From Jiangella anatolica (GTDB lineage Bacteria > Actinomycetota > Actinomycetes > Jiangellales > Jiangellaceae): a stretch of DNA of 64,000 bases. A model generated the notes under the pieces. It did not search any database. It worked only from the letters and a program-made list of their open reading frames with translations, and was not told the DNA's origin. Position 1 is the stretch's first letter; every line of letters begins with the position of its first letter. Location of the stretch: NCBI RefSeq assembly GCF_003236295.1, contig NZ_POTW01000008.1, positions 1 to 64,000 of the forward strand, written 5' to 3'. Shown here in pieces: positions 1-64,000 of this stretch. Position numbers and translations under genes: made by a program.

Positions 1-430
1 GCTGGTGGCGACGCGGGTGGGGCGGCGGGCCGGCGGCGGCGTGCGGGCCATGGTCCTGGCGCTGGCCCTGCAGACCGGCTGCCTCCTCGTCATCGGCGGC
101 GTCGCCCATCCCGCGGCGACGGCGGCGGCGCTCGCGGTCTTCGGCGTCGCCGGCATGGTGGTCAACGTTCACTTCGTGACGCTGACGCAGCAGCGGACGC
201 CCGGCGAGCTGCTCGGCCGGGTCTCCTCCGCCGCGCGGACGCTGGGCATCGTCGGCGCGCCGGTGGGCGCGCTGCTGTTCGGGGCGCTGGCCGAGGCGAC
301 GGAGGTCAACGTGCCGGCGCTGGCCGGCGCGGCGCTCATGCTGCTCGCCGCGGTCGCGATCGGCCGGGCCGCCCGAGCCGACGCGGCGGCGGGCGGGACG
401 CCGGACGGCGGCGAGGTGTCGGCGAGGTGA
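1..430 (+). CDS. MFS transporter, C-terminal part (cut by window edge)
   Basis: The 5' end lies outside the window; the frame is open from the first bases to a TGA at 428-430. The visible ~142 residues form three or four hydrophobic helices separated by short basic turns, one turn reading QQRTPGELLGRV. That turn (polar, then PxxLxGRVxS) is typical of the cytoplasmic loop between late helices in the MFS major facilitator superfamily, followed by a GAPVGALLFGALAE helix. The tail after the last helix is short, Ala/Gly rich and charged. The substrate cannot be told from this fragment; actinobacterial MFS proteins with this loop are mostly drug or metabolite exporters (family knowledge). The next gene starts over 200 bp downstream behind its own promoter. 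Confidence 0.7.
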   Translation, partial: LVATRVGRRAGGGVRAMVLALALQTGCLLVIGGVAHPAATAAALAVFGVAGMVVNVHFVTLTQQRTPGELLGRVSSAARTLGIVGAPVGALLFGALAEATEVNVPALAGAALMLLAAVAIGRAARADAAAGGTPDGGEVSAR

Positions 431-484
431 ACCGCGGGGTGTGAGTCCGCACACGTCGGCTGGATTCCGGCTCCGCCGTCCCGG

Positions 485-590
485 TAAGCTGCTGGCAGCG
501 AAGGGGAGTAGCCCCCAATGTCGCGGTCGACATACTGACGCTCCGGCGTCCGGCCGCGCGGCCTCTTTTCAGAGGCGGGCGAGACCTTCG
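485..590 (+). promoter_or_regulatory. yybP-ykoY manganese riboswitch with its promoter
   Basis: A -10-like TAAGCT (485-490) is followed by the aptamer. P1 pairs CGAAGG (499-504) with CCTTCG (585-590). The conserved Mn2+-binding loop AAGGGGAGTAGCC lies at 501-513, the second conserved loop GACATACTGA at 529-538, and the 3' conserved GAGACCTT at 581-588. A GCCTC/GAGGC-type hairpin (561-576) makes the variable arm. These blocks match the yybP-ykoY class, which senses Mn2+ and precedes manganese exporters. The 67 nt between P1 and the ATG at 658 hold the expression platform and the ribosome binding site. Confidence 0.88.
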
Positions 591-657
591 ACCCATGGCA
601 GCAATGCCGGGTCGGAGTCTCGCGTCTTCCGGTCCCGGCGTGACCGGAAGGGATTCG

Positions 658-1245
658 ATGGCCGACCTGTGGGCCGCGTTCCTCGTGAGCTTCGGCGTGA
701 TCTTCGTCGCCGAGCTGGGTGACAAGTCCCAGCTGATGGCGATGACGTTCGCCACCCGCTTCAAGGCGTGGCACGTCATCCTCGGCATCACGATCGCCAC
801 CACGGTCGTGCACCTGGCGTCGGTCGCGATCGGCTTCGGGCTCGGCGAGGCGCTCCCCACCGGCTGGATCAACATCGTCGCGGCGGTCGCGTTCTTCGGC
901 TTCGCGATCTGGACCTGGCGCGGCGACACGCTCACCGACGAGGAGAAGAGCAAGGCCGAGCGCACCACGCGGACCGCCGTCATCGCCGTCGGCACCGCGT
1001 TCTTCCTGGCCGAGCTGGGCGACAAGACGATGCTCGCCACCATCACGCTGGCAGCCGACAACGACTGGGCCGGCGTCTGGATCGGCTCGACCGTCGGCAT
1101 GGTCGCCGCCGACGCGCTGGCGATCGTCGTCGGGCGGATCCTGGGTCAGCGGCTGCCGGAACGGCTCATCCAGGTCGGCGCCGCCACACTGTTCGTCCTG
1201 TTCGGCGTCTGGCTGCTGGTCGAGGGCATCGCCGAACTGACCTGA
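658..1245 (+). CDS. TMEM165/GDT1 (UPF0016) family manganese transporter
   Basis: A 195-residue membrane protein with six predicted helices in two homologous halves. Each half carries the family signature E-L-G-D-K-[ST]: ELGDKS at residues 19-24 and ELGDKT at 119-124; the acidic residues line the cation path in GDT1/MneA proteins. A central acidic-basic loop (about 88-104) separates the halves. The Mn2+ riboswitch in its leader supports manganese efflux as its job. I chose ATG 658 because GGAAGGG lies just upstream; an in-frame ATG at 595 would add a 21-residue hydrophilic extension that starts directly behind the riboswitch P1 stem. It converges on pmt with 13 bp between stops. Confidence 0.88.
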   Translation: MADLWAAFLVSFGVIFVAELGDKSQLMAMTFATRFKAWHVILGITIATTVVHLASVAIGFGLGEALPTGWINIVAAVAFFGFAIWTWRGDTLTDEEKSKAERTTRTAVIAVGTAFFLAELGDKTMLATITLAADNDWAGVWIGSTVGMVAADALAIVVGRILGQRLPERLIQVGAATLFVLFGVWLLVEGIAELT

Positions 1246-1258
1246 GCGGCAGGCGACG

Positions 1259-2863
1259 TCAGATCCAGCGGCTGAACCACATCCGCGCATGCCAGTCGTC
1301 GTACGAGATCAGCTGGTCGACGTGGATGGGGTAGAACCAGGCGGCGACGGCGACGACGATCAGCACGTAGGCGCCGGCGATGGCCACCCCGACGGCGCGC
1401 CGCCGGGGCTCCGCGTCGGGTGGGCCGATGACCAGCCCCAGCGCGAACGTCACCGCCAGCACCAGGAACGGCGCGATCGCGACCGCGTAGAAGTAGAAGA
1501 TGGTGCGCTGGTCGAACACCAGCCAGTCGGAGAAGAACAGCCACGGCACCCAGGTCGCGATGACGCCGGCCAGGATCGCGCCGGCTCGCCAGTCGCGGCG
1601 GAAGAACCACCACCACAGGCACACGAGCAGCGCCGCGCAGGCGCCCCACCACAGCGGCGGCGTGCCCAGCGCGAGCACCGCCTGGCTGCAGCGTTCGGCC
1701 TCGCAGCCGGCCTGACCGAGGTCGTAGCCCTCGTAGTCGAACGACACCGGCCGGCCGAGGTAGAGCCACTCCCATGCGTTGGACTGGTAGTCGTGCGGGG
1801 TGTCCAGGCCGCGGTGGAAGCGCCACATGTCGTCGTGGTAGTGCCAGAGGCTGCGGGCCCAGCCCGGGAACAGCTGGCCCAGCGTCGACGGCGCGTTCTC
1901 CGTCGCCCACTGCCGGCCGTAGCCGTCGGACGAGAAGATCCAGCCCCACCAGGACACGACGTAGACGAACGCCGCGGTGACGACCATCGTGAGGAACGCC
2001 ACCGGGCCGTCGCGCAGCATCGAGTTGAGGACGGGGCTGCGCAGCCCGGCCGCTCGCCGCGCGGAGACCTCCCACAGCACCGTCATCAGCCCGAACACGG
2101 CGACCGCGTACAGCCCGCTCCACTTCGTACCGCAGGCCAGGCCGAGCGTGATGCCGGCCGCGAGCCGCCACAGCCGCCACCAGAACAGCGGCCCGTCGCC
2201 GGGCTCGGTCAGCCCGCGGGACAGCCGTGCCTCGGCCCAGTCGGCGTACTTGGCCCGCATCCGGTCGCGGTCGATCAGCAGGCAGCCGAACGCCGCGACG
2301 ATGAACATCGTCAGGATGCCGTCGAGCACCGCGGTCCGGCTCATCACGATCGACAGGCCGTCGACGGCGAGCAGCAGGCCGGCGACGCACCCGAGCAGGG
2401 TCGAGCGGAACAGCCGCCGCCCGATGCGGGTCACCAGGATCACCGTCAGCACGCCGCACAGCGCCACCGCGACCCGCCAGCCGAACGGGTCCATCCCGAA
2501 CACCCGGATACCTTGGCCGATGATGAACTTGCCGACCGGCGGGTGCACGACGAACGACGGCTCGTCCAGGAAGACGTCGAGGTCGCCGTTGAGGATGCGC
2601 TCGTTGGCGTCCTCGGTGAACTTGCGCGAGTAGCCGAACAGCAGCTGCGAGTACGCGTCCTTCGCGTAGTACGTCTCGTCGAAGATGATCTTGTTCGGCC
2701 GGCCGAGGTCGACCAGCCGCAGCACCGCCGCGACGAGGCCGACCAGCAGCGGGCCGATCCAGCCCCAGATGCGGTCGCCCGGCATCGGCCGGACGAGGCG
2801 GTCCCGGATCGCGGCCGCCGGCGTCGTCGCCGCGGCCTCGGGGGCGTCTACCGTCTGGGTCAC
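1259..2863 (-). CDS. pmt: Dolichyl-phosphate-mannose--protein mannosyltransferase (GT39, PMT)
   Basis: A 534-residue polytopic protein that moves mannose from polyprenyl-phosphate mannose to Ser/Thr of secreted proteins on the outer face of the membrane. The first extracellular loop carries the catalytic D62-E63 pair within FDETYYAKDA, followed by the loop with HPPVGK typical of bacterial PMTs. About ten hydrophobic segments follow, and the C-terminus carries an FYPI motif before a short tail. Length agrees with mycobacterial Rv1002c. It is divergent from rsmI, exactly as Rv1002c/Rv1003. A TAGGAT box (2870-2875) ends 6 nt before the GTG start, so the message is probably leaderless. Confidence 0.9.
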   Translation of the reverse strand: MTQTVDAPEAAATTPAAAIRDRLVRPMPGDRIWGWIGPLLVGLVAAVLRLVDLGRPNKIIFDETYYAKDAYSQLLFGYSRKFTEDANERILNGDLDVFLDEPSFVVHPPVGKFIIGQGIRVFGMDPFGWRVAVALCGVLTVILVTRIGRRLFRSTLLGCVAGLLLAVDGLSIVMSRTAVLDGILTMFIVAAFGCLLIDRDRMRAKYADWAEARLSRGLTEPGDGPLFWWRLWRLAAGITLGLACGTKWSGLYAVAVFGLMTVLWEVSARRAAGLRSPVLNSMLRDGPVAFLTMVVTAAFVYVVSWWGWIFSSDGYGRQWATENAPSTLGQLFPGWARSLWHYHDDMWRFHRGLDTPHDYQSNAWEWLYLGRPVSFDYEGYDLGQAGCEAERCSQAVLALGTPPLWWGACAALLVCLWWWFFRRDWRAGAILAGVIATWVPWLFFSDWLVFDQRTIFYFYAVAIAPFLVLAVTFALGLVIGPPDAEPRRRAVGVAIAGAYVLIVVAVAAWFYPIHVDQLISYDDWHARMWFSRWI

Positions 2864-2923
2864 CGGGTCATCCTACGAGTGCTCGCTGTGAAGACCGGCG
2901 CACCGTTGCGCGAGGATGGGCGG

Positions 2924-3796
2924 GTGGCGAACTCGACGGGCGACGGTGTCCTGGTGCTGGCCGGCACCCCGATCGGCGACGTCGGCGACGCTCCGCCGCG
3001 GCTGGCGGCCGAGCTGACGGCGGCCGACGTGGTGGCGGCGGAGGACACCCGGCGGCTGCTGCGGCTGGCGTCGTCGCTGGGTGTGACGATCGCCGGGCGG
3101 ATCGTGTCGTACTTCGAGGGCAACGAGTCCGCGCGCACGCCGGAACTGCTGAGCGCGCTGACCGACGGCGCGCGCGTGGTGCTCGTGACCGACGCCGGCA
3201 TGCCGTCGGTGTCCGATCCCGGCTACCGGCTGGTCGCGGCGGCCGTCGAGGCGGGCGTGCGGGTGACGGCGGTGCCGGGACCGTCCGCGGTGCTGACGGC
3301 GCTCGCGGTCAGTGGGCTGCCGGTCGACCGGTTCTGCTTCGAGGGCTTCCCGCCGCGCCGGCCGGGGGAGCGGTCGCGGACGTTCGAGGCGCTGGCCGCG
3401 GAGCCGCGCACGTTGGTGTTCTTCGAGTCGCGGCACCGGCTGGCCGAGACGCTCGCCGCGATGGCGGCGGCGTTCGGCGCCGACCGGCCGGCGGCCGTGT
3501 GCCGCGAGCTTACCAAGACGCACGAGGAGGTCCGGCGCGGGCCGCTCGGCGACCTCGCCTCGTGGGCGACGGCGGACGGACCGCTGGGTGAGATCACGCT
3601 GGTCGTGCAGGGTGCGCCGCCCCGCTCGGCGACCGTCACGCCCGCCGACGCGGTCGCGCAGGTGGTCGAGCGCGAGGCGGCCGGCGTGCGTCGCAAGGAG
3701 GCGATCGCCGAGGTCGCCCGCGAGCTGGGCCTGCCGAAGCGGGAGGTCTACGCCGCGGTCGTCGCCGCCAAGGCCACGGACGACCCCGACGCCTGA
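2924..3796 (+). CDS. rsmI: 16S rRNA 2'-O-ribose C1402 methyltransferase RsmI
   Basis: A 290-residue tetrapyrrole-methylase-fold enzyme using SAM to methylate the 2'-O of C1402 in 16S rRNA. The N-terminus shows LAGTPIGDVGD, followed by AAEDTRRLLRL, VLVTDAGMPSVSDPGYRLV and VPGPSAVLTALAVSGLP, which are the RsmI signatures; a C-terminal helical extension with RKEAIAEVARELGLPKREVY recognises RNA. GTG 2924 follows GAGGATGGG; an in-frame GTG at 2888 would add 12 residues. The gene is divergent from pmt as in mycobacteria, and converges on the NTF2-like gene with a 15-bp gap. Confidence 0.9.
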   Translation: MANSTGDGVLVLAGTPIGDVGDAPPRLAAELTAADVVAAEDTRRLLRLASSLGVTIAGRIVSYFEGNESARTPELLSALTDGARVVLVTDAGMPSVSDPGYRLVAAAVEAGVRVTAVPGPSAVLTALAVSGLPVDRFCFEGFPPRRPGERSRTFEALAAEPRTLVFFESRHRLAETLAAMAAAFGADRPAAVCRELTKTHEEVRRGPLGDLASWATADGPLGEITLVVQGAPPRSATVTPADAVAQVVEREAAGVRRKEAIAEVARELGLPKREVYAAVVAAKATDDPDA

Positions 3797-3811
3797 ACGG
3801 CGCGGCGGGGG

Positions 3812-4132
3812 TCAGGCCTGGCCGGTCGCGAGCAGGCTGATCTTCCCGTCGATGACGGTGAAGGACCAGGTCGTGCGCATCTGGCCCCACCTGTCGTTGC
3901 GGTACGCGGCGACCAGCGACTGGCCGTCCGCCGACTGCGACTCGACGTCCAGGTGACCGTTGACGGTGAAGATCTCGCGGTCGATCCATTCCTCGAGGTC
4001 GCGCTGCGAGCCGTCGTCGGTCAGCACGGCGTCGTCGGTGAGCAGGCCGAGGAACGCGGCTCGGTCGCCGTCGTTGATGGCGGTGACGAGCGCGCGGACG
4101 GTCTGATCGGTGAGGTCCTCGGCGGGGATCAT
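3812..4132 (-). CDS. SnoaL/NTF2-like small protein
   Basis: A 106-residue protein with the sequence pattern of the NTF2/SnoaL-like cone fold: an N-terminal helix reading TVRALVTAINDGDRAAFLGLLTDDAVLTDDG, a mid helix EEWIDREIF, then antiparallel strands ending in RTTWSFTVIDGKISLLATGQA. Such proteins bind small hydrophobic ligands or act as isomerases/cyclases, but no catalytic residue set is recognisable here and function stays open. It is a single-gene unit on the minus strand preceded by over 500 bp without a gene, including a CCAGG...CCTGG palindrome at 4212-4229 that could be an operator. Confidence 0.65.
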   Translation of the reverse strand: MIPAEDLTDQTVRALVTAINDGDRAAFLGLLTDDAVLTDDGSQRDLEEWIDREIFTVNGHLDVESQSADGQSLVAAYRNDRWGQMRTTWSFTVIDGKISLLATGQA

Positions 4133-4667
4133 CGTGACTTCCTTCCGGCTAGGGGGCGTGACGCCGTCACGGCCAACCTACGCCGCCTGCACCAGGCGTT
4201 CTCCTGGTTAGCCAGGTATGCATGCCTGGTCAAGTGGGAGCACCCCTACTTAGCGTGATCGTTTCCGACTCTTCTGCTGCTTCCGTGGGTGGCCGGGCCG
4301 GCGGTGCGACGGCCGGTGGCGCAACGGTGTGGGGTCACTGCGGTGACGGTGTGAGATCGCTGCGGCTCCCACGACAGCGATGCCGCAGCGTTGTTGCAGT
4401 GATCCCACATCGTTGCCGGGCGTCGCGCTGTTCCGGGGCGTGCTCACCTGCGAATGCGAAGGGCAGGCGACGGCGAGGCGGGCGCCGGGGCCCGCGGCGA
4501 CGGCCGATGCCCGCCAGACCGCCCAACCCGGAGCGGCGAGGGCCAGCAGCCGCCGGTGTGGCGTGCATCCGCCGGTTTCGCGGGCTCGACTGGTCCCCCA
4601 AGATCACCAAAGACCGGAGCCCACCCCACCCACGGAAGCAGCAGAAGACCCTCATTTCCCGGCCGGA
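4133..4667. repeat. Gene-free nested palindrome region A
   Basis: No supportable gene. Three nested inverted repeats are visible. The outer pair is a perfect 23-bp repeat, 4270-4292 against 4626-4648. Inside it, 4321-4341 pairs with 4396-4416 (19 of 21 positions, the other two being G-U pairs if transcribed). At its core CGCTGCGGC (4358-4366) pairs with GCCGCAGCG (4382-4390). The result would be a ~96-nt hairpin held inside a longer looped element. A separate imperfect palindrome, CCAGG-N8-CCTGG, sits at 4212-4229. It lies between the M56 gene's 3' end and the promoter of the NTF2-like gene. Confidence 0.75.
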
Positions 4668-5594
4668 TCAGGGCAGAAGCGCGTGAGACAGCGCCGTCAG
4701 CCAGGGCGCCGCCACGGCCACGGTCGGCACGACGACCAGGGCGACGGCGGCCGCGTAGGCCAGCGCCGCGACCAGCCACGCCGGCACGGCGCCGAGTGGC
4801 GCGTCCGCCGCGGCGCTCGACGGAGCGGCCAGGCGGCGGATCCGCACCGCGGGCGTGACGGCGCCGGTCCCGAGCGCGCCGGCCGGGACGGGGGCGTGCG
4901 CCATCCGGGCCAGCGCCCGGGCCAGCGGCACCGCGCCGCACTGTCTCCGGGCGGCGTCGTCGGCGAGCATCTCGACCAGGCCGGCCGCCGACCGGAGAGC
5001 CACCGAGCTGCGCACCAGCCGCGGGAACGCGTCGTGCAGAACGCCGAACCCTTCGAGGACGAGGTCGTGACGGGCCCGGGCGTGCGCCCGCTCATGTGCC
5101 AGGACGGCGGCCGTCTCGTCCGTGCCGAGCTCGTCCAGCGCCGGCGCCGACACGACCACCCGCGACCGCACGCCCGGGATGCAGTAGGCCAGCGGCCTCG
5201 CGACGTCGACGACGAGTGCGCCCGGGGCGCGGCGATCGGGGCGGCCGACGAGGTCGACGACGTGGCGCTGACGGCGCCGGCGAGCCCGCAGCGACATCCC
5301 CAGCGTGTGCGCCGACCACAGTAGCCGCGCGACGACCACGACCGTCAGCAGCAGCGACACCCCGTGCAGCAGGATCAGGCCGAGGCCCGGCGACGGGAGC
5401 GTCATGACCAGGGTGCCCGCCGACGCGCCGGCGCCGAGCGCGGACAGCACCGCCGCCAGCGCCACCGCCTGCCACAGCACCAGCGCCGCACGCGGCACCC
5501 GCTCCGGCCATCGCGACCGCGCCAGCAGGGCCGGCACCGGGCCGGTCAGCAGCAACGCGAGGACCAGCAGGACGACCGGCGTGGTCTCGGTCAC
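4668..5594 (-). CDS. M56 (BlaR1/MecR1-type) membrane metallopeptidase without sensor domain
   Basis: A 308-residue integral membrane zinc protease with about four or five helices. The cytoplasmic peptidase loop carries HERAH at residues 167-171 (HExxH) and a glutamate in VEMLADDAARR (E208) that fits the third zinc ligand of M56. It ends in a helix soon after, so it lacks the C-terminal penicillin-binding sensor of BlaR1/MecR1. Family members cleave or relieve the partner BlaI repressor. Its start overlaps the BlaI stop (ATGA, 5591-5594), so the two are co-translated, and the pair diverges from cydAB. The stimulus is unknown; its neighbourhood suggests a respiratory or envelope signal rather than a beta-lactam (inference). 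Confidence 0.85.
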   Translation of the reverse strand: MTETTPVVLLVLALLLTGPVPALLARSRWPERVPRAALVLWQAVALAAVLSALGAGASAGTLVMTLPSPGLGLILLHGVSLLLTVVVVARLLWSAHTLGMSLRARRRRQRHVVDLVGRPDRRAPGALVVDVARPLAYCIPGVRSRVVVSAPALDELGTDETAAVLAHERAHARARHDLVLEGFGVLHDAFPRLVRSSVALRSAAGLVEMLADDAARRQCGAVPLARALARMAHAPVPAGALGTGAVTPAVRIRRLAAPSSAAADAPLGAVPAWLVAALAYAAAVALVVVPTVAVAAPWLTALSHALLP

Positions 5595-6127
5595 GGCGCA
5601 CCCGAGCCGGCCACCCGCCCGCCGGTGGGCCGGTCAGCGAGCGGGTGGCCGCCGGACGGCTGGGCGGGGGAGAGCTGGGCGCTGGCGGCGTCGGCGGGAC
5701 GGTCAGCCGACGGATGCCCGTCCGCCGGCCGCCCATCGGATGGCTGCTCGCCCGCGGACCGCTCGACCGCGGCCAGCGCTTCGCGCAGCGCCCGCGCGTC
5801 GTCGGCGGAGGCGGAGTCGACGAAGCGCAACAGCGCCGCCGTCCGGTCCGTGCCGTCGACCGTGTCGAGCGCCTCGTGCATGAGCTCGGCGGTCAGCTCG
5901 TCCCTGGACACGGCGGGCCGGTAGCGGTAAGCGCGCCCGTCGCGGATCTGTTCGGCCGAGCCCTTGCGGGCAAGACGGTCCAGCACCGTCATGACCGTCG
6001 TGTACGCGATGTCGCGCGACCCGGCCAGCGTCTCGTGCACCTGGCGGACCGTGGCCGGCGCGCCGAGCGCCCACAACTGCTCCATGACGGCGCGTTCCAG
6101 CTCACCCAGTCGCGCACGTCCTCGCAC
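5591..6127 (-). CDS. blaI: BlaI/MecI/CopY-family transcriptional repressor with long tail
   Basis: A 178-residue winged-helix repressor. Residues 1-~120 match BlaI: LGELERAVMEQLWALG, then the recognition region TVRQVHETLAG...AYTTVMTVLDRLARKG, the wing RAYRYRPA, and a dimerisation segment with a protease-sensitive region LMHEALDT. Family members are usually 120-130 residues; this one carries about 50 extra residues of low-complexity Pro/Asp/Ala/Gly built from repeated PADG/ADRP units. It is co-translated with the M56 protease and faces cydA across an 87-bp gap holding palindromic TAGTA/CTAC sites, so it likely represses both its own operon and cydAB. GTG start. Confidence 0.87.
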   Translation of the reverse strand: MRGRARLGELERAVMEQLWALGAPATVRQVHETLAGSRDIAYTTVMTVLDRLARKGSAEQIRDGRAYRYRPAVSRDELTAELMHEALDTVDGTDRTAALLRFVDSASADDARALREALAAVERSAGEQPSDGRPADGHPSADRPADAASAQLSPAQPSGGHPLADRPTGGRVAGSGAP

Positions 6128-6150
6128 GACTCACAGTCTACCGACCGCTC

Positions 6151-6196
6151 GTAGTACTACAGTAGGTCGTAGCATCTACGACGGAACGTAGTACAC
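6151..6196. promoter_or_regulatory. Putative BlaI operator cluster between blaI and cydA
   Basis: Three sites lie in the divergent gap. GTAGTACTAC (6151-6160) is a perfect 10-bp palindrome. GTCGTAG-CAT-CTACGAC (6166-6182) has perfect 7-bp arms around a 3-nt spacer. A further CGTAGTAC lies at 6187-6194. BlaI/MecI operators are built from TAC TAC/GTAGTA half-sites, so these fit a shared operator for blaI and cydA. The assignment of the protein to the sites is inferred from position. Confidence 0.7.
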
Positions 6197-6214
6197 ACCG
6201 AAGGACGATCGCGC

Positions 6215-7654
6215 ATGGACGTGCTGGACCTCGCCCGCTGGCAGTTCGGCATCACCACGGTGGTGCACTTCTTCTTCGTCCCGTTCACCATCTCGATGGC
6301 GTTCCTCGTCGCGATCATGCAGTCGGTCTGGATGCGCACGAAGAGCGAGCGCTGGCTGCGGCTGACCAAGTTCTTCGGCAAGCTGCTGCTGATCAACCTG
6401 GCCGTCGGCGTGGTCACCGGGCTGGTGCAGGAGTTCCAGTTCGGCATGAACTGGAGCGACTTCAGCCGCTTCGTCGGCGACGTGTTCGGCGCGCCGCTGG
6501 CGATGGAGGCGCTGCTGGCCTTCTACCTCGAGTCCGTCTTCGTCGGCGTCTGGATCTTCGGCTGGGGCCGCATCCCGCCGAAGCTGCACCTGGCGACGAT
6601 CTGGATCACGGCCGTCGGGACCCTGCTGTCGGCCTACTTCATCCTGGCCGCGAACTCGTTCATGCAGAACCCGGTCGGCTACGAGATCAACGAGGAGGCG
6701 GGCCGGGCCGAGCTGACCGACATCTGGGCGGTGCTGACGAACAAGGTGCTGCTGATCACGTTCCCGCACACGATCTTCGCGGCGTTCATGGTCGGCGGCG
6801 GCGTGGTCGCGGCAGTCGCGATGTGGCACCTGGTCAAGGGCGCGCGGAACCCCGAGGACGCCGAGCCCGGCCGTCCGTCCGACCGAGCCGCCTTCCGCAC
6901 CGCGCTGCGGATCGGCGCCGTCACGGTGCTGATCGGCGGCGTCGGCGTCGCGATCACCGGCGACACCCAGGGCAAGATCATGACCGAGGTGCAGCCGATG
7001 AAGATGGCCGCCGCCGAGGCGCTCTACGACACCCAGCAGCCGGCGCCGTTCTCGCTGTTCACCATCGGCACGCTGGACGGCAGCGAGGCGCTGTACAGCA
7101 TCGAGGTGCCGCGGTTGCTGTCGTGGCTCGCGACCGGTTCGTTCGACGCCGAGGTCGAGGGCATCAACGACCTGCAGGCGCGGTACGAGGAGGAGTTCGG
7201 GCCGGGCGACTACAGCCCGAACATCCCGGTCACGTACTGGACGTTCCGGATGATGATCACGATGGGCGGGCTGGCCGGGCTGATCGCGCTCTGGCAGCTC
7301 TGGGCGACCAGACGCGGACGGGTCCCGACGTCGCCGTGGGCGCTGCGGGCGGCCGCCATCCTCCCGGTCCTGCCGCTGGCCGGCAACGCGTTCGGCTGGA
7401 TCTTCACCGAGATGGGCCGGCAGCCGTGGCTCGTGTTCGGCCTGATGCCGACGGCGTCGGGGATCAGTCCCAGCACGACGGCCCGGACGGTGTTCATCTC
7501 GCTGGCCGCGTTCACCGTCCTGTACGCCGGCCTGACCTGGCTGTGGGTGCACCTGCTGCTCAAGCACGCCCGGCCGGGCCTGCCCGACGTCGCGCCCGCC
7601 GTCCCCGAGGAGACCGACGACGACGCCGACAAGCCGCTGAGCTTCGCGTACTGA
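6215..7654 (+). CDS. cydA: Cytochrome bd ubiquinol oxidase subunit I (CydA)
   Basis: A 479-residue, nine-helix subunit of the bd-type terminal oxidase. Haem ligands and proton-path residues are in place: H18 (b595), E98 and E106 in APLAMEAL and YLES, H185 (b558) in FPHTIF, and a methionine in TFRMMITMGG. The quinol loop carries GRQPW and is of the short type. It couples quinol oxidation to O2 reduction without proton pumping and is used at low oxygen or under stress on the main respiratory branch. cydB follows 13 bp downstream. No cydCD genes are next to it, so assembly factors are elsewhere. Confidence 0.95.
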   Translation: MDVLDLARWQFGITTVVHFFFVPFTISMAFLVAIMQSVWMRTKSERWLRLTKFFGKLLLINLAVGVVTGLVQEFQFGMNWSDFSRFVGDVFGAPLAMEALLAFYLESVFVGVWIFGWGRIPPKLHLATIWITAVGTLLSAYFILAANSFMQNPVGYEINEEAGRAELTDIWAVLTNKVLLITFPHTIFAAFMVGGGVVAAVAMWHLVKGARNPEDAEPGRPSDRAAFRTALRIGAVTVLIGGVGVAITGDTQGKIMTEVQPMKMAAAEALYDTQQPAPFSLFTIGTLDGSEALYSIEVPRLLSWLATGSFDAEVEGINDLQARYEEEFGPGDYSPNIPVTYWTFRMMITMGGLAGLIALWQLWATRRGRVPTSPWALRAAAILPVLPLAGNAFGWIFTEMGRQPWLVFGLMPTASGISPSTTARTVFISLAAFTVLYAGLTWLWVHLLLKHARPGLPDVAPAVPEETDDDADKPLSFAY

Positions 7655-7667
7655 GGGAGTGACGATC

Positions 7668-8666
7668 ATGGAGTTGAGCACGCTCTGGTTCCTGCTCCTC
7701 GCCGTCCTCTGGATCGGCTACCTCTCGCTCGAGGGCTTCGACTTCGGCGTCGGCCTGCTGACCAGGCGGTTCGCCCGCGACGAGACCGAGCGGCGGGTCC
7801 TCATCAACACGATCGGGCCGGTCTGGGACGGCAACGAGGTCTGGGTCATCACCGCCGTCGGCGCGACGTTCGCCGCGTTCCCCGAGTGGTACGCGACGGC
7901 GTGGTCGGCCTACTACCTGCCGCTGGTGCTGATCCTGCTGACGCTGATCGGCCGCGGCCTGGCCTTCGAGTACCGCGCCAAGGGCGACACCGACGCCTGG
8001 CGGGCCCGCTGGGATCTGGTGATCTTCGCCGGGTCGATCGTGCCGGCGTTCCTGTGGGGCGTGCTGCTGGCGACGTTCGTCCAGGGCCTGCCGCTGGACG
8101 CCGGCCACGACTTCGCCGGCGACCTCACCGACATCGTCACGCCGTACACGCTGCTCGGCGGCCTGGTGACGTTGTCGCTGGCGCTGCTGCACGGCGCGCA
8201 CTACATCGCGCTGAAGACCGTCGGCGACATCCGGGACCGGGCCGGGCGGCTGGCCGGCCGGCTCGCCGTCCCGGTCGCGCTCGTGGTGGCCGGCTTCCTG
8301 GCCTGGACGTTGCTGCGCGACGACTCGCCGTCACGGCTGGCGGCGGCGACGGCGCTGGTCGCGGTGGTGGCGATCGCGGCCGGTGCGACGGCGATCGCGC
8401 GCGGCCGCGAGGGCTGGGCCTTCGTCGCGACGTTCGCCGCGGTGGCCGGCACCGTCGCGACGCTGTTCGCCGCGCTGTACCCGGACGTGCTCCCGTCGAC
8501 GCTCGACGCCGCCAACGGCCTGACGACGGCGAACGCGTCGTCGTCGGACTACACGCTGACGGTGATGACGTGGGTGGCGGTGCCATTCGTGCCGGTCGTC
8601 CTGCTCTACCAGAGCTGGGTCTACTGGGCGTTCCGCAAGCGGATCGGGGTCCAGCACATTCCGTAG
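7668..8666 (+). CDS. cydB: Cytochrome bd ubiquinol oxidase subunit II (CydB)
   Basis: A 332-residue, eight-helix partner of CydA. The N-terminus shows WIGYLSLEGFDFGVGLL and then RVLINTIGPVWDGNEVW, the two most conserved CydB blocks, and the middle has the LLHGAHYIALKT helix. ATG 7668 is preceded by GAGGGA at proper distance; a GTG at 7659 is in frame but would place the ribosome binding site too close. It forms an operon with cydA. The antiporter gene follows 19 bp later but has its own -10-like box. Confidence 0.94.
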   Translation: MELSTLWFLLLAVLWIGYLSLEGFDFGVGLLTRRFARDETERRVLINTIGPVWDGNEVWVITAVGATFAAFPEWYATAWSAYYLPLVLILLTLIGRGLAFEYRAKGDTDAWRARWDLVIFAGSIVPAFLWGVLLATFVQGLPLDAGHDFAGDLTDIVTPYTLLGGLVTLSLALLHGAHYIALKTVGDIRDRAGRLAGRLAVPVALVVAGFLAWTLLRDDSPSRLAAATALVAVVAIAAGATAIARGREGWAFVATFAAVAGTVATLFAALYPDVLPSTLDAANGLTTANASSSDYTLTVMTWVAVPFVPVVLLYQSWVYWAFRKRIGVQHIP

Positions 8667-8685
8667 GCGGATAACCTGCCAGACG

Positions 8686-10311
8686 ATGCAGTTGCTGCTC
8701 GTGGTGGTGGGGGCGATCGCGGTGACCGCGGTCGCGAACCGGCGCGGGCTGCAGCCGTCGATCGTGGTCGTGGTGCTGGCGTCGGCGGTGTCGTTCATCC
8801 CCGGGCTGCCGCGGTTCGAGCTGGAGCCGGAGCTGATCCTCAGCGTCGTGCTGCCGCCGCTGCTGTACTCCGCGGCGCTGGACTTCTCCGTCTACAGCCT
8901 GGCCCGCAACCTGCGCCCGATCCTGTCCCTCGGCGTCGGCATGGTGATCGTGTCGACGCTGGTCACCGGCGTGGTGGCGAACTGGATCGTGCCCGAGTTC
9001 GGACTCGTGGCGGCGCTGGTGCTGGGCGCGGTGGTGGCGCCGCCGGACGCCGTCAGCGCGGTCGCGATCGGCCGGAAGCTGGGGCTGCCGAAACGGCTGA
9101 TGACGATCCTGACCGGCGAGAGCCTGGTCAACGACGCCACCGCGCTGACGATCTTCACCCTCGCCGTGGCCGCGGCGACCGGCAGCCACCCGTTCATCGA
9201 CAACGCGATCCTGCTCTTCCTGTACTCGGCCGTGGTGGGCTGCGCGGTCGGGCTGGCGCTGGCCGCCGGCGTGCACTGGACCCGGCAGCGGCTGGGCGAG
9301 AGCGGCCTGGAGACCGTCCTCGGGCTGGTCGTGCCGTTCGCGGCGTACCTGTTCGCCGAGGAGCTGCACGCGTCAGGCGTCCTCGCGGTCGTCGCCGCCG
9401 GGTTCTGGGTCGGCCACCACGACGCCGACGCCGGGTTCGAGACCCGGCTGCAGGGCCGGCAGGTCTGGCGCAGCCTCGACACGCTGCTCGAGGCGTTCGT
9501 CTTCGCCTACATGGGCCTGCAGTGCAGGTTCGTCTTCGACGACCTCCCGATCGAGGGCGGCGAATGGGGCCGGTTCGCCCTGTCCGGCGTGGTCATCCTG
9601 CTGACGGTGCTGCTGATCCGGCCGCTCTGGGTGTTCCTCACCTACGGGCAGCGGGCGTTCCGGCGGCGCTACCTGACATTCCTGCGGCCGCGCCGGCAGC
9701 CCCGCACCTACCAGCCGCTGCCCCGTGACCAGCTCCTGGTCATCTCGTGGTCGGGCATGCGCGGGGTGGTGACGCTCGCCGCGGCCGCCGGTGTGCCCGC
9801 GCTGACGGCGGCCGGTGAGCCGTTCCCGGGCCGCAGCACCATCCAGGCGCTCGCGTTCGTCGTCGCCGTCGGGACGCTGCTGATCCAGGCACCGACGCTG
9901 CCGCTGCTGGTCCGCCGCCTGAACATCTCCGACGAGGACGAGCGGACCGCGGAGCGGGCGGCCACCCGCCGGGCCCGGCAGATCGCCCGCGAGGCCGGTG
10001 AGCGGGCGCTGCGCGACCTGTTCGCCGAGCCGCCGCCCGGCGTGGACGTCGCGGCGCTGACGGCGATCCGGGACCGGATGGCGGCCGCGATGCGGGCCCG
10101 GCAGTCCGCCGACGACCGCGACGCCGACGTCGAGGAGGCCGACCCCTCGCCGCAGGTGCGGCAGGCCATGCTCGCCGCCCGCCGCGAGATGCTGGCCGCC
10201 CAGCGCCGTGCCCTGACCGCCGCCCGCGACGCCGGCGAGCTGGACGACGAGGTCATGCGCCGCGAGCTGGAGCGGCTGGACTACGAGGAGGCGGCGGTCG
10301 CGGCGTACTGA
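8686..10311 (+). CDS. CPA1-type Na+/H+ antiporter (NhaP-like)
   Basis: A 541-residue cation/proton antiporter. The first ~400 residues form about 12 helices with the CPA1 hallmarks APPDAVSAV (the ND/DD-type ion-binding helix) and LTGESLVNDATALTIF, plus the late motif WSGMRGVVTLAAAAGVP. The last ~130 residues are a hydrophilic, charged, mainly helical cytoplasmic tail with RRxRQIAREAGERALRDLF, a likely regulatory domain. It exchanges Na+ or K+ for H+ in pH and salt balance; selectivity is not readable. TAACCT (8672-8677) ends 8 nt before the ATG, suggesting a leaderless transcript. It converges on the PRC-barrel gene with a 7-bp gap. Confidence 0.9.
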   Translation: MQLLLVVVGAIAVTAVANRRGLQPSIVVVVLASAVSFIPGLPRFELEPELILSVVLPPLLYSAALDFSVYSLARNLRPILSLGVGMVIVSTLVTGVVANWIVPEFGLVAALVLGAVVAPPDAVSAVAIGRKLGLPKRLMTILTGESLVNDATALTIFTLAVAAATGSHPFIDNAILLFLYSAVVGCAVGLALAAGVHWTRQRLGESGLETVLGLVVPFAAYLFAEELHASGVLAVVAAGFWVGHHDADAGFETRLQGRQVWRSLDTLLEAFVFAYMGLQCRFVFDDLPIEGGEWGRFALSGVVILLTVLLIRPLWVFLTYGQRAFRRRYLTFLRPRRQPRTYQPLPRDQLLVISWSGMRGVVTLAAAAGVPALTAAGEPFPGRSTIQALAFVVAVGTLLIQAPTLPLLVRRLNISDEDERTAERAATRRARQIAREAGERALRDLFAEPPPGVDVAALTAIRDRMAAAMRARQSADDRDADVEEADPSPQVRQAMLAARREMLAAQRRALTAARDAGELDDEVMRRELERLDYEEAAVAAY

Positions 10312-10318
10312 CGGCCGC

Positions 10319-10735
10319 TCACAGGTGGAACGGGTACGGCGGGTACACGTAGCCGGACGCCCAGAACGGCGCGTAGCCGTAGTAGCCGTACAGCTCCTCG
10401 TAGTACTCGCGGGCCGGCACCAGGTCGGGGTCGTAGGTCGGCGCACCGGCGACGTGCCCGCGCTCCTGCGCGATGTGCACCTTGGCGTCGTCGATCCGCG
10501 AGATGGCGTCGACGGGGATCAGCTGCTTGCGCTCGCCGAGGCCGAGGAAGCCGCCGGACCCGACCTGCAGGAACCGGACCTTCTTCTCCTCCGGGTCGAT
10601 GACGAGGTCGTCGACGGTGCCGACCTCGTCGCCGTTGACGTCGACGACCTCGAAGCCGCGGACGTCGTCGATGGCGGTCACGGCCAGGCCGGAGTCCGCG
10701 AGGTGCACCAGCGTGTGCGGAGTGTCCGTGGTCAT
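10319..10735 (-). CDS. PRC-barrel domain protein
   Basis: A 138-residue soluble protein. Residues ~20-85 form a PRC-barrel: VRGFEVVDVNGDEVGTVDDLVIDPEEKKVRFLQV then the GERKQLIPVDAI strand. The C-terminal ~45 residues are unusual, rich in Tyr, Pro and Phe (YYEELYGYYGYAPFW...YPPYPFHL). PRC-barrel proteins of this small type are common in actinobacteria and are linked to photosynthetic-centre-like or RNA-associated folds, but without a settled role. An AAGGAGT ribosome binding site lies before the ATG. Confidence 0.8.
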   Translation of the reverse strand: MTTDTPHTLVHLADSGLAVTAIDDVRGFEVVDVNGDEVGTVDDLVIDPEEKKVRFLQVGSGGFLGLGERKQLIPVDAISRIDDAKVHIAQERGHVAGAPTYDPDLVPAREYYEELYGYYGYAPFWASGYVYPPYPFHL

Positions 10736-10811
10736 GATGGACTCCTTCCGTCACCCGGTTCCGTACCCGGCATCGCCGCCGGGCACGCCTCTGCCGTGGC
10801 ATCGTGGGTGT

Positions 10812-11057
10812 ATGCGGGGCGACAGGGTCGAGATCGTCATCGATGCCGGCGACACGGCGCGCAGCTACGAGATCGTCGCCACCAAGGCCGGCCGCCGGGT
10901 CGACGTCACGATCTCCCGTGGCGTGGTCGTGGTCGCCGAGGTGACCCGATCCGGCACTCCGATGCGCACCGCCCGGTTCATGGCCAGCCGGGTCCTCGCG
11001 CTGGTGGAGCACCCCGTCGCCGAGGCGCCACTGGCCCAGGAGCCGGAGCCGTCCTGA
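10812..11057 (+). CDS. Small hypothetical protein
   Basis: An 81-residue protein I do not recognise. The core reads as alternating short strands (RVEIVIDAGD, YEIVATKAGRRVDVTISRGVVVVAEVTR) followed by a basic helix (TARFMASRVLALVEH) and a Pro/Glu tail. There is no signal peptide or membrane segment. It lies between the PRC-barrel gene (divergent) and the LigD-type polymerase gene (25 bp downstream, same strand). No clear ribosome binding site precedes the ATG; a weak CATCGT sits 6 nt upstream. Codon use with strong GC3 supports it as coding. Confidence 0.6.
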   Translation: MRGDRVEIVIDAGDTARSYEIVATKAGRRVDVTISRGVVVVAEVTRSGTPMRTARFMASRVLALVEHPVAEAPLAQEPEPS

Positions 11058-11082
11058 CGGCGGGTCCCTCTATGGTGGAGTC

Positions 11083-12348
11083 ATGTCGTCCTCGCAGGTG
11101 CTGGAGGTCGCCGGGCGTGAGGTGACGATCACCCATCCGGACAAGGTGGTCTTCCCCGACGGCGGCCACACCAAGCTGGACCTCGTCACCTACTACCTCA
11201 CGGTCGCCGACGGCGCGCTGCGCGGCGTCGAGGGCCGGCCGATGATCCTCAAGCGGTTCGTCAAGGGCATCGACCAGGAGGCGTTCTTCCAGAAGCGCGC
11301 GCCGGACAAGCGGCCGGACTGGATCGAGGTCGCCACGCTGCGCTACCGGTCCGGCACGTCCGCCGACGAGGTGGTCGTGCGCGACGCGGCGGCGCTGGCC
11401 TGGGTGGTCAACCTCGGCTGCATCGACCTCAACCCGCACCCCGTCCGCGCCGAGGACCTGGACCGCCCGGACGAGTTGCGCATCGACCTCGACCCCAACC
11501 CGGGCATCGAGTGGGCGCAGATCCTCGACGTCGCGCAGGTGGCGCGCGAGGTGCTGGAGGACCACGGCCTCACCGCGTGGCCGAAGACGTCGGGCTCGCG
11601 CGGCTTCCATATCTACACCCGCATCGATCCGCTGTGGTCGTACCGGCAGGTGCGGCTGGCCGCCGAGAGCGTCGCTCGCGAGGTCGAGAACCGCGCGCCG
11701 GACATCGCCACCGCCAGGTGGTGGAAGGAGGAGCGCGAGGGCGTCTTCGTCGACTTCAACCAGAACGCCAAGGACCGCACGGTCGCCTCCGCCTACTCGG
11801 TCCGGGCCAAGGCCGACGCTCGGGTGTCGATGCCGCTGACCTGGGACGAGGTGCCGGGCTGCCGGCCGGAGGACTACACGCTGGCCACCGCCGCGCGGCG
11901 GTTCGAGGAGATCGGCGACCCGTGGGCCGGCATCGAGACGTCGGCCGGATCGCTGGACCGGCTGCTGGAACTGGCCGAGCGGCTCGGTCCGGCCGAGAAG
12001 CCGCCGAAGGGCACCGGCCGGCGCACCCAGACGATGCCGCTGATCGAGATCGCCCGGGCGAAGACCAAGGACGAGGCGTTGGCCGGGCTGGACCGGTGGA
12101 AGGAGCGGCACGCCGGCGTCGTGCCGCACCTGGAGCCGGCCGACGTGCTGGTCGACGGCATGCGCGGGCGCAGCTCGCTCTGGTACCGGATCCGGGTCAA
12201 CCTGCAGCACGTGCCGGAGGGACAGCGGCCGGAGCAGGAGCCGCTCGAGGTCGACTACGACCCATGGGCCGGCACGCCCTGGGCCAACGCCGGCGAGGCG
12301 GTCCGCGAGGGCCGCGCGGCCGCGGCCCAGGAGGCGTCCGGCGACTGA
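11083..12348 (+). CDS. LigD-type DNA polymerase/primase domain protein (non-homologous end joining)
   Basis: A 421-residue archaeo-eukaryotic primase-like polymerase as in the PolDom of bacterial LigD. It acts with Ku and a ligase at double-strand breaks, adding nucleotides, preferentially ribonucleotides, before sealing. Visible motifs: THPDKVVFP at the N-terminus, the catalytic D135-x-D137 in RIDLDPNPG, SGSRGFHIY (170-178) for nucleotide binding, and the third acidic residue D224 in VFVDFNQN. There is no ligase or nuclease domain; ~100 extra C-terminal residues follow the core. TATGGT (11071-11076) ends 6 nt before the ATG. Its 3' end overlaps the opposite-strand MerR gene by 94 bp. Confidence 0.9.
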   Translation: MSSSQVLEVAGREVTITHPDKVVFPDGGHTKLDLVTYYLTVADGALRGVEGRPMILKRFVKGIDQEAFFQKRAPDKRPDWIEVATLRYRSGTSADEVVVRDAAALAWVVNLGCIDLNPHPVRAEDLDRPDELRIDLDPNPGIEWAQILDVAQVAREVLEDHGLTAWPKTSGSRGFHIYTRIDPLWSYRQVRLAAESVAREVENRAPDIATARWWKEEREGVFVDFNQNAKDRTVASAYSVRAKADARVSMPLTWDEVPGCRPEDYTLATAARRFEEIGDPWAGIETSAGSLDRLLELAERLGPAEKPPKGTGRRTQTMPLIEIARAKTKDEALAGLDRWKERHAGVVPHLEPADVLVDGMRGRSSLWYRIRVNLQHVPEGQRPEQEPLEVDYDPWAGTPWANAGEAVREGRAAAAQEASGD

Positions 12349-13043
12349 TCGGCGGTCAGGTAGGCGTGCAGCCGGCCGGCGCCGTCGAGCATGGCCAGCG
12401 TCCGCGCCGTCAGCTGTTCCCGGCGCTGGACGAGGACCGCGCGCAGCGCCTCGGTGCTGCCGGTCCGGCGCAGCTCGGCGAGGACCTGGCCGACCTGCGG
12501 CAACCCGTACCGGCTCTGCCGCAGCAGATGCACCAGCTGGGCGTCGCGGACGTCCTGCGGACCGTAGCTGCGGTACGACGTGCCCGGCTCGCGTGCCGGC
12601 GTGAGCAGGCCGAACGCCTCCCAGGTGCGCAGCGCCGACGGCCGTACCCCGAGCCGCCGGGCCAGCTCACCGACGCGTAGCCCCGGGCCGGCCGGCTCGA
12701 GCGCCGCGGGCGAACCGGCGGCGATCGTCTCGACCGCCGCGGCGGTCTCGCGCAGCTGCCGCCGCTGGTCGTTCACCTCCGCGTGGACGGCGTCGACCAG
12801 CGCGAGCGCTGCGGCGACGTCGCCCTGGTGCACCGACCGCATGATCGCCCGCGCCTCGACGACGCCGTATCCGGGCATCAGCGCGCGGAACGTGAGCAGC
12901 GCCTGGCGGTGCCGGTCGGAGAACTGCCGGTAGCCGGACTCCGATCGCGGCACCGGCGGCAGGACGCCGGCGTCCTCGTAGTTGCGGATCTGCTGCGCCG
13001 AGACGCCCACCGCACGGGCCAGGTCCACCGGCCGCAGCGCCAT
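12255..13043 (-). CDS. MerR-family regulator with two HTH domains (TioE type)
   Basis: A 262-residue protein with two MerR winged-helix domains. The first (residues ~1-70) has VDLARAVGVSAQQIRNYEDAGVLPP and a YRQFSDRHRQAL segment; the second (~125-195) has LRVGELARRLGVRPSALRTWEAFGLLTP and YRSYGPQDVRDAQLVHLLR. This two-HTH layout matches TioE of the thiocoraline cluster, where it is paired with a UvrA-like protein (established knowledge). Here too the neighbour across 102 bp is a UvrA-like gene. ATG 13043 follows GGGAGGGAACAAG. It likely controls itself and the divergent gene in response to a DNA-binding or toxic compound (inference). Its 3' end overlaps the polymerase gene. Confidence 0.85.
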   Translation of the reverse strand: MALRPVDLARAVGVSAQQIRNYEDAGVLPPVPRSESGYRQFSDRHRQALLTFRALMPGYGVVEARAIMRSVHQGDVAAALALVDAVHAEVNDQRRQLRETAAAVETIAAGSPAALEPAGPGLRVGELARRLGVRPSALRTWEAFGLLTPAREPGTSYRSYGPQDVRDAQLVHLLRQSRYGLPQVGQVLAELRRTGSTEALRAVLVQRREQLTARTLAMLDGAGRLHAYLTADQSPDASWAAAARPSRTASPALAQGVPAHGS

Positions 13044-13070
13044 CTTGTTCCCTCCCGTTGACCGGCGGAC

Positions 13071-13145
13071 TTGAAGCTTATCCCGGCATCTGCCGCAACT
13101 GCCCAGCTCAACCTTCAAAACGCACTTCAATGGGAGAATTGAAGG
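13071..13145. promoter_or_regulatory. Putative MerR operator/promoter of the UvrA-like gene
   Basis: Four copies of TTGAAG or its complement occur in 75 bp: 13071-13076, 13113-13118, 13125-13130 and 13139-13144. The last two form CTTCAA-N8-TTGAAG just before the ATG of the UvrA-like gene, and CCTTCAA (13112-13118) pairs with TTGAAGG (13139-13145). GAGAAT at 13134-13139 could act as the -10 element. The density of one hexamer in the divergent gap supports binding by the adjacent double-HTH MerR protein. Confidence 0.55.
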
Positions 13146-15671
13146 ATGGATTCCGGCGAGATCAGGGTCACGAACGCCCGCCTGCACAACCTGAAGAACG
13201 TCACCGTCGCCATCCCCCGCAACCGGCTGGTCGTGCTGACCGGCCGGTCCGGCTCGGGCAAGTCGACTCTCGCCTTCGACCTGCTGCATCGCGAGGGCCA
13301 GCGTCAGTACCTGGAGTCGCTCGGCCTGGTCACCGCGTTCGTCAGCAAGGCGCCGGTCGACTCCATCACCGGTCTGTCGCCGTCGATCAGCATCGACCAG
13401 TACCTCACGAACCGCAGCCCGCGGTCCACCGTCGGCACCGCGACCGAGGTCTTCACCTACCTGCGGCTGCTCTGGGCCCGCATCGGCCAGCGGCCGTGCC
13501 CGTCGTGCGGTGCGCCGCTGCCGCCCAGCTACCGCGACGACGACTCGTGGGACGACGAGCCCAGCGACGCCGAGACGGTGCGCTGCCGGTCCTGCGGCAC
13601 GGAGACCGCCGACCTCGTCATGGGCGACTTCTCCTTCAACAAGCCGTCCGGCGCCTGCCCGACGTGCACCGGCCTCGGCGTGGTCGTGCGGCCCGACACC
13701 GCCAAGCTGGTCGACGACGCTCTCAGCGTCGCCGAGGGGGCGGTGCTGGGCTGGCACCCGGTGACGACCGACCGCAACATCGCGGTGCTGCGGGCCGCCG
13801 GCCGGCACTACGGGTTCGAGTTCGACGCGTACGCGCCGGTCGGCGAGCTCGGCGCCGTCCAGCGCGGCCTGCTGCTGCACGGCGTCGAGAGTCCGGAGTT
13901 CGGCCGCCACGTCACGGCCGCGCCGCCGCGCACCGTCGCGGCCGGCCGGTTCGAGGGCGTCGCGACCGCGGTGCTGCGCCGCTACGCCGACCGGATCGAG
14001 GACGCCGGCTACCGGGAGAAGACCGAGCGGCTGCTGCGCCAGGAGACCTGTCCCGACTGCGACGGCACGCGGCTGCGGCCGGAGAGCCGGCGGGTCACCG
14101 TCGCCGGGCTGACCGTCGTCGAGGCGGCCCGACTGCCGCTGGGCGAGCTGGCGGTCTGGATCGACGCGCTCGAGGGCGAGGTCGACGCGCAGGAGTGGCG
14201 GTTCGCCGAGCCGGTCGTCGCCGACCTGCACGAACGCGTGCGCCGGCTGGTCGACGTCGGCGTCGAGTATCTGACGCTGGAGCGGGCCACGCCCAGCCTG
14301 TCCGCCGGCGAGGCGCAGCGGCTGCGGCTGGCGGCGCTGCTCGGATCCGGGCTGACCGGCGTGCTCTACGTGCTGGACGAGCCGACCATCGGGCTGCACC
14401 CGGCCGACGTCGCCCGGCTGGTCGACGTGCTGCGGCGGCTGCGCGACCTCGGCAACACCGTGCTGGTGATCGAGCACGACCTCGCGGTGCTGCGGGCCGC
14501 CGACCACGTCATCGACATCGGTCCCGGCGCCGGGCGCGACGGCGGCCGGGTGGTCGCCGCGGGGACGCCGGCCGAGGTCGCGGCGACGCCGGGATCGGTC
14601 ACGGGGGCCTATCTGTCCGGCCGGTCCCGGGTGCCCGTCCCGGCCGCGCCGACGGACGCGGACGGCGCCGCGCTCGTCGTCCGGGGCGCGCGCGAGCACA
14701 ACCTGAAGGACGTGACCGCCGAGCTGCCGCTGGGCCGGCTGGTCGCCGTCACCGGGCCATCGGGGTCCGGGAAGTCGTCGCTGCTGCTCGACATCGTCGC
14801 CCGGGCCGGCCGGCAACGCTTCCACGGGTCCGGCGACCGGCCCGGCGAGCACGACGGCATCGACGGCTGGACGCACCTGGACAAGGTCGTCACGATCGAC
14901 CAGCAGGCGGCCGGCCGGATGCCGCGGTCCAACGCCGCGACCTACTCCGACGCGTTAACGCCGATCCGCGAGGCGTACGCCCGCACCGACGGCGCCCGCG
15001 CGCAGGGGCTGACGGCCGGGCACTTCTCCTTCAACGTGCCGGGCGGACGGTGCGAGCGGTGCGGCGGCGCCGGCGTGCTGGACGTGTCGATGCACTTCCT
15101 GCCCGACGTCCAGGTGCGTTGCCCGGTCTGCCGCGGCCGCCGGTTCACCCGCGACGTTCTGAAGGCGACCTACCGGGGCCACGACATCGCCGCGGCACTG
15201 TCGCTGACGGTCGCCGAGGCGGCCGAGCTGTTCGCGGACGTCCCGGCGGCGGCCGCGCGGCTACGGCTGCTCGACGACGTCGGCCTGGGCTACCTGCAGC
15301 TCGGCCAGCCGACGACGACGCTGTCCGGCGGCGAGGCGCAGCGGATCAAGCTGGCGAAGGAGCTGGCCCGCCGGTCCACCGGTCGCACCCTCTACCTGCT
15401 GGACGAGCCCACCACCGGCCTGCACGTCGACGACGTCGCCCGGCTGCTCGGCGTGCTGCGGCGGCTGGTCGACGCCGGCAACACCGTCGTCGCGATCGAG
15501 CACGACCTCGACGTGATCCGGGCCGCGGACTGGGTCGTCGACCTCGGCCCGGGCGGCGGCGCGGCCGGCGGGCGCGTCGTCGCCACCGGCACGCCGTCCG
15601 ACGTCGCCGCGGCGCCGGAGTCGCGCACGGGCGCGTTCCTTCGCGAGTCCCTTGACCTCAACAGTGCTTGA
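13146..15671 (+). CDS. UvrA-like ABC ATPase lacking the UvrB-docking region (drug-resistance type)
   Basis: An 841-residue protein with two ABC ATPase modules in UvrA order. Walker A sequences are GRSGSGKST (33-41) and GPSGSGKSS (~537-545); each half has a signature LSAGEAQRL or LSGGEAQRI and a Walker B ending in DEPT. Zinc-binding CxxC pairs are present (CPSCG/CRSCG/CPTC and CERC/CPVC). Canonical UvrA is ~950 residues; here the stretch between the first Walker A and the first CPTC is much shorter, so the UvrB-binding insertion is essentially gone. That points away from excision repair and towards DrrC/TioU-like self-resistance to DNA-binding drugs. It is divergent from the MerR regulator. 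Confidence 0.88.
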
Positions 15672-15688
15672 GGTTGTTTCGTGGAGCC

Positions 15689-16552
15689 ATGACTGATTAC
15701 GGCGTGGCTCTTCCTGCGGCGGCGGACCGGCTGCCGGAACTGCTCGAGGCGACCGTCATCGCCGAGGACCTCGGCGCCGGCCTCGTCACCGTCTCCGACC
15801 ACCCGTACCTGCCGTCCGAGCTGGACGCGTGGACGCTGGTCCCGCTGCTGCTGGCCCGGACGTCGCGGGTGCGGGTGGCGACGAACGTGACGGCGCTGCC
15901 GTTCCGGTCGCCGTCCGTCATCGCGAAGGGCGCGGCGACGCTGCAGCACACCAGCGGCGGCCGGTTCGTGCTCGGCCTCGGCTCCGGCGGCCCGTACGAC
16001 GGGCTGCCGGGCTGGGGCGCCCAGTGGCCGACGCTGGGCGAGGCGATCGGCGCGCTGGACGAGGCGATCCCGCTGCTGCGCCGGCTGTGGTCCGGCCGGC
16101 CGGTGACGCACGACGGCGCGTACTACCGGCTGCGGGACGCCACCGCCGTCGCCGGTGCGTCGCCGGACCCCGTCCCGCCGATCTGGGTCGGCGCGTTCAA
16201 GCCGCGGATGCTGGCGCTGACCGGCCGGCACGCCGACGCCTGGCTGCCCACGAACGCGTACCTGTCGCTGGACGAGGTCCCGGCCATGCAGCGTGCCGTC
16301 GACGAGGGCGCCGTCGCCGCCGGCCGCGACCCGTCCGCCGTCCGCCGCGTCTTCAACGTCATGGGCGTCATCGACGACGACCGGCCGCCACGCAACGACC
16401 AGCTGCTGGTCGGGTCGGCCGGGCACTGGGCCGAGGCGCTCACCGACTACCGCGAGCGGCTGCGCTTCGACACGTTCGTGTTCTGGCCGGTCCGCGGCGA
16501 CACGAGGCGCCAGACCGAGCTGTTCCTCCAGACCGTCGTGCCCAAGCTCTGA
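15689..16552 (+). CDS. LLM-class flavin-dependent oxidoreductase
   Basis: A 287-residue luciferase-like monooxygenase using FMN or F420. The TIM-barrel pattern is clear: ATVIAEDLGAGLVTVSDHPYLPS, then VATNVTALPFRSPSVIAKGAATLQHTSGGRFVLGLGSG, the best-known LLM block, and PPIWVGAFKPRMLALTGRHADAWLPT. It ends with the FWPVRGDTRRQTELF segment typical of shorter LLM members. Substrate unknown. It starts 17 bp after the UvrA-like stop on the same strand, so it may be part of that resistance unit, possibly modifying the same compound (inference). No strong ribosome binding site is visible; GGAG lies at 15683-15686. Confidence 0.85.
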   Translation: MTDYGVALPAAADRLPELLEATVIAEDLGAGLVTVSDHPYLPSELDAWTLVPLLLARTSRVRVATNVTALPFRSPSVIAKGAATLQHTSGGRFVLGLGSGGPYDGLPGWGAQWPTLGEAIGALDEAIPLLRRLWSGRPVTHDGAYYRLRDATAVAGASPDPVPPIWVGAFKPRMLALTGRHADAWLPTNAYLSLDEVPAMQRAVDEGAVAAGRDPSAVRRVFNVMGVIDDDRPPRNDQLLVGSAGHWAEALTDYRERLRFDTFVFWPVRGDTRRQTELFLQTVVPKL

Positions 16553-16594
16553 CCGCGGCGGTCGCGACGGCGCGCGGGGACTACGATCGGCCGC

Positions 16595-18178
16595 ATGCCC
16601 AAGGCGTTCTACGTCACCACGCCGATCTACTACGTCAACGACGCACCGCACATCGGCCACGCGTACACCACAGTTGCCACCGACTTCATCGCCCGCTGGC
16701 ACCGTCAGCACCAGGAGGACGTCTGGTTCCTCACCGGCACCGACGAGCACGGCGAGAAGGTCATGCGCACGGCCGAGGCGAACGGCACGGACCCGCAGAC
16801 GTGGGCCGACCGGCTGGTCGAGGACGCCTGGAAGCCGGTCCTGCAGACCATCGACGCGTCGAACGACGACTTCATCCGCACCACCGAGCCGCGGCACGTG
16901 GCCCGCGTGCAGGAGTTCATTCAGAAGCTGTACGACAACGGCGAGATCTTCGAGGGCACCTACGAGGGCTACTACTGCGTCGCCTGCGAGGAGTACAAGC
17001 AGCCCGGCGACCTCCTCGAGGGCACCGGCGAGTACGCCGGCCAGTTGGTCTGCTCGATCCATGGCCGCCCGGTCGAGAAGCTGTCGGAGACGAACTACTT
17101 CTTCCGCATGTCCGCCTACACCGAGCGGCTGCTGGAGTTCTACGAGCAGAACCCGGGCTTCGTACAGCCGGAGAGCGCCCGCAACGAGGTGCTCGGCTTC
17201 GTCCGGCAGGGCCTGCAGGACCTGTCCATCTCGCGGTCGACGTTCGACTGGGGCGTCACGGTGCCGTGGGACCCGGCGCACGTCATCTACGTCTGGTTCG
17301 ACGCGCTGCTGAACTATGCGACGGCCGTCGGTTACGGCGCGGACCCGGAGAAGTACGAGGGCACCTGGCCGGCCGACATCCACTTCGTCGGCAAGGACAT
17401 CCTGCGCTTCCACGCGGTCATCTGGCCGGCGATGCTGATGGCCGCCGGTGAGCCGCTGCCGAAGAAGGTGTTCGCGCACGGCTGGCTGCTCGTGGGCGGC
17501 GAGAAGATGAGCAAGTCCAAGCTCACCGGCATCGCGCCGGCGCAGATCACCGACACGTTCGGCTCCGACGCGTTCCGCTACTACTTCCTGCGCGCCATCG
17601 CGTTCGGCAACGACGGCTCGTTCTCGTGGGAGGACATCGCCGCCCGCTACCAGGCGGAGCTGGCCAACGGGCTGGGCAACCTCGCCTCCCGGGTCGCGGC
17701 GATGGTCGGACGGTACTTCGACGGCGCGCTGCCGGCCCCCGGCCCGGCGACCGACGCCGAGAACGCGCTGGCCGCCGTCGCCGCGAAGGCCACGTCCGAC
17801 GCCGACGCCGCCGTCGACCGGGTCGCGCCGCACGAGGCGCTGGCCGCCGTCTGGACGCTGGTCGACGCCGCGAACGGCTACATCACCGAGCAGCAGCCGT
17901 GGGCGGTCGCGAAGGACGAGGCGCAGCGGGAGCGGCTGGCCACGATCCTCTACTCCTCCGCCGAGGCGCTGCGGGCGCTGGCCGTGCTGCTGAACCCGGT
18001 CATGCCGAAGGCGACGGCGAAGCTGTGGGACTCGCTGGGCGCGGAGAAGGCGCTCGGCGCGCTGGCCGCCCAGCCGGTCGCCGACGCCGGCCGCTGGGGC
18101 CAGCTGGTGGCGGGCGCCGAGGTCACCAAGGGCGACGCGCTGTTCCCGCGGCTGGACCCGGCGGCAGCGGACCAGTGA
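16595..18178 (+). CDS. metG: Methionine--tRNA ligase
   Basis: A 527-residue class Ia aminoacyl-tRNA synthetase charging tRNA-Met. HIGH lies at residues 19-22 and KMSKSK at 304-309. The connective domain has a reduced zinc-knuckle (CVACEEY, then CSIHGRP), as in the shorter actinobacterial type, and no C-terminal EMAP-like tRNA-binding domain. The C-terminal helical anticodon domain shows YITEQQPWAVAKD and NPVMPKATAKLW. TACGAT (16582-16587) ends 7 nt before the ATG, suggesting leaderless transcription. The stop overlaps the tatD start (GTGA), so the two are co-translated, as in mycobacterial metS-tatD. Confidence 0.96.
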   Translation: MPKAFYVTTPIYYVNDAPHIGHAYTTVATDFIARWHRQHQEDVWFLTGTDEHGEKVMRTAEANGTDPQTWADRLVEDAWKPVLQTIDASNDDFIRTTEPRHVARVQEFIQKLYDNGEIFEGTYEGYYCVACEEYKQPGDLLEGTGEYAGQLVCSIHGRPVEKLSETNYFFRMSAYTERLLEFYEQNPGFVQPESARNEVLGFVRQGLQDLSISRSTFDWGVTVPWDPAHVIYVWFDALLNYATAVGYGADPEKYEGTWPADIHFVGKDILRFHAVIWPAMLMAAGEPLPKKVFAHGWLLVGGEKMSKSKLTGIAPAQITDTFGSDAFRYYFLRAIAFGNDGSFSWEDIAARYQAELANGLGNLASRVAAMVGRYFDGALPAPGPATDAENALAAVAAKATSDADAAVDRVAPHEALAAVWTLVDAANGYITEQQPWAVAKDEAQRERLATILYSSAEALRALAVLLNPVMPKATAKLWDSLGAEKALGALAAQPVADAGRWGQLVAGAEVTKGDALFPRLDPAAADQ

Positions 18179-19068
18179 CGGACGCGCCCCGCGAGCGGCG
18201 GTCGGCGACGGACGAGGCCGGGCGGAAGCGCGACCGGTCCCGCCCGCCGCTGCCCGAGCCGCTGCCGGCGCCGGTCACGGACACGCATTGTCACCTGGAC
18301 ATCGCCGACGGCGACGACGGCGACGCGTTCGGGGTGACGCAGGCGTTGGACGCGGCCGCGAAGGTGAACGTGACCCGGATCGTGCAGGTCGGCTGCGACC
18401 TGCCCGGCGCCGCCTGGGCGGTCGAGGTCGCAGAGCGCAATCCGAGCGTCGTCGCCACCGTCGCGCTGCACCCGAACGAGGCGCCGAAGCTGGCCGCGGC
18501 CGGCGAGCTGGACGACGCGCTGGCCGAGATCGACCGGCTGGCCGGGTCCAGCCCGCGGGTGCGCGGCATCGGCGAGACCGGCCTGGACTTCTTCCGCACC
18601 GGACCCGAGGGCGTGGCCGCGCAGGAGTACTCGCTGCGTGCGCACATCGAGATCGCCCGGCGTCGTGGCCTGGCGCTGACCATCCACGACCGGGACGCCC
18701 ACGACGACGTGCTGAGGGTGCTGGACGACGCCGAGACGCCCGATTGTGTCGTATTTCACTGTTTCTCCGGGAACGAGGCGTTCGCGCGCGACGTCGCAGC
18801 GCGAGGGTGGTACCTGTCCTTCGCCGGCCCGGTCACCTTCAAGAACGCGGCCGACCTGCGGGCCGCTCTCGCCGTCACGCCGCCGGAGAATCTGCTCGTC
18901 GAGACCGACGCGCCATTCTTGACCCCACATCCCTACCGGGGCCGGCCGAACGCGTCGTACCTGGTCCCGGTGACCGTCCGGTTCATCGCCGAGACGCTCG
19001 GGCAGGACCTGGAGACGCTGTGTCACACCCTCCAGGCGAACACCGAGCGTGCTTTCGGCGCATGGTGA
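18175..19068 (+). CDS. tatD: TatD-family metal-dependent hydrolase (DNase)
   Basis: A 297-residue TIM-barrel amidohydrolase-fold nuclease. Metal ligands: H38-x-H40 in TDTHCHLD, E in GIGETGLDFF, H in LTIHDRDAHDD, H in VVFHCFSGN, and D in LLVETDAPFLTPHPYRG. TatD proteins are 3'-5' DNases and possibly D-aminoacyl-tRNA or repair enzymes. There is a ~33-residue basic/Pro-rich N-terminal extension, which is common in actinobacterial orthologues. The GTG start overlaps the metG stop by 4 nt. rpfB follows in the same order as Rv1008-Rv1009. Confidence 0.93.
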   Translation: MTDAPRERRSATDEAGRKRDRSRPPLPEPLPAPVTDTHCHLDIADGDDGDAFGVTQALDAAAKVNVTRIVQVGCDLPGAAWAVEVAERNPSVVATVALHPNEAPKLAAAGELDDALAEIDRLAGSSPRVRGIGETGLDFFRTGPEGVAAQEYSLRAHIEIARRRGLALTIHDRDAHDDVLRVLDDAETPDCVVFHCFSGNEAFARDVAARGWYLSFAGPVTFKNAADLRAALAVTPPENLLVETDAPFLTPHPYRGRPNASYLVPVTVRFIAETLGQDLETLCHTLQANTERAFGAW

Positions 19069-19378
19069 CAGGCAGTCGTTTGCGCTGGTCAACGGCCGGC
19101 CGCGGGCGGACGCGCCCGGGCGTGGCGACGAGGGCTCGCGCGCGGGGGTGTCACAGCGTCACAACTCCGTCGCCGCGACCGGTTTGTCCGGATTTTCCGC
19201 TCCGATCAGTTGTCCGGGTGCCCGCGATGCGTTACCGTCCCGTGATTGTTAGCCGGGGTCGGGGAAGCTTCGGGTGGCAGATCAACGGACGGGCACGCCG
19301 TCCGCCGGAAGGTCGGCGGATCGAGTGACCGGCCGCGCCGCGCGGTCCCGTGCCCGGACAGTACGACCAAGGAGCACA
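19069..19378. other. Intergenic/leader region before rpfB
   Basis: About 310 bp without a convincing gene. Near its 3' half two hairpins are visible: GGACG-GGCACG-CGTCC region (19285-19302) and CCGCCG-GAAGGT-CGGCGG (19302-19319). The reading frame of rpfB stays open through this half but with unusually many A-ending codons. A GC-rich stretch follows the tatD stop with no clear terminator. No c-di-AMP (ydaO) aptamer blocks were found although that class often precedes rpf genes. Confidence 0.5.
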
Positions 19379-20515
19379 GTGCGCCTGTCCGCGAAGACGT
19401 TGGCGATCAACGCCACCGTCGTCACCGCTCTGGTAGGCGGCGGCGTCGCCTACATCACGCTCGACAACGCCGTCGTCCTCACCGTCGACGGGCAGACCGA
19501 GACCGTGCACACCTTCGGCGGCAGCGTCGAGGACGTTCTCGAGGAGCGGGACATCGAGGTCGGCTCCCGTGACGAGGTCATCCCGTCGCTGGACAGCGAC
19601 GTGGAGGACGGCACCGAGATCAGCGTCCGCTACGCCCGCCAGATCACCGTCACGGTCGACGGCCAGGAACAGCAGATCTGGACCACCGCGCTCTCCGTCG
19701 ACGAGGCGCTCGGGGACCTCGACATCCGCGCCGACGGCGCCGACATCTCGGTGGCCCGGTCCCAGCCCATCGGGCGCGGCGGCATCGACTTCGAGGTGCG
19801 TACCCCGAAGGAGATCACCGTCACCGCCGACGGCGCGACCAACCCGGTCACCACGACGGCGCTGACCGTCGGCGAGGCCCTGGAGGACGCCGGCCTCACG
19901 CTCGGCGAGCTCGACCTCGTGGAACCGGCGGTAGAGACCCAGCTGGCCGACGCGCTCGCCGTCACCGTCCGGCGGGTCACCGTCGAGACCGAGACGGTCA
20001 CCGCGGCGGTGCCGTTCAAGGTGACCGAGCAGGAGGACGACTCCCTCGACAAGGGCACCGAAGAGGTCGAGACCGAGGGCAAGGAGGGCTCGGTCGAGCG
20101 CGTGGTGCAGAACACCTACGTCGACGGCGAGCTGTCCTCGCAGGAGGTGCTCTCCGAGACCGTCGTCGCGGCCCCGGTTGACCAGGTCGTGCTCATCGGC
20201 ACCGCGGAGCCGCCCCCGCCCGCGGAGGACGACTCCAGTGGCGGTGGCAGCGGCGGCGGCGACGTCGACGGCGGCGTGTGGGACCAGTTGGCGCAGTGCG
20301 AGTCCGGCGGCAACTGGTCCATCAACACCGGCAACGGCTACTACGGCGGTCTGCAGTTCTCGCTGGGCACCTGGCAGGCCTACGGCGGTTCGGGCTACCC
20401 GCACGAGAACAGCAAGGCCGAGCAGATCCGCATCGCCACGAAGGTCCGCGACGCTCGCGGCGGCTACGGCGACTGGCCGGCCTGCGCCCGGTCGCTCGGC
20501 CTGCCGCTCGGCTGA
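19379..20515 (+). CDS. rpfB: Resuscitation-promoting factor RpfB (DUF348-G5-transglycosylase-like)
   Basis: A 378-residue cell-surface muralytic enzyme. Order: one N-terminal membrane anchor (about 8-28), three DUF348/ubiquitin-like repeats (~32-190, each VTVDG-type strands), a G5 domain (~195-275), an acidic Gly/Ser linker, and the lysozyme-like RPF domain (~299-373) with catalytic E308 in CESGGNW and cysteines at 307 and 369. It cleaves peptidoglycan glycan strands and promotes exit from dormancy. I chose GTG 19379 because AAGGAG precedes it and the upstream in-frame stretch has atypical codon use; an alternative GTG at 19274 would give 413 residues. It is followed by ksgA. Confidence 0.93.
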   Translation: MRLSAKTLAINATVVTALVGGGVAYITLDNAVVLTVDGQTETVHTFGGSVEDVLEERDIEVGSRDEVIPSLDSDVEDGTEISVRYARQITVTVDGQEQQIWTTALSVDEALGDLDIRADGADISVARSQPIGRGGIDFEVRTPKEITVTADGATNPVTTTALTVGEALEDAGLTLGELDLVEPAVETQLADALAVTVRRVTVETETVTAAVPFKVTEQEDDSLDKGTEEVETEGKEGSVERVVQNTYVDGELSSQEVLSETVVAAPVDQVVLIGTAEPPPPAEDDSSGGGSGGGDVDGGVWDQLAQCESGGNWSINTGNGYYGGLQFSLGTWQAYGGSGYPHENSKAEQIRIATKVRDARGGYGDWPACARSLGLPLG

Positions 20516-20551
20516 CCCGGATCGTCCGCGCCGGGCCGGTAGGCTCGGGCG

Positions 20552-21439
20552 GTGCGTAACGACGAGACGTCCGCCGGTCCCAGACTCCTGGGGCCGGCGG
20601 ACGTTCGTCGTCTGGCCGCCGAGCTGGGGCTGCGGCCGACCAAGACGCTCGGGCAGAACTTCGTCATCGACCCGAACACGGTGCGGCGCATCGTCCGGGT
20701 CGCCGGCGTCGGCGCCGACGACGTCGTGGTCGAGGTCGGACCCGGGCTGGGCTCCCTGACGCTGGCGCTGCTGCCCGTCGTCGCGCGGGTCGTCGCCGTC
20801 GAGGTCGACCCGGTGCTGGCGCAGCGGCTGCCGTCGACGGTGTCCGAGTACGCGCCCGGCGTGGCGGACCGGCTGGAGGTGGTGCCCGGCGACGCGCTGC
20901 GCGTCACGACGTTGCCCGGGCCGGCGCCGACGGCGCTGGTGGCCAACCTGCCCTACAACGTGTCCGTCCCGGTGCTGCTGCACCTGCTGGAGGCGTTCCC
21001 GAGCCTGTCGCGGGCGCTGGTGATGGTGCAGAAGGAGGTCGCCGACCGGCTGGCGGCCCCGCCGGGGTCGCGCACCTACGGCGTCCCGTCGGTCAAGGCG
21101 GCCTGGTACGCGACGGTGACCCCGGCCGGCGCCGTCGGCCGGACCGTGTTCTGGCCGGCGCCGAACGTCGACTCCGGGCTGGTGCTGCTGTCGGCCTCGG
21201 GCGGCCGAGACCCGGCCCTGCGGGACGCCGTCTTCACCGTCGTCGACGCCGCGTTCGCCCAGCGGCGCAAGACGCTGCGGGCCGCGCTGAGCGGCTGGGC
21301 CGGGTCCGCCGCGGCCGCCGAGACGGCGCTCAGGGCGGCCGGTGTGGACCCGCGCGCACGCGGCGAACAGCTCACCGTTGACGACTTCGTCCGGATCGCT
21401 GCGGCACGCCCGTCTATCAACTCCTTTGGAGCCTCATGA
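20552..21439 (+). CDS. rsmA: 16S rRNA (adenine1518-N6/adenine1519-N6)-dimethyltransferase
   Basis: A 295-residue SAM-dependent enzyme (KsgA) that dimethylates two adenines near the 3' end of 16S rRNA late in 30S assembly. Motifs: [12 protein letters not shown] at the N-terminus, [16 protein letters not shown] (SAM motif I), [31 protein letters not shown] (the NLPY catalytic motif), and [14 protein letters not shown]. The C-terminal domain has [19 protein letters not shown] (20540-20545) ends 6 nt before the GTG, suggesting a leaderless message. ispE follows 27 bp downstream. Confidence 0.95.
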
Positions 21440-21466
21440 TCGGGTATTTCCGGTAAGGTCTCGCTG

Positions 21467-22354
21467 GTGCTACAGGTGATCGCCCGCGTGCCGGCGAAGA
21501 TCAATCTGATGCTGTCCGTCGGGCCGGTCCGCCCGGACGGGTTCCATGAGCTCGCGACCGTCTTCCACGCCGTCTCGCTCTACGACGAGATCACCGCCGT
21601 CCACGCCGACGCGGTCACCGTCCACGTCACCGGGCCGTACGCCGAGCACACCCCCGCCGACGAGTCCAACCTCGCCGTCCGGGCCGCCCGGGCGCTGGCC
21701 CGCAAGGCCCGGTTGCGCAGCGGCGCCCTGCTGCGCGTCCACAAGCAGATCCCGGTCGCGGCCGGGCTGGCCGGCGGCAGCGCCGACGCCGCCGGCGCAC
21801 TGCTCGCCTGCGACCGGCTGTGGGGGCTGCGGCTGCCCGAGTCGCGGCTCGGCGCGGTCGCCGCCGGGCTCGGCAGCGACGTGCCGTTCGCGTTGCAGGG
21901 TGGCACCGCCGTCGGGACGGGGCGCGGCGAGCGGCTGCGCCCGGTGCCGGTCGGCGGTTCGCTGCACTGGGTCCTCGCGACCGCCGACAGCGGCCTGTCC
22001 ACCCCCGAGGTCTACCGCCGCCTCGACGAGCTGCGCTCGGACCGCAAGGTGCCGGCGCCGTCGGTCCCGGGTGAGCTGCTGGCGGCGCTCGCCTCGGCCG
22101 ACGCCGACGCGCTGGCCGGGCTGCTGCACAACGACCTGCAGGAGGCGGCACTGGCGCTGCGGCCGGCACTGGGCGACACCCTGGCGGCCGGGCGGACGGC
22201 CGGGGCGCTGGCCGGGATCGTGTCCGGGTCGGGACCCACGTGCGTCTTCCTGGCCCGGGACGCCGTGTCGGCCGGGGCGCTGGCCGTCGAGCTGGCCGCG
22301 TCCGGGACGTGCGCGAGCGCCCTGGCCGTGACGGGGCCGGCCGACGTCGGTTGA
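21467..22354 (+). CDS. ispE: 4-diphosphocytidyl-2-C-methyl-D-erythritol kinase
   Basis: A 295-residue GHMP kinase of the MEP isoprenoid pathway, phosphorylating CDP-ME at its 2-OH. It shows ARVPAKINLMLSVGPVRPDGFHEL at the N-terminus, the ATP loop PVAAGLAGGSADAAGALL, LGSDVPFALQGG, and the GHMP C-terminal SGSGPTCVFL. TAAGGT (21454-21459) ends 7 nt before the GTG and no Shine-Dalgarno is present, so it is likely leaderless. The ksgA-ispE order matches Rv1010-Rv1011. A long hairpin region separates it from the convergent methyltransferase gene. Confidence 0.95.
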   Translation: MLQVIARVPAKINLMLSVGPVRPDGFHELATVFHAVSLYDEITAVHADAVTVHVTGPYAEHTPADESNLAVRAARALARKARLRSGALLRVHKQIPVAAGLAGGSADAAGALLACDRLWGLRLPESRLGAVAAGLGSDVPFALQGGTAVGTGRGERLRPVPVGGSLHWVLATADSGLSTPEVYRRLDELRSDRKVPAPSVPGELLAALASADADALAGLLHNDLQEAALALRPALGDTLAAGRTAGALAGIVSGSGPTCVFLARDAVSAGALAVELAASGTCASALAVTGPADVG

Positions 22355-22680
22355 CGGCGCTACGACGGTCGGTTTGAGGGGCGGCTGTCGTTCGTTGAGG
22401 GGACTGCGACCGTTGGCCGTCCCCCTGCTGCCCATTTTCTTGGCCGGGCCGGCGCGCCTCAAGTCCGCGCCCTTCGTGGCTGGTGTGGTCTGTGGTTGCG
22501 GGGCGCGGACTTGACCCGCGTCGTCCCGGCCAAGAACGGGCAGCTATCAGGGGGACGGGGGGAGTGTGGGCACGCCTCGCTGTTGGCTGCCCCGGTTCCG
22601 GTCTCCTGTGGATGCCCATGATCATCAACCTTTTGCGTCGTCGGGACAGCCCAAAAGGTTGATGATCATGGGAGCGGGGG
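22355..22680. repeat. Gene-free region B: nested 142-nt palindrome and 21-bp hairpin
   Basis: Two structures fill the gap between convergent ispE and the methyltransferase gene. First, 22417-22558 folds as a nested stem: 22417-22426 with 22549-22558, 22427-22433 with 22538-22544, 22437-22448 with 22525-22536, and an inner perfect 14-bp arm 22459-22472 with 22501-22514. Second, a perfect 21-bp inverted repeat 22615-22635/22652-22672 with a 16-nt loop stands right at the methyltransferase stop; it should work as a transcription terminator, although it lacks a T tract. No gene is supported here. Confidence 0.85.
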
Positions 22681-23493
22681 TCAGGGGCGGGCGAGGGTGA
22701 CGGTGCGGGTGCCGCGGACGCGCAGGTCGGTCCGGCCGTTCCGTAGCTCCGTCACCAGGTCCGTGAGGGCGGCGGCGTCCGCCGGAGTGAGGTCGAGGTC
22801 GTCCAGGCGGTGGGTCAGCCGGCCGAACCAGAGCGCGGCGTAGTCGGCGGCCGCCGGTGGGGCGGGGGCGAGGTCGATGTCGAAGGTCCGCTCGTCCAGC
22901 AGCATGAAGCCGGCGGCCGTCAGACGGGCCCGCCAGTCCGAGCCGAGCTCCGGCAGCCGTTCGGCCTGGTATCGGCCGAGCACCTCCAGCAGCCGCGTCT
23001 CCAGCGCCGCCCCGTCGCCGTCGGGCAGGAAGCGGAGCTGGACCGGGAACTCCGCGACGGCGATCAGGCCGCCCGGGCGGGTGGCGGCGTGGACGTCGCG
23101 CAGGACGCGGTCCGGGTCGGCCAGGTGGTGCAGGGACAGCGACGCCCACGTGACGTCGACGGGGGCGGGGACCGGCCAGCCGGTGTCGAGGTCGGCGTGG
23201 ACCGTCGTGATCCGCTCCGCCAGGCCCTGCTCGACCGCCTTCTCCCGCAGCCGGTGCAGCATCTCCGCCGACGCGTCGACGGCGATCACGTCGGCGTCCG
23301 GGAACAGCCGGGCCAGCCGCAGCGCACCGGTGCCGGTGCCGGCGCCCAGGTCGACGAGGCGCTGGCCAGGAGCGGAGCCGGCGGCGGCATGGACGAGGTC
23401 GAGCGCGTCCGTCCAGTAGTCGCTCAGCACGTCGGCGTCGAGGTCGAGCAGGTCGGCGAGGGAGTCGTCACCGTGGTCGTGGTCGTGGCTCAT
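22681..23493 (-). CDS. Class I SAM-dependent methyltransferase
   Basis: A 270-residue Rossmann-type methyltransferase. SAM motif I is LVDLGAGTGTGALRLARLF, followed by VIAVDASAEML (motif II), the VHADLDTGWP acidic loop, and ASLSLHHLADPDRVLRDVHAATRPGG (post-motif III). The pattern fits the Methyltransf_25/11 group acting on small molecules; the substrate is not predictable. The N-terminus is His/Asp rich (SHDHDHGDDSLADLLDLD). TACCGT (23500-23505) ends 6 nt before the ATG. It is divergent from the XRE-cupin gene across 47 bp, so it may be under that regulator's control (inference). Confidence 0.87.
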   Translation of the reverse strand: MSHDHDHGDDSLADLLDLDADVLSDYWTDALDLVHAAAGSAPGQRLVDLGAGTGTGALRLARLFPDADVIAVDASAEMLHRLREKAVEQGLAERITTVHADLDTGWPVPAPVDVTWASLSLHHLADPDRVLRDVHAATRPGGLIAVAEFPVQLRFLPDGDGAALETRLLEVLGRYQAERLPELGSDWRARLTAAGFMLLDERTFDIDLAPAPPAAADYAALWFGRLTHRLDDLDLTPADAAALTDLVTELRNGRTDLRVRGTRTVTLARP

Positions 23494-23531
23494 ACCGCGA
23501 CGGTAGGCGAGGCATGCGCCGATCGCATAGA

Positions 23532-23552
23532 GTCTTGCTTATGACGCAAGAC
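23532..23552. promoter_or_regulatory. Perfect inverted repeat across the XRE-cupin start codon
   Basis: GTCTTGC-N7-GCAAGAC is a perfect 7-bp-armed palindrome whose spacer contains the ATG of the XRE-cupin gene. TAGAGT at 23528-23533 is the likely -10 element, so the palindrome covers the transcription start of a leaderless message. This is the expected place for an autorepressor to bind. Confidence 0.6.
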
Positions 23553-24143
23553 GAGGTCGATGTCGACGCGGTGATCCGGGCCCGGATCCGCGGGCTGCGG
23601 CAGGCCAAGGGGTGGTCGCTGGACGCGCTGGCGGCTCGCTGCCACCTGAGCCCGTCGACGCTGAGCCGCATCGAGACCGGCAGCCGGCGCATCTCGATCG
23701 ACCAGCTGGTGCCGATCGCCCGCGCTCTCGACACCACGCTGGACCAGCTGGTCGAGCCGGTCGAGGACACCGACGTCGTGATCCGGCCGCAGCACGACCG
23801 CGTGCACGGCGCCACGACGTGGCTGCTGTCGCGCGACGAGGGCCCGCACGGGCTGACCGTCGCGAAGATGCGGATCACCCGGCGGACCCGGCCCAAGCAG
23901 CTGCGCGTGCACCCCGGCCACGACTGGTTCACCGTGCTGTCCGGGACCGTGCGGCTGTACCTGGGCGAGCGGGTGATCCTCGTGCGAGCCGGTCAGGCGG
24001 CGCAGTTCTCGACGATGGCGCCGCACGCGATCGTCGCGCACGACGGGCCGGCGGAGTGCCTCACGATCCTCGACCACGAGGGGCAGCGGGTGCACCTCAA
24101 CGCCGTCGACCTCACTCCGGAGGAGTCGTCGCCGCCGCGATGA
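23541..24143 (+). CDS. XRE-family regulator with C-terminal cupin sensor
   Basis: A 200-residue protein. Residues ~10-70 form an HTH_3 (XRE) domain: IRGLRQAKGWSLDALAARCHLSPSTLSRIETGSRRISIDQLVPIARAL. Residues ~110-185 are a cupin barrel (RVHPGHDWFTVLSGTVRLYLGERVILVRAGQAAQFSTMAPHAIVAHDGPAE), which in this family binds a small ligand and tunes DNA binding. ATG 23541 is 7 nt after TAGAGT; there is no Shine-Dalgarno, so translation is probably leaderless. A palindrome lies over the start. The gene converges on the MarR gene, their ends overlapping by 32 bp. Confidence 0.88.
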   Translation: MTQDEVDVDAVIRARIRGLRQAKGWSLDALAARCHLSPSTLSRIETGSRRISIDQLVPIARALDTTLDQLVEPVEDTDVVIRPQHDRVHGATTWLLSRDEGPHGLTVAKMRITRRTRPKQLRVHPGHDWFTVLSGTVRLYLGERVILVRAGQAAQFSTMAPHAIVAHDGPAECLTILDHEGQRVHLNAVDLTPEESSPPR

Positions 24144-24564
24144 CGCGGGTGAGCGACGCGTGCAGGTCCTCCAGCTCCGAGACCGGCATGCCCAGCCGGT
24201 CGACGATCGCGTACGGGATCTTCTCGGCCTCCGCGCGCAGCGCCCGGCCCGCGTCGGTCAGCTCGACGACCAGCAGCCGCTCGTCGTCGGCGCTGCGCCG
24301 CCGGGACACGTAGCGGGCCGCCTCCAGCCGCTTGAGCAGCGGCGACAGCGTCGCCGACTCCAGCTGCAGGGTGCTGCTGAGGTCCTTGACCGAGCGCGGC
24401 TCGCGCTCCCACAGCGCTAGCATGACCAGGTACTGCGGGTGGGTCAGGCCCATCGGCTCGAGCAGCGGCCGGTACAGGCCGATGACGCTGCGGGCGGCCA
24501 CGGCCAGGGCGAAGCAGACCTGCCGGTCCAGAGCCAGCGGGTCGTCGCCGAGGTCTGTCGTCAT
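24112..24564 (-). CDS. OhrR-like MarR-family transcriptional regulator
   Basis: A 150-residue winged-helix MarR protein. It closely follows OhrR: DRQVCFALAVAAR with a cysteine at residue 17 in the position of the peroxide-reactive Cys15 of Bacillus OhrR, then LYRPLLEPMGLTHPQYLVMLALWE, the HTH VKDLSSTLQLESATLSPLLKRLEAA, and the wing RRRSADDERLLVVELTDAG. It should be a redox-sensing repressor of organic hydroperoxide defence, but no ohr gene is next to it. I chose ATG 24564 since TAGAGT (minus strand, 24571-24576) ends 6 nt upstream; a GTG at 24570 would abut that box. It is divergent from a 67-residue zinc-ribbon-like gene. Confidence 0.85.
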   Translation of the reverse strand: MTTDLGDDPLALDRQVCFALAVAARSVIGLYRPLLEPMGLTHPQYLVMLALWEREPRSVKDLSSTLQLESATLSPLLKRLEAARYVSRRRSADDERLLVVELTDAGRALRAEAEKIPYAIVDRLGMPVSELEDLHASLTRVIAAATTPPE

Positions 24565-24575
24565 GGCCACACTCT

Positions 24576-24602
24576 ATCGCACGCGATTGATTAGTGTGCT
24601 AA
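24576..24602. promoter_or_regulatory. Two palindromes in the MarR divergent promoter region
   Basis: ATCGC-AC-GCGAT (24576-24587) and TTAG-TGTG-CTAA (24591-24602) lie between the divergent MarR and zinc-ribbon-like genes. They abut the predicted -10 boxes on each strand (TAGAGT on minus, TAACTA at 24600-24605 on plus). They are candidate operators for the OhrR-like protein, although neither copies the classical OhrR consensus. Confidence 0.45.
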
Positions 24603-24612
24603 CTATTAACGT

Positions 24613-24816
24613 GTGAAGAAGCGCAAGCTGCCGTGGTACGGCCGGCTCACCGAGGTGCTGATGCCGCTGCTGGGACCGGCCGATCTGGGCCGGCAGGACG
24701 ACGCGCCGCCGCCGCGCCCGGCGCGCGAGATCGAGTGCCCGCTGTGCCACCACCCGATGTCGGAGCACCGGCTGGAGCAGGTGGGCGGCAAGAACAGGCA
24801 CTACTGCCCGGCGTGA
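24613..24816 (+). CDS. Small zinc-ribbon-like protein
   Basis: A 67-residue protein with a basic N-terminus (MKKRKLPWYGRLTEVLMPLLGPADLG) and a C-terminal CPLCHHPMSEHRLEQ...NRHYCPA region. The two-cysteine pair plus later His and Cys could bind one zinc ion, but the pattern is incomplete for a classical ribbon. It reads out into a gene of unknown role common before ABC-F genes in actinobacteria (weak recollection). TAACTA ends 7 nt before the GTG, so it is probably leaderless. The ABC-F gene starts 15 bp later on the same strand and is likely co-transcribed. Confidence 0.65.
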   Translation: MKKRKLPWYGRLTEVLMPLLGPADLGRQDDAPPPRPAREIECPLCHHPMSEHRLEQVGGKNRHYCPA

Positions 24817-24831
24817 GAAACTGGGTGCGAC

Positions 24832-26583
24832 ATGGCGCCCCGTAACCTCATCAACCTCGAGTCGGCCTCGCTGGCCTACGGCACCCGGTTCATCCTCGAC
24901 GGGGTCTCGCTCGGCGTCGCCGACGGCGACCGCATCGGCATCGTGGGGCGCAACGGGAGCGGCAAGTCGACGCTGCTGCGGGTGCTGGCGGGGCTGGAGC
25001 AGGTCGACTCCGGCCGGGTCAGCCGCACCGGCGGGCTGCGCATCGGCCGACTGGGCCAGAGCGACGAGCTCGACCCGGCGGCGACGGTCGGCCGGGCCGT
25101 GGTCGGCGACCGGCCGACGCACGAGTGGGCCGGCGACGCGCGGATCCGCGACGTGCTGGCGCACCTGGTGCCCGGGCTCTCGATGGACGCGGTGGTCGGC
25201 CCGCTGTCCGGCGGCGAGCGGCGACGGGTCGCGCTGGCCCGGCTGCTGATCGGCGACGACGACCTCATCCTGCTCGACGAGCCGACGAACCACCTCGACG
25301 TCGAGGCGATCGACTGGCTGTCCACGCACCTCGCCGCGGGCAACCGGACGCTCGTCATGGTGACGCACGACCGCTGGCTGCTCGACACCGTCGCCACGAC
25401 CACCTGGGAGGTCGCCGACGGCGCCGTCCACTCCTACGAGGGCGGCTACGCCGAGTACGTCCTGGCCCGCGCCGAGCGGGTCCGGCTGGCTGCCGCCGAC
25501 GAGACGCGGCGGCAGAACCTGCTGCGCAAGGAGCTGGCGTGGCTACGGCGAGGGCCGCCCGCGCGCACGTCCAAGCCGCGCTTCCGCATCTCCGCCGCCA
25601 ACGCCCTGATCGAGAACGAGCCGCCGCCACGGGACCGCTACGAGCTGGCCAAGCTGGCGACGACGCGGCTGGGCAAGAGCGTGTTCGACGCCGAGGACGT
25701 CACCGTGTCGCTGGGCGGCCGGACGCTGTTCGACCACGTCACCTGGCGGCTCGGGCCGGGCGACCGGGCCGGCATCGTCGGCGTCAACGGCGCCGGCAAG
25801 ACGACGCTGCTGCGGCTGCTGGACGGGTCACTGGCGCCTGACTCCGGCCGGGTGAAGATCGGGCGCACGGTCGCCGCCGCGCACCTGGACCAGGAGGTCG
25901 TCGGCCTCGATCCGGGCAAGCGAGTGCTGGAGACCGTCGAGGAGGTCCGCCGCGAGCTGCAGCTGGGCGGCGGCGACACCGTCACGGCCGGGCAGCTGCT
26001 GGAGCGCTTCGGCTTCGCCGGGCAGCGCCAGTGGACGCCGGTCGGCGACCTGTCCGGCGGCGAGCGGCGCCGGCTGCAGCTGCTGCGGCTGCTGATGGGC
26101 GAGCCCAACGTGCTGCTGCTGGACGAGCCGACCAACGACCTCGACGTCGAGACCCTGAACGTCCTGGAGGACGTGCTCGACAGCTGGCCCGGCTCGCTCG
26201 TCGTCGTCAGCCACGACCGCTGGTTCCTCGAGCGCGTCACCGACGCCGTCTGGGCGCTGCTGGGCGACGGGCGGATCGTGCAGCTGCCGCGCGGCGTCGA
26301 CCAGTACCTGGAGCTGCGCCGGGAGCAGGCGGAGCAGGCCGTGGCGCCGGCCGCCGCCCGGGCGCGGTCCGGGGACAGCCGGGCGACGCGCAAGGAGATC
26401 ACCCGGATCGAGCGCGACCTGGAGAAGCTGGAGCGGCGGGAGAAGACGCTGCACGAGCGGATCGCCGACAACGCGACGGACCACGAGAAGGTGCTGGCGC
26501 TCGACACCGAGCTGCGGTCGGTGCACGGCGAGCGCGAGGCGCTGGAGGAGCGCTGGCTGGAGCTGGCCGACGAGCTCGGCTAG
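24832..26583 (+). CDS. ABC-F family ATP-binding cassette protein
   Basis: A 583-residue protein with two ABC ATPase domains and no membrane segments. Walker A: GRNGSGKST and GVNGAGKTT; signatures LSGGERRRVALARLL and LSGGERRRLQLLRLL; Walker B LLDEPTNHLD and LLDEPTNDLD. A basic inter-domain linker (about 215-275) and a C-terminal coiled-coil (KEITRIERDLEKLERREKTLHERIADNATDHEKVLALDTEL) are present as in ABC-F translation factors that act at the ribosomal E site. Whether it gives antibiotic resistance or is housekeeping cannot be told. In related genomes an ABC-F gene follows ispE, consistent with a core role. Confidence 0.92.
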   Translation: MAPRNLINLESASLAYGTRFILDGVSLGVADGDRIGIVGRNGSGKSTLLRVLAGLEQVDSGRVSRTGGLRIGRLGQSDELDPAATVGRAVVGDRPTHEWAGDARIRDVLAHLVPGLSMDAVVGPLSGGERRRVALARLLIGDDDLILLDEPTNHLDVEAIDWLSTHLAAGNRTLVMVTHDRWLLDTVATTTWEVADGAVHSYEGGYAEYVLARAERVRLAAADETRRQNLLRKELAWLRRGPPARTSKPRFRISAANALIENEPPPRDRYELAKLATTRLGKSVFDAEDVTVSLGGRTLFDHVTWRLGPGDRAGIVGVNGAGKTTLLRLLDGSLAPDSGRVKIGRTVAAAHLDQEVVGLDPGKRVLETVEEVRRELQLGGGDTVTAGQLLERFGFAGQRQWTPVGDLSGGERRRLQLLRLLMGEPNVLLLDEPTNDLDVETLNVLEDVLDSWPGSLVVVSHDRWFLERVTDAVWALLGDGRIVQLPRGVDQYLELRREQAEQAVAPAAARARSGDSRATRKEITRIERDLEKLERREKTLHERIADNATDHEKVLALDTELRSVHGEREALEERWLELADELG

Positions 26584-26637
26584 AACCGCGGCGCATGCTC
26601 CCGCTCGGGCCGGGTAGTGACAGGAGAGAACGAAGCG

Positions 26638-27378
26638 TCAGACGCTGACGCCCTGCTCCTCGAGCCAGGAGCGGGGGTTGACCGGGTCGCCGCCGTCGGG
26701 GTGCACCTCGAGGTGGAGGTGCGGCCCGGTGGAGTTGCCGGTGGAGCCGACGCGGCCGATGACCTCGCCCGGGGCGACCTCACCGGAGCGGAGGACGAAC
26801 GCGGAGAGGTGGCAGTACCAGGTCTCGGTGCCGTCCCAGTGCCGGATGACGATCTTGTTGCCGTACGGGCCGTCGTAGCCGGCGAAGATGATCTCGCCGG
26901 AGGAGAGCGACCGTACCTCGGTGCCCGACGGCGCGGCGAAGTCGAGGCCGGTGTGCCGGTTGGACCACATCGAGCCGCCGGCGCCGAAGCCCGCCGTGAT
27001 GCGGTAGCTGTCCAGCGGCAGCAGCCAGCGTTTGGCCTCGCGCTCGGCGCGGGCGGCCGCCTCGGCGGCCTCGACCCGCTGCTGCTCGACGATGCGGCTG
27101 TGCGCCTCCTGCGCGACCTCGCCGGTCTCGGCCGCGAGCGACTGCTCCGCGGCGACCAGGGTGTCGAGCGCGCCGCCCTCGGTCGGGTGATCCGACTCCT
27201 GGGGGCGCTGCGCGATGGCGCCGAGTCCCTCGTCCGAGCTGCCGGTGGAGCCGACCGCGTGAGGCATGGCCAGGGCCCCGGAGGCCGCTGCTGCTACCGC
27301 TACGGAACCGACCACCGACGGGACACTGACGTGTCGACGGCGGCTACGGTGACGCCCGCTGCCGGAGCGTTGCGACAC
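26638..27378 (-). CDS. Secreted M23-family peptidoglycan endopeptidase
   Basis: A 246-residue exported zinc peptidase. The N-terminus is strongly basic (GRHRSRRRH) followed by a hydrophobic segment (VPSVVGSVAVAAAASGALA), a signal peptide or anchor. A charged coiled-coil follows (VAAEQSLAAETGEVAQEAHSRIVEQQRVEAAEAAARAERE in pieces). The LytM domain (about 145-240) has HTGLDF (zinc His and Asp), YCHLS and GPHLHLEV (HxH). It cuts peptide cross-links in the wall. I prefer GTG 27378, with AAAGG upstream, over an in-frame start at 27444 that would add a Pro/Cys-rich stretch. It is divergent from the B12-binding gene, sharing a gap with a Crp-type site. Confidence 0.88.
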   Translation of the reverse strand: MSQRSGSGRHRSRRRHVSVPSVVGSVAVAAAASGALAMPHAVGSTGSSDEGLGAIAQRPQESDHPTEGGALDTLVAAEQSLAAETGEVAQEAHSRIVEQQRVEAAEAAARAEREAKRWLLPLDSYRITAGFGAGGSMWSNRHTGLDFAAPSGTEVRSLSSGEIIFAGYDGPYGNKIVIRHWDGTETWYCHLSAFVLRSGEVAPGEVIGRVGSTGNSTGPHLHLEVHPDGGDPVNPRSWLEEQGVSV

Positions 27379-27720
27379 GCCAGGAACCTTTCGCCGGGGA
27401 CAAGGACTCGGTGGACAGTAGCCGTCCCCTAGGGGTCCTGCCAAACGCCTCCGCTCCAGCGTTTCGGCGGGTGATCACGGACTGTGACACCGGAAGCAGC
27501 GGAGGGATCCCCGTAATCGCGTCGTGACCTCGACCGACGGGCAAACCTTGATCGACCTTGCGCAGGCAAGATTCGTGACGCTCTGTGACATGTGATCTGC
27601 GTCACACTCGTGCGAGAACTCCGCCGTATGCAGGACCTCTCCTTCGAACGGACGGTCCCGTCACCACTGCGGGTACTGTCGGCAACATCCGGCGGATCAG
27701 CGTTGTTCCTGGAGGTAGTC
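27379..27720. other. Divergent control region between M23 peptidase and B12-binding genes
   Basis: A 342-bp gap without a supportable gene. It holds a perfect Crp-type palindrome at 27591-27606, several GTGAC/GTCAC repeats around it (27575-27606), a TACTGT box at 27674-27679 with an untypical -35, and GC-rich potential hairpins near the M23 start. I found no ydaO aptamer blocks on the M23 strand. Confidence 0.6.
27591..27606. promoter_or_regulatory. Perfect Crp/GlxR-type binding site
   Basis: TGTGA-TCTGCG-TCACA is the exact TGTGA-N6-TCACA consensus bound by Crp-family proteins, including mycobacterial Crp and corynebacterial GlxR. Its centre is 122 bp before the B12-binding gene's ATG and 220 bp before the M23 GTG. 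The site is seen directly; which gene it controls is inferred. Confidence 0.7.
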
Positions 27721-28134
27721 ATGACGGAGGGACGTCCCCTGCGCGTCGTGGTCGCGAAGCCCGGTCTCGACGGGCACGATCGTGGCGCCAAGGTGGTGGC
27801 GCGCGCACTTCGTGACGCGGGGGTCGAGGTCGTCTACACCGGCCTGCATCAGACGCCGGAGCAGATCGTCGAGGCCGCCATCCAGGAGGACGCCGACGCC
27901 GTCGGCCTGTCCATCCTCTCCGGCGCGCACATGACACTGTTCAAGCGCGTCCTGGAACTGCTGGCCGAGCGTGACGCCGCGGACATCGTGGTGTTCGGCG
28001 GCGGCATCATCCCCGAGGCCGACATCCCGCTGCTGGCCGAGCTCGGCGTCGCCCGGGTCTTCACCCCCGGCGCGTCGACGCAGGAGATCGTCGAGTGGGT
28101 CGACACGCTGCGTGACCGCGCGCGGGCGTCCTGA
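27721..28134 (+). CDS. Cobalamin-binding domain protein (methylmalonyl-CoA mutase C-terminal type)
   Basis: A 137-residue stand-alone B12-binding Rossmann domain. The cofactor signature D-x-H-x-x-G is present in [18 protein letters not shown], followed by [10 protein letters not shown] and [20 protein letters not shown], as in the small subunit/C-terminal domain of methylmalonyl-CoA and related acyl-CoA mutases. It would hold adenosylcobalamin as partner of a separate catalytic mutase subunit, which is not in this window. GGAGG lies 6 nt before ATG 27721. It is downstream of the Crp-type site. The next gene starts 123 bp later. Confidence 0.9.
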
Positions 28135-28257
28135 CCCGATTCCGGCTGGAAATTATTTCCGCCGATAGCGCACGCATGCCCTGATTCGGTAAGGTTTGCC
28201 GGAAATTCACCGGGTTGCGGCCCGCCGCTCGATGACGGGTCGTCCGTTCTCGATGGG

Positions 28258-31200
28258 GTGTGCTCCGTGCTGAATCGACGTGATCGCGCGCGCATCGCCG
28301 TACTCACCGCCACGCTGCTGGCCGGTGGCCTGCTCGTCGTCCCGGCGGCCGCCGCCGTCGAACCGGGCGACCTCACCCGTCCCGGCGAGTCGGTGCTGGC
28401 CGGCACCGACCGGCAGACCATCGCGCCCGGGATGGAGCTGACGACGTTCTCCCGGCTGGAGGACGGCGGCTGGAACGCCGGCAGCATCCTCGAGGTCGAC
28501 CTCGACGCCGGCGTCACGCTGGACTACCAGTACTCCGGCGAGGTGACGACGACCGCGACGGTCCGCTCGCTGGCCGAGGCGAGCGGCGCGACGGCCGCGA
28601 TCAACGGCGACTTCTACGACATCAACAACTCCAACGCGCCGCTCGGCGCAGGGATCAGCCGCGACGAGGGCATGATCACCGCGCCGACGGCCGGCCACGA
28701 GAACGCGCTGGCCGTGTCCAGCGACGGCGTCGCCGCGCTCGCGCAGGTGTTCCTGGAGGGCACCGCGGTCACCGGCGACGGCGTCAGCCTGCCGCTCGCG
28801 GGCGTCAACACGCTCGGGCTGCCGGCGAACGGCATCGGCGTGTTCACGTCGCAGTGGGGCAGCTACACCCGGGCGAACACCGTCGGCGCCGCCGCCACGC
28901 GCGCGGAGGTCACCGTCGTCGACGGCGTGGTGACGGCGGTCGGGACGACGCTGGGATCCGGGCCGATCGCGGCGGACACCGTCGTGCTGGTCGGCCGGGA
29001 CACTGGTGCGACGTCGCTGCTCGCGCTGGCGCCCGGCGACACCGTCGACGTCTCCTACGCGCCGCGCTCGGACTTCGGCGACGTCGCGGTCGCGGTCGGC
29101 GGCAACCACCTGCTGGTCGACGACGGCGTGCAGCGCACGTTCACCGACACCGAGCCGGCCGCCCGCACGTCGATCGGGCTGTCCGAGGACGGCCGCACCA
29201 TGTATCTAGTGTCCGTCGACGGCAAGCAGGCGCACTCGCGCGGCATGACGCTGACCGAGTTCGCCGAGCTGATGGACGACCTCGGCGCGTACGACGCGCT
29301 GAACATCGACGGCGGCGGCTCGTCCACGCTGGTGGTCCGCGACCCCGGCACCGACGACCGGACCGTCGTCAACAGCCCGTCCGACGGCAGCGAGCGCTCG
29401 GTCGCCAACGGCCTCGCGCTGTTCGCCGCCGAGGGCTCCGGCCAACTGGACGGCTTCCGCGTCCTGGCCGGCGACGCCGAGAACACCGACCGGGTCTTCC
29501 CCGGGCTCACCCGCACCATCGAGGCGCGCGGTCACGACGAGACGTTCGCGCGGGTCGAGGCGCGGCCGCGGTGGACGACGTCGGATCGACGGGTCGCTTC
29601 GGTGCTGCGCGGCGCCACGCCGAACACCGCGGTCGTCACCGGCATCGCGCCGGGCGACGCCGACGTCCAGGCCTCGGTGCTGGGCGCCGAGGGCGAGCTG
29701 GGCGTCACCGTGCTCGGCGAGCTGCGCCGGCTGGAGCCGACCGCGACCCTGCTCCCGCTGGCCGGCGCCAGCGACACCGGGACGCTCGCGCTCACCGGCT
29801 ACGACATCGACGGCTACCGGGCGCCGATCGAGCCGGCGGACGTGACCGTCGCCGGCGGCGAGGGCGTCGTGGAGCTGGTGCCCGACGGCGACGGGTTCAG
29901 CGTGCGGCCGCTGATCGAGACCGGCTCGGCGCTGCTGACGCTGACCGCCGGCGGCGTCGAGACCGGCGTCGCCGTGACGATCGGCCTGGCCGAGGTCCCG
30001 GTGGCGACGTTCGACGACGCCGCCCGCTGGACCGTCAGCTTCGCCCGCGCGACCGGCGCCATCGCGCCCACCGAGGGTCCGGACGGCCGCGACGGCGTGC
30101 GGCTCACGTACGACTTCACCGGGCCGAACACCCGGGCCGCGTACGCCACGCCGCCGGCGCAGTTCACGCTGCCGGGCCAGCCGCAGACGATCAAGGCGTG
30201 GGTCAAGGGCGACGGCCAGGGCACCTGGATCCGGATGCGCGTCTACGACCCCAACGGCACGCCGCTCACGCTGAACGGCGGCTATACGACGTTCACCGGC
30301 TGGCAGCAGCTCACGTTCCCGGTCCCGGCCGGTACCGAGTACCCGCTGCGGTTCCGCGACATCTACGCCGTCGAGGCCTCCGGCGCGCGCAGCTATAACG
30401 GCGAGACGTCGTTCAGCGACATCACCGTCGAGATCGCGCCGGACGTCGAGCTGCCGGCGAGCCAGCGGTTCGAGGACCCCGTCATCGTCACCAACGGCAC
30501 GGCCGACGACGCGGGCCAGCGGATCGCCGTCATGAGCGACTCGCAGTTCGTCGGGCGCAACCCCGACAGCGACATCGTCGCGGCCGCCCGCCGTACGCTC
30601 CGCGAGATCGTCGCCGAGGATCCGGACGCGCTGGTGATCAACGGCGACCTCGTCGACGAGGCGGCGCCGATCGACTTCGACCTCGCCCGCCGGGTGCTCG
30701 ACGAGGAGCTGGCCGGCGTCGACTTCCCCTGGTACTACGTGCCGGGCAACCACGAGGTGCAGGGCGGCCCGATCGGCAACTTCATCGCCGAGTTCGGCGC
30801 CACCCAGCACACCGTCGATCTGCCGACCGACGACGGCACCACCCGGATCATCACGCTCAACTCCGCGTTCGGGACGCTGCGCGGCGGCGGGTTCGCCCAG
30901 CTCGCCGAGTTGCGGCGGGCACTTGACGAGGCCGCGGCCGACCCGGAGATCACCGGCGTGCTGGTCTTCCAGCACCACCCGATCGACGACCCGCTGCCGA
31001 CGGCGAACAGCCAGCTCGCCGACCGGCGCGAGGCGGCCATGCTGGAGACCTGGCTGGGCGACTTCGAGGCGGACAGCGACAAGTCCGCGGCGTTCGTCGG
31101 CGCGCACGCCGGCGTCTTCGACGCCACCTCCGTCGACGGCGTCCCGTTCATCGTCAACGGCAACTCCGGCAAGGCGCCGGCGTCGACGCCGGACGACGGC

Positions 31201-31587
31201 GGCTTCACCGGCTGGACGCTGCTCGGCCTGGATCCCGCCTCCGGCGACCGCGGCGACGACGACGCCTGGCTGACGGCCGAGGTGCGGGCCCGGGTCGACT
31301 CGATCGCGCTGACGGCGCCGGAGTCGCTGGCCGTCGGGGCGTCCGGCGCGGTGTCGGCGACGGTGTCGCAGGACGGCACGCGCGTCGTCCCGGTGCAGTG
31401 GCCGGTGTCGGCACAGTGGGGCGGCGCCGGTGTCCACATCGGCCCGGCCGGCACGGCGCCGCGCTGGGCCGTCGTCGCGGTCGACCCGGCGTCCGGCACG
31501 ATCCGGGGGCTGCGGGCCGGTGCCGCCACCGTCACCGTCACGGTGAACGGGGAGACCGCGCTCCGGGAGATCGTGGTCGGCGGATAG
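28258..31587 (+). CDS. Secreted phosphodiester glycosidase (NAGPA) / metallophosphatase fusion
   Basis: A 1109-residue exported protein. A signal peptide (about 10-35, ending VPAAAAV) leads to a NAGPA-type phosphodiester glycosidase domain (~55-385) with AINGDFYD (115-121) and [12 protein letters not shown] (349 on), the two family hallmarks. Ig-like BIG2 strands (~400-570) and a beta-sandwich resembling a carbohydrate-binding module (~580-740) follow. A calcineurin-like phosphatase domain (~755-1000) has D761, D797 in NGDLVDE, GNHE (830-833) and H906-H907; the usual last GHxH is GAHAG here. A second BIG2-like segment ends the protein. It probably strips sugar-phosphodiesters from wall or teichoic polymers and then dephosphorylates them (inference). 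GTG 28267 is an alternative start. Confidence 0.88.
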
Positions 31588-31628
31588 GCTGCCCTTCGAA
31601 TCGCGGCCGACACAAGGGATGGATTCGC

Positions 31629-32816
31629 GTGGACCTGATGGAGTACCAGGCGAAGGAGCTCTTCGCCAAGCACGAGGTCCCGGTGCTGCCGGGGTCCGTC
31701 GCCGAGACGGTGGACGAGGCCCGCCGGGCCGCCGCCGACATCGGTGGCCCGGTCGTCGTCAAGGCGCAGGTGAAGACCGGCGGCCGTGGCAAGGCCGGCG
31801 GCGTCAAGCTGGCCGAGACCGCCGACGAGGCCGCCGAGAAGGCCGGGGCCATCCTCGGCATGGACATCAAGGGCCACACGGTCCACCGGGTGCTCGTCAC
31901 CCAGGCCAGCGACATCGACCAGGAGTACTACGTCTCCTACCTGCTCGACCGCGCCAACCGCACCTACCTGGCGATGGCCAGCGTCGAGGGCGGCATGGAG
32001 ATCGAGCAGCTGGCGGTCGAGCGGCCCGAGGCGCTGGCCCGCATTCCGGTCGACGCCATCGCCGGCGTCGACGCCGCGAAGGCGGCCGAGATCGCCGACG
32101 CCGCCGGGTTCCCGGCCGACGTCCGCGACCAGGTCATCGACATCCTGCAGAAGCTCTGGACGGTGTTCACCAGCGAGGACGCCACGCTCGTCGAGGTCAA
32201 CCCGCTGGTCCGCACGCCCGACGGCCAGGTCGTCGCGCTGGACGGCAAGGTCAGCCTGGACGAGAACGCCGAGTTCCGGCACGAGGAGCACGCGCAGTTC
32301 GAGGACAAGGCCGCCGCCGACCCGCTCGAGGCGCGCGCCAAGGAGAAGGACCTCAACTACGTCAAGCTGTCCGGCGAGGTCGGCATCATCGGCAACGGCG
32401 CGGGGCTGGTCATGTCCACGCTCGACGTCGTGGCCTACGCCGGCGAGGAGTTCGGCGGCGTGAAGCCGGCCAACTTCCTCGACATCGGCGGCGGCGCGTC
32501 GGCCGAGGTGATGGCGAACGGGCTGGAGATCATCCTGTCCGACGACGAGGTCAAGGCCGTGTTCGTCAACGTGTTCGGCGGCATCACCGCCTGCGACGCC
32601 GTCGCCAACGGGATCGTGCACGCGTTCGGGCTGCTGGAGAGCCGCGGCGACGAGGTGACCAAGCCGCTGGTCGTCCGTCTCGACGGCAACAACGCGGTCG
32701 AGGGCCGGCGGATCCTGTCCGAGTTCGCCGCCACGGCGCCCGCGGGCCTGATCGAGCAGGTCGACACGATGGACGGCGCCGCGCGACGCGCGGCCGAGCT
32801 CGCGGCAGCGAAGTAG
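31629..32816 (+). CDS. sucC: Succinate--CoA ligase, beta subunit
   Basis: A 395-residue ATP-grasp subunit of succinyl-CoA synthetase, making ATP or GTP from succinyl-CoA in the TCA cycle. It begins [19 protein letters not shown] after a V-D-L lead, has [18 protein letters not shown] (grasp loop), [19 protein letters not shown], and [19 protein letters not shown], all typical. GTG 31629 has AAGGGATGG at 7 nt; the ATG at 31638 is less well spaced. sucD follows 12 bp downstream in the same operon. Confidence 0.96.
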
Positions 32817-32828
32817 GGGCGACGAGTC

Positions 32829-33728
32829 ATGGCAATCTTCCTCGACGAGAACAGCAGGATCATCGTCCAGGGCATCACCGGCGCCGAGGGCACCAAGCAC
32901 ACGCAGCGGATGCTCAAGGCCGGCGCGAAGATCGTCGGCGGCGTCAACGCCCGCAAGGCCGGCCAGGAGCTGGACTTCACCGAGTTCAGCCCCGAGGCCG
33001 TGCTCACCGTGTACGGCACCGTGGCCGAGGCGATGGACAAGACCGGCGCCAACGTGTCCGTGGCGTTCGTCCCGCCGAAGTTCACCAAGGACGCCGTCAT
33101 CGAGGCCGTCGACGCCGGCATCGAGCTGCTGGTCGTCATCACCGAGGGCATCCCGGTGCACGACACCGCCGAGTTCTGGGCGTACGCCTCGGCGAAGGGC
33201 AACAAGACCCGCATCGTCGGGCCGAACTGCCCCGGCGTGATCAGCCCGGGCCGGTCCAACGCCGGCATCATCCCGGCCGACATCACCGGCCCCGGCCCGA
33301 TCGGCCTGGTCAGCAAGTCCGGCACGCTGACCTACCAGATGATGTACGAGCTGCGCGACATCGGCTTCTCCACCGCCGTCGGCATCGGCGGCGACCCGGT
33401 CATCGGCACCACGCACATCGACGCGCTCGAGGCGTTCGAGGCCGACCCGGAGACCAAGGCGATCGTGATGATCGGCGAGATCGGCGGCGACGCCGAGGAG
33501 CGGGCCGCGGCCTACATCAAGGAGCACGTCACCAAGCCGGTCGTCGGGTACGTCGCCGGCTTCACCGCGCCCGAGGGCAAGACCATGGGCCACGCCGGCG
33601 CCATCGTGTCCGGGTCGTCCGGCACGGCGCAGGCCAAGAAGGAGGCGCTCGAGGCCGCCGGTGTCGCCGTCGGCAAGACCCCGAGCGAGACCGCCCGGCT
33701 CATGCGGGAGATCTACCAGAAGCTCTGA
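32829..33728 (+). CDS. sucD: Succinate--CoA ligase, alpha subunit
   Basis: A 299-residue CoA-binding subunit forming an alpha2beta2 or alpha-beta enzyme with SucC. CoA-binding [15 protein letters not shown] lies at the N-terminus, then NCPGVISPG and [13 protein letters not shown], and the phosphorylated active-site histidine in [18 protein letters not shown] (H255). Its length is normal. A strong GC hairpin follows the stop, closing the sucCD operon; the next gene reads on from 73 bp downstream. Confidence 0.96.
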
Positions 33729-33750
33729 CCATCATGGATCGGGAGAGACT

Positions 33751-33781
33751 CGGCCGGGCCGCCCCTGGGGTGGCCCGGCCG
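33751..33781 (+). terminator. Hairpin downstream of sucCD
   Basis: CGGCCGGGCC (33751-33760) pairs with GGCCCGGCCG (33772-33781); the inner CCCC/GGGG extends the stem to nearly the whole element with a 1-3-nt loop. No T tract follows, which is normal for high-GC actinobacterial terminators. The ribosome binding site of the next gene begins right after it, so it could also act as an attenuating leader stem. Confidence 0.7.
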
Positions 33782-33801
33782 ATTCCCTGGGGGAGGCTTT
33801 C

Positions 33802-34224
33802 GTGAGCGAAATCATGACCGAGCTGCGGCGGGTCTTCGACGCCGCCGTGAAGGACCCGGACGGCTACCGGATCGTCTACGGGTACGACTCGGTGGAGAAG
33901 AACTACATCGTCGCGAAGAGGACGATCATCCACTCGTACGTGGTCGGGTATGTGCCGGGCACGAAGGACCTCGCGATCGTCGAGGTCGTCGGCGACCCCG
34001 GCTCGCTCGGCGCCCTCGACCCGGTGTACGTCACGGCCGCGAACCTGCAGACGGCGAAGAAGGACCTGCAGCGCCGCTACGTCGTCAAGACGACCGATGG
34101 CGCCAAGGTGCGCTTCATCGTGCTGCCGAAGGTCCCGAAGCTGCTCCAGGCCGCCTACGTCCTCGACGTCGAGCAGCGCGACGAGGCCGCCGCCTTCGGC
34201 GAGTACTTCGACACGCTGCGCTGA
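33802..34224 (+). CDS. Hypothetical protein, about 140 residues
   Basis: I do not recognise a named family. The 140-residue protein has no signal peptide or membrane helix and reads as an alpha/beta fold: EIMTELRRVFDAAVKDPDGYRIVYGYDSVEKNYIVAKRTI in pieces, VVGYVPGTKDLAIVEVVGDPGS, then YVVKTTDGAKVRFIVLPKVPKLLQAAYVLDVEQ. The GTG start is preceded by GGGGAGG. It follows sucD behind a strong hairpin on the same strand. Base composition matches its neighbours. Confidence 0.65.
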   Translation: MSEIMTELRRVFDAAVKDPDGYRIVYGYDSVEKNYIVAKRTIIHSYVVGYVPGTKDLAIVEVVGDPGSLGALDPVYVTAANLQTAKKDLQRRYVVKTTDGAKVRFIVLPKVPKLLQAAYVLDVEQRDEAAAFGEYFDTLR

Positions 34225-34280
34225 CCGCCGAGCCGCCCGCGCCGCTTTGGTCACCTGATCGTTCGCGGACGGTCGGGTCA

Positions 34281-34901
34281 TCACGGCGGCTGGACGCCGT
34301 AGGCCGCCAGGAAGACGCGGACGCCCTCGTCGGCGTGGCGCTCGATCTCCGCGGCCGGCGGGGGAGTGTCGTCGCCGGTGAGCATGGCGTGGTTCAGCGG
34401 CACCGACATCACCAGCCAGTTGAAGTGCGCCGCCGCCAGCTCCGGATCGGCGACGGCGAGCAGGCCGCGCTCGCTCAGTCCGCGGAACGCCGCCGCGAGG
34501 TCCGCGATCGTCCGGGCCGGACCGCGCTCGGCGAACAGCCGGCCCAGCTCGGGGAAGCGGCCGGCCTCGCCGATGACCAGCCGGCGCAGCTGCAGCAGCC
34601 GCGGCCGCATCACCATCGTGAGCTGCCGGCGGGCGAGGTCGCGCAGGTCGGCCGCGACGTCACCGGTGTCGCGCAGCGCGGCGACCTCGGCGTGCACCGG
34701 CTCGGCCGCCTCGTCGACGGTGCGCGTGACGATCTCGGTGAACAGCGCCTGCTTGTCGCCGAAGTGCGCGTAGACGGTCGGCTTGGAGACCGCGGCGGTT
34801 GCGGCGATGCGGTCGATGGTCGTTCCCGCGTAGCCATCGGTCAGGAACACCTCGGTGGCCGCGTCGAGGATCGCCTGATGCTTGCGGTCGGTCCGGCTCA
34901 T
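34281..34901 (-). CDS. TetR/AcrR-family transcriptional regulator
   Basis: A 206-residue repressor. The N-terminal HTH (about 5-52) reads HQAILDAATEVFLTDGYAGTTIDRIAATAAVSKPTVYAHFGDKQALF, a textbook TetR signature. The C-terminal ligand domain (TetR_C, ~80-200) has RLLQLRRLVIGEAGRFPELGRLFAERGP, as in AefR/AcrR-like members. It is divergent from a reductase gene with only 42 bp between the starts, so a shared operator there is likely; a TTTAC...GTTTGG stretch at 34911-34931 is the obvious candidate but is not a clean palindrome. Confidence 0.9.
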   Translation of the reverse strand: MSRTDRKHQAILDAATEVFLTDGYAGTTIDRIAATAAVSKPTVYAHFGDKQALFTEIVTRTVDEAAEPVHAEVAALRDTGDVAADLRDLARRQLTMVMRPRLLQLRRLVIGEAGRFPELGRLFAERGPARTIADLAAAFRGLSERGLLAVADPELAAAHFNWLVMSVPLNHAMLTGDDTPPPAAEIERHADEGVRVFLAAYGVQPP

Positions 34902-34943
34902 GTGCGTAGACTTTACTACACCGTTTGGTTTAGGAGGCGCCTC

Positions 34944-35531
34944 ATGGGCCGGATCATCGTCATCGAGAACGTCAGCCTGGACGGCGTCATGCAGGCGCCG
35001 GGCGGGGCGGACGAGGACACCCGCGGCGGCTTCGCGCACGGCGGCTGGGCCGGGCCCTACGCCGACGAGGTCGCGATGCGGGAGATGGGCGAGGGGATGG
35101 CGCAGGGCGAACAGGGCGGCCCCTTGCTGTTCGGCCGGGTCACCTACCAGCAGTTCGAGGGGTTCTGGCCGAAGCAGACCGACGGCAACCCGTTCACGCC
35201 AGTGCTGAACGCCGCCACCAAGTACGTCGTGTCCACCACGCTGACCGAGCCGCTGACCTGGGAGAACTCCGTGCTCCTCGGCCCGGGCGAGCTGGCCGGC
35301 CTCAAGGACCGCGAGTCCCGGGACATCGGCGTGCTCGGCAGCGGTGAGCTGGTCCAGACGCTGCTCCGCCTCGACCTGGTCGACCAGCTCGTGCTGTCGA
35401 TCCACCCGCTCGTCCTCGGCGACGGCGCCCGCCTCTTCCGCGACGGAGCGCAGCTCGCGCCGTTCCGGCTGGCCAAGTCCGTCCCGACGACGACCGGCGT
35501 GATCATCGCGACGTACGACCGGGTCAGGTGA
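34944..35531 (+). CDS. Dihydrofolate reductase-family (RibD C-terminal-like) oxidoreductase
   Basis: A 195-residue Rossmann-like reductase of the RibD_C/YwjB type. It shows RIIVIENVSLDGVMQAPGG at the N-terminus, LLFGRVTYQQFEGFWP, KYVVSTTLTEPLTWENSVLL and DIGVLGSGELVQTLLRLDLVDQLVLSIHPLVLGDG, all typical. These proteins bind NADPH; many are uncharacterised and not true DHFR. AGGAGG lies 6 nt before ATG 34944. It is presumably the target of the divergent TetR protein. Its end overlaps the kynureninase gene's end by 8 bp on opposite strands. Confidence 0.87.
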   Translation: MGRIIVIENVSLDGVMQAPGGADEDTRGGFAHGGWAGPYADEVAMREMGEGMAQGEQGGPLLFGRVTYQQFEGFWPKQTDGNPFTPVLNAATKYVVSTTLTEPLTWENSVLLGPGELAGLKDRESRDIGVLGSGELVQTLLRLDLVDQLVLSIHPLVLGDGARLFRDGAQLAPFRLAKSVPTTTGVIIATYDRVR

Positions 35532-36756
35532 CGGCGGCCCGGGCGACGTGCTCGGGGCGGCGGTGCTCGCCGGTGGCGAGGACGGCGGCCATGTGCTCGA
35601 CCGCGTCGTACACGTCGGCGAAGCGGACGTAGAGCGGCGCGAGGCCGAACCGGGCCAGGTCAGGCTCGCGGAAGTCGCCGACGACGCGGCGGGCGATCAG
35701 CGCCTGCACGAACCCGTACGCCTCGTCCAGCCGCAGGCACAGCTGCGAGCCGCGGGCGGCGTGGTCGCGCGGCACCTCGGCCTCGACGCCGTACGGCGCG
35801 AGCCGCTCGTCGGCCAGCGTCAGGAAGAGGTCGGTGAGCGCGAGCGACTTGCGCCGCACGTCGGCGATCGCGACGCCGTCGAACGCGTCCAGCGCGGCGT
35901 CCAGGACCGCCGTGCCGATCACCGGCGTGGTGCCGCTGAGCAGCCGGCGCACGCCGTCGGCCGGGCGGAAGTCGCGCTCCAGCGCGAACGGTGTCGCATG
36001 CCCGAACCAGCCGGTGATCGGCTGGTCGACGACGTCCAGCCAGCGGGGCGCGACGTAGACGAACGCGGGCGCGCCGGGGCCGCCGTTGAGGTACTTGTAG
36101 CCGCAGCCGACGGCCAGGTCGGCGGCCCAGCCGGCGAGGTCGACGGCGACGGCGCCGGCGGAGTGGCACAGGTCCCACAGCATGACGGCGCCGGCGTCGT
36201 GCACCGCGCGGGTGACGGCGGCGCCGCCATGCATGCGCCCGAGCCGGTAGTCGACGTGGCAGAGGGAGACGACGGCGACGTCGTCGTCCAGTACGGCGCT
36301 CAGCGACTGCGACGAGGCGTCCCACCAGCGCACCGTTAGGCCGAGCAGCCGCGCGACCCCGTCGATCACGTAGGAGTCGGTCGGGAAGTTGCCCGGCTCG
36401 GTGAGGATCACCCGCCGGTCCGGCCGCAGCCGCGCGCCCGCCACGAGCAGCTTGAACAGCTGCACGCTGGTGGAGTCGCCGACGGTGACGGTGCCGGGCT
36501 CGGCGCCGAGCAGCGGCTCCAGCTTCGCGCCGACGGTCGCCGGCAGGTCGTACCAGCCGTGCGCGTTCCACGACGTGATGAGGTCGTCGCGCCACTCGGC
36601 GCCGACCAGCCGGCCGGCCCGCTCGGCCACGCCGCGGGGCAGCGGGCCGAGCGAGTTGCCGTCGAGGTAGATCAGCCCGTCCGGCAGGTCGAACCGGTCG
36701 CGCAGGTGCGCCAGCGGGTCGTCGCGGTCCAGTGCCTCGGCGTCGGTGCGCTCCAT
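35524..36756 (-). CDS. kynU: Kynureninase
   Basis: A 410-residue fold-type I PLP enzyme cleaving L-kynurenine to anthranilate and alanine in tryptophan breakdown. It shows IYLDGNSLGPLP at the N-terminus, TEPGNFPTDSYVIDG, DLCHSAGAVAVDL (PLP-binding Asp), and the Schiff-base Lys221 in GCGYKYLNGGPG, followed by GWFGHATPF. Length and motifs agree with bacterial KynU. The other kynurenine-pathway genes (kynA, kynB) are not in the window. TACGCT (36764-36769) ends 7 nt before the ATG on the minus strand, so the message is likely leaderless. Confidence 0.94.
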   Translation of the reverse strand: MERTDAEALDRDDPLAHLRDRFDLPDGLIYLDGNSLGPLPRGVAERAGRLVGAEWRDDLITSWNAHGWYDLPATVGAKLEPLLGAEPGTVTVGDSTSVQLFKLLVAGARLRPDRRVILTEPGNFPTDSYVIDGVARLLGLTVRWWDASSQSLSAVLDDDVAVVSLCHVDYRLGRMHGGAAVTRAVHDAGAVMLWDLCHSAGAVAVDLAGWAADLAVGCGYKYLNGGPGAPAFVYVAPRWLDVVDQPITGWFGHATPFALERDFRPADGVRRLLSGTTPVIGTAVLDAALDAFDGVAIADVRRKSLALTDLFLTLADERLAPYGVEAEVPRDHAARGSQLCLRLDEAYGFVQALIARRVVGDFREPDLARFGLAPLYVRFADVYDAVEHMAAVLATGEHRRPEHVARAAVT

Positions 36757-36777
36757 GACCCGCAGCGTACGACGGGC

Positions 36778-38256
36778 TCAGCCCACCGCCCGCTCCAGCG
36801 CGGTCGCCAGCAGCCCGCTCACCGTGCCGGGCCAGTCGCCGCCGGACGGGTCACCCATGGCACTGAACCCGATCACGACGACGATGTTGCTCACGCGGGC
36901 GATCCCGATGCCGGCGAAGGAGCTCTCCGAGCCCGGGTTCTCCGCGGTCGGCACGCTCTCGACGACCCAGGCCACCGCGTCGTCGGCGCCGTCCACGTCG
37001 ACGGCGACCGGCTCGCCCACCGTCTGCTCGCGGAACTCGCCCACCTCTCCGCACACCTCCGGCAGCGTGGTGTGCGCGGCGACGTAGCTGAACGCCGACT
37101 CGCCGTCCGGCATCAACGCCACCCGCTCGACGATGCTGGCGTCGAGATCGTGGTTGTAGCCGAGCGCGACGGCGGTGATCGCGCCGGAGTCGATCGGGTT
37201 CTGCAGACACGGTGTCCAGACCGCGTCCGGGTCCAGCTCCGGCTGGCGCACGAACCCGGTGGCGGTGCCGACCGCGGCGACATCGTCGTCGGTCAGGAAC
37301 GGGTCCTCGGCGAGCTCGAGCAGTTCCTCCGCCGGTGTCGTCGGGTCGGCCGGCTCGGTCGGCTCGCCGCCCGGGACGGTGCCCGGATCGTTCGTCGACT
37401 CGCCGGTCGGCCCTTCGGTCGTCTCCTCCGGGTTGGGTCCGGCATCGCGCAGCACCGGGTCGGTGACGCAGGACGTGGCGAACAGCGCGTCGCACATCCG
37501 CCGCGCGGCGGTCACGGGCACCTCGATGTCGGCGTCCGGGCCGTCGGGCTGTGGCTCGGTGCGGACGGTGAGGCTGACGACGTCCTGGTAGCGGACCAGC
37601 GCCGCCGTGACGGCGGAGCCTTCGTCGGTGTCCGGGTCGGGGTAGTAGCGGACCAGCCAGCCCTCGTCGCCCACGCCGTCGATGAGGAGGTCGTCGGTGA
37701 CGAACGGCGCGTCGCCGTCGTCGTCGCCGCGGGCGGGCAGGCAGGAGCGGATCTCCGCCCACACGCCGGTCACGGACTCGGCGGCCGAGAAGCGGAGGAT
37801 GTCCTGCCGGACGGCGATGTCCCCGGCCTGGTAGGTCACCTCGGCGTGCCCGAGCGGCGACGAGAGCCTCGCCAGCACGTCCGCCGGGTCGCAGTCGACG
37901 GCACTGCGCTGGGTCACCTCGGCCGCCGCCTGTCCGGTCGCGTCGGTGACGTCGCCGGCCGTCAGCAGCGCGGGGCTCAGGTCGTCAGGCGTCGTCGTCG
38001 GGTCCGTCGGCGCCTCGGTCGACCGGCTGGCCGGCGGCGCCGGCTCGGGCGTCGTCGTCAGCGGCGCCGGGTTGACGATCAGTACGCCGGCCGCGACCGC
38101 CGCCACCCCGGCCAGCACGCCGCTGGTGACCTGGTGCCGGGTCCGCTGGGCGGCCCGGGCACGGGCCGCGGCCGGGCCGGGCAGCGCGACGCCGTCGAGG
38201 TCGGCGGACAGGCCGCCGAGCCGCTGCCGCAGCTCGTCGTCGAAGTCGCCCGTCAC
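36778..38256 (-). CDS. Putative membrane anti-sigma factor, copy B
   Basis: A 492-residue single-span protein. A short cytoplasmic N-terminus (1-42, containing LPGPAAARARAAQRTRHQVT) leads to one membrane helix (~43-62), a Pro/Thr-rich linker, and a large outer domain with several cysteines and repeats of the form GDEGWLVRYY... and AAxTTLPEVC. No zinc anti-sigma (HxxxCxxC) motif is seen. Residues 23-63 align without gaps with copy A. It is co-translated (ATGA overlap) with the ECF sigma gene upstream, the standard arrangement for a sigma/anti-sigma pair. Assignment as anti-sigma factor rests on context. Confidence 0.6.
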   Translation of the reverse strand: MTGDFDDELRQRLGGLSADLDGVALPGPAAARARAAQRTRHQVTSGVLAGVAAVAAGVLIVNPAPLTTTPEPAPPASRSTEAPTDPTTTPDDLSPALLTAGDVTDATGQAAAEVTQRSAVDCDPADVLARLSSPLGHAEVTYQAGDIAVRQDILRFSAAESVTGVWAEIRSCLPARGDDDGDAPFVTDDLLIDGVGDEGWLVRYYPDPDTDEGSAVTAALVRYQDVVSLTVRTEPQPDGPDADIEVPVTAARRMCDALFATSCVTDPVLRDAGPNPEETTEGPTGESTNDPGTVPGGEPTEPADPTTPAEELLELAEDPFLTDDDVAAVGTATGFVRQPELDPDAVWTPCLQNPIDSGAITAVALGYNHDLDASIVERVALMPDGESAFSYVAAHTTLPEVCGEVGEFREQTVGEPVAVDVDGADDAVAWVVESVPTAENPGSESSFAGIGIARVSNIVVVIGFSAMGDPSGGDWPGTVSGLLATALERAVG

Positions 38257-38771
38257 GACGCCTCACCTCCCGCCGGTATCCCCGCGGCGTCGCCGGTGTC
38301 GGCGAGCAACTGCGCCAGCGCCGCCCGCCCCCGCGACAGGCGCGCCTTGATCGTCCCGGTCGGCGTGCCGGTCTCGCGCGAGATGTCGTCGACGCTCATC
38401 CCGACCAGGTGGTGCAGGACGATTGCCTGCCGCTGGCTCTCCGGGATCTGCTTGAGCGCGGTGACCAGCGCGACGTGGTCCGGGTCCGGCGACGGCGAGT
38501 GGTCCGGCGCGCCGTGCTTGACCAGCGCTGTCACGCCGTTCTTGGCCTTGCGCCAGCGGCTGGCGGCGATCCGCCAGGCGACCGTGCGGATCCACGCCTC
38601 CGGGCTGCTGGCCTGGCTGACGGTCTTCCAGCGCTGCCAGGCCCGGGCGTACGCCTCCTGCGTGCACTCCTGCGCGTCGGCGAGGTTGCCGGTCATCGCA
38701 TACATCTGGTGCAGCACGCGCCGGTGGGTGGCGTTGTAGAACTCGTCGAAGTCCGTGCTGTTCGCGGCCAT
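38253..38771 (-). CDS. ECF-type RNA polymerase sigma factor, copy B
   Basis: A 172-residue sigma-70 family protein with regions 2 and 4 only. Region 2: DFDEFYNATHRRVLHQMYAMTGNLADAQECTQEAYARAWQRW; region 4: LKQIPESQRQAIVLHHLVGMSVDDISRETGTPTGTIKARLSRGRAAL. The linker holds a basic stretch (RWRKAKNG). It directs polymerase to a regulon unknown here. The GGGGGTG before ATG 38771 is its ribosome binding site. The downstream gene is translationally coupled. It closely resembles the sigma factor of copy A, 1.5 kb upstream. Confidence 0.9.
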   Translation of the reverse strand: MAANSTDFDEFYNATHRRVLHQMYAMTGNLADAQECTQEAYARAWQRWKTVSQASSPEAWIRTVAWRIAASRWRKAKNGVTALVKHGAPDHSPSPDPDHVALVTALKQIPESQRQAIVLHHLVGMSVDDISRETGTPTGTIKARLSRGRAALAQLLADTGDAAGIPAGGEAS

Positions 38772-38776
38772 CGTCG

Positions 38777-40222
38777 TCACCCCCCGATCCGCTGCGCGGC
38801 GTGTTCGACCAGGCCCCGCATCTGTTCGGGGGAGAGCTCGTCGTCGAGCAGCCCGTAGTAGACGACGGTGACGACGTCGCCGCTGACCGCGGCGCCGTAG
38901 AGCCACTCGAGCCCGTCACCGCCCGTCAGCCGCCAGGTGGCGCCGTCGTAGCCGTCGCCGGAGACCGTGCCGGTGTCCTCCACGGCGTCGGTGGACTGGA
39001 CCGGCTGGCCGGCGGCGGCCACCAAGGTGTCGTAGTGGGCCCGCGCGGATGCGGCGTCGGGGAACGTGGCCCGCAGCTGGTCCAGGACGGCACCGCCCGT
39101 CTCCAGCGGGTCGCTGTAGAAGCGCTGCTGCAGCGACGTGGCGCCGTCGGCGAACGGGTCGACCGGCAGGTTGATGAACCCGTAGTCGGTGGGCCCGGCC
39201 GCGTCACCGCCCTCCTGGACATCGCTGCCCTGGGTGAGGGCGGTGAGTCCCGCCTCGGCGAGGTCTTCGATGAAGAGCCAGCCGTCGACGTCGCCGACCG
39301 GCTCGGGGTACACCTGCTCCCGTTCCGGCGTACCCGGGCAGTCCACGTCCGACACGGCGCAGAGCGTGGACACCGCCTCGATGGCATCCTCGGCGCCCGG
39401 CGGGCCGATGTACTCCTGACCGTCCCAGCCGCGGAAGGCGGCGCTGATGAAACCGTCGGCCCGGACGATGCTGGCCGACACGTAGGTGGCGGACTCCTCG
39501 GTGCGCGGCGGGCCGTTCCAGACCATGAGGTAGCCCTCGTCGCCGACCCCGGTGAGCCGCCAGACGTCGGACAGGTAGTAGTCGTCGCCGCTCTGCGCGC
39601 AGTCGGTGATCTCGTCGCGCAGCTGCTCGAGCCGGGCCTCGGCGCCGGTTCCGGCCGGCTCCACCCAGTGGTCGAAGCGTGACTGGACGCTGGTCTCGTA
39701 GGAGACCCCGGCCGCGGTGTCGGCGAAGTCCGGGACACAGGGCAGCCAGGTGTCGTCGGCCGGGACCTCGGCCCAGTCCAGGTCGGCCGGGTTAGGGTCG
39801 AGCAGGAAGTCGATGCCGATGAGCGCGCCGGGCGGGACGGCGAGCGAGCCGGTGCCGTCGTCGCCATTGCCGTCGCCGTTCGCGCCGCCGGGGTCGGGGC
39901 TCTCGCCGTCGCCGGTCGGGTCCGGGGTGGGCACGGCCGGTGGTGTCGACGGGGGTGGTGTCGAGGGGACGGCCGTCGGCGAGTCCGTGCCGGTCGGCGA
40001 CTCGGCCGGCTGCGGCGACGCCACGAAAGCGGGCGGGTTGACCGCGACCACGCCGAGTGCGACGGCCACCACGCCGGCCAGCACGCCGCCCGTGACCTGG
40101 TGCCGGGTCCGCTGGGCGGCCCGGCGCCGTGCGGCGCCCGGACCGGGCAGCGAGATGCCCGCAAGGTCCGATTCGAGCGACGACAAGCGCCGGGAAAGGC
40201 TGTCGTCGTGGCTGTCAGACAC
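38777..40222 (-). CDS. Putative membrane anti-sigma factor, copy A
   Basis: A 481-residue single-span protein: cytoplasmic N-terminus with LPGPGAARRRAAQRTRHQVT (26-44), one helix (~43-62), then a long Pro/Thr/Gly/Asp-rich linker and a ~320-residue outer domain with paired cysteines and WRLTGVGDEGYLMVW / WRLTGGDGLEWLYGA segments that look like an internal duplication. It starts at GTG 40222, overlapping the sigma stop by 8 nt; an in-frame ATG at 40279 lies inside the sigma gene and is unlikely. No ZAS motif. Its role as anti-sigma factor is inferred from coupling and topology. Confidence 0.6.
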   Translation of the reverse strand: MSDSHDDSLSRRLSSLESDLAGISLPGPGAARRRAAQRTRHQVTGGVLAGVVAVALGVVAVNPPAFVASPQPAESPTGTDSPTAVPSTPPPSTPPAVPTPDPTGDGESPDPGGANGDGNGDDGTGSLAVPPGALIGIDFLLDPNPADLDWAEVPADDTWLPCVPDFADTAAGVSYETSVQSRFDHWVEPAGTGAEARLEQLRDEITDCAQSGDDYYLSDVWRLTGVGDEGYLMVWNGPPRTEESATYVSASIVRADGFISAAFRGWDGQEYIGPPGAEDAIEAVSTLCAVSDVDCPGTPEREQVYPEPVGDVDGWLFIEDLAEAGLTALTQGSDVQEGGDAAGPTDYGFINLPVDPFADGATSLQQRFYSDPLETGGAVLDQLRATFPDAASARAHYDTLVAAAGQPVQSTDAVEDTGTVSGDGYDGATWRLTGGDGLEWLYGAAVSGDVVTVVYYGLLDDELSPEQMRGLVEHAAQRIGG

Positions 40223-40697
40223 GGTGGCCTCCGGTGAGAAGGGCGGGGTCGCCGGGGAGAATACGAGCCAGGGTGGCATGCGCCTTCGCGAGACGGTTCT
40301 CGACGGCCGCGACCGACGTTCCGGTCTCGGCCGCGATGTCGGCGACGGACGCGCCGGCGAGCTGCCGGACGACGATCGCGTAGCGCTGCTTCTCGGGCAG
40401 TTGCCGCAGCGCGGCGACGAGCTCGGCGCAGCCGCCGGACGGGGCCGGTCGTGCCGGACGCGCCGGGCGGCGCCGGGGCCGCCGGCGGCCGGACGCCAGC
40501 CGCCACGCGGAGCCGCGCACCCACGCCTCGGCGCTGGTCGCGGCCATGACGGCGGGCCAGTGCTGCCAGGCCCTGGCGTAGGCCTCCTGGGTGCATTCCT
40601 GGGCGGCGGAGAGGTCTCCGGTCAGCGCGTAGAGCTGGTGCAGCACACGCCGGCTGGTGGCGTCGTAGAACGCGTCGAAGTCCGCGGGCTGGCGCAT
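40215..40697 (-). CDS. ECF-type RNA polymerase sigma factor, copy A
   Basis: A 160-residue sigma factor with regions 2 and 4. Region 2 (DFDAFYDATSRRVLHQLYALTGDLSAAQECTQEAYARAWQHW) is nearly identical to copy B, and region 4 reads LRQLPEKQRYAIVVRQLAGASVADIAAETGTSVAAVENRLAKAHATL. The linker is a run of Arg/Pro ([15 protein letters not shown]). GGGGAGG precedes ATG 40697. It heads a four-gene minus-strand run sigma A, anti A, sigma B, anti B. The 193 bp upstream to the divergent DUF6350 gene hold its promoter; I see no obvious autoregulatory -35 AAC motif with confidence. Confidence 0.9.
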   Translation of the reverse strand: MRQPADFDAFYDATSRRVLHQLYALTGDLSAAQECTQEAYARAWQHWPAVMAATSAEAWVRGSAWRLASGRRRPRRRPARPARPAPSGGCAELVAALRQLPEKQRYAIVVRQLAGASVADIAAETGTSVAAVENRLAKAHATLARILPGDPALLTGGHRV

Positions 40698-40890
40698 GCC
40701 TGAACCTCCCCTGTGCCCATCGATTGTCCGCTTACACCCAGGAGGACCCGTGAGTGCGCCCCACGGTTGCACGACCAATTCGGCGATCGGGCGCGTTTCC
40801 TCGTAATCCGCTCTCGGAATACGCAGCTGATCAGCCGTTTGTCGGCGTGGTGCCGCCGAATAGTGTGCCCTTTCCGGTGACGATGGAGGC

Positions 40891-42312
40891 GTGGCCGACC
40901 TGCTGACCCGACCGCTGCTCCGGCGCGATGAGCCGGCGTGGGGGTCGCGGGTCCCGTGGTTGGCGGCGATCCTGGCGACGGCGTGGGCGCTGCTGGCCGG
41001 GTTCGCGCTGTGCGTCCTGCCGGGTGTCGCGATGTGGATCGCCGAGGGCGCGGTCGGCCCGCTCGGCGACCCGCTGCGGATCGGCTCCCGGGTCTGGCTG
41101 ACGGCGCACCGCGCCGGCCTGGAGGTCGGCGACGGGGCGTTCACGCTCGCCCCGCTCGGCCTCACGCTGCTGTTCGTGCTGCTGCTGCACCGGTCCGCCC
41201 GGTGGGCGGCGCACTCGGCCGGCGTGGCGACGACGCGGGGCGCGGCCGCCGTCGTGCTGCCGGCGGTCGTCACGTACGTCGTGGGCGCGGGCCTCATCGC
41301 GTCGCTCTCGGTCAGCCCCGGGGTGGCCGGTGATCCGCTGACGGCGATGCTGTGGGCGGCGCTGTGGTCCGCCGCCGCGGTGACGACCGGGGTGGCGCAC
41401 GAATCCGGGCTGCTGGCCGAATGGTGGTGGCGGGTGCCACCTCTGATGCGCGCGGCACTGGCCGGCGCGGCCGCGGCGGTGGCGGGGCTGGTCGTGGTGG
41501 GTGCGGTGCTGATGGGGGTCAGCCTGGTCATCCACCTCGGCCGGACCGGGGACCTCGCCACCGCCCTGGACGCCGGCCTGCTCGGCACGACGCTGCTGGT
41601 CGCCGGCTGCGCGTTGCTGGTGCCGAACCTGGTGCTGTGGTCGGCGGCGTTCGCGCTCGGCCCCGGCTTCGCGGTCGGGACGGCGACCTCGGTGGCGCCC
41701 GACGGGGTCACGCTCGGCCTGGTGCCCGCGGTGCCGCTGCTCGGCGCGCTGCCGTCCAGCCTGCCCGGCTCGGTCACCTGGCTGGTGGTCGCGGGCCCCG
41801 TGCTCGCCGGCGTGCTGGCCGGGGTGCTGGTGCACCGCCGGCTGGGCCCGGTGCGGGGCGTGTCCGCGGCGGACGTGCCGGAGGACGAGGCCGACGTCGA
41901 CGAGGTGGACGACGAGGAGGAGTCGGCGGCCGTGCCGCTGGCTCAGGCGGCGGGCGTGGCGGCCGGCGCCGGTGCGATCGCGGCGGTCGCGATGGCGGTG
42001 CTGGCGTTGCTGTCCGGCGGCTCGGTGGGTGCGGAACGGATGACGGCGCTCGGCCCGGTCCCGTGGGAGGTCGCGGCGGCGACGTTCGGCCTGGTCACGG
42101 TCCCTGCGGTGGTCGTGGTCCTGGGCCTTCGCCTCCGCCGGCGTGCGGTGGATGCCGCGGACGAGGCAGTGGACGAGGCAGTGGACGAGCCGGTGGACGG
42201 TGCGGCGCATGCGGTGGACGTCGACCCGGCGGACCGGGCAGTAGACACAGCGGAGGGTGAGCCGATCTCCGTAAAAGAAGAGGACCCACCACCTCCGCCG
42301 CCGGAGCGATAG
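40891..42312 (+). CDS. DUF6350 (PerM-like) membrane protein
   Basis: A 473-residue protein with about eight to ten hydrophobic segments (residues ~25-440) followed by a ~75-residue acidic cytoplasmic tail. It has the position of mycobacterial Rv0955 (PerM), directly before purN-purH, a membrane protein needed for cell division under stress. The tail carries tandem VDEA/VDEP/VDGA units encoded by 12-bp repeats (about 42148-42207) and ends in a Pro run. A second acidic loop (DEADVDEVDDEEE) lies near 345. GTG 40891 follows GGAGG. purN begins 19 bp downstream with its own -10-like element. Confidence 0.8.
   Translation: MADLLTRPLLRRDEPAWGSRVPWLAAILATAWALLAGFALCVLPGVAMWIAEGAVGPLGDPLRIGSRVWLTAHRAGLEVGDGAFTLAPLGLTLLFVLLLHRSARWAAHSAGVATTRGAAAVVLPAVVTYVVGAGLIASLSVSPGVAGDPLTAMLWAALWSAAAVTTGVAHESGLLAEWWWRVPPLMRAALAGAAAAVAGLVVVGAVLMGVSLVIHLGRTGDLATALDAGLLGTTLLVAGCALLVPNLVLWSAAFALGPGFAVGTATSVAPDGVTLGLVPAVPLLGALPSSLPGSVTWLVVAGPVLAGVLAGVLVHRRLGPVRGVSAADVPEDEADVDEVDDEEESAAVPLAQAAGVAAGAGAIAAVAMAVLALLSGGSVGAERMTALGPVPWEVAAATFGLVTVPAVVVVLGLRLRRRAVDAADEAVDEAVDEPVDGAAHAVDVDPADRAVDTAEGEPISVKEEDPPPPPPER
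42148..42207 (+). repeat. 12-bp tandem repeats in the PerM-like gene tail
   Basis: Units of GTGGACGAGGCA-type sequence recur in tandem (GTGGACGAGGCA twice, then GTGGACGAGCCG and GTGGACGGTGCG), encoding VDEA-VDEA-VDEP-VDGA, and are preceded by related GAT GCC GCG GAC GAG GCA. They lengthen an acidic, likely disordered cytoplasmic tail. Copy number in such repeats commonly varies between strains. Confidence 0.75.
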
Positions 42313-42331
42313 GCCCAGGTATTGTCGGCGG

Positions 42332-42937
42332 GTGACCTGCCGGATCGTGGTGCTGGTGTCGGGTACCGGCAGCAACCTCGCCGCCCTGCTCGACGCCTGC
42401 GCCGACCCTTCCTACGGCGCCACGGTCGTGGCCGTCGGCGCCGACCGCGACGGGATCCGGGCGCTCGACCTCGCCGCCGACGCCGGTGTGCCGGCGTTCG
42501 TCGAGCGCGTCAAGGACCACCCCGAGCGGACCGACTGGGACCGCGCCCTGGCCGAGCGCACCGCCGAGCACGCACCGGACCTCGTCGTCTCCGCCGGCTT
42601 TCTCAAGTTGGTCGGTCCCGCGTTCCTCAGCCGGTTCGGCGACCGCTACCTCAACACCCACAACGCGCTGCTGCCGTCGTTCCCCGGTATCCACGGTCCC
42701 CGCGACGCGCTCGCCTACGGCGTCAAGATCACCGGCGCCACCCTGTTCTTCGTCGACGAGGGTGTCGACACCGGCCCGATCGTCGCGCAGGTCGCGGTCC
42801 CCGTCCTCGACGACGACACCGAGGACACGCTCACCGAGCGGATCAAGGTCGCCGAGCGCGCCCAGCTGGTCGAGTACATCGGCCGGCTGGCCCGCGAGGG
42901 CTGGACCATCACCGAGAGAAAGGTCACCATCCCGTGA
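42332..42937 (+). CDS. purN: Phosphoribosylglycinamide formyltransferase
   Basis: A 201-residue folate enzyme of purine synthesis, transferring formyl from 10-formyl-THF to GAR. N-terminal [18 protein letters not shown] binds phosphoribosyl; the catalytic Asn and His are in [17 protein letters not shown], and the catalytic Asp in [12 protein letters not shown]. The residue after the catalytic His is Asn where Pro is most common. TATTGT (42320-42325) ends 6 nt before the GTG, so the transcript is likely leaderless. The stop overlaps the purH start (GTGA). Confidence 0.95.
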
Positions 42938-44493
42938 GCGAGGCACGTACGCCGATCCGGCGCGCGCTCATCAGCGTCTACGACAAGACGGGGCTGGAGG
43001 AGCTGGCCCAGGGCCTGCACGCGGCCGGTGTCGCCATCGTCTCGACGGGGTCGACGGCGGCCCGCATCGCGGCCGCGGGCGTGCCGGTGACCGCGGTCGA
43101 GGAGCTCACCGGGTTCCCCGAGTGCCTCGACGGCCGGGTGAAGACGCTGCACCCGAACGTGCACGCGGGCCTGCTCGCCGACGTCCGCCACGAGAGCCAC
43201 CGCACCCAGCTCGACGAGCTCGGCATCGAGCCGTTCCAGCTGCTGGTCAGCAACCTGTACCCGTTCGCCGACACGGTCGCGTCCGGCGCCGGGCCGGACG
43301 ACGTGATCGAGCAGATCGACATCGGCGGTCCGTCGATGGTCCGCGGCGCGGCGAAGAACCACGCCAACGTCGCCGTCGTCGTCGACCCGGCCCGTTACGG
43401 CGAGGTACTGGCCGCCGTCGAGGCCGGCGGGTTCACGCTGGGCGAGCGGCAGCGGCTGGCGCTGCAGGCGTTCACCCACACCGCCACCTACGACGTGCAC
43501 GTCGCGTCCTGGCTGGGCAGCGTCGTCGCGCCGCCGGCCGACGGCACCGTGTTCCCGGAGTGGGTCGGCGGCGCCTGGGACCGCAGCGCCGTCCTGCGCT
43601 ACGGCGAGAACCCGCACCAGGCCGCGGCGCTGTACCGCGGCTTCGGCGACCCTGGGCTGGCCGGCGCGGAGCAGCTGCACGGCAAGGAGATGTCGTACAA
43701 CAACTACGTCGACGCCGACGCCGCGTGGCGCTCGGCGCACGACTTCGCCGAGCCGGCCGTCGCGATCATCAAGCACGCCAACCCGTGCGGGATCGCCGTC
43801 GGCGCCGACATCGCCGAGGCGCACCGCAAGGCGCACGCCACCGACCCGGTGTCGGCGTACGGCGGGGTCATCGCGGCCAACCGGCCGGTCACGGCCGCGG
43901 CGGCGGAGCTGATCTCGACCATCTTCACCGAGGTCGTCGTCGCGCCGGACTTCGAGCCCGGCGCGCTGGACCTGCTGACGCAGAAGAAGAACGTGCGGCT
44001 GCTGCGCGTCGCCGGCGACGGCGCCCGCCCGGTCGAGACGCGCGCCATCTCCGGCGGCCTGCTCATGCAGCAGGTGGACCGCGTCGACGCGCCCGGCGAC
44101 GACCCCGCGACCTGGACGCTGGCCGCCGGCGACCCCGTCGACGGGGCGACGCTGGCCGACCTCGTGTTCGCCTGGCGGGCGGTACGGTCGGTGAAGAGCA
44201 ACGCGATCCTGCTGGCCAGCGGCGGCGCCGCCGTCGGCGTCGGCATGGGCCAGGTGAACCGCGTCGACTCCGCGCGACTGGCGGTGAGCCGTGCCGCCGA
44301 GCGCGCCGCCGGCTCCGTCGCCGCCTCCGACGCGTTCTTCCCGTTCGCCGACGGCCTGCAGGTGCTGACGGAGGCCGGCGTGCGCGCCGTCGTCCAGCCC
44401 GGCGGCTCGGTGCGCGACGAGGAGGTCGTGGCGGCGGCCCGCGAGGCCGGTGTGACCATGTACTTCACCGGGACCCGGCACTTCTTCCACTGA
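42934..44493 (+). CDS. purH: Bifunctional AICAR transformylase/IMP cyclohydrolase
   Basis: A 519-residue two-domain enzyme for the last two steps of IMP synthesis. The N-terminal cyclohydrolase (MGS-like) domain shows [33 protein letters not shown] and [12 protein letters not shown]; the C-terminal transformylase has [39 protein letters not shown] and [13 protein letters not shown] 42934 overlaps purN's stop, so the two are co-translated, as in Rv0956-Rv0957. It supplies THF turnover together with folD downstream. Confidence 0.96.
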
Positions 44494-44789
44494 CGGCCGG
44501 CGCACGTTCGCCGCGTCGCGTTGGCCGTGATGCGTGGCGTTGGCCGTTGTGCTGCAGTGGCCGTCCCCCTGCTGCCGGCCAAGACCAAAGCCACATCGAA
44601 CCGGCCCGACAGGCCGATGCCACAAGCCGGACGCCGGAGTGTCGCCGTCTCACTGACCGCAGCCCGTCGCGACGGGGCCGAACGCCCGAGCGTCGCTGAG
44701 CGGACCCCGTCGCCACACCGACACGGCCCGTCGCCGGGCACGTGGGAAGCCGTGATGATCAGGCGCGTCGGCGAGGTAGGGTGACGACC
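44494..44789. repeat. Gene-free region C with short repeats
   Basis: No convincing gene in 296 bp. GCGTTGGCCGT occurs twice in tandem (44518-44528, 44537-44547). GGCCGTCCCCCTGCTGCC at 44559-44576 is identical to 22415-22432 of region B, and is followed by GGCCAAGACC resembling B's second arm, so both gaps carry copies of one dispersed element. CCCGTCGCGACGGG (44663-44676) is a perfect 14-bp palindrome. TAGGGT (44777-44782) is the -10-like box of the DUF5302 gene. Confidence 0.7.
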
Positions 44790-44963
44790 ATGGCAGCCAA
44801 GAAGTCCGGCGGCAACGACGATCTCAAGGCCAAGATGCGCGAGGCCCTGGAGCGGAAGAAGTCCGCCGACCACGACCACCCTGACGACCACGCGTCCGGC
44901 ACCGGCCCGTCGCACGAGGACGGGGCGAAGACCCAGCGGATGTTCCGCCGCAAGAGCGGCTGA
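44790..44963 (+). CDS. DUF5302 small protein
   Basis: A 57-residue hydrophilic protein: a helical start ([17 protein letters not shown]), a His/Asp-rich middle ([18 protein letters not shown]), and the conserved C-terminus [11 protein letters not shown] that marks DUF5302 in actinobacteria. Function unknown. TAGGGT ends 7 nt before ATG 44790, so it is likely leaderless; a GTG at 44781 overlaps that box. It stands alone between purH and folD. Confidence 0.85.
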
Positions 44964-45006
44964 GCACCCGTCGGCGGCCGCGGCGGTCCATGCGAGAATC
45001 AGATAC

Positions 45007-45876
45007 GTGAGCGCAAAGATTCTCGACGGCAAGAACACCGCGGCCGCCATCCGCTCCGAGCTCACCGCCCGGGTCAAGGCCCTGGGCGAACGGGGCGTGA
45101 TCCCCGGGCTGGGCACCGTCCTGGTCGGTGACGACCCGGGCAGCCACGCCTACGTCGCGGGCAAGCACCGCGACTGCGCCGAGGTCGGCATCGAGTCGCT
45201 CCAGGTGGAGCTGCCCGCCACGGCCACCCAGGCCGAGGTCGAGGCGGCCGTCGCGCAGTTGAACGACGACCCCGCCTGTCACGGCTTCATCGTCCAGCTG
45301 CCGCTGCCGAAGGGCCTGGACGAGGAGCGCGTGCTGTCGGCCATCGACCCGGCCAAGGACGCCGACGGCCTGCACCCGCAGAACCTCGGCAAGCTGGTGC
45401 TGATGCAGCCGGCGCCGCTGCCGTGCACGCCGCGCGGCTGCCTGGAGCTGCTGCGCCGCTACGACGTCCCGATCGACGGCGCCGAGGTGGTCGTCGTCGG
45501 GCGTGGTGTCACCGCCGGCCGGCCGATGGGACTGCTGTTCACTCGGCGCAGCGAGAACGCCACCGTCACCGTCTGCCACACCGGCACCCGCGACCTCGCC
45601 GGCACCGTGCGGCGGGCCGACATCGTCATCGCCGCGGCCGGTGTGCCGGGGCTGATCACCGCCGACATGATCAAGCCGGGCGCGGCCGTCCTCGACGTCG
45701 GCATCACCCGCGTCGTCGGCCCGGACGGCAAGGGCCGCTACACCGGAGACCTCGCGCCCGAGGTGCGCGAGGTCGCCGGGCACCTCGCACCGATGCCCGG
45801 CGGCATCGGCCCCATGACTCGTGCAATGCTGTTGGCCAACGTCGTGGAGGCGGCCGAGTCCGCCGTCCGCCCGTAG
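45007..45876 (+). CDS. folD: Bifunctional methylene-THF dehydrogenase/methenyl-THF cyclohydrolase
   Basis: A 289-residue NADP-dependent enzyme supplying 10-formyl-THF for purine synthesis. Motifs: [30 protein letters not shown] (substrate lysine in the YVxxK region), [29 protein letters not shown], and the Rossmann [17 protein letters not shown]; the C-terminus has [21 protein letters not shown] (44994-44999) ends 7 nt before the GTG, suggesting leaderless transcription. It lies next to purH and, further on, the DUF3017 gene with which it is often paired. Confidence 0.95.
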
Positions 45877-45951
45877 GCCGGACCCACGCCCGGCGAGCGG
45901 ATCGGCGGCCTCGAGGCCGGTTCGTTCTTCCCCCTGAGGAGGACTCATTTC

Positions 45952-48448
<2,497 letters not shown>

Positions 48449-48460
48449 GCCCGTCTGTTA

Positions 48461-48474
48461 TCTTGACGTCGAGA
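48461..48474. promoter_or_regulatory. Palindromic motif upstream of icd
   Basis: TCTTGACGTCGAGA matches its own reverse complement at 12 of 14 positions and is centred on GACGTC, in the 54-bp mdh-icd gap, 35 bp before the icd ATG. Its first part (TTGACG) could also serve as a -35 element, but no clear -10 follows. It is a candidate operator for an unnamed local regulator of icd. Confidence 0.45.
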
Positions 48475-48502
48475 CAAACATTCTCTTTCTGGAGTTGCTG
48501 AC

Positions 48503-49720
48503 ATGGCGAAGATCAAGGTAGCCGGGCCGGTCGTCGAGCTCGACGGCGACGAGATGACACGGATCATCTGGGCGTTCATCAAGGACCGCCTGATCCACCC
48601 GTACCTCGACATCGACCTGCGCTACTACGACCTCGGCATCGAGCACCGCGACGCCACCGACGACCAGGTCACCATCGACGCCGCCAACGCCATCAAGGAG
48701 CACGGCGTCGGCGTCAAGTGCGCCACGATCACGCCGGACGAGGCGCGGGTCGAGGAGTTCGGTCTGAAGAAGATGTGGGTCTCGCCCAACGGCACGATCC
48801 GCAACATCCTCGGCGGCGTCGTGTTCCGCGAGCCGATCATCATCTCCAACATCCCGCGGCTGGTGCCGGGCTGGACCAAGCCGATCATCATCGGCCGTCA
48901 CGCCCACGGCGACCAGTACAAGGCCACCAACTTCAAGGTGCCCGGCGCCGGCGAGCTGACCATCACGTTCACCCCGGCCGACGGCTCCGAGCCGATCCAG
49001 CACGTGGTCGCCAACTACGGCGACGACGGTGGCGTGGCGATGGGCATGTACAACTTCAACAAGTCCATCGAGGACTTCGCCCGCGCCTCGTTCTCGTACG
49101 GCCTGCAGCGCAACTACCCGGTCTACATGTCGACGAAGAACACCATCCTCAAGGCCTACGACGGCGCCTTCAAGGACATCTTCGCCGACGTCTTCGAGCG
49201 CGAGTTCAAGGCCGACTTCGAGAATGCCGGGCTCACCTACGAGCACCGGCTCATCGACGACATGGTCGCGGCCGCGATGAAGTGGGAGGGCGGCTACGTC
49301 TGGGCCTGCAAGAACTACGACGGCGACGTCCAGTCCGACACCGTCGCGCAGGGCTTCGGCTCACTCGGCCTGATGACGTCGGTGCTGATGACGCCGGACG
49401 GCAAGACCGTCGAGGCCGAGGCCGCGCACGGCACCGTCACCCGGCACTACCGCCAGCACCAGGCCGGCAAGCCGACCTCCACCAACCCGATCGCCTCGAT
49501 CTTCGCGTGGACCGGCGGCCTCAAGCACCGCGGCAAGCTCGACAACACCCCCGAGGTCACCGGCTTCGCCGAGACCCTCGAGGACGTCATCGTGAAGACC
49601 GTCGAGGCCGGCGTCATGACGAAGGACCTCGCGCTGCTGGTCGGACCGGACCAGGAGTGGCAGACCACCGAGGACTTCCTCGCCGCGCTGGACGAGAACC
49701 TGGCCAAGCGGCTGGTCTGA
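48503..49720 (+). CDS. icd: NADP-dependent isocitrate dehydrogenase (dimeric, eukaryote-like type)
   Basis: A 405-residue enzyme converting isocitrate to 2-oxoglutarate. The N-terminus [68 protein letters not shown] and [31 protein letters not shown] are hallmarks of the type II homodimeric IDH shared with eukaryotes and mycobacterial Icd1. The coenzyme site ([15 protein letters not shown]) fits NADP. TGGAG precedes the ATG. It completes a citrate synthase-mdh-icd stretch. Confidence 0.96.
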
Positions 49721-49733
49721 GCCGGTTTTCTCT

Positions 49734-50396
49734 GTGGACGAGGACGGGTTCCGGGCGCTGGCGCGCTCGTCGCCCTGGCGGTGGCGATCGGTCGAGCTGA
49801 CCCGCACGCTCGTGGGTCACTCGATCGTCGCCGAGCAGGCGGTCCGGGCCTGGATCGACCGGCCCGGCCGCATGCGCGTCGTCGACCACGAGGGCGTCGA
49901 GCACCTGGTGGACGAGACGCCGCAGCTGCCGGCGGACATCGCCTTGCCGCTGGACCCCGGTGCTCCGGCGCCGGTGCTGCGGGCCGACGGCCTGGTCGCC
50001 GAGCGCCCGTCCACGGTCCACGTCTTCTACGACGACCCGATGTACGAGAACTACCTGTGGGTCGCGATGCTCGACCCCGTCGAGCTGTCCGGCGGGGTCG
50101 ACGTGCTGATGGTGCGCGACGGGGTGCGCGCCGGCCGCCCGACGGTGGAGGCGACGGTCCGGCCGACGTCGTCGTACGACCCGCGCTGCACCTGCTGCGC
50201 GATGCTGTTCGGCGAGGTCGCGGCCGGGCTGCTGCGTGACGAGGGCGGCCCGCAGCCGGACGAGCGCGCCTACGCCGACTCCTTCGACGTCGCACTCGAC
50301 GTCGAGACCGGGATCTGCGTGCGGCTGCGCGAGCTCGGCGGCGACAACGACGGCGCCGGCTTCGACGTCACGATCGCCGCCGTCACGCCGGCCTGA
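49734..50396 (+). CDS. Hypothetical protein with a CTCC motif
   Basis: I do not recognise the family. The 220-residue soluble protein begins MDEDGFRALARSSPWRWRSVELT and contains WIDRPGRMRVVDHEGVEH, VFYDDPMYENYLWVAMLDPVEL, and a conserved-looking DPRCTCCAMLFGEVAAGLL segment whose three cysteines could bind metal or form a redox site. No signal peptide or membrane helix. It begins 14 bp after icd on the same strand with no clear ribosome binding site, so the GTG is a best guess. Confidence 0.6.
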   Translation: MDEDGFRALARSSPWRWRSVELTRTLVGHSIVAEQAVRAWIDRPGRMRVVDHEGVEHLVDETPQLPADIALPLDPGAPAPVLRADGLVAERPSTVHVFYDDPMYENYLWVAMLDPVELSGGVDVLMVRDGVRAGRPTVEATVRPTSSYDPRCTCCAMLFGEVAAGLLRDEGGPQPDERAYADSFDVALDVETGICVRLRELGGDNDGAGFDVTIAAVTPA

Positions 50397-50432
50397 GGGA
50401 CGCCCGAGGGTGTGGGAAATGCCCACTGACAG

Positions 50433-50687
50433 GTGCGGCATTTTGCTGCTCGAGCGTGTGGGAGGACGATCGCGGCCAGCCGGTTGGCCCGCAGCCACTT
50501 CCTGCCCGACCAGCTCGCCCAAGCCGTCGTCGGCGCCGATCCCGATGCGGCGCTGCGCCATCTCGCCTGGCTGCGGGACGAGTTGGGCGATCGGTTCATC
50601 GGTGGTGCCGTGCTCCACACGGGTCCGCGAGCCTTCGTCGTCGATACGGACATCGTCGCGGCGCCGATCGCCGGCCTGTGGTCGTAG
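50433..50687 (+). pseudogene. Remnant of a DUF4143-type AAA ATPase
   Basis: An 84-codon open stretch whose last ~45 residues (ALRHLAWLRDELGDRFIGGAVLHTGPRAFVVDTDIVAAPIAGLW) match the extreme C-terminus of DUF4143 ATP-binding proteins (pattern: LRxLRDxLGDRFxxGVVLHTG...PxxxLW). The ATPase and middle parts are absent, and the upstream ~35 codons do not resemble the family. It is most simply a decayed leftover between icd's neighbour and lacI. Confidence 0.5.
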
Positions 50688-50708
50688 CGGGCGAGAAATC
50701 GGTTTCTG

Positions 50709-51716
50709 TCAGCCGTCTCGGCGTGAGCTGGCCCGCACCTGCAGTGCGGTCGGCAGGACGACACGGGTGGGCTCGGCGTCCGGGCTGGTCAGGCGCTTCG
50801 CGAGCAGCTGGGCCGCCCGCCGGCCGACCTCGTAGGTGGGCTGGGCGACGGTGGTCAGGGTGGGCCGGATGAGGTCGGCCCAGGGGATCGCGTCGAAGCC
50901 GACGATCGCGACCTCGGACGGGACCGCGATGCCGCGCTGCACCAGGCACTCCATCGCGCCGATGGTCATCAGGTTGTTCGCCGCGAACACGGCGTCCGGC
51001 GGCGCGTCGGCGTTGTCGTCCAGCAGCGACGCCATCGCCTCGTAGCCGCCGCGCTCGCGGAAGTCGGCGTGGCGGATCAGCGCCGGGTCGACCGGCCGGC
51101 CGGCCGCGCGCAGCGCCTTGCCGTAGCCGTCCAGCCGCTGCGTGGCGGTGCTCAGCCAGCGCGGCCCGCCGATGCAGGCGATGCGGCGAAACCCCTGCTC
51201 GACCAGGTGAGCGGTGCCGAGCTCGGCGCCGTGCTCGTTGTCGACGAGAACGGTGTCGGTGCTCTGCCCGGACAGCTCGCGGTCGATGACGACCACGGGG
51301 CAGTCGGCCCGCAGCAGCAGCTCGACGTCGTCGACGCGGTTCGAGGACGGGGAGATGATCACGCCGGCCATCCGCTCGGCCAGCGCCGCGGCGATGTAGT
51401 TGGACTCCTTCTCCGGGTTCTCGTCGCTGTTGCAGAGCACGACGGAGTACCCGGCCGAGAGCGCGACGTCCTCGATGCCGCGGACCATCGAGGTGAAGAA
51501 CGGGTTCTCGACGTCGGAGACGATCACCGCCCACAGCGTGGTCTGGCTGGTCCGCAGGTTGCGGGCCACGGCGTTGCGCCGGTAGCCGAGCTGCTCGACG
51601 GCGTCGGTGACCCGCTCGGCCAGCGCCGGGTCGACCCGCACGTGGCCGTTGAGCACGCGCGACACGGTGGCGGCCGACACCCCGGCCTGCCGGGCGACGT
51701 CGTAGATCGTGACCAC
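50709..51716 (-). CDS. LacI-family transcriptional repressor
   Basis: A 335-residue sugar-responsive repressor. The HTH (residues 3-25) reads TIYDVARQAGVSAATVSRVLNG, followed by the hinge and the periplasmic-binding-like effector domain with AVIVSDVENPFFTSMVRGIEDVA, GVIISPSSN, VVVIDREL, IACIGGP and AIVGFDAIPWADLIRPTLTTVAQP. It is divergent from the isomerase gene across 110 bp that contain a promoter with a matching palindrome at the start point, so it most likely represses the isomerase/kinase operon until a sugar binds. Confidence 0.93.
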   Translation of the reverse strand: MVTIYDVARQAGVSAATVSRVLNGHVRVDPALAERVTDAVEQLGYRRNAVARNLRTSQTTLWAVIVSDVENPFFTSMVRGIEDVALSAGYSVVLCNSDENPEKESNYIAAALAERMAGVIISPSSNRVDDVELLLRADCPVVVIDRELSGQSTDTVLVDNEHGAELGTAHLVEQGFRRIACIGGPRWLSTATQRLDGYGKALRAAGRPVDPALIRHADFRERGGYEAMASLLDDNADAPPDAVFAANNLMTIGAMECLVQRGIAVPSEVAIVGFDAIPWADLIRPTLTTVAQPTYEVGRRAAQLLAKRLTSPDAEPTRVVLPTALQVRASSRRDG

Positions 51717-51758
51717 CGCACCCCTTCCGTCCGTCGCCGGCCGCCGGCACCCGTGCCG

Positions 51759-51806
51759 TTGACATCCGCTCCGCCGTCATCCTAGCGTGTCTGTGCAATC
51801 GATTTC
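51759..51806 (+). promoter_or_regulatory. Promoter and LacI-type operator of the sugar isomerase/kinase operon
   Basis: A perfect -35 TTGACA (51759-51764) and -10 TAGCGT (51783-51788) are 18 nt apart. AATCGATT, a palindrome with the central CG usual for LacI-family operators, lies at 51797-51804, just at the predicted start of transcription. The gene start is at 51827 with GAGGGG before it. Repression by the divergent LacI protein is inferred. Confidence 0.7.
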
Positions 51807-51826
51807 TCGACCTCGAGGGGTGCACC

Positions 51827-53236
51827 GTGGCACGTATCGGCCTGCTGACGATCTCCGACGGACGCGACTTCGTGCACCGCGACATCGCGGACTGGGCGCG
51901 ATCGTCGGAGGACGCGATCACCGCCGCGCTGGAGGGCGCCGGCCACGAGGTGGTCCGGGCGCCGGAGCTGGTGTGGACGAACGAGCTGGCGTCCAGCCAG
52001 GCCCGGCTGGTGGCCGAGGCGCGGCCGGACCTGACCATCTTCAACTACTCGGTGTGGGCGTTCCCGCACTTCTCGATGCTGGCGGCCGACGCGACGCCGG
52101 GGCCGCTGGTGCTGCTGTCGAACATCGACCCGGTGCAGCCGGGCATGGTCGGCATGCTGGCCGCCGGCGGTGCGCTGGACCAGATCGGCCGGGTGCACGG
52201 CCGGGTCTGGGGCGACGTCGCGGACCCGGAGACGCTGGGCCGGCTGCTCGTGCACGTCCGGGCGGCGCAGGCGGTCGGCGGGCTGCGGGGGAGCACGTTC
52301 GGCCGGTTCGGCGGCCGCCCGATGGGCATGTACACCGCGGTCGCCAACACCGACCAGTGGCTGTCGACGTTCGGCGTCGACGTCGAGGAGATCGACCAGT
52401 GGGAGATCGTCCGTCGCTCCGAGCTGGTGTCGCCCGCCCGGGCCAAGGAGGGCCGGGAGTGGCTGGAGAAGCACGCCAACGTCCACTACGACGGCAAGCA
52501 GCTCACCCCGGAGCTGCTGGAGCGGCAGATCCGCTCGTACCACGCGGTGCGTGAGCTGATCGACGAGTGGAACCTCGACTTCTCCGGCATCAAGGGCCAG
52601 CCGGAGCTGACGACGCACTTCACCACGATGGACATCACCGAGGCGTTCCTCAACGACCCGTACGACTGGGAGGGCCCGAAGCCGACCCACGTCACCGCGA
52701 CGGAGTCGGACATGGACGCCGCGCTGACGATGCAGATCCTCAAGCTGATCTCCGGCGACCCGGTGCTCTTCGCCGACGTGCGGCACTACCACGCCGACCG
52801 CGACATCTGGGATCTCGCCAACTCCGGCCAGCACGCCACCTGGTACGCCGCCCGCAGCGACGACCCGGCCGAGAACCTGCGCCGCGTCCACCTCTACCCG
52901 GAGGTGTTCTTCTTCCCGGCCGGCGGCGCGTCCGTACACCACATCGCCGCGCCCGGCGAGATGACCCTGGCCAGGCTCACCCGGCACAGCGGCCACTACC
53001 GCATGCAGGTGGTACGCGGCGCCTTCGAGGACTACGGCGACGAGGTCAACGAGCAGCTCGCGCGGCAGTCGACGTTCGAGTGGCCGCACGCGTTCACCCG
53101 CATGGACGTCCCGGCCGCCGAGTTCCTGTCCCGGTTCGGCGCCAACCATATCCACGCGGTGCCGGGCGACTACCTGGCCGAGCTGGAGCAGGTCTGCCGG
53201 CTGCTGGCCGTCGACTACCAGCGGCTGGGCGGCTGA
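51827..53236 (+). CDS. L-fucose/L-arabinose isomerase-family protein
   Basis: A 469-residue sugar isomerase-like enzyme. ARIGLLTISDGRDFVHRDI starts the N-terminal domain; GSTFGRFGGRPMGMYTAVAN, LDFSGIKGQPELTTHFTTMDITEAFLND (the glutamate/aspartate metal region) and HHIAAPGEMTLARLTRHSG follow the L-fucose isomerase C-terminal pattern. These enzymes turn an aldose into a ketose with Mn2+. The exact sugar is unknown; with the downstream FGGY kinase it forms an isomerase-kinase pair feeding a pentose or 6-deoxyhexose phosphate into central metabolism. LacI-controlled. Confidence 0.8.
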   Translation: MARIGLLTISDGRDFVHRDIADWARSSEDAITAALEGAGHEVVRAPELVWTNELASSQARLVAEARPDLTIFNYSVWAFPHFSMLAADATPGPLVLLSNIDPVQPGMVGMLAAGGALDQIGRVHGRVWGDVADPETLGRLLVHVRAAQAVGGLRGSTFGRFGGRPMGMYTAVANTDQWLSTFGVDVEEIDQWEIVRRSELVSPARAKEGREWLEKHANVHYDGKQLTPELLERQIRSYHAVRELIDEWNLDFSGIKGQPELTTHFTTMDITEAFLNDPYDWEGPKPTHVTATESDMDAALTMQILKLISGDPVLFADVRHYHADRDIWDLANSGQHATWYAARSDDPAENLRRVHLYPEVFFFPAGGASVHHIAAPGEMTLARLTRHSGHYRMQVVRGAFEDYGDEVNEQLARQSTFEWPHAFTRMDVPAAEFLSRFGANHIHAVPGDYLAELEQVCRLLAVDYQRLGG

Positions 53237-53239
53237 GGC

Positions 53240-54733
53240 GTGGCCGAGTTCGTCCTCGGCATCGACATCGGCACGGCCAGCAGCAAGGCGGTCATGGCGT
53301 CGCTCGGCGGCGACGTGATCGCGGTCGAGGTGGTCGAGCACGAGACCCAGCGGCCGCGGCCGGGCTGGGTCGAGCAGGACGCCGACGCCGTCTGGTGGGC
53401 CGACGTGTGCGCGCTGAGCCGGCGCATGACGACGCGGTTCCCGGCCGCGTCGATCGGCGCGGTGTGCGTCAGCGGCATCGGGCCGACGGCGCTGGTGGCC
53501 GGTGCGGACGGGGCGCCGCTGCGGCCGGCCGTCCTGTACGGCGTCGACACCCGCGCAGTCGGGCAGGCGGCGGCGTTGTCGTCACTGCTCGGCGAGGACG
53601 AGGTGCTGGCGCGGTGCGGGTCGCGGCTGTCGTCGCAGTCGGCCGGGCCGAAGCTGGCCTGGATCCGCGAGAACGAGCCGGACGTGTGGGCCCGCACCCG
53701 CTACTTCTTCATGGCCAACGGCTACGTCGTGTACCGGCTGACCGGCGAGTACGTGCTGGACCACCACTCGGCGAACCAGGCGCAGCCGCTGTACGACCGG
53801 GTCCGCGGCGAGTGGATCCCGGAGTGGGCCGACGCCGTCGCACCCGGGCTGGCGCTGCCGTCGCTGCGCTGGCCGACGGACATCGCGGGTGAGGTGACGG
53901 CGGAGGCGGCGGCCGCGACCGGGCTGCGCGAGGGCACGCCGGTCGCCGTCGGCACCATCGACGCGTGGGCCGAGGCCGAGAGCGTCGACGTCCGGCGGCC
54001 CGGCGACGTGATGATCATGTACGGGTCGACGATGTTCTTCATCGCCGTGACGTCGTCGCCGGTGGCGCATCCGCAGCTGTGGGGCACCGTGGGCCAGCAT
54101 CCGGGCCTGCACACGCTGGCCGGCGGGATGGCCAGTTCCGGGTCGATCACCGGCTGGTTCCGCGACCTGACCGGCGGCCGGCCGTACCCCGAGCTGCTGG
54201 CCGAGGCGGCCGCCGTCCCGGCCGGGTCGGACGGGCTGCTGGCGCTGCCCTACTTCGACGGCGAGCGGACCCCGTTCGCCGACCCGGACGCCCGCGGCGT
54301 GCTGGCCGGGCTGTCGCTGCGGCACGGCGCCGGGCACGTCTACCGGGCGCTGCTCGAGGCGACCGCGTTCGGCGTGCGGCACAACCTGGCCGAGTTCGCC
54401 GCCGCCGGCGTCGAGGCCGAGCGGGTGGTCGCGGTCGGCGGCGGGACTCAGGGCGACCTGTGGACCGGCATCGTCAGCAGCGCCGCCGGGGTGACGCAGG
54501 AGGTCCCGGCGGTGACGGTCGGCGCGGCCTACGGCGACGCGAAGTTCGCCGCGGTGGCGATCGGCGCGGCCGCCCGGGACGACGCGTGGAACGGCGGCGG
54601 CGTGACGGTCGCGCCCGACCCGGCCGACGCCGCCGTGTACGACCGGCTGTTCCCGCTCTACCGCGAGCTGCACGAGCGAACGGTGGAGGTGCAGCACGTC
54701 CTCGCCCGCGGCGGTGTCGGTGGCGGCGGTTAG
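53240..54733 (+). CDS. FGGY-family carbohydrate kinase
   Basis: A 497-residue sugar kinase with the two ATPase-fold domains of the FGGY family. VLGIDIGTASSKAVMASL is the phosphate-1 loop; WVEQDADAVWW, GIGPTALVAG (substrate region), GTIDAWAEAESV, GSTMFFIAV and the FGGY-2-like LLEATAFGVRHNLAEF...VVAVGGGTQGDLW follow. Closest type appears xylulose/ribulose kinase-like. It starts 4 bp after the isomerase stop (co-transcribed). It phosphorylates the ketose made by that enzyme (inference). Confidence 0.9.
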   Translation: MAEFVLGIDIGTASSKAVMASLGGDVIAVEVVEHETQRPRPGWVEQDADAVWWADVCALSRRMTTRFPAASIGAVCVSGIGPTALVAGADGAPLRPAVLYGVDTRAVGQAAALSSLLGEDEVLARCGSRLSSQSAGPKLAWIRENEPDVWARTRYFFMANGYVVYRLTGEYVLDHHSANQAQPLYDRVRGEWIPEWADAVAPGLALPSLRWPTDIAGEVTAEAAAATGLREGTPVAVGTIDAWAEAESVDVRRPGDVMIMYGSTMFFIAVTSSPVAHPQLWGTVGQHPGLHTLAGGMASSGSITGWFRDLTGGRPYPELLAEAAAVPAGSDGLLALPYFDGERTPFADPDARGVLAGLSLRHGAGHVYRALLEATAFGVRHNLAEFAAAGVEAERVVAVGGGTQGDLWTGIVSSAAGVTQEVPAVTVGAAYGDAKFAAVAIGAAARDDAWNGGGVTVAPDPADAAVYDRLFPLYRELHERTVEVQHVLARGGVGGGG

Positions 54734-54742
54734 CCTCGGCGG

Positions 54743-55159
54743 ATGGTGTACCACGACGACGACGTCCCCGACGAGATCGTCGAGCCGCTGCGCGAGATCT
54801 GCATGGGCCTGCCCGACGCGTACGAGGAGCTGGCCTGGGTCGGGACGCGGTGGCGGGTGCGCGGGCGTACGTTCGCGCACGTCCTCACCGTCGATCCCGA
54901 CCACCACGCCGCCTACACCCGCGCCGCCGGCGGCGTCGACCAGCCGGTGCCGCTGCTCACGTTCCGCGCGCCGCCGGAGGAGCTGGCCGCGCTGGTCGCC
55001 GCCGGCCCGCCGTACTTCCGCGGCAGCTGGGGCCGCGACGTCGTCGTGCTGGTGCTGCCCGACGAGATCGACTGGGCCGAGATCGCCGAGCTGATGACCG
55101 AGAGCTACTGCCTGCTGGCGCCGAAGAAACTGGTGGCGCGGGTCCGCGATCCCTCGTGA
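54743..55159 (+). CDS. MmcQ/YjbR family (DUF419) protein
   Basis: A 138-residue protein of the MmcQ/YjbR fold: IVEPLREICMGLPDAYEELAWVGTRWRVRGRTFAHVL, later LLTFRAPPEELAALVAAGPPYFRG and WAEIAELMTESYCLLAPKKLVARV. Such proteins have a double-psi-like fold and a DNA-binding label of uncertain value. TAGCCT (54731-54736) ends 6 nt before the ATG, so it is likely leaderless and separate from the kinase gene, though it follows it by only 9 bp. The SDR gene comes next. Confidence 0.87.
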   Translation: MVYHDDDVPDEIVEPLREICMGLPDAYEELAWVGTRWRVRGRTFAHVLTVDPDHHAAYTRAAGGVDQPVPLLTFRAPPEELAALVAAGPPYFRGSWGRDVVVLVLPDEIDWAEIAELMTESYCLLAPKKLVARVRDPS

Positions 55160-55169
55160 GGATGGCGGC

Positions 55170-55970
55170 ATGACGAATCCCCACCACGTCGCCGTCGTCA
55201 CCGGAGCCAACGCGGGCATCGGCGCCGCCACCGCGGTCGCCCTCGGCCGGCGCGGGGTGGACGTGCTCGTGGCGTTCTTCCGCCCGGGCGACGCCGACGG
55301 ACAGGAGGACGCGTACAACGCGGCCCGCCGCGGCGACGGCACGGACGTCGTGGCCGCGATCGAGGCGTCCGGCGCCCGCGCGCACGCCGTCGAGGCCGAC
55401 CTCACCGACCCGGAAGCGCCGGAACGGCTGTTCGACGAGGCCGAGCGGCATCTCGGCCCGGTCGACATCCTCGTCAACAACGCCAGCGGCTGGGTCCAGG
55501 ACACCTTCACCCCGGCCTCGGCCGACCGGTTCGGCCGGCCGATGACGCAGGTCACCGAGGCCACGTTCCGGCAGCAGTTCGGCGTCGACGCGATGGCGCC
55601 GGCGCTGCTCATCGCGGAGTTCGCCCGCCGCCACGTCGCCCGCGGCGGCGACTGGGGCCGCATCGTCGGGCTGACGTCGGGCGGCCAGCACGGCTTCCCC
55701 GAGGAGGTGTCCTACGGCGCGGCCAAGGCGGCCCAGGAGAACTACACGATGTCCGCGTCGGTCGAGCTGGCGGCCTACGGCGTCACCGCCAACATCGTCT
55801 ACCCGCCGGTCACCGACACGGGCTGGGTCACCGACGAGGTCCGCGCCGCCGTCGCCGCCAGCCGCGAACTCACCCACGTCGCCACCCCCGAGGAGGTCGC
55901 CGAGGTGATCGCGTGGGTCGTCTCCGACGAGGCGAAGCTGCTCACGGGCAGCGTCGTGCGGCTGCGATGA
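55170..55970 (+). CDS. Short-chain dehydrogenase/reductase
   Basis: A 266-residue SDR. The cofactor loop is VVTGANAGIGAATAVALGRRG (TGxxxGIG), followed by LVNNASG (NNA), a catalytic Ser in LTSGGQ, and the Tyr-x-x-x-Lys in SYGAAKAAQENYT. The Asp/Arg pattern after the second strand (VAFFRPGDADG) suggests NADP(H). Substrate unknown; resembles 3-oxoacyl-ACP reductase-like members. It sits 10 bp after the MmcQ gene and converges on the siderophore-interacting protein with a 3-bp gap. Confidence 0.9.
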   Translation: MTNPHHVAVVTGANAGIGAATAVALGRRGVDVLVAFFRPGDADGQEDAYNAARRGDGTDVVAAIEASGARAHAVEADLTDPEAPERLFDEAERHLGPVDILVNNASGWVQDTFTPASADRFGRPMTQVTEATFRQQFGVDAMAPALLIAEFARRHVARGGDWGRIVGLTSGGQHGFPEEVSYGAAKAAQENYTMSASVELAAYGVTANIVYPPVTDTGWVTDEVRAAVAASRELTHVATPEEVAEVIAWVVSDEAKLLTGSVVRLR

Positions 55971-55973
55971 CGC

Positions 55974-56927
55974 TCAGTTCTCCGAGCGGCCGGCCCGCCA
56001 ATAGCCCATGAACGAGACCGCGCCCTTGTCGATGCCGCGCTCGCGGACCAGGTGCCGGCGGATGGTCTTGACGGCGCCGGCCTCGCCCGCGATCCACGCG
56101 TAGGCGCTGCTGCCGGCCGCCGCGGCGACCTCCCACAGCACCTCGAGGTCGATGTCGACGGTGTCGACGGCGCTGGCGTCCAGCTCGGCGGCCCGGGCGC
56201 CGCGGCCGAACTCGGCCGCGCACACCGCGTCGACCAGCAGTTCGCCGTTGGCCGTCACGGTGCCGTCCGGGCGGCGGCGGGACAGCCAGGTGATCTCGGC
56301 CTGGTCCGGCGCCAGCATCGGCAGCGCGTCGCGGTTGTCGGGGACCTCCAGGAACACCTGGATCCGTGCGCCGGGATCGAGCGTGCCCCTCAGCCGCTCG
56401 AGGATTCCGCACACGGCCGGGACCGCGGTCTCGTCGCCGGCGATCAGCACGTCGCGGACGTCGATCGGCGGGCTCCACTCGTGGCCCTGGCAGTCCGCGC
56501 CGTAGAGCCGGTTCGGCCCGATCAGCGCGACCTCCTGGCCGATCGTCGCGCGGACCGCCCACGCCGAGGCCGGGCCGGCGTCGCCGTGCAGGGCGAAGTC
56601 GACGTCCACCTCGCGCTGCGCCGGCCGGACCGCGCGGATCGTGTAGGTGCGCAGCGTGCCGCGCACGTCCGGGTCCATCGCCCGGTACCGCGCGAACCAG
56701 TCGCCGTCGCCGGCGTCGGGCAGACCGTGCCCGGGCCGCGGCAGGTAGAGCTTGATGCGCTGATCAGGGCCGTCGTGACCGAACTCGTCGAGGTCGCCGC
56801 CGGTGAACGTGATGCGCAGGAAGGACGGCGTGAGCTGCTGGACGCGCGCCACGGTCACCCGGAACGGGCGCCAGGCCGGCACGTCGGCGGCGCGCCGGAC
56901 GGCACGCTCGGTGGTCGCGGTGGTCAT
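55974..56927 (-). CDS. Siderophore-interacting protein (FAD-dependent ferric reductase)
   Basis: A 317-residue SIP-family flavoenzyme releasing iron from ferric siderophores with NAD(P)H. N-terminal FAD-binding domain: FRVTVARVQQLTPSFLRITFTGGDL, RTYTIRAVRPAQREVDVDFALHGDAGPASAWA; C-terminal NAD domain with VLIAGDETAVPAVCGILERL and YAWIAGEAGAVKTIRRHLVRERGIDKGAVSFMGYWRAG, the SIP signature. A strong iron box lies 33 bp upstream, so expression should rise when the IdeR/DmdR repressor loses iron. No siderophore biosynthesis genes are in view. Confidence 0.93.
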   Translation of the reverse strand: MTTATTERAVRRAADVPAWRPFRVTVARVQQLTPSFLRITFTGGDLDEFGHDGPDQRIKLYLPRPGHGLPDAGDGDWFARYRAMDPDVRGTLRTYTIRAVRPAQREVDVDFALHGDAGPASAWAVRATIGQEVALIGPNRLYGADCQGHEWSPPIDVRDVLIAGDETAVPAVCGILERLRGTLDPGARIQVFLEVPDNRDALPMLAPDQAEITWLSRRRPDGTVTANGELLVDAVCAAEFGRGARAAELDASAVDTVDIDLEVLWEVAAAAGSSAYAWIAGEAGAVKTIRRHLVRERGIDKGAVSFMGYWRAGRSEN

Positions 56928-56949
56928 CGAGTCCCCGTGTGAAGAATGC

Positions 56950-56978
56950 TTAGCCTTACTTAGGGGAGGCTAACCGAT
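56950..56978. promoter_or_regulatory. Iron box (IdeR/DmdR-type) upstream of the siderophore-interacting protein
   Basis: TTAGGGGAGGCTAACCGAT (56960-56978) matches the consensus TTAGGTTAGGCTAACCTAA at 16 of 19 positions. An overlapping repeat TTAGCCT-N10-AGGCTAA occupies 56950-56973. It lies 33 bp before the minus-strand ATG. DtxR-family proteins bind this sequence with Fe2+ to repress iron-uptake genes. Confidence 0.75.
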
Positions 56979-57031
56979 GGGTTCCTTGATCGCACCCCCG
57001 ACCCCGCGATCAGTCTCGTTACCCTGAGTCG

Positions 57032-57778
57032 GTGCTGACGTCCGCGCTCGTGGAGCTGCCCGATTACGCCACGCTCGTCGAGCGCAGTGGCGGCCACCCG
57101 TTCGCCCGCTGGCACCACTCGCCGGCGGACTTCGAGCGGGCCTGGGCGTTCGGCGACGCGACCGGCTGGACGGTGACGGGTCGGTACGGGCCCGTGCTGG
57201 TGGCGCTCGGCGCCGGCGCCGACGCGGGCCGGCTGGTGACGCTGGCGCTGTCCGGCCTGCCGTCGGTGGCACGCGTCGTCATGACGGCGGCCGCGCTGCC
57301 GCACGTCGAGGCGCCGCTCGGCGACGGGGACGACTGGGACTGGTTCTGGACGACGTCGGCGCCGCCGCCGCGGCCGGGCGAGGCCGCCGTCGCCGCGCTG
57401 GGGCTGTCGGACCACGAAGAGCTGGCCGCCCTGCTCCACGCGTCCTCGCCGCGGACGTCGGCCCAGGCCGATGACCCGACGGTGCGGACGTGGCTCGGCC
57501 TGCGCGACCCGTCCGGCGCACTCGTGGCGTGCGCCGCGGAGCACGAGCAGGCGCCGGGCGTCCGCCACCTGCGGGCGATCGCCACCCACCCCTCCCACCG
57601 CGGCCGTGGCTACGGCGCCGACGTCACGGCCGCCGCCACGCGCGCCGGACTGGCGAGCGCCGGCGCGCACGCCGTCACCCTCGGCATGTACGCCGACAAC
57701 CACGTCGCCCGCCGCCTCTACGAGCGTCTCGGCTTCACCGTCGGCCAGGCGTTCGCCACCCGCGCCGTCGCCCGCTGA
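57032..57778 (+). CDS. GNAT-family N-acetyltransferase
   Basis: A 248-residue protein with a C-terminal GNAT domain (~160-240): acetyl-CoA loop VRHLRAIATHPSHRGRGYGADVTAAATRAGLASAGAHAVTLGMYADNHVARRLYERLGF. The N-terminal ~150 residues are a less conserved GNAT-like or accessory region with HPFARWHHSPADF and a WDWFW run. Substrate unknown. TACCCT (57020-57025) ends 6 nt before the GTG, so the transcript is likely leaderless. It is divergent from the siderophore-interacting protein. Confidence 0.87.
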   Translation: MLTSALVELPDYATLVERSGGHPFARWHHSPADFERAWAFGDATGWTVTGRYGPVLVALGAGADAGRLVTLALSGLPSVARVVMTAAALPHVEAPLGDGDDWDWFWTTSAPPPRPGEAAVAALGLSDHEELAALLHASSPRTSAQADDPTVRTWLGLRDPSGALVACAAEHEQAPGVRHLRAIATHPSHRGRGYGADVTAAATRAGLASAGAHAVTLGMYADNHVARRLYERLGFTVGQAFATRAVAR

Positions 57779-57838
57779 CCCGCGACTGGTCATCGGACGG
57801 TCACGTCCGGTTCGCCCGGCGACCCTAGCGTCGCCGGC

Positions 57839-58720
57839 ATGAGGACCCGTGCGCTCCCGATCGCGCGCCGCACCATCGCCGCCGTCGCCGTCCTGGCCGC
57901 GACCGCCGCCACCACGTCCGCGCAGGCCGGCCCGCTGGACCGGCGCATCACGCCGACCGCCGTCGTGCCGCGGCCGATCGTCGTCGACGTCGCGCCGGCC
58001 GAGCTGACGTACTCCCGGCAGGCCCGATCAGAGTGGCAGTTGACGCAGTTCGACCGCGCTGGGAACGCGATCCTGGCCACCCACGTGCCGAGCGGCATCT
58101 CGCTCGCGATCGACTACGACGACCCCGCCGACGACCGGCACGCCGCCGGCATCGCACCCGACACCGGATGCGGCCCGATGGAGGGCCGGTTCTGGGGCTC
58201 GACGACGCCGCTGCTCTACCCGATCCTCGAGCCGGACACCCACGTCATCGAGGACGTGACGATCGCGATGGACGGCGCCGAGATCCGGGTGCGGATGGCC
58301 GGCGGCGCCTACGACCTGGTCGAGCCGGGCGCCGGCGCCGAGCCGCTGTACATGGACGCGACCTTCACCGTCGAGGACGGCCGGCTGCGGGCGCACACGA
58401 CCGGCCTGCACTACGTCCTGCCGTCCAAGGACCCGGCGACGACCGTCGGCCTGACGCTGGCCGATGGCTCGAGGGTCACCCGTACGTTCACGATGGCCAG
58501 CCCGACCGGCCGCGAGTACGTCGACGACGTCCGCCGGGTCGACGTGTCCGACGGCCGCTACGGCGACTTCTCCTGGACGACTGATATCCAGCGGCTGCAG
58601 TTCGACCTCAACACGAACCCGCTGCTGGACGTGTTCGAGATCGACGCCGACCACACGCTGAAGGACCGCGGCCAGCGCGTCGTGACCAACGACTTCACGT
58701 TCGCGCCGGCCTGCGGCTGA
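57839..58720 (+). CDS. Secreted hypothetical protein
   Basis: A 293-residue protein I do not recognise. A signal peptide (RRTIAAVAVLAATAATTSAQA) is followed by a mature part poor in Lys with short beta-rich segments: WQLTQFDRAGNAILATHVPSG, a cysteine in DTGCGPMEGRFWGSTTPLLYPI, VTIAMDGAEIRVRMAGG, and a final ...FTFAPACG with a second Cys likely disulfide-bonded to the first. No catalytic motif. TAGCGT (57826-57831) ends 7 nt before the ATG. It converges on galM with a 3-bp gap. Confidence 0.7.
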   Translation: MRTRALPIARRTIAAVAVLAATAATTSAQAGPLDRRITPTAVVPRPIVVDVAPAELTYSRQARSEWQLTQFDRAGNAILATHVPSGISLAIDYDDPADDRHAAGIAPDTGCGPMEGRFWGSTTPLLYPILEPDTHVIEDVTIAMDGAEIRVRMAGGAYDLVEPGAGAEPLYMDATFTVEDGRLRAHTTGLHYVLPSKDPATTVGLTLADGSRVTRTFTMASPTGREYVDDVRRVDVSDGRYGDFSWTTDIQRLQFDLNTNPLLDVFEIDADHTLKDRGQRVVTNDFTFAPACG

Positions 58721-58723
58721 TCG

Positions 58724-59631
58724 TCAGAGCGCCGCGATCGTCCAGGTGGTCGCGTGCTGCTGGCCGGGCGCCAGCACGATCAGGTCGGTGCCGGAGTTGA
58801 ACGCGTCGGGCGGGCAGGTCATCGGCTCGACCGCGAGGCCGATGCGGTGACCGGGCTCGCCGGGCCGGTCGGCGGTGTGGATCTGCACCCACGGGCACTC
58901 CGCGGCCGTCCACGAGCAGACGACGCCGCCGCCGTCGGCCGCGCGCACGTTCACCCGCGCGACGCCGTCGTCGCCGGCCGTCAGCGCGGTGAAGGCGTGG
59001 TCGATGAAGATGTCGCCCAGCGGCCGCGGGGTGCGGAAGTCGAACCCGGCCGACTCGACCTTGTCGACCGACACCGGCAGCAGCCGGTCGTCGGTGACCT
59101 CGAGGTACTCCGCGGCGGGCAGCTCCAGCGACCAGTCGTCGACCCGGCCGGCGCCGGCGACGAGGTACGGGTGCGGCGCGGTGCCGTAGGGCGCGGGCGC
59201 GTCGCCGGTGTTCGTGGCCGCGACGGTCCAGTGCAGGCCGGCGTCGTCGAGCTCGTAGCGCACCCGCAGGTCCAGCGCGTGCGGGTAGCCGCTGAACGGC
59301 ACCAGCGAATGAACGAGCTCGACGGTGGAGTCCGACTGCGCCGCGACCTCCCAGCGGACCCAGGCGACCAGGCCGTGCAGCGCGTTGCCGCGGGCCGGCT
59401 CGGTGAGCGGCAGCTGCCACTCCTGGCCGCCGAACGTGTAGCGGCCGTCGGCGATCCGGTTCGGCCACGGGGCCAGCACCGCGCCGCGGAAGTTGGGCCG
59501 GATCTCGTCGGCGTCGAAGCCGGCCACCAGCGGCCGGCCGTCGTGGCGCAGCTCGCGCAGGGTGGCGCCGACCTCGGTGACGACGGCGGTGTAGCGGCCG
59601 TGCGACAGCTCGACCTGGAATCCGCTGGGGA

Positions 59632-59635
<4 letters not shown>
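58724..59635 (-). CDS. galM: Aldose 1-epimerase family protein (GalM-like)
   Basis: A 303-residue mutarotase-like beta-sandwich interconverting sugar anomers, the last gene of the gal operon. GATLRELRHDGRPLVAGFD and AVLAPWPNRIADGRYTF lie at the N-terminus; HGL, YGTAPHPYL and FTLTAGDD... carry the general acid/base histidine region; WTAAECPWVQIHTADRPG and a final EPMTCPPDAFNSG follow, as in galactose mutarotases of actinobacteria. The GTG overlaps the galK stop by 4 nt (GTGA), so it is co-translated with galK. Confidence 0.9.
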
Positions 59636-60725
<1,090 letters not shown>

Positions 60726-60747
<22 letters not shown>

Positions 60748-61682
60748 GCGTCCTCCACGATCGTCTCCAGGGCGTGCTCCGGCCGCCAACCGAGGTCGGC
60801 GGCGATCCGCTCCGCCGACGCGACCAGCACCGGCGGGTCACCGGGCCGGCGCTCCCTGTCGCGGGTGGGCACCGGGTGGCCGGTGACCCGCCGTACGGCC
60901 TCGACCACCTCGCGAACCGAGTAGCCGGTCCCCGAGCCCAGGTTGTACACGCGGTGCTCGCCCGCCGCCTCGGCCGACCCGGTCCAGTCCAGCGCCAGCA
61001 GATGCGCCCGGCCGAGATCCTCGACGTGCAGGTAGTCGCGGACGGCGGTCCCGTCGGGCGTCGGGTAGTCGCTGCCGAACACGTCGACCGCGTCGCGGCG
61101 GCCGGCCGGCACCATCAGCACGTTGGGGATCAGGTGCGTCTCCGGGTCATGCCGCTCGCCGTGCCGGCCCAGCGCCCCGCCGACGTTGAAATAGCGCAGG
61201 CTGACCGCGGCCAGCCCGTGCGCCCGCGCCTCGCCGGCCAGCATGTGGTCGACGGCGAGCTTGCTCTGGCCGTACGGGTTGATCGGCACCGCCGGGGTGT
61301 CCTCGGTGATCGGGCTGACGCCGGGCTGGCCGTACGCCGCCGCCGTCGACGAGAACACCAGCCGCCGCACGCCGGCCGCGCGCATCGCGTCGAGCAGCCG
61401 CAGCGTGCCGACGACGTTGTTCCACCAGTACAGCTGCGGCTCGGCGACCGACTGCCCGACCAGCGACCGGGCGGCGAAGTGCAGGACCGCGTCGAAGCTG
61501 CCGTCCAGCACGTCGCCTGCGGCGTCGAGACCGGCGCGTACGAACCGGGCGCCGTCGGGCACCGCGTCGTCGTGCCCCGTCAGCAGGTCGTCGAGCACGA
61601 CCACCTCGTGGCCGGCCGCGACCAGCTGCGACCCCACCACCGAGCCGATGTACCCGGCGCCGCCGGTGACCAGCAGTTTCAT
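60726..61682 (-). CDS. galE: UDP-glucose 4-epimerase
   Basis: A 318-residue extended SDR enzyme interconverting UDP-galactose and UDP-glucose. The NAD loop is LLVTGGAGYIGSVVGS (TGGAGYIG), followed by FDAVLHFAARSLVGQSV, SSTAAAYGQP (catalytic Ser), INPYGQSKLAVDHML (Tyr-x-x-x-Lys) and VRDYLHVEDLGRAHLLAL. Length is normal. Its ATG overlaps the galT stop (ATGA), and its end overlaps galK. Confidence 0.94.
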
Positions 61683-62752
61683 CGGACCTCCCGCAGTCGC
61701 GCCGCGACGTCCTCGGGCAGCACGTCGGTGATGAACGCGCCCATGCCCGACTCCGAGCCGGCCAGGTACTTCAGCTTGTCCGCGGCCCGCTTGACCGAGA
61801 ACACCTGCAGGTGCAGGTAGCCGAGGTCGCGGTCGATGCGCACCGGCGCCTGGTGCCAGGCGGCGATGTAGGGCAGCGGCGCGTCGTAGAGCGCGTCGAA
61901 CCGGCGCAGCACGTCGAGGTAGAGCGCGACGAACTCGTCCCGCTCGGCGTCGTCGAGGTCGCCGATCCCGGCCAGCTGACGATGCGGATACAGGTGCACC
62001 TCGACCGGCCAGCGCGCCGCGGCCGGCACGAACGCCGTCCAGTGCTCGGTCTGTGCGACGACGCGGGTGCCCGCCGCGCGCTCCTCGGCGAGCACGTCGG
62101 CGAAGAGGTTGCGGCCCGTCCTCTGCTGATGCTCGTGCGCCGACCGCATCATCCGGGCCGTCCGCGGCGTGACGTATGGGTAGGCGTAGATCTGGCCGTG
62201 CGGGTGTGAGAGCGTCACGCCGATCTCCGCGCCGCGGTTCTCGAAGCAGAACACCTGCTCCACGCCGGGGACGGCGGACAGCTCGGCGGTGCGGTCGGCC
62301 CACGCCTCGACCACCAGCCGCGCGTGGTCCGGCGCCAGCGTCGCGAACGAGGCGGTGTGGTCGCTGCTGAACACCAGCACCTCGCAGCGGCCGATGCCGG
62401 GGCGGACGGGGACCAGCTCGGTGCCGGTCTCCGCCGTCGTGGCGTGCGTCGACAGGCTGGGGAAGCGGTTCTCGAACGCGACGACGTCGTAGGTCGCCGA
62501 CGGGATCTCCGTCGGGCGGTCCGGCGTCGACGGGCACAGCGGGCAGAGGTCGGCCGGCGGCAGGAAGGTGCGGGTCTGCCGGTGCCCGGCCATCGCCACC
62601 CACTCGGCCAGGATCGGGTCGTAGCGCAGCTGCGACGTCGTGCTCACCGGCGGCAGGTCCCGCGGGTCGTCGAGCCGATGGGCGGCGTCGTCGCGCCGGT
62701 CGAAGTAGATGATCTCGCGGCCGTCGGCCAGCCGCGCCGTCGTGCGTTTCAT
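61679..62752 (-). CDS. galT: Galactose-1-phosphate uridylyltransferase
   Basis: A 357-residue HIT-superfamily enzyme exchanging UMP between UDP-glucose and galactose-1-phosphate. A zinc/iron-site cysteine pair is in CPLCPSTPDRPTE, then VVAFENRFPSL, and the active-site H-x-H-x-Q in LSHPHGQIYAYPY, with WPVEVHLYPHRQ later. Its ATG overlaps the DeoR regulator's stop (ATGA), so the whole DeoR-galT-galE-galK-galM set is one translationally chained operon. Confidence 0.94.
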   Translation of the reverse strand: MKRTTARLADGREIIYFDRRDDAAHRLDDPRDLPPVSTTSQLRYDPILAEWVAMAGHRQTRTFLPPADLCPLCPSTPDRPTEIPSATYDVVAFENRFPSLSTHATTAETGTELVPVRPGIGRCEVLVFSSDHTASFATLAPDHARLVVEAWADRTAELSAVPGVEQVFCFENRGAEIGVTLSHPHGQIYAYPYVTPRTARMMRSAHEHQQRTGRNLFADVLAEERAAGTRVVAQTEHWTAFVPAAARWPVEVHLYPHRQLAGIGDLDDAERDEFVALYLDVLRRFDALYDAPLPYIAAWHQAPVRIDRDLGYLHLQVFSVKRAADKLKYLAGSESGMGAFITDVLPEDVAARLREVR

Positions 62753-63537
62753 TCCGTTCCGTTCGTCGGGGGAGCGATGACCAGCTCGCCGACCCGTTCG
62801 GCCAGCGTGTCGCGGGCGTCGCCGGGCAGGCCGGCGTCGGTGACCAGCATGTCGGCGTCGTCGAGGCGGGCGATGGTGCTGATGCCCACCGTCCCCCACT
62901 TCGTGTGGTCGGCGACGACGACCAGCCGGCGCCCGGCCGCGACCAGCGCGCGGTCGGTGTCGGCCTCGAGCAGGTTGGGGGTGGTGAACCCGGCCTCGGC
63001 GTCCACGCCGTGCACGCCCAGGAACACCACGTCGAGGTGCAGGTGCCGCAGCGACCCGACGGCGACCGGCCCGACCAGCGCGTCCGACGGCGTCCGCACC
63101 CCGCCCGTCAGCACGACGTCGAGGTCGGTGCGGTCGTCGTCGTAGAGCTCGTCGGCGATGCGGATCGAGTTCGTGACGACGGTGAGCCGCGGGATCGCGC
63201 GCAGCCGGCGGGCCAGCGTCCACGTCGTGGTGCCGGCGGACAGCCCGACCGCCGAACCGGGCCGGACGAGGTCGGCGGCGGCTTGCGCGATGGCCTCCTT
63301 CTCCGCCCGCTGGCGCAGCTGCTTGGCGCGGAACCCCGGCTCCTCGGTGCTGGCCGAGCGCTTCGACGTGGCTCCGCCGTGCACCTTGTCCAGCGTGCCG
63401 CGGGCGACGAGGGTGTCCAGGTCGCGGCGGATCGTCATGTCCGAGACGCCGAACCGGGCGGCCAGCTCGCTGACGGTGGCGGCGCCGCGGCGCTGGACCT
63501 CGTCCAGGATCAGCGCCTGCCGTTCCGCCGCCAGCAT
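62749..63537 (-). CDS. DeoR-family regulator of the gal operon
   Basis: A 262-residue sugar-phosphate-responsive repressor. The HTH (residues ~5-57) reads RQALILDEVQRRGAATVSELAARFGVSDMTIRRDLDTLVARG; then the hinge DKVHGGA, and a DeoR C-terminal (GlpR-like) domain with AVGLSAGTTTWTLARRL, VVTNSIRIADEL, DVVLTGG and VVVADHTKWG. It heads the gal operon and lies just downstream of three tandem 10-bp repeats overlapping its own promoter, so autoregulation by a galactose-phosphate is likely (inference). The start follows AGGGAG. Confidence 0.92.
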   Translation of the reverse strand: MLAAERQALILDEVQRRGAATVSELAARFGVSDMTIRRDLDTLVARGTLDKVHGGATSKRSASTEEPGFRAKQLRQRAEKEAIAQAAADLVRPGSAVGLSAGTTTWTLARRLRAIPRLTVVTNSIRIADELYDDDRTDLDVVLTGGVRTPSDALVGPVAVGSLRHLHLDVVFLGVHGVDAEAGFTTPNLLEADTDRALVAAGRRLVVVADHTKWGTVGISTIARLDDADMLVTDAGLPGDARDTLAERVGELVIAPPTNGTE

Positions 63538-63546
63538 GAGGCTCCC

Positions 63547-63597
63547 TGTTCGAGTCTGTTTGATTCTGTCGATTCATGGTACCGGATGTTCGAACAG
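63547..63597 (-). promoter_or_regulatory. Promoter and tandem operator repeats of the gal operon
   Basis: On the minus strand three tandem ~10-bp units follow each other: GAATCGACA (63567-63575), GAATCAAACA (63557-63566) and GACTCGAACA (63547-63556). Upstream, TGTTCGAACA (63587-63596) is a perfect palindrome, and CTGTTCGA (63546-63553) pairs with TCGAACAG (63590-63597). TACCAT (63576-63581 on the minus strand) is the likely -10 box, so the repeats cover the start of transcription. DeoR/GlpR proteins bind such helically phased direct repeats. Confidence 0.7.
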
Positions 63598-63639
63598 GAT
63601 CTTCACAGCCCTCTTAGAATCGGTCGCTACCGTGGGGCA

Positions 63640-63906
63640 ATGCAGTGGGGGCGCTTCCTCGTGGGCACGCTGGTGTGCGGTGCGCTCGTCGTGCTTGTCG
63701 TCCAGTTGGTGTCCTCGTGGTCGCCGGTCGACGACGCCGGCGGCGAGCCGGCCGACAGCGGGATCAGCGGGTCCGGCGCCTCCGGCTCGCCTGGGTCGTA
63801 CGGGCCGGTCGAGGGCGAGCAGTGCCCGGACGGCTGGCAGTGGATGTCGCCGTCGGACGCCGCCAACGCCCCCGGCGGCGTCATGGTCGAGTGCCCGGCC
63901 GGTTGA
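63640..63906 (+). CDS. Small single-span membrane or secreted protein
   Basis: An 88-residue protein of no known family. The N-terminus MQWGRFLVGTLVCGALVVLVVQLVSSW is a membrane anchor or signal peptide; the outside part is Gly/Ser/Pro rich and ends with a short segment with two cysteines (EQCPDGWQWMSPSDAANAPGG...ECPAG) likely forming a disulfide. TACCGT (63628-63633) ends 6 nt before the ATG. The next gene begins with a similar N-terminus, which suggests a tandem paralogue pair. Confidence 0.6.
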   Translation: MQWGRFLVGTLVCGALVVLVVQLVSSWSPVDDAGGEPADSGISGSGASGSPGSYGPVEGEQCPDGWQWMSPSDAANAPGGVMVECPAG

Positions 63907-63918
63907 TAGTCTTCGGCA

Positions 63919-64000
63919 ATGCATCGAGGCCGGGCGGTTCTGGGCGCGGTGGTCGGCGCCGGCGTCGTCGCCGCGGTGCTGGTCATGGTGGGCTCGTGGG
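63919..64000 (+). CDS. Start of a small membrane protein, cut by window edge
   Basis: Only the first 27 codons are visible. They read MHRGRAVLGAVVGAGVVAAVLVMVGSW, a basic tip and one hydrophobic helix ending in SW, matching the neighbouring gene's N-terminal layout. GATAGT (63905-63910) ends 8 nt before the ATG. The rest lies beyond the window, so its length and family are unknown. Confidence 0.5.
   Translation, partial: MHRGRAVLGAVVGAGVVAAVLVMVGSW

Follow-up and report, generated by a model that had tools for sequence, protein, structure and literature searches.

Sigma/anti-sigma pairs are usually seen as insulated one-to-one modules, and their duplication is thought to yield new pathways. 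In the class I systems (ASDI/ZAS), such as RskA-SigK and RsiW-SigW, the gene of a single-pass regulator overlaps or adjoins the sigma gene. Class II anti-sigma factors, of the CnrY type, are shorter than those of class I and consist of two helices that wrap the sigma factor, in CnrY around both sigma2 and sigma4 (PMC7406223, PMC4598750). A departure from one-to-one pairing is described in PMC4256889, where FpvR of Pseudomonas aeruginosa is a single anti-sigma factor for two sigma factors, FpvI and PvdS.

The locus described here is of an ordinary kind, an ECF sigma factor with a membrane regulator; what is unusual is its evolutionary state. It lies in a window of 64,000 nucleotides from Jiangella anatolica (contig NZ_POTW01000008.1), and all of its open reading frames are present in the order given by the earlier note, four minus-strand genes with 4- to 8-nt sigma/membrane overlaps. 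These are sigA (40215..40697; ECF sigma factor of 160 aa, the diverged copy), memA (38777..40222; single-pass membrane protein of 481 aa), sigB (38253..38771; SigE-family ECF sigma factor of 172 aa, the conserved copy) and memB (36778..38256; single-pass membrane protein of 492 aa with the architecture of MemA and a diverged sensor). The overlap is 8 nt for sigA/memA and 4 nt for sigB/memB, and 5 nt separate the memA stop from the sigB start. Each membrane protein is composed of a cytoplasmic tail, a transmembrane (TM) helix, a Pro/Thr-rich linker and two PknH-like domains. A similarly large membrane-anchored regulatory part is linked to the ECF48/52/53 sigma factors of Actinobacteria as a fused extension; in Jiangella, however, the regulator is not fused to the sigma C terminus, and the genes are separate and overlapping. 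What is new is the homology of the sensors and their PknH fold, the old MemA/MemB split set against the history of the sigma factors, an invariant promoter-like motif and a widespread basic tail.

The block has a kynureninase gene (35524-36756) on one side and, on the other, a DUF6350 gene that runs divergently (40891-42312), and comparison of the DNA with itself reveals duplicated stretches of 209 nt at 79% and 111 nt at 86%. The span 36778-40697 stops at the sigA start codon, and a conserved ECF-type promoter-like element, TGCAACC-N17-GTCCT, is located just beyond it, 5' of sigA (40743..40771, minus strand). Since the Jiangella locus has this motif only upstream of sigA, the four genes would form one transcription unit, that is, a single operon.

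The search sample held 60 relatives; the Jiangella genomes numbered 12, the window's own counted in. All 12 carry memA and memB in one syntenic block, and sigA is missing in one genome alone (G003); given this conservation, the gene layout is not a product of chance. Haloactinopolyspora and some Phytoactinopolyspora have one sigma-membrane pair of the memA type, and other Phytoactinopolyspora have both types in reversed order, with the memB type upstream. In the membrane-protein tree, the memA clade contains all three genera and the memB clade contains Jiangella and Phytoactinopolyspora, both with support of 100/99, and where the sister genera have a single membrane protein it is an orthologue of memA. 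By this tree, the MemA/MemB split predates the radiation of the family and is older than the divergence of Jiangella from Phytoactinopolyspora, with memB lost in some lineages. A recent duplication of the membrane genes within Jiangella is ruled out by this tree. The earlier proposal of one sensing module that was duplicated and whose sensor then diverged is thus right about duplication and divergence, but the duplication is old, and both sensors keep the two-domain PknH-like architecture.

The cytoplasmic tails (residues 1-42) are encoded at 40097..40222 in memA and 38131..38256 in memB, both on the minus strand. They are putative anti-sigma elements, marked out by their conservation relative to each other and by the wider tail alignment. 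The gapless alignment of the two proteins that had been noticed around the helix extends over residues 1-62, and the TM helix begins at residue 43 in both. Across Jiangella, MemA and MemB are 63% identical in the tail, 72% in the TM helix and 24-26% in the outer domains. R32 and R34 are invariant in the tail alignment (n = 22 sequences), and the model of MemA predicts helices at 4-20 and 28-50, with low pLDDT. No sign of gene conversion of the tails was seen in Jiangella, where A-B tail identity is 0.785 within and 0.769 between genomes.

Among 70 TIGR02983-like sigma factors from Actinomycetes loci outside the Jiangella/Phytoactinopolyspora/Haloactinopolyspora family, 59 adjoin a protein whose first TM helix starts at residue 33-52; a basic R..G..R-like motif, with the G replaced by A in Jiangella, precedes the helix in 54 of those 59 partners, and an 8-nt sigma/membrane overlap is the commonest spacing (40/70). 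By this survey, a tail of about 43 residues that bears a basic motif and leads into a helix is the standard neighbor of TIGR02983-like sigma factors in Actinomycetes, which points to a widespread and little-described group of short-tailed membrane regulators. Two further observations concern such pairs. Tandem sigma-membrane pairs with near-identical tails also occur in Nocardioides, together with a further diverged sigma gene upstream, and a contig labeled as a Spirochaetaceae metagenome-assembled genome (MAG) bears an actinobacterial-looking sigma/membrane pair, probably through a binning error.

The zinc anti-sigma motif is missing, as the earlier note had stated: there is no Cys in either tail, and neither an Hx3Cx2C motif nor an anti-sigma domain was found in the cytoplasmic part of MemA or MemB with Pfam and NCBIfam. 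The separate anti-sigma class suggested on that ground is not peculiar to this locus; what stands is a regulator type that widely accompanies TIGR02983-like sigma factors in Actinomycetes. The overlapping single-pass regulator gene is shared with class I, but the Jiangella tail, at less than 50 residues, departs from that class in length as well as in these missing signatures. With class II (CnrY) it shares a very short cytoplasmic part and a membrane anchor, and two helices are predicted in it at low confidence, a likeness of size and prediction. The PDB search, however, detected no sequence similarity to CnrY, and MemA and MemB include their own sensor, whereas CnrX is separate. The tail profile, which has only 47 positions, retrieved no solved anti-sigma factor and no CnrY chain from the PDB at E up to 10, and PDB sequence searches that started from MemA, MemB or the tail profiles returned nothing relevant. 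The tails are plausibly short, non-zinc, class-II-like anti-sigma elements working in a manner like that of class II, and the anti-sigma activity of MemA and MemB is putative.

The outer parts have diverged at the level of identity given above, as had been noted from the sequence, but they are homologous end to end (hhalign Prob 100, E 5.9e-53), and this profile comparison rules out wholly unrelated outer domains. In the structure models (mean pLDDT of 78.7 for MemA, good, with the outer part mostly >90; 70.1 for MemB, fair), each outer part is a tandem of two domains of the PknH sensor fold. The best VIA-align match of both models is the PknH extracellular domain (4ESQ), followed by the mycobacterial TiME protein. 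The second domains, MemA residues 310-481 (38780..39295) and MemB residues 305-492 (36781..37344), match 4ESQ with a Z of 15.0 and an rmsd of 2.9 over 157 residues (MemA 312-481) and a Z of 13.6 and an rmsd of 3.5 over 160 residues (MemB 306-492). The first domains have the same general fold as the second: that of MemA (residues 129-305; 39308..39838) is PknH/Mog1-PsbP-like, and that of MemB (residues 90-271; 37444..37989) is PknH/TiME-like and matches 7cu9_A with a Z of 11.6 and an rmsd of 4.3 over 158 residues. All four domains are encoded on the minus strand. Pfam gives no match to PF14032 (PknH_C) in MemA or MemB at the gathering score of 27 bits; independently of the models, however, the family is hit weakly (E 7e-5 to 3.5e-4) by membrane partners in Motilibacter, Nocardioides and a Frankiales MAG, at 20.9-23.3 bits and thus likewise below that score.

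According to the models, the outer domains share the fold of the PknH sensor (PF14032, PDB 4ESQ), known from mycobacterial Ser/Thr kinases; the fold alone says nothing of the ligand. They differ from PknH in forming a tandem pair, in scoring below the Pfam threshold and in being mounted on a short sigma-binding-type tail rather than on a kinase, so that PknH-type sensor domains would be coupled to transcription without a kinase. Sensors with a single domain also exist: the memB-type protein of P. halotolerans matches domain 1 only, and that of Phytoactinopolyspora G021 matches domain 2 only. Within Jiangella, domain 1 of MemA appears to occur in several types, the window's closely resembling that of G010, a second being shared by most others and a third occurring in G006, which suggests mosaic exchange or diversifying selection.

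SigA and SigB are both, by their sequences, SigE-family (TIGR02983-type) ECF sigma factors. Regions 2 and 4 (Sigma70_r2 and r4_2) score 48.0 and 53.4 bits in SigB and 29.1 and 47.4 bits in SigA, all above the Pfam cut-offs; against the TIGR02983 cut-off of 141.55, SigB just passes (142.0) and SigA is below (99.5). The near-identity previously reported for sigma region 2 holds for AQECTQEAYARAWQ, which is the same in both, but the whole proteins are only 50% identical. SigA differs at 30 positions that are fixed among SigB-type sigma factors. The changes K142E, A143N and R147K fall in the predicted -35 recognition helix, and most Jiangella have VENRLAKA as the SigA signature there. Promoter recognition by SigA may be altered or gone. 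In the sigma tree, SigB clusters with the single-copy Haloactinopolyspora sigma factor (support 97/92), and SigA is a long branch of unsure placement; because of this length, the AU test does not reject (p 0.30) that SigA arose in Jiangella alone. Raw Nei-Gojobori proportions gave pN/pS values of 0.39 for sigA and 0.19 for sigB, the former about twice the latter yet well below 1, and 0.74 for memA and for memB. SigA is kept in 11/12 Jiangella and purifying selection still acts on it, so a function and a partner of its own are possible.

The histories of sensors and sigma factors come apart in four genomes, on which the pattern rests (G003, G021, G019 and G017). In the one-contig genome of Jiangella G003, the order is memA, sigB, memB with sigA cleanly absent, and no second close sigma factor was found in that genome, the next best being 31%. 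Phytoactinopolyspora G021 carries a memB-type gene without a sigma gene of its own, followed by a sigma gene and memA; its genome has one close sigma factor. The two sigma genes of P. halotolerans (G019) share an identical stretch of about 495 nt, save for one indel; where the membrane gene begins, identity falls to about 75% or lower. In P. limicola (G017), the sigma genes are 98.9% identical over 375 nt, an overlap limited by the contig end. In both of these species, sigma factors that are 99-100% identical adjoin sensors of the old A and B clades, and because the neighboring membrane proteins belong to these clades, it is the sigma genes, and not the sensors, that have been homogenized. This is most simply explained by gene conversion, judging from the pattern, and SigB would be recognized by the tails of both MemA and MemB. 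The absence of sigA in G003, the memB-type gene without sigma in G021 and the near-identical sigma genes beside diverged sensors speak against a reading of the locus as two independent one-to-one modules. With the sensor diverging and the sigma factor either unchanged or lost, these are natural cases for studying how a new input joins an old output.

In this family, every unit has the promoter-like motif, TGCAACC-N17-GTC, 5' of its first gene, at 26 places in the loci scanned. It is kept upstream of both units in two-unit genomes and of two sigma-less membrane genes. Among more distant relatives it is found in 8/65, mainly those closest in sequence, and in none with the reversed control. The motif would be the sigma factor's own promoter, and other ECF sigma factors of the genome could also read it.

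The genes, overlaps, synteny, tail conservation, motif, sigma-less membrane genes and sigma homogenization, all read from the DNA, fit the following mechanism. The cytoplasmic tail of each membrane protein, of about 43 residues, would keep the ECF sigma factor inactive until the extracytoplasmic two-domain PknH-fold sensor binds its signal. Release of the sigma factor, probably through a change of conformation or through cleavage of the membrane protein, would then let it drive transcription from TGCAACC-N17-GTC promoters, both of the operon itself and of a few envelope genes. We lean, by a narrow measure, toward such an autoregulated envelope-sensing operon, in which MemA and MemB both act on the SigB-type sigma factor, giving two sensors and one output, and SigA is an accelerated, dispensable paralogue with promoter recognition perhaps changed or lost. 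Joint control of one sigma factor by two membrane anti-sigma factors whose PknH-type sensors are diverging, an arrangement kept by sigma gene conversion or loss and in which SigA is expendable, is held more tentatively, at a little short of an even chance. It would also depart from one-to-one pairing, in the reverse sense to FpvR, with two regulators serving one sigma factor.

SigA-MemA and SigB-MemB could instead be insulated modules with separate signals and target promoters, as is suggested by the conservation of SigA in 11/12 Jiangella, most of them showing the distinct signature VENRLAKA, its pN/pS of 0.39 and tails that differ between MemA and MemB at about one-third of positions. We regard this as unlikely, though deserving of some weight, given that G003 lacks SigA yet has an intact MemA and the promoter motif, that G021 has a memB-type gene without sigma, that both sensors of P. 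halotolerans and of P. limicola adjoin one sigma sequence and that a single promoter element serves both Jiangella pairs. SigA might also be a functionless gene decaying toward loss, which would account for its long branch, its looser constraint than SigB, the charge reversal in the recognition helix and its clean absence in G003; an open frame and a consistent signature in 11 genomes, with pN/pS well below 1, make decay improbable. It is more doubtful still that the membrane proteins are positive partners, or independent envelope proteins co-transcribed with sigma, rather than anti-sigma factors: translational overlap with the sigma gene, a basic tail conserved before the helix in many genera and retention of that tail while the sensor was free to diverge all speak against it, even though no recognizable anti-sigma domain is present and RskA is reported as a dual activator-inhibitor (PMC7509140).

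Beyond the operon preferred here, the strict motif gave 68 genome-wide matches in 12 genomes versus 43 for the reversed pattern, and counts this near the control lend no support to a large regulon. The motif recurs in 10/12 Jiangella upstream of a LytR-CpsA-Psr (LCP) gene and in 8 Jiangella upstream of an AfsR-like gene, sites that were found via the motif and so have perfect cores by construction, and that a different sigma factor might recognize; the LCP link was not found outside Jiangella. At the AfsR/SARP-like regulator gene of these eight Jiangella, the motif stands 7 nt before the GTG and would give a leaderless mRNA. In at least 8 Jiangella, including the window's own genome (G000:C178:24593), TGCAACC-N17-GTCAT lies between a STAS-like gene and cutA, pointing into the 3' end of cutA, and downstream of it there is a conserved stretch with no clear sense open reading frame, possibly a small or antisense RNA.
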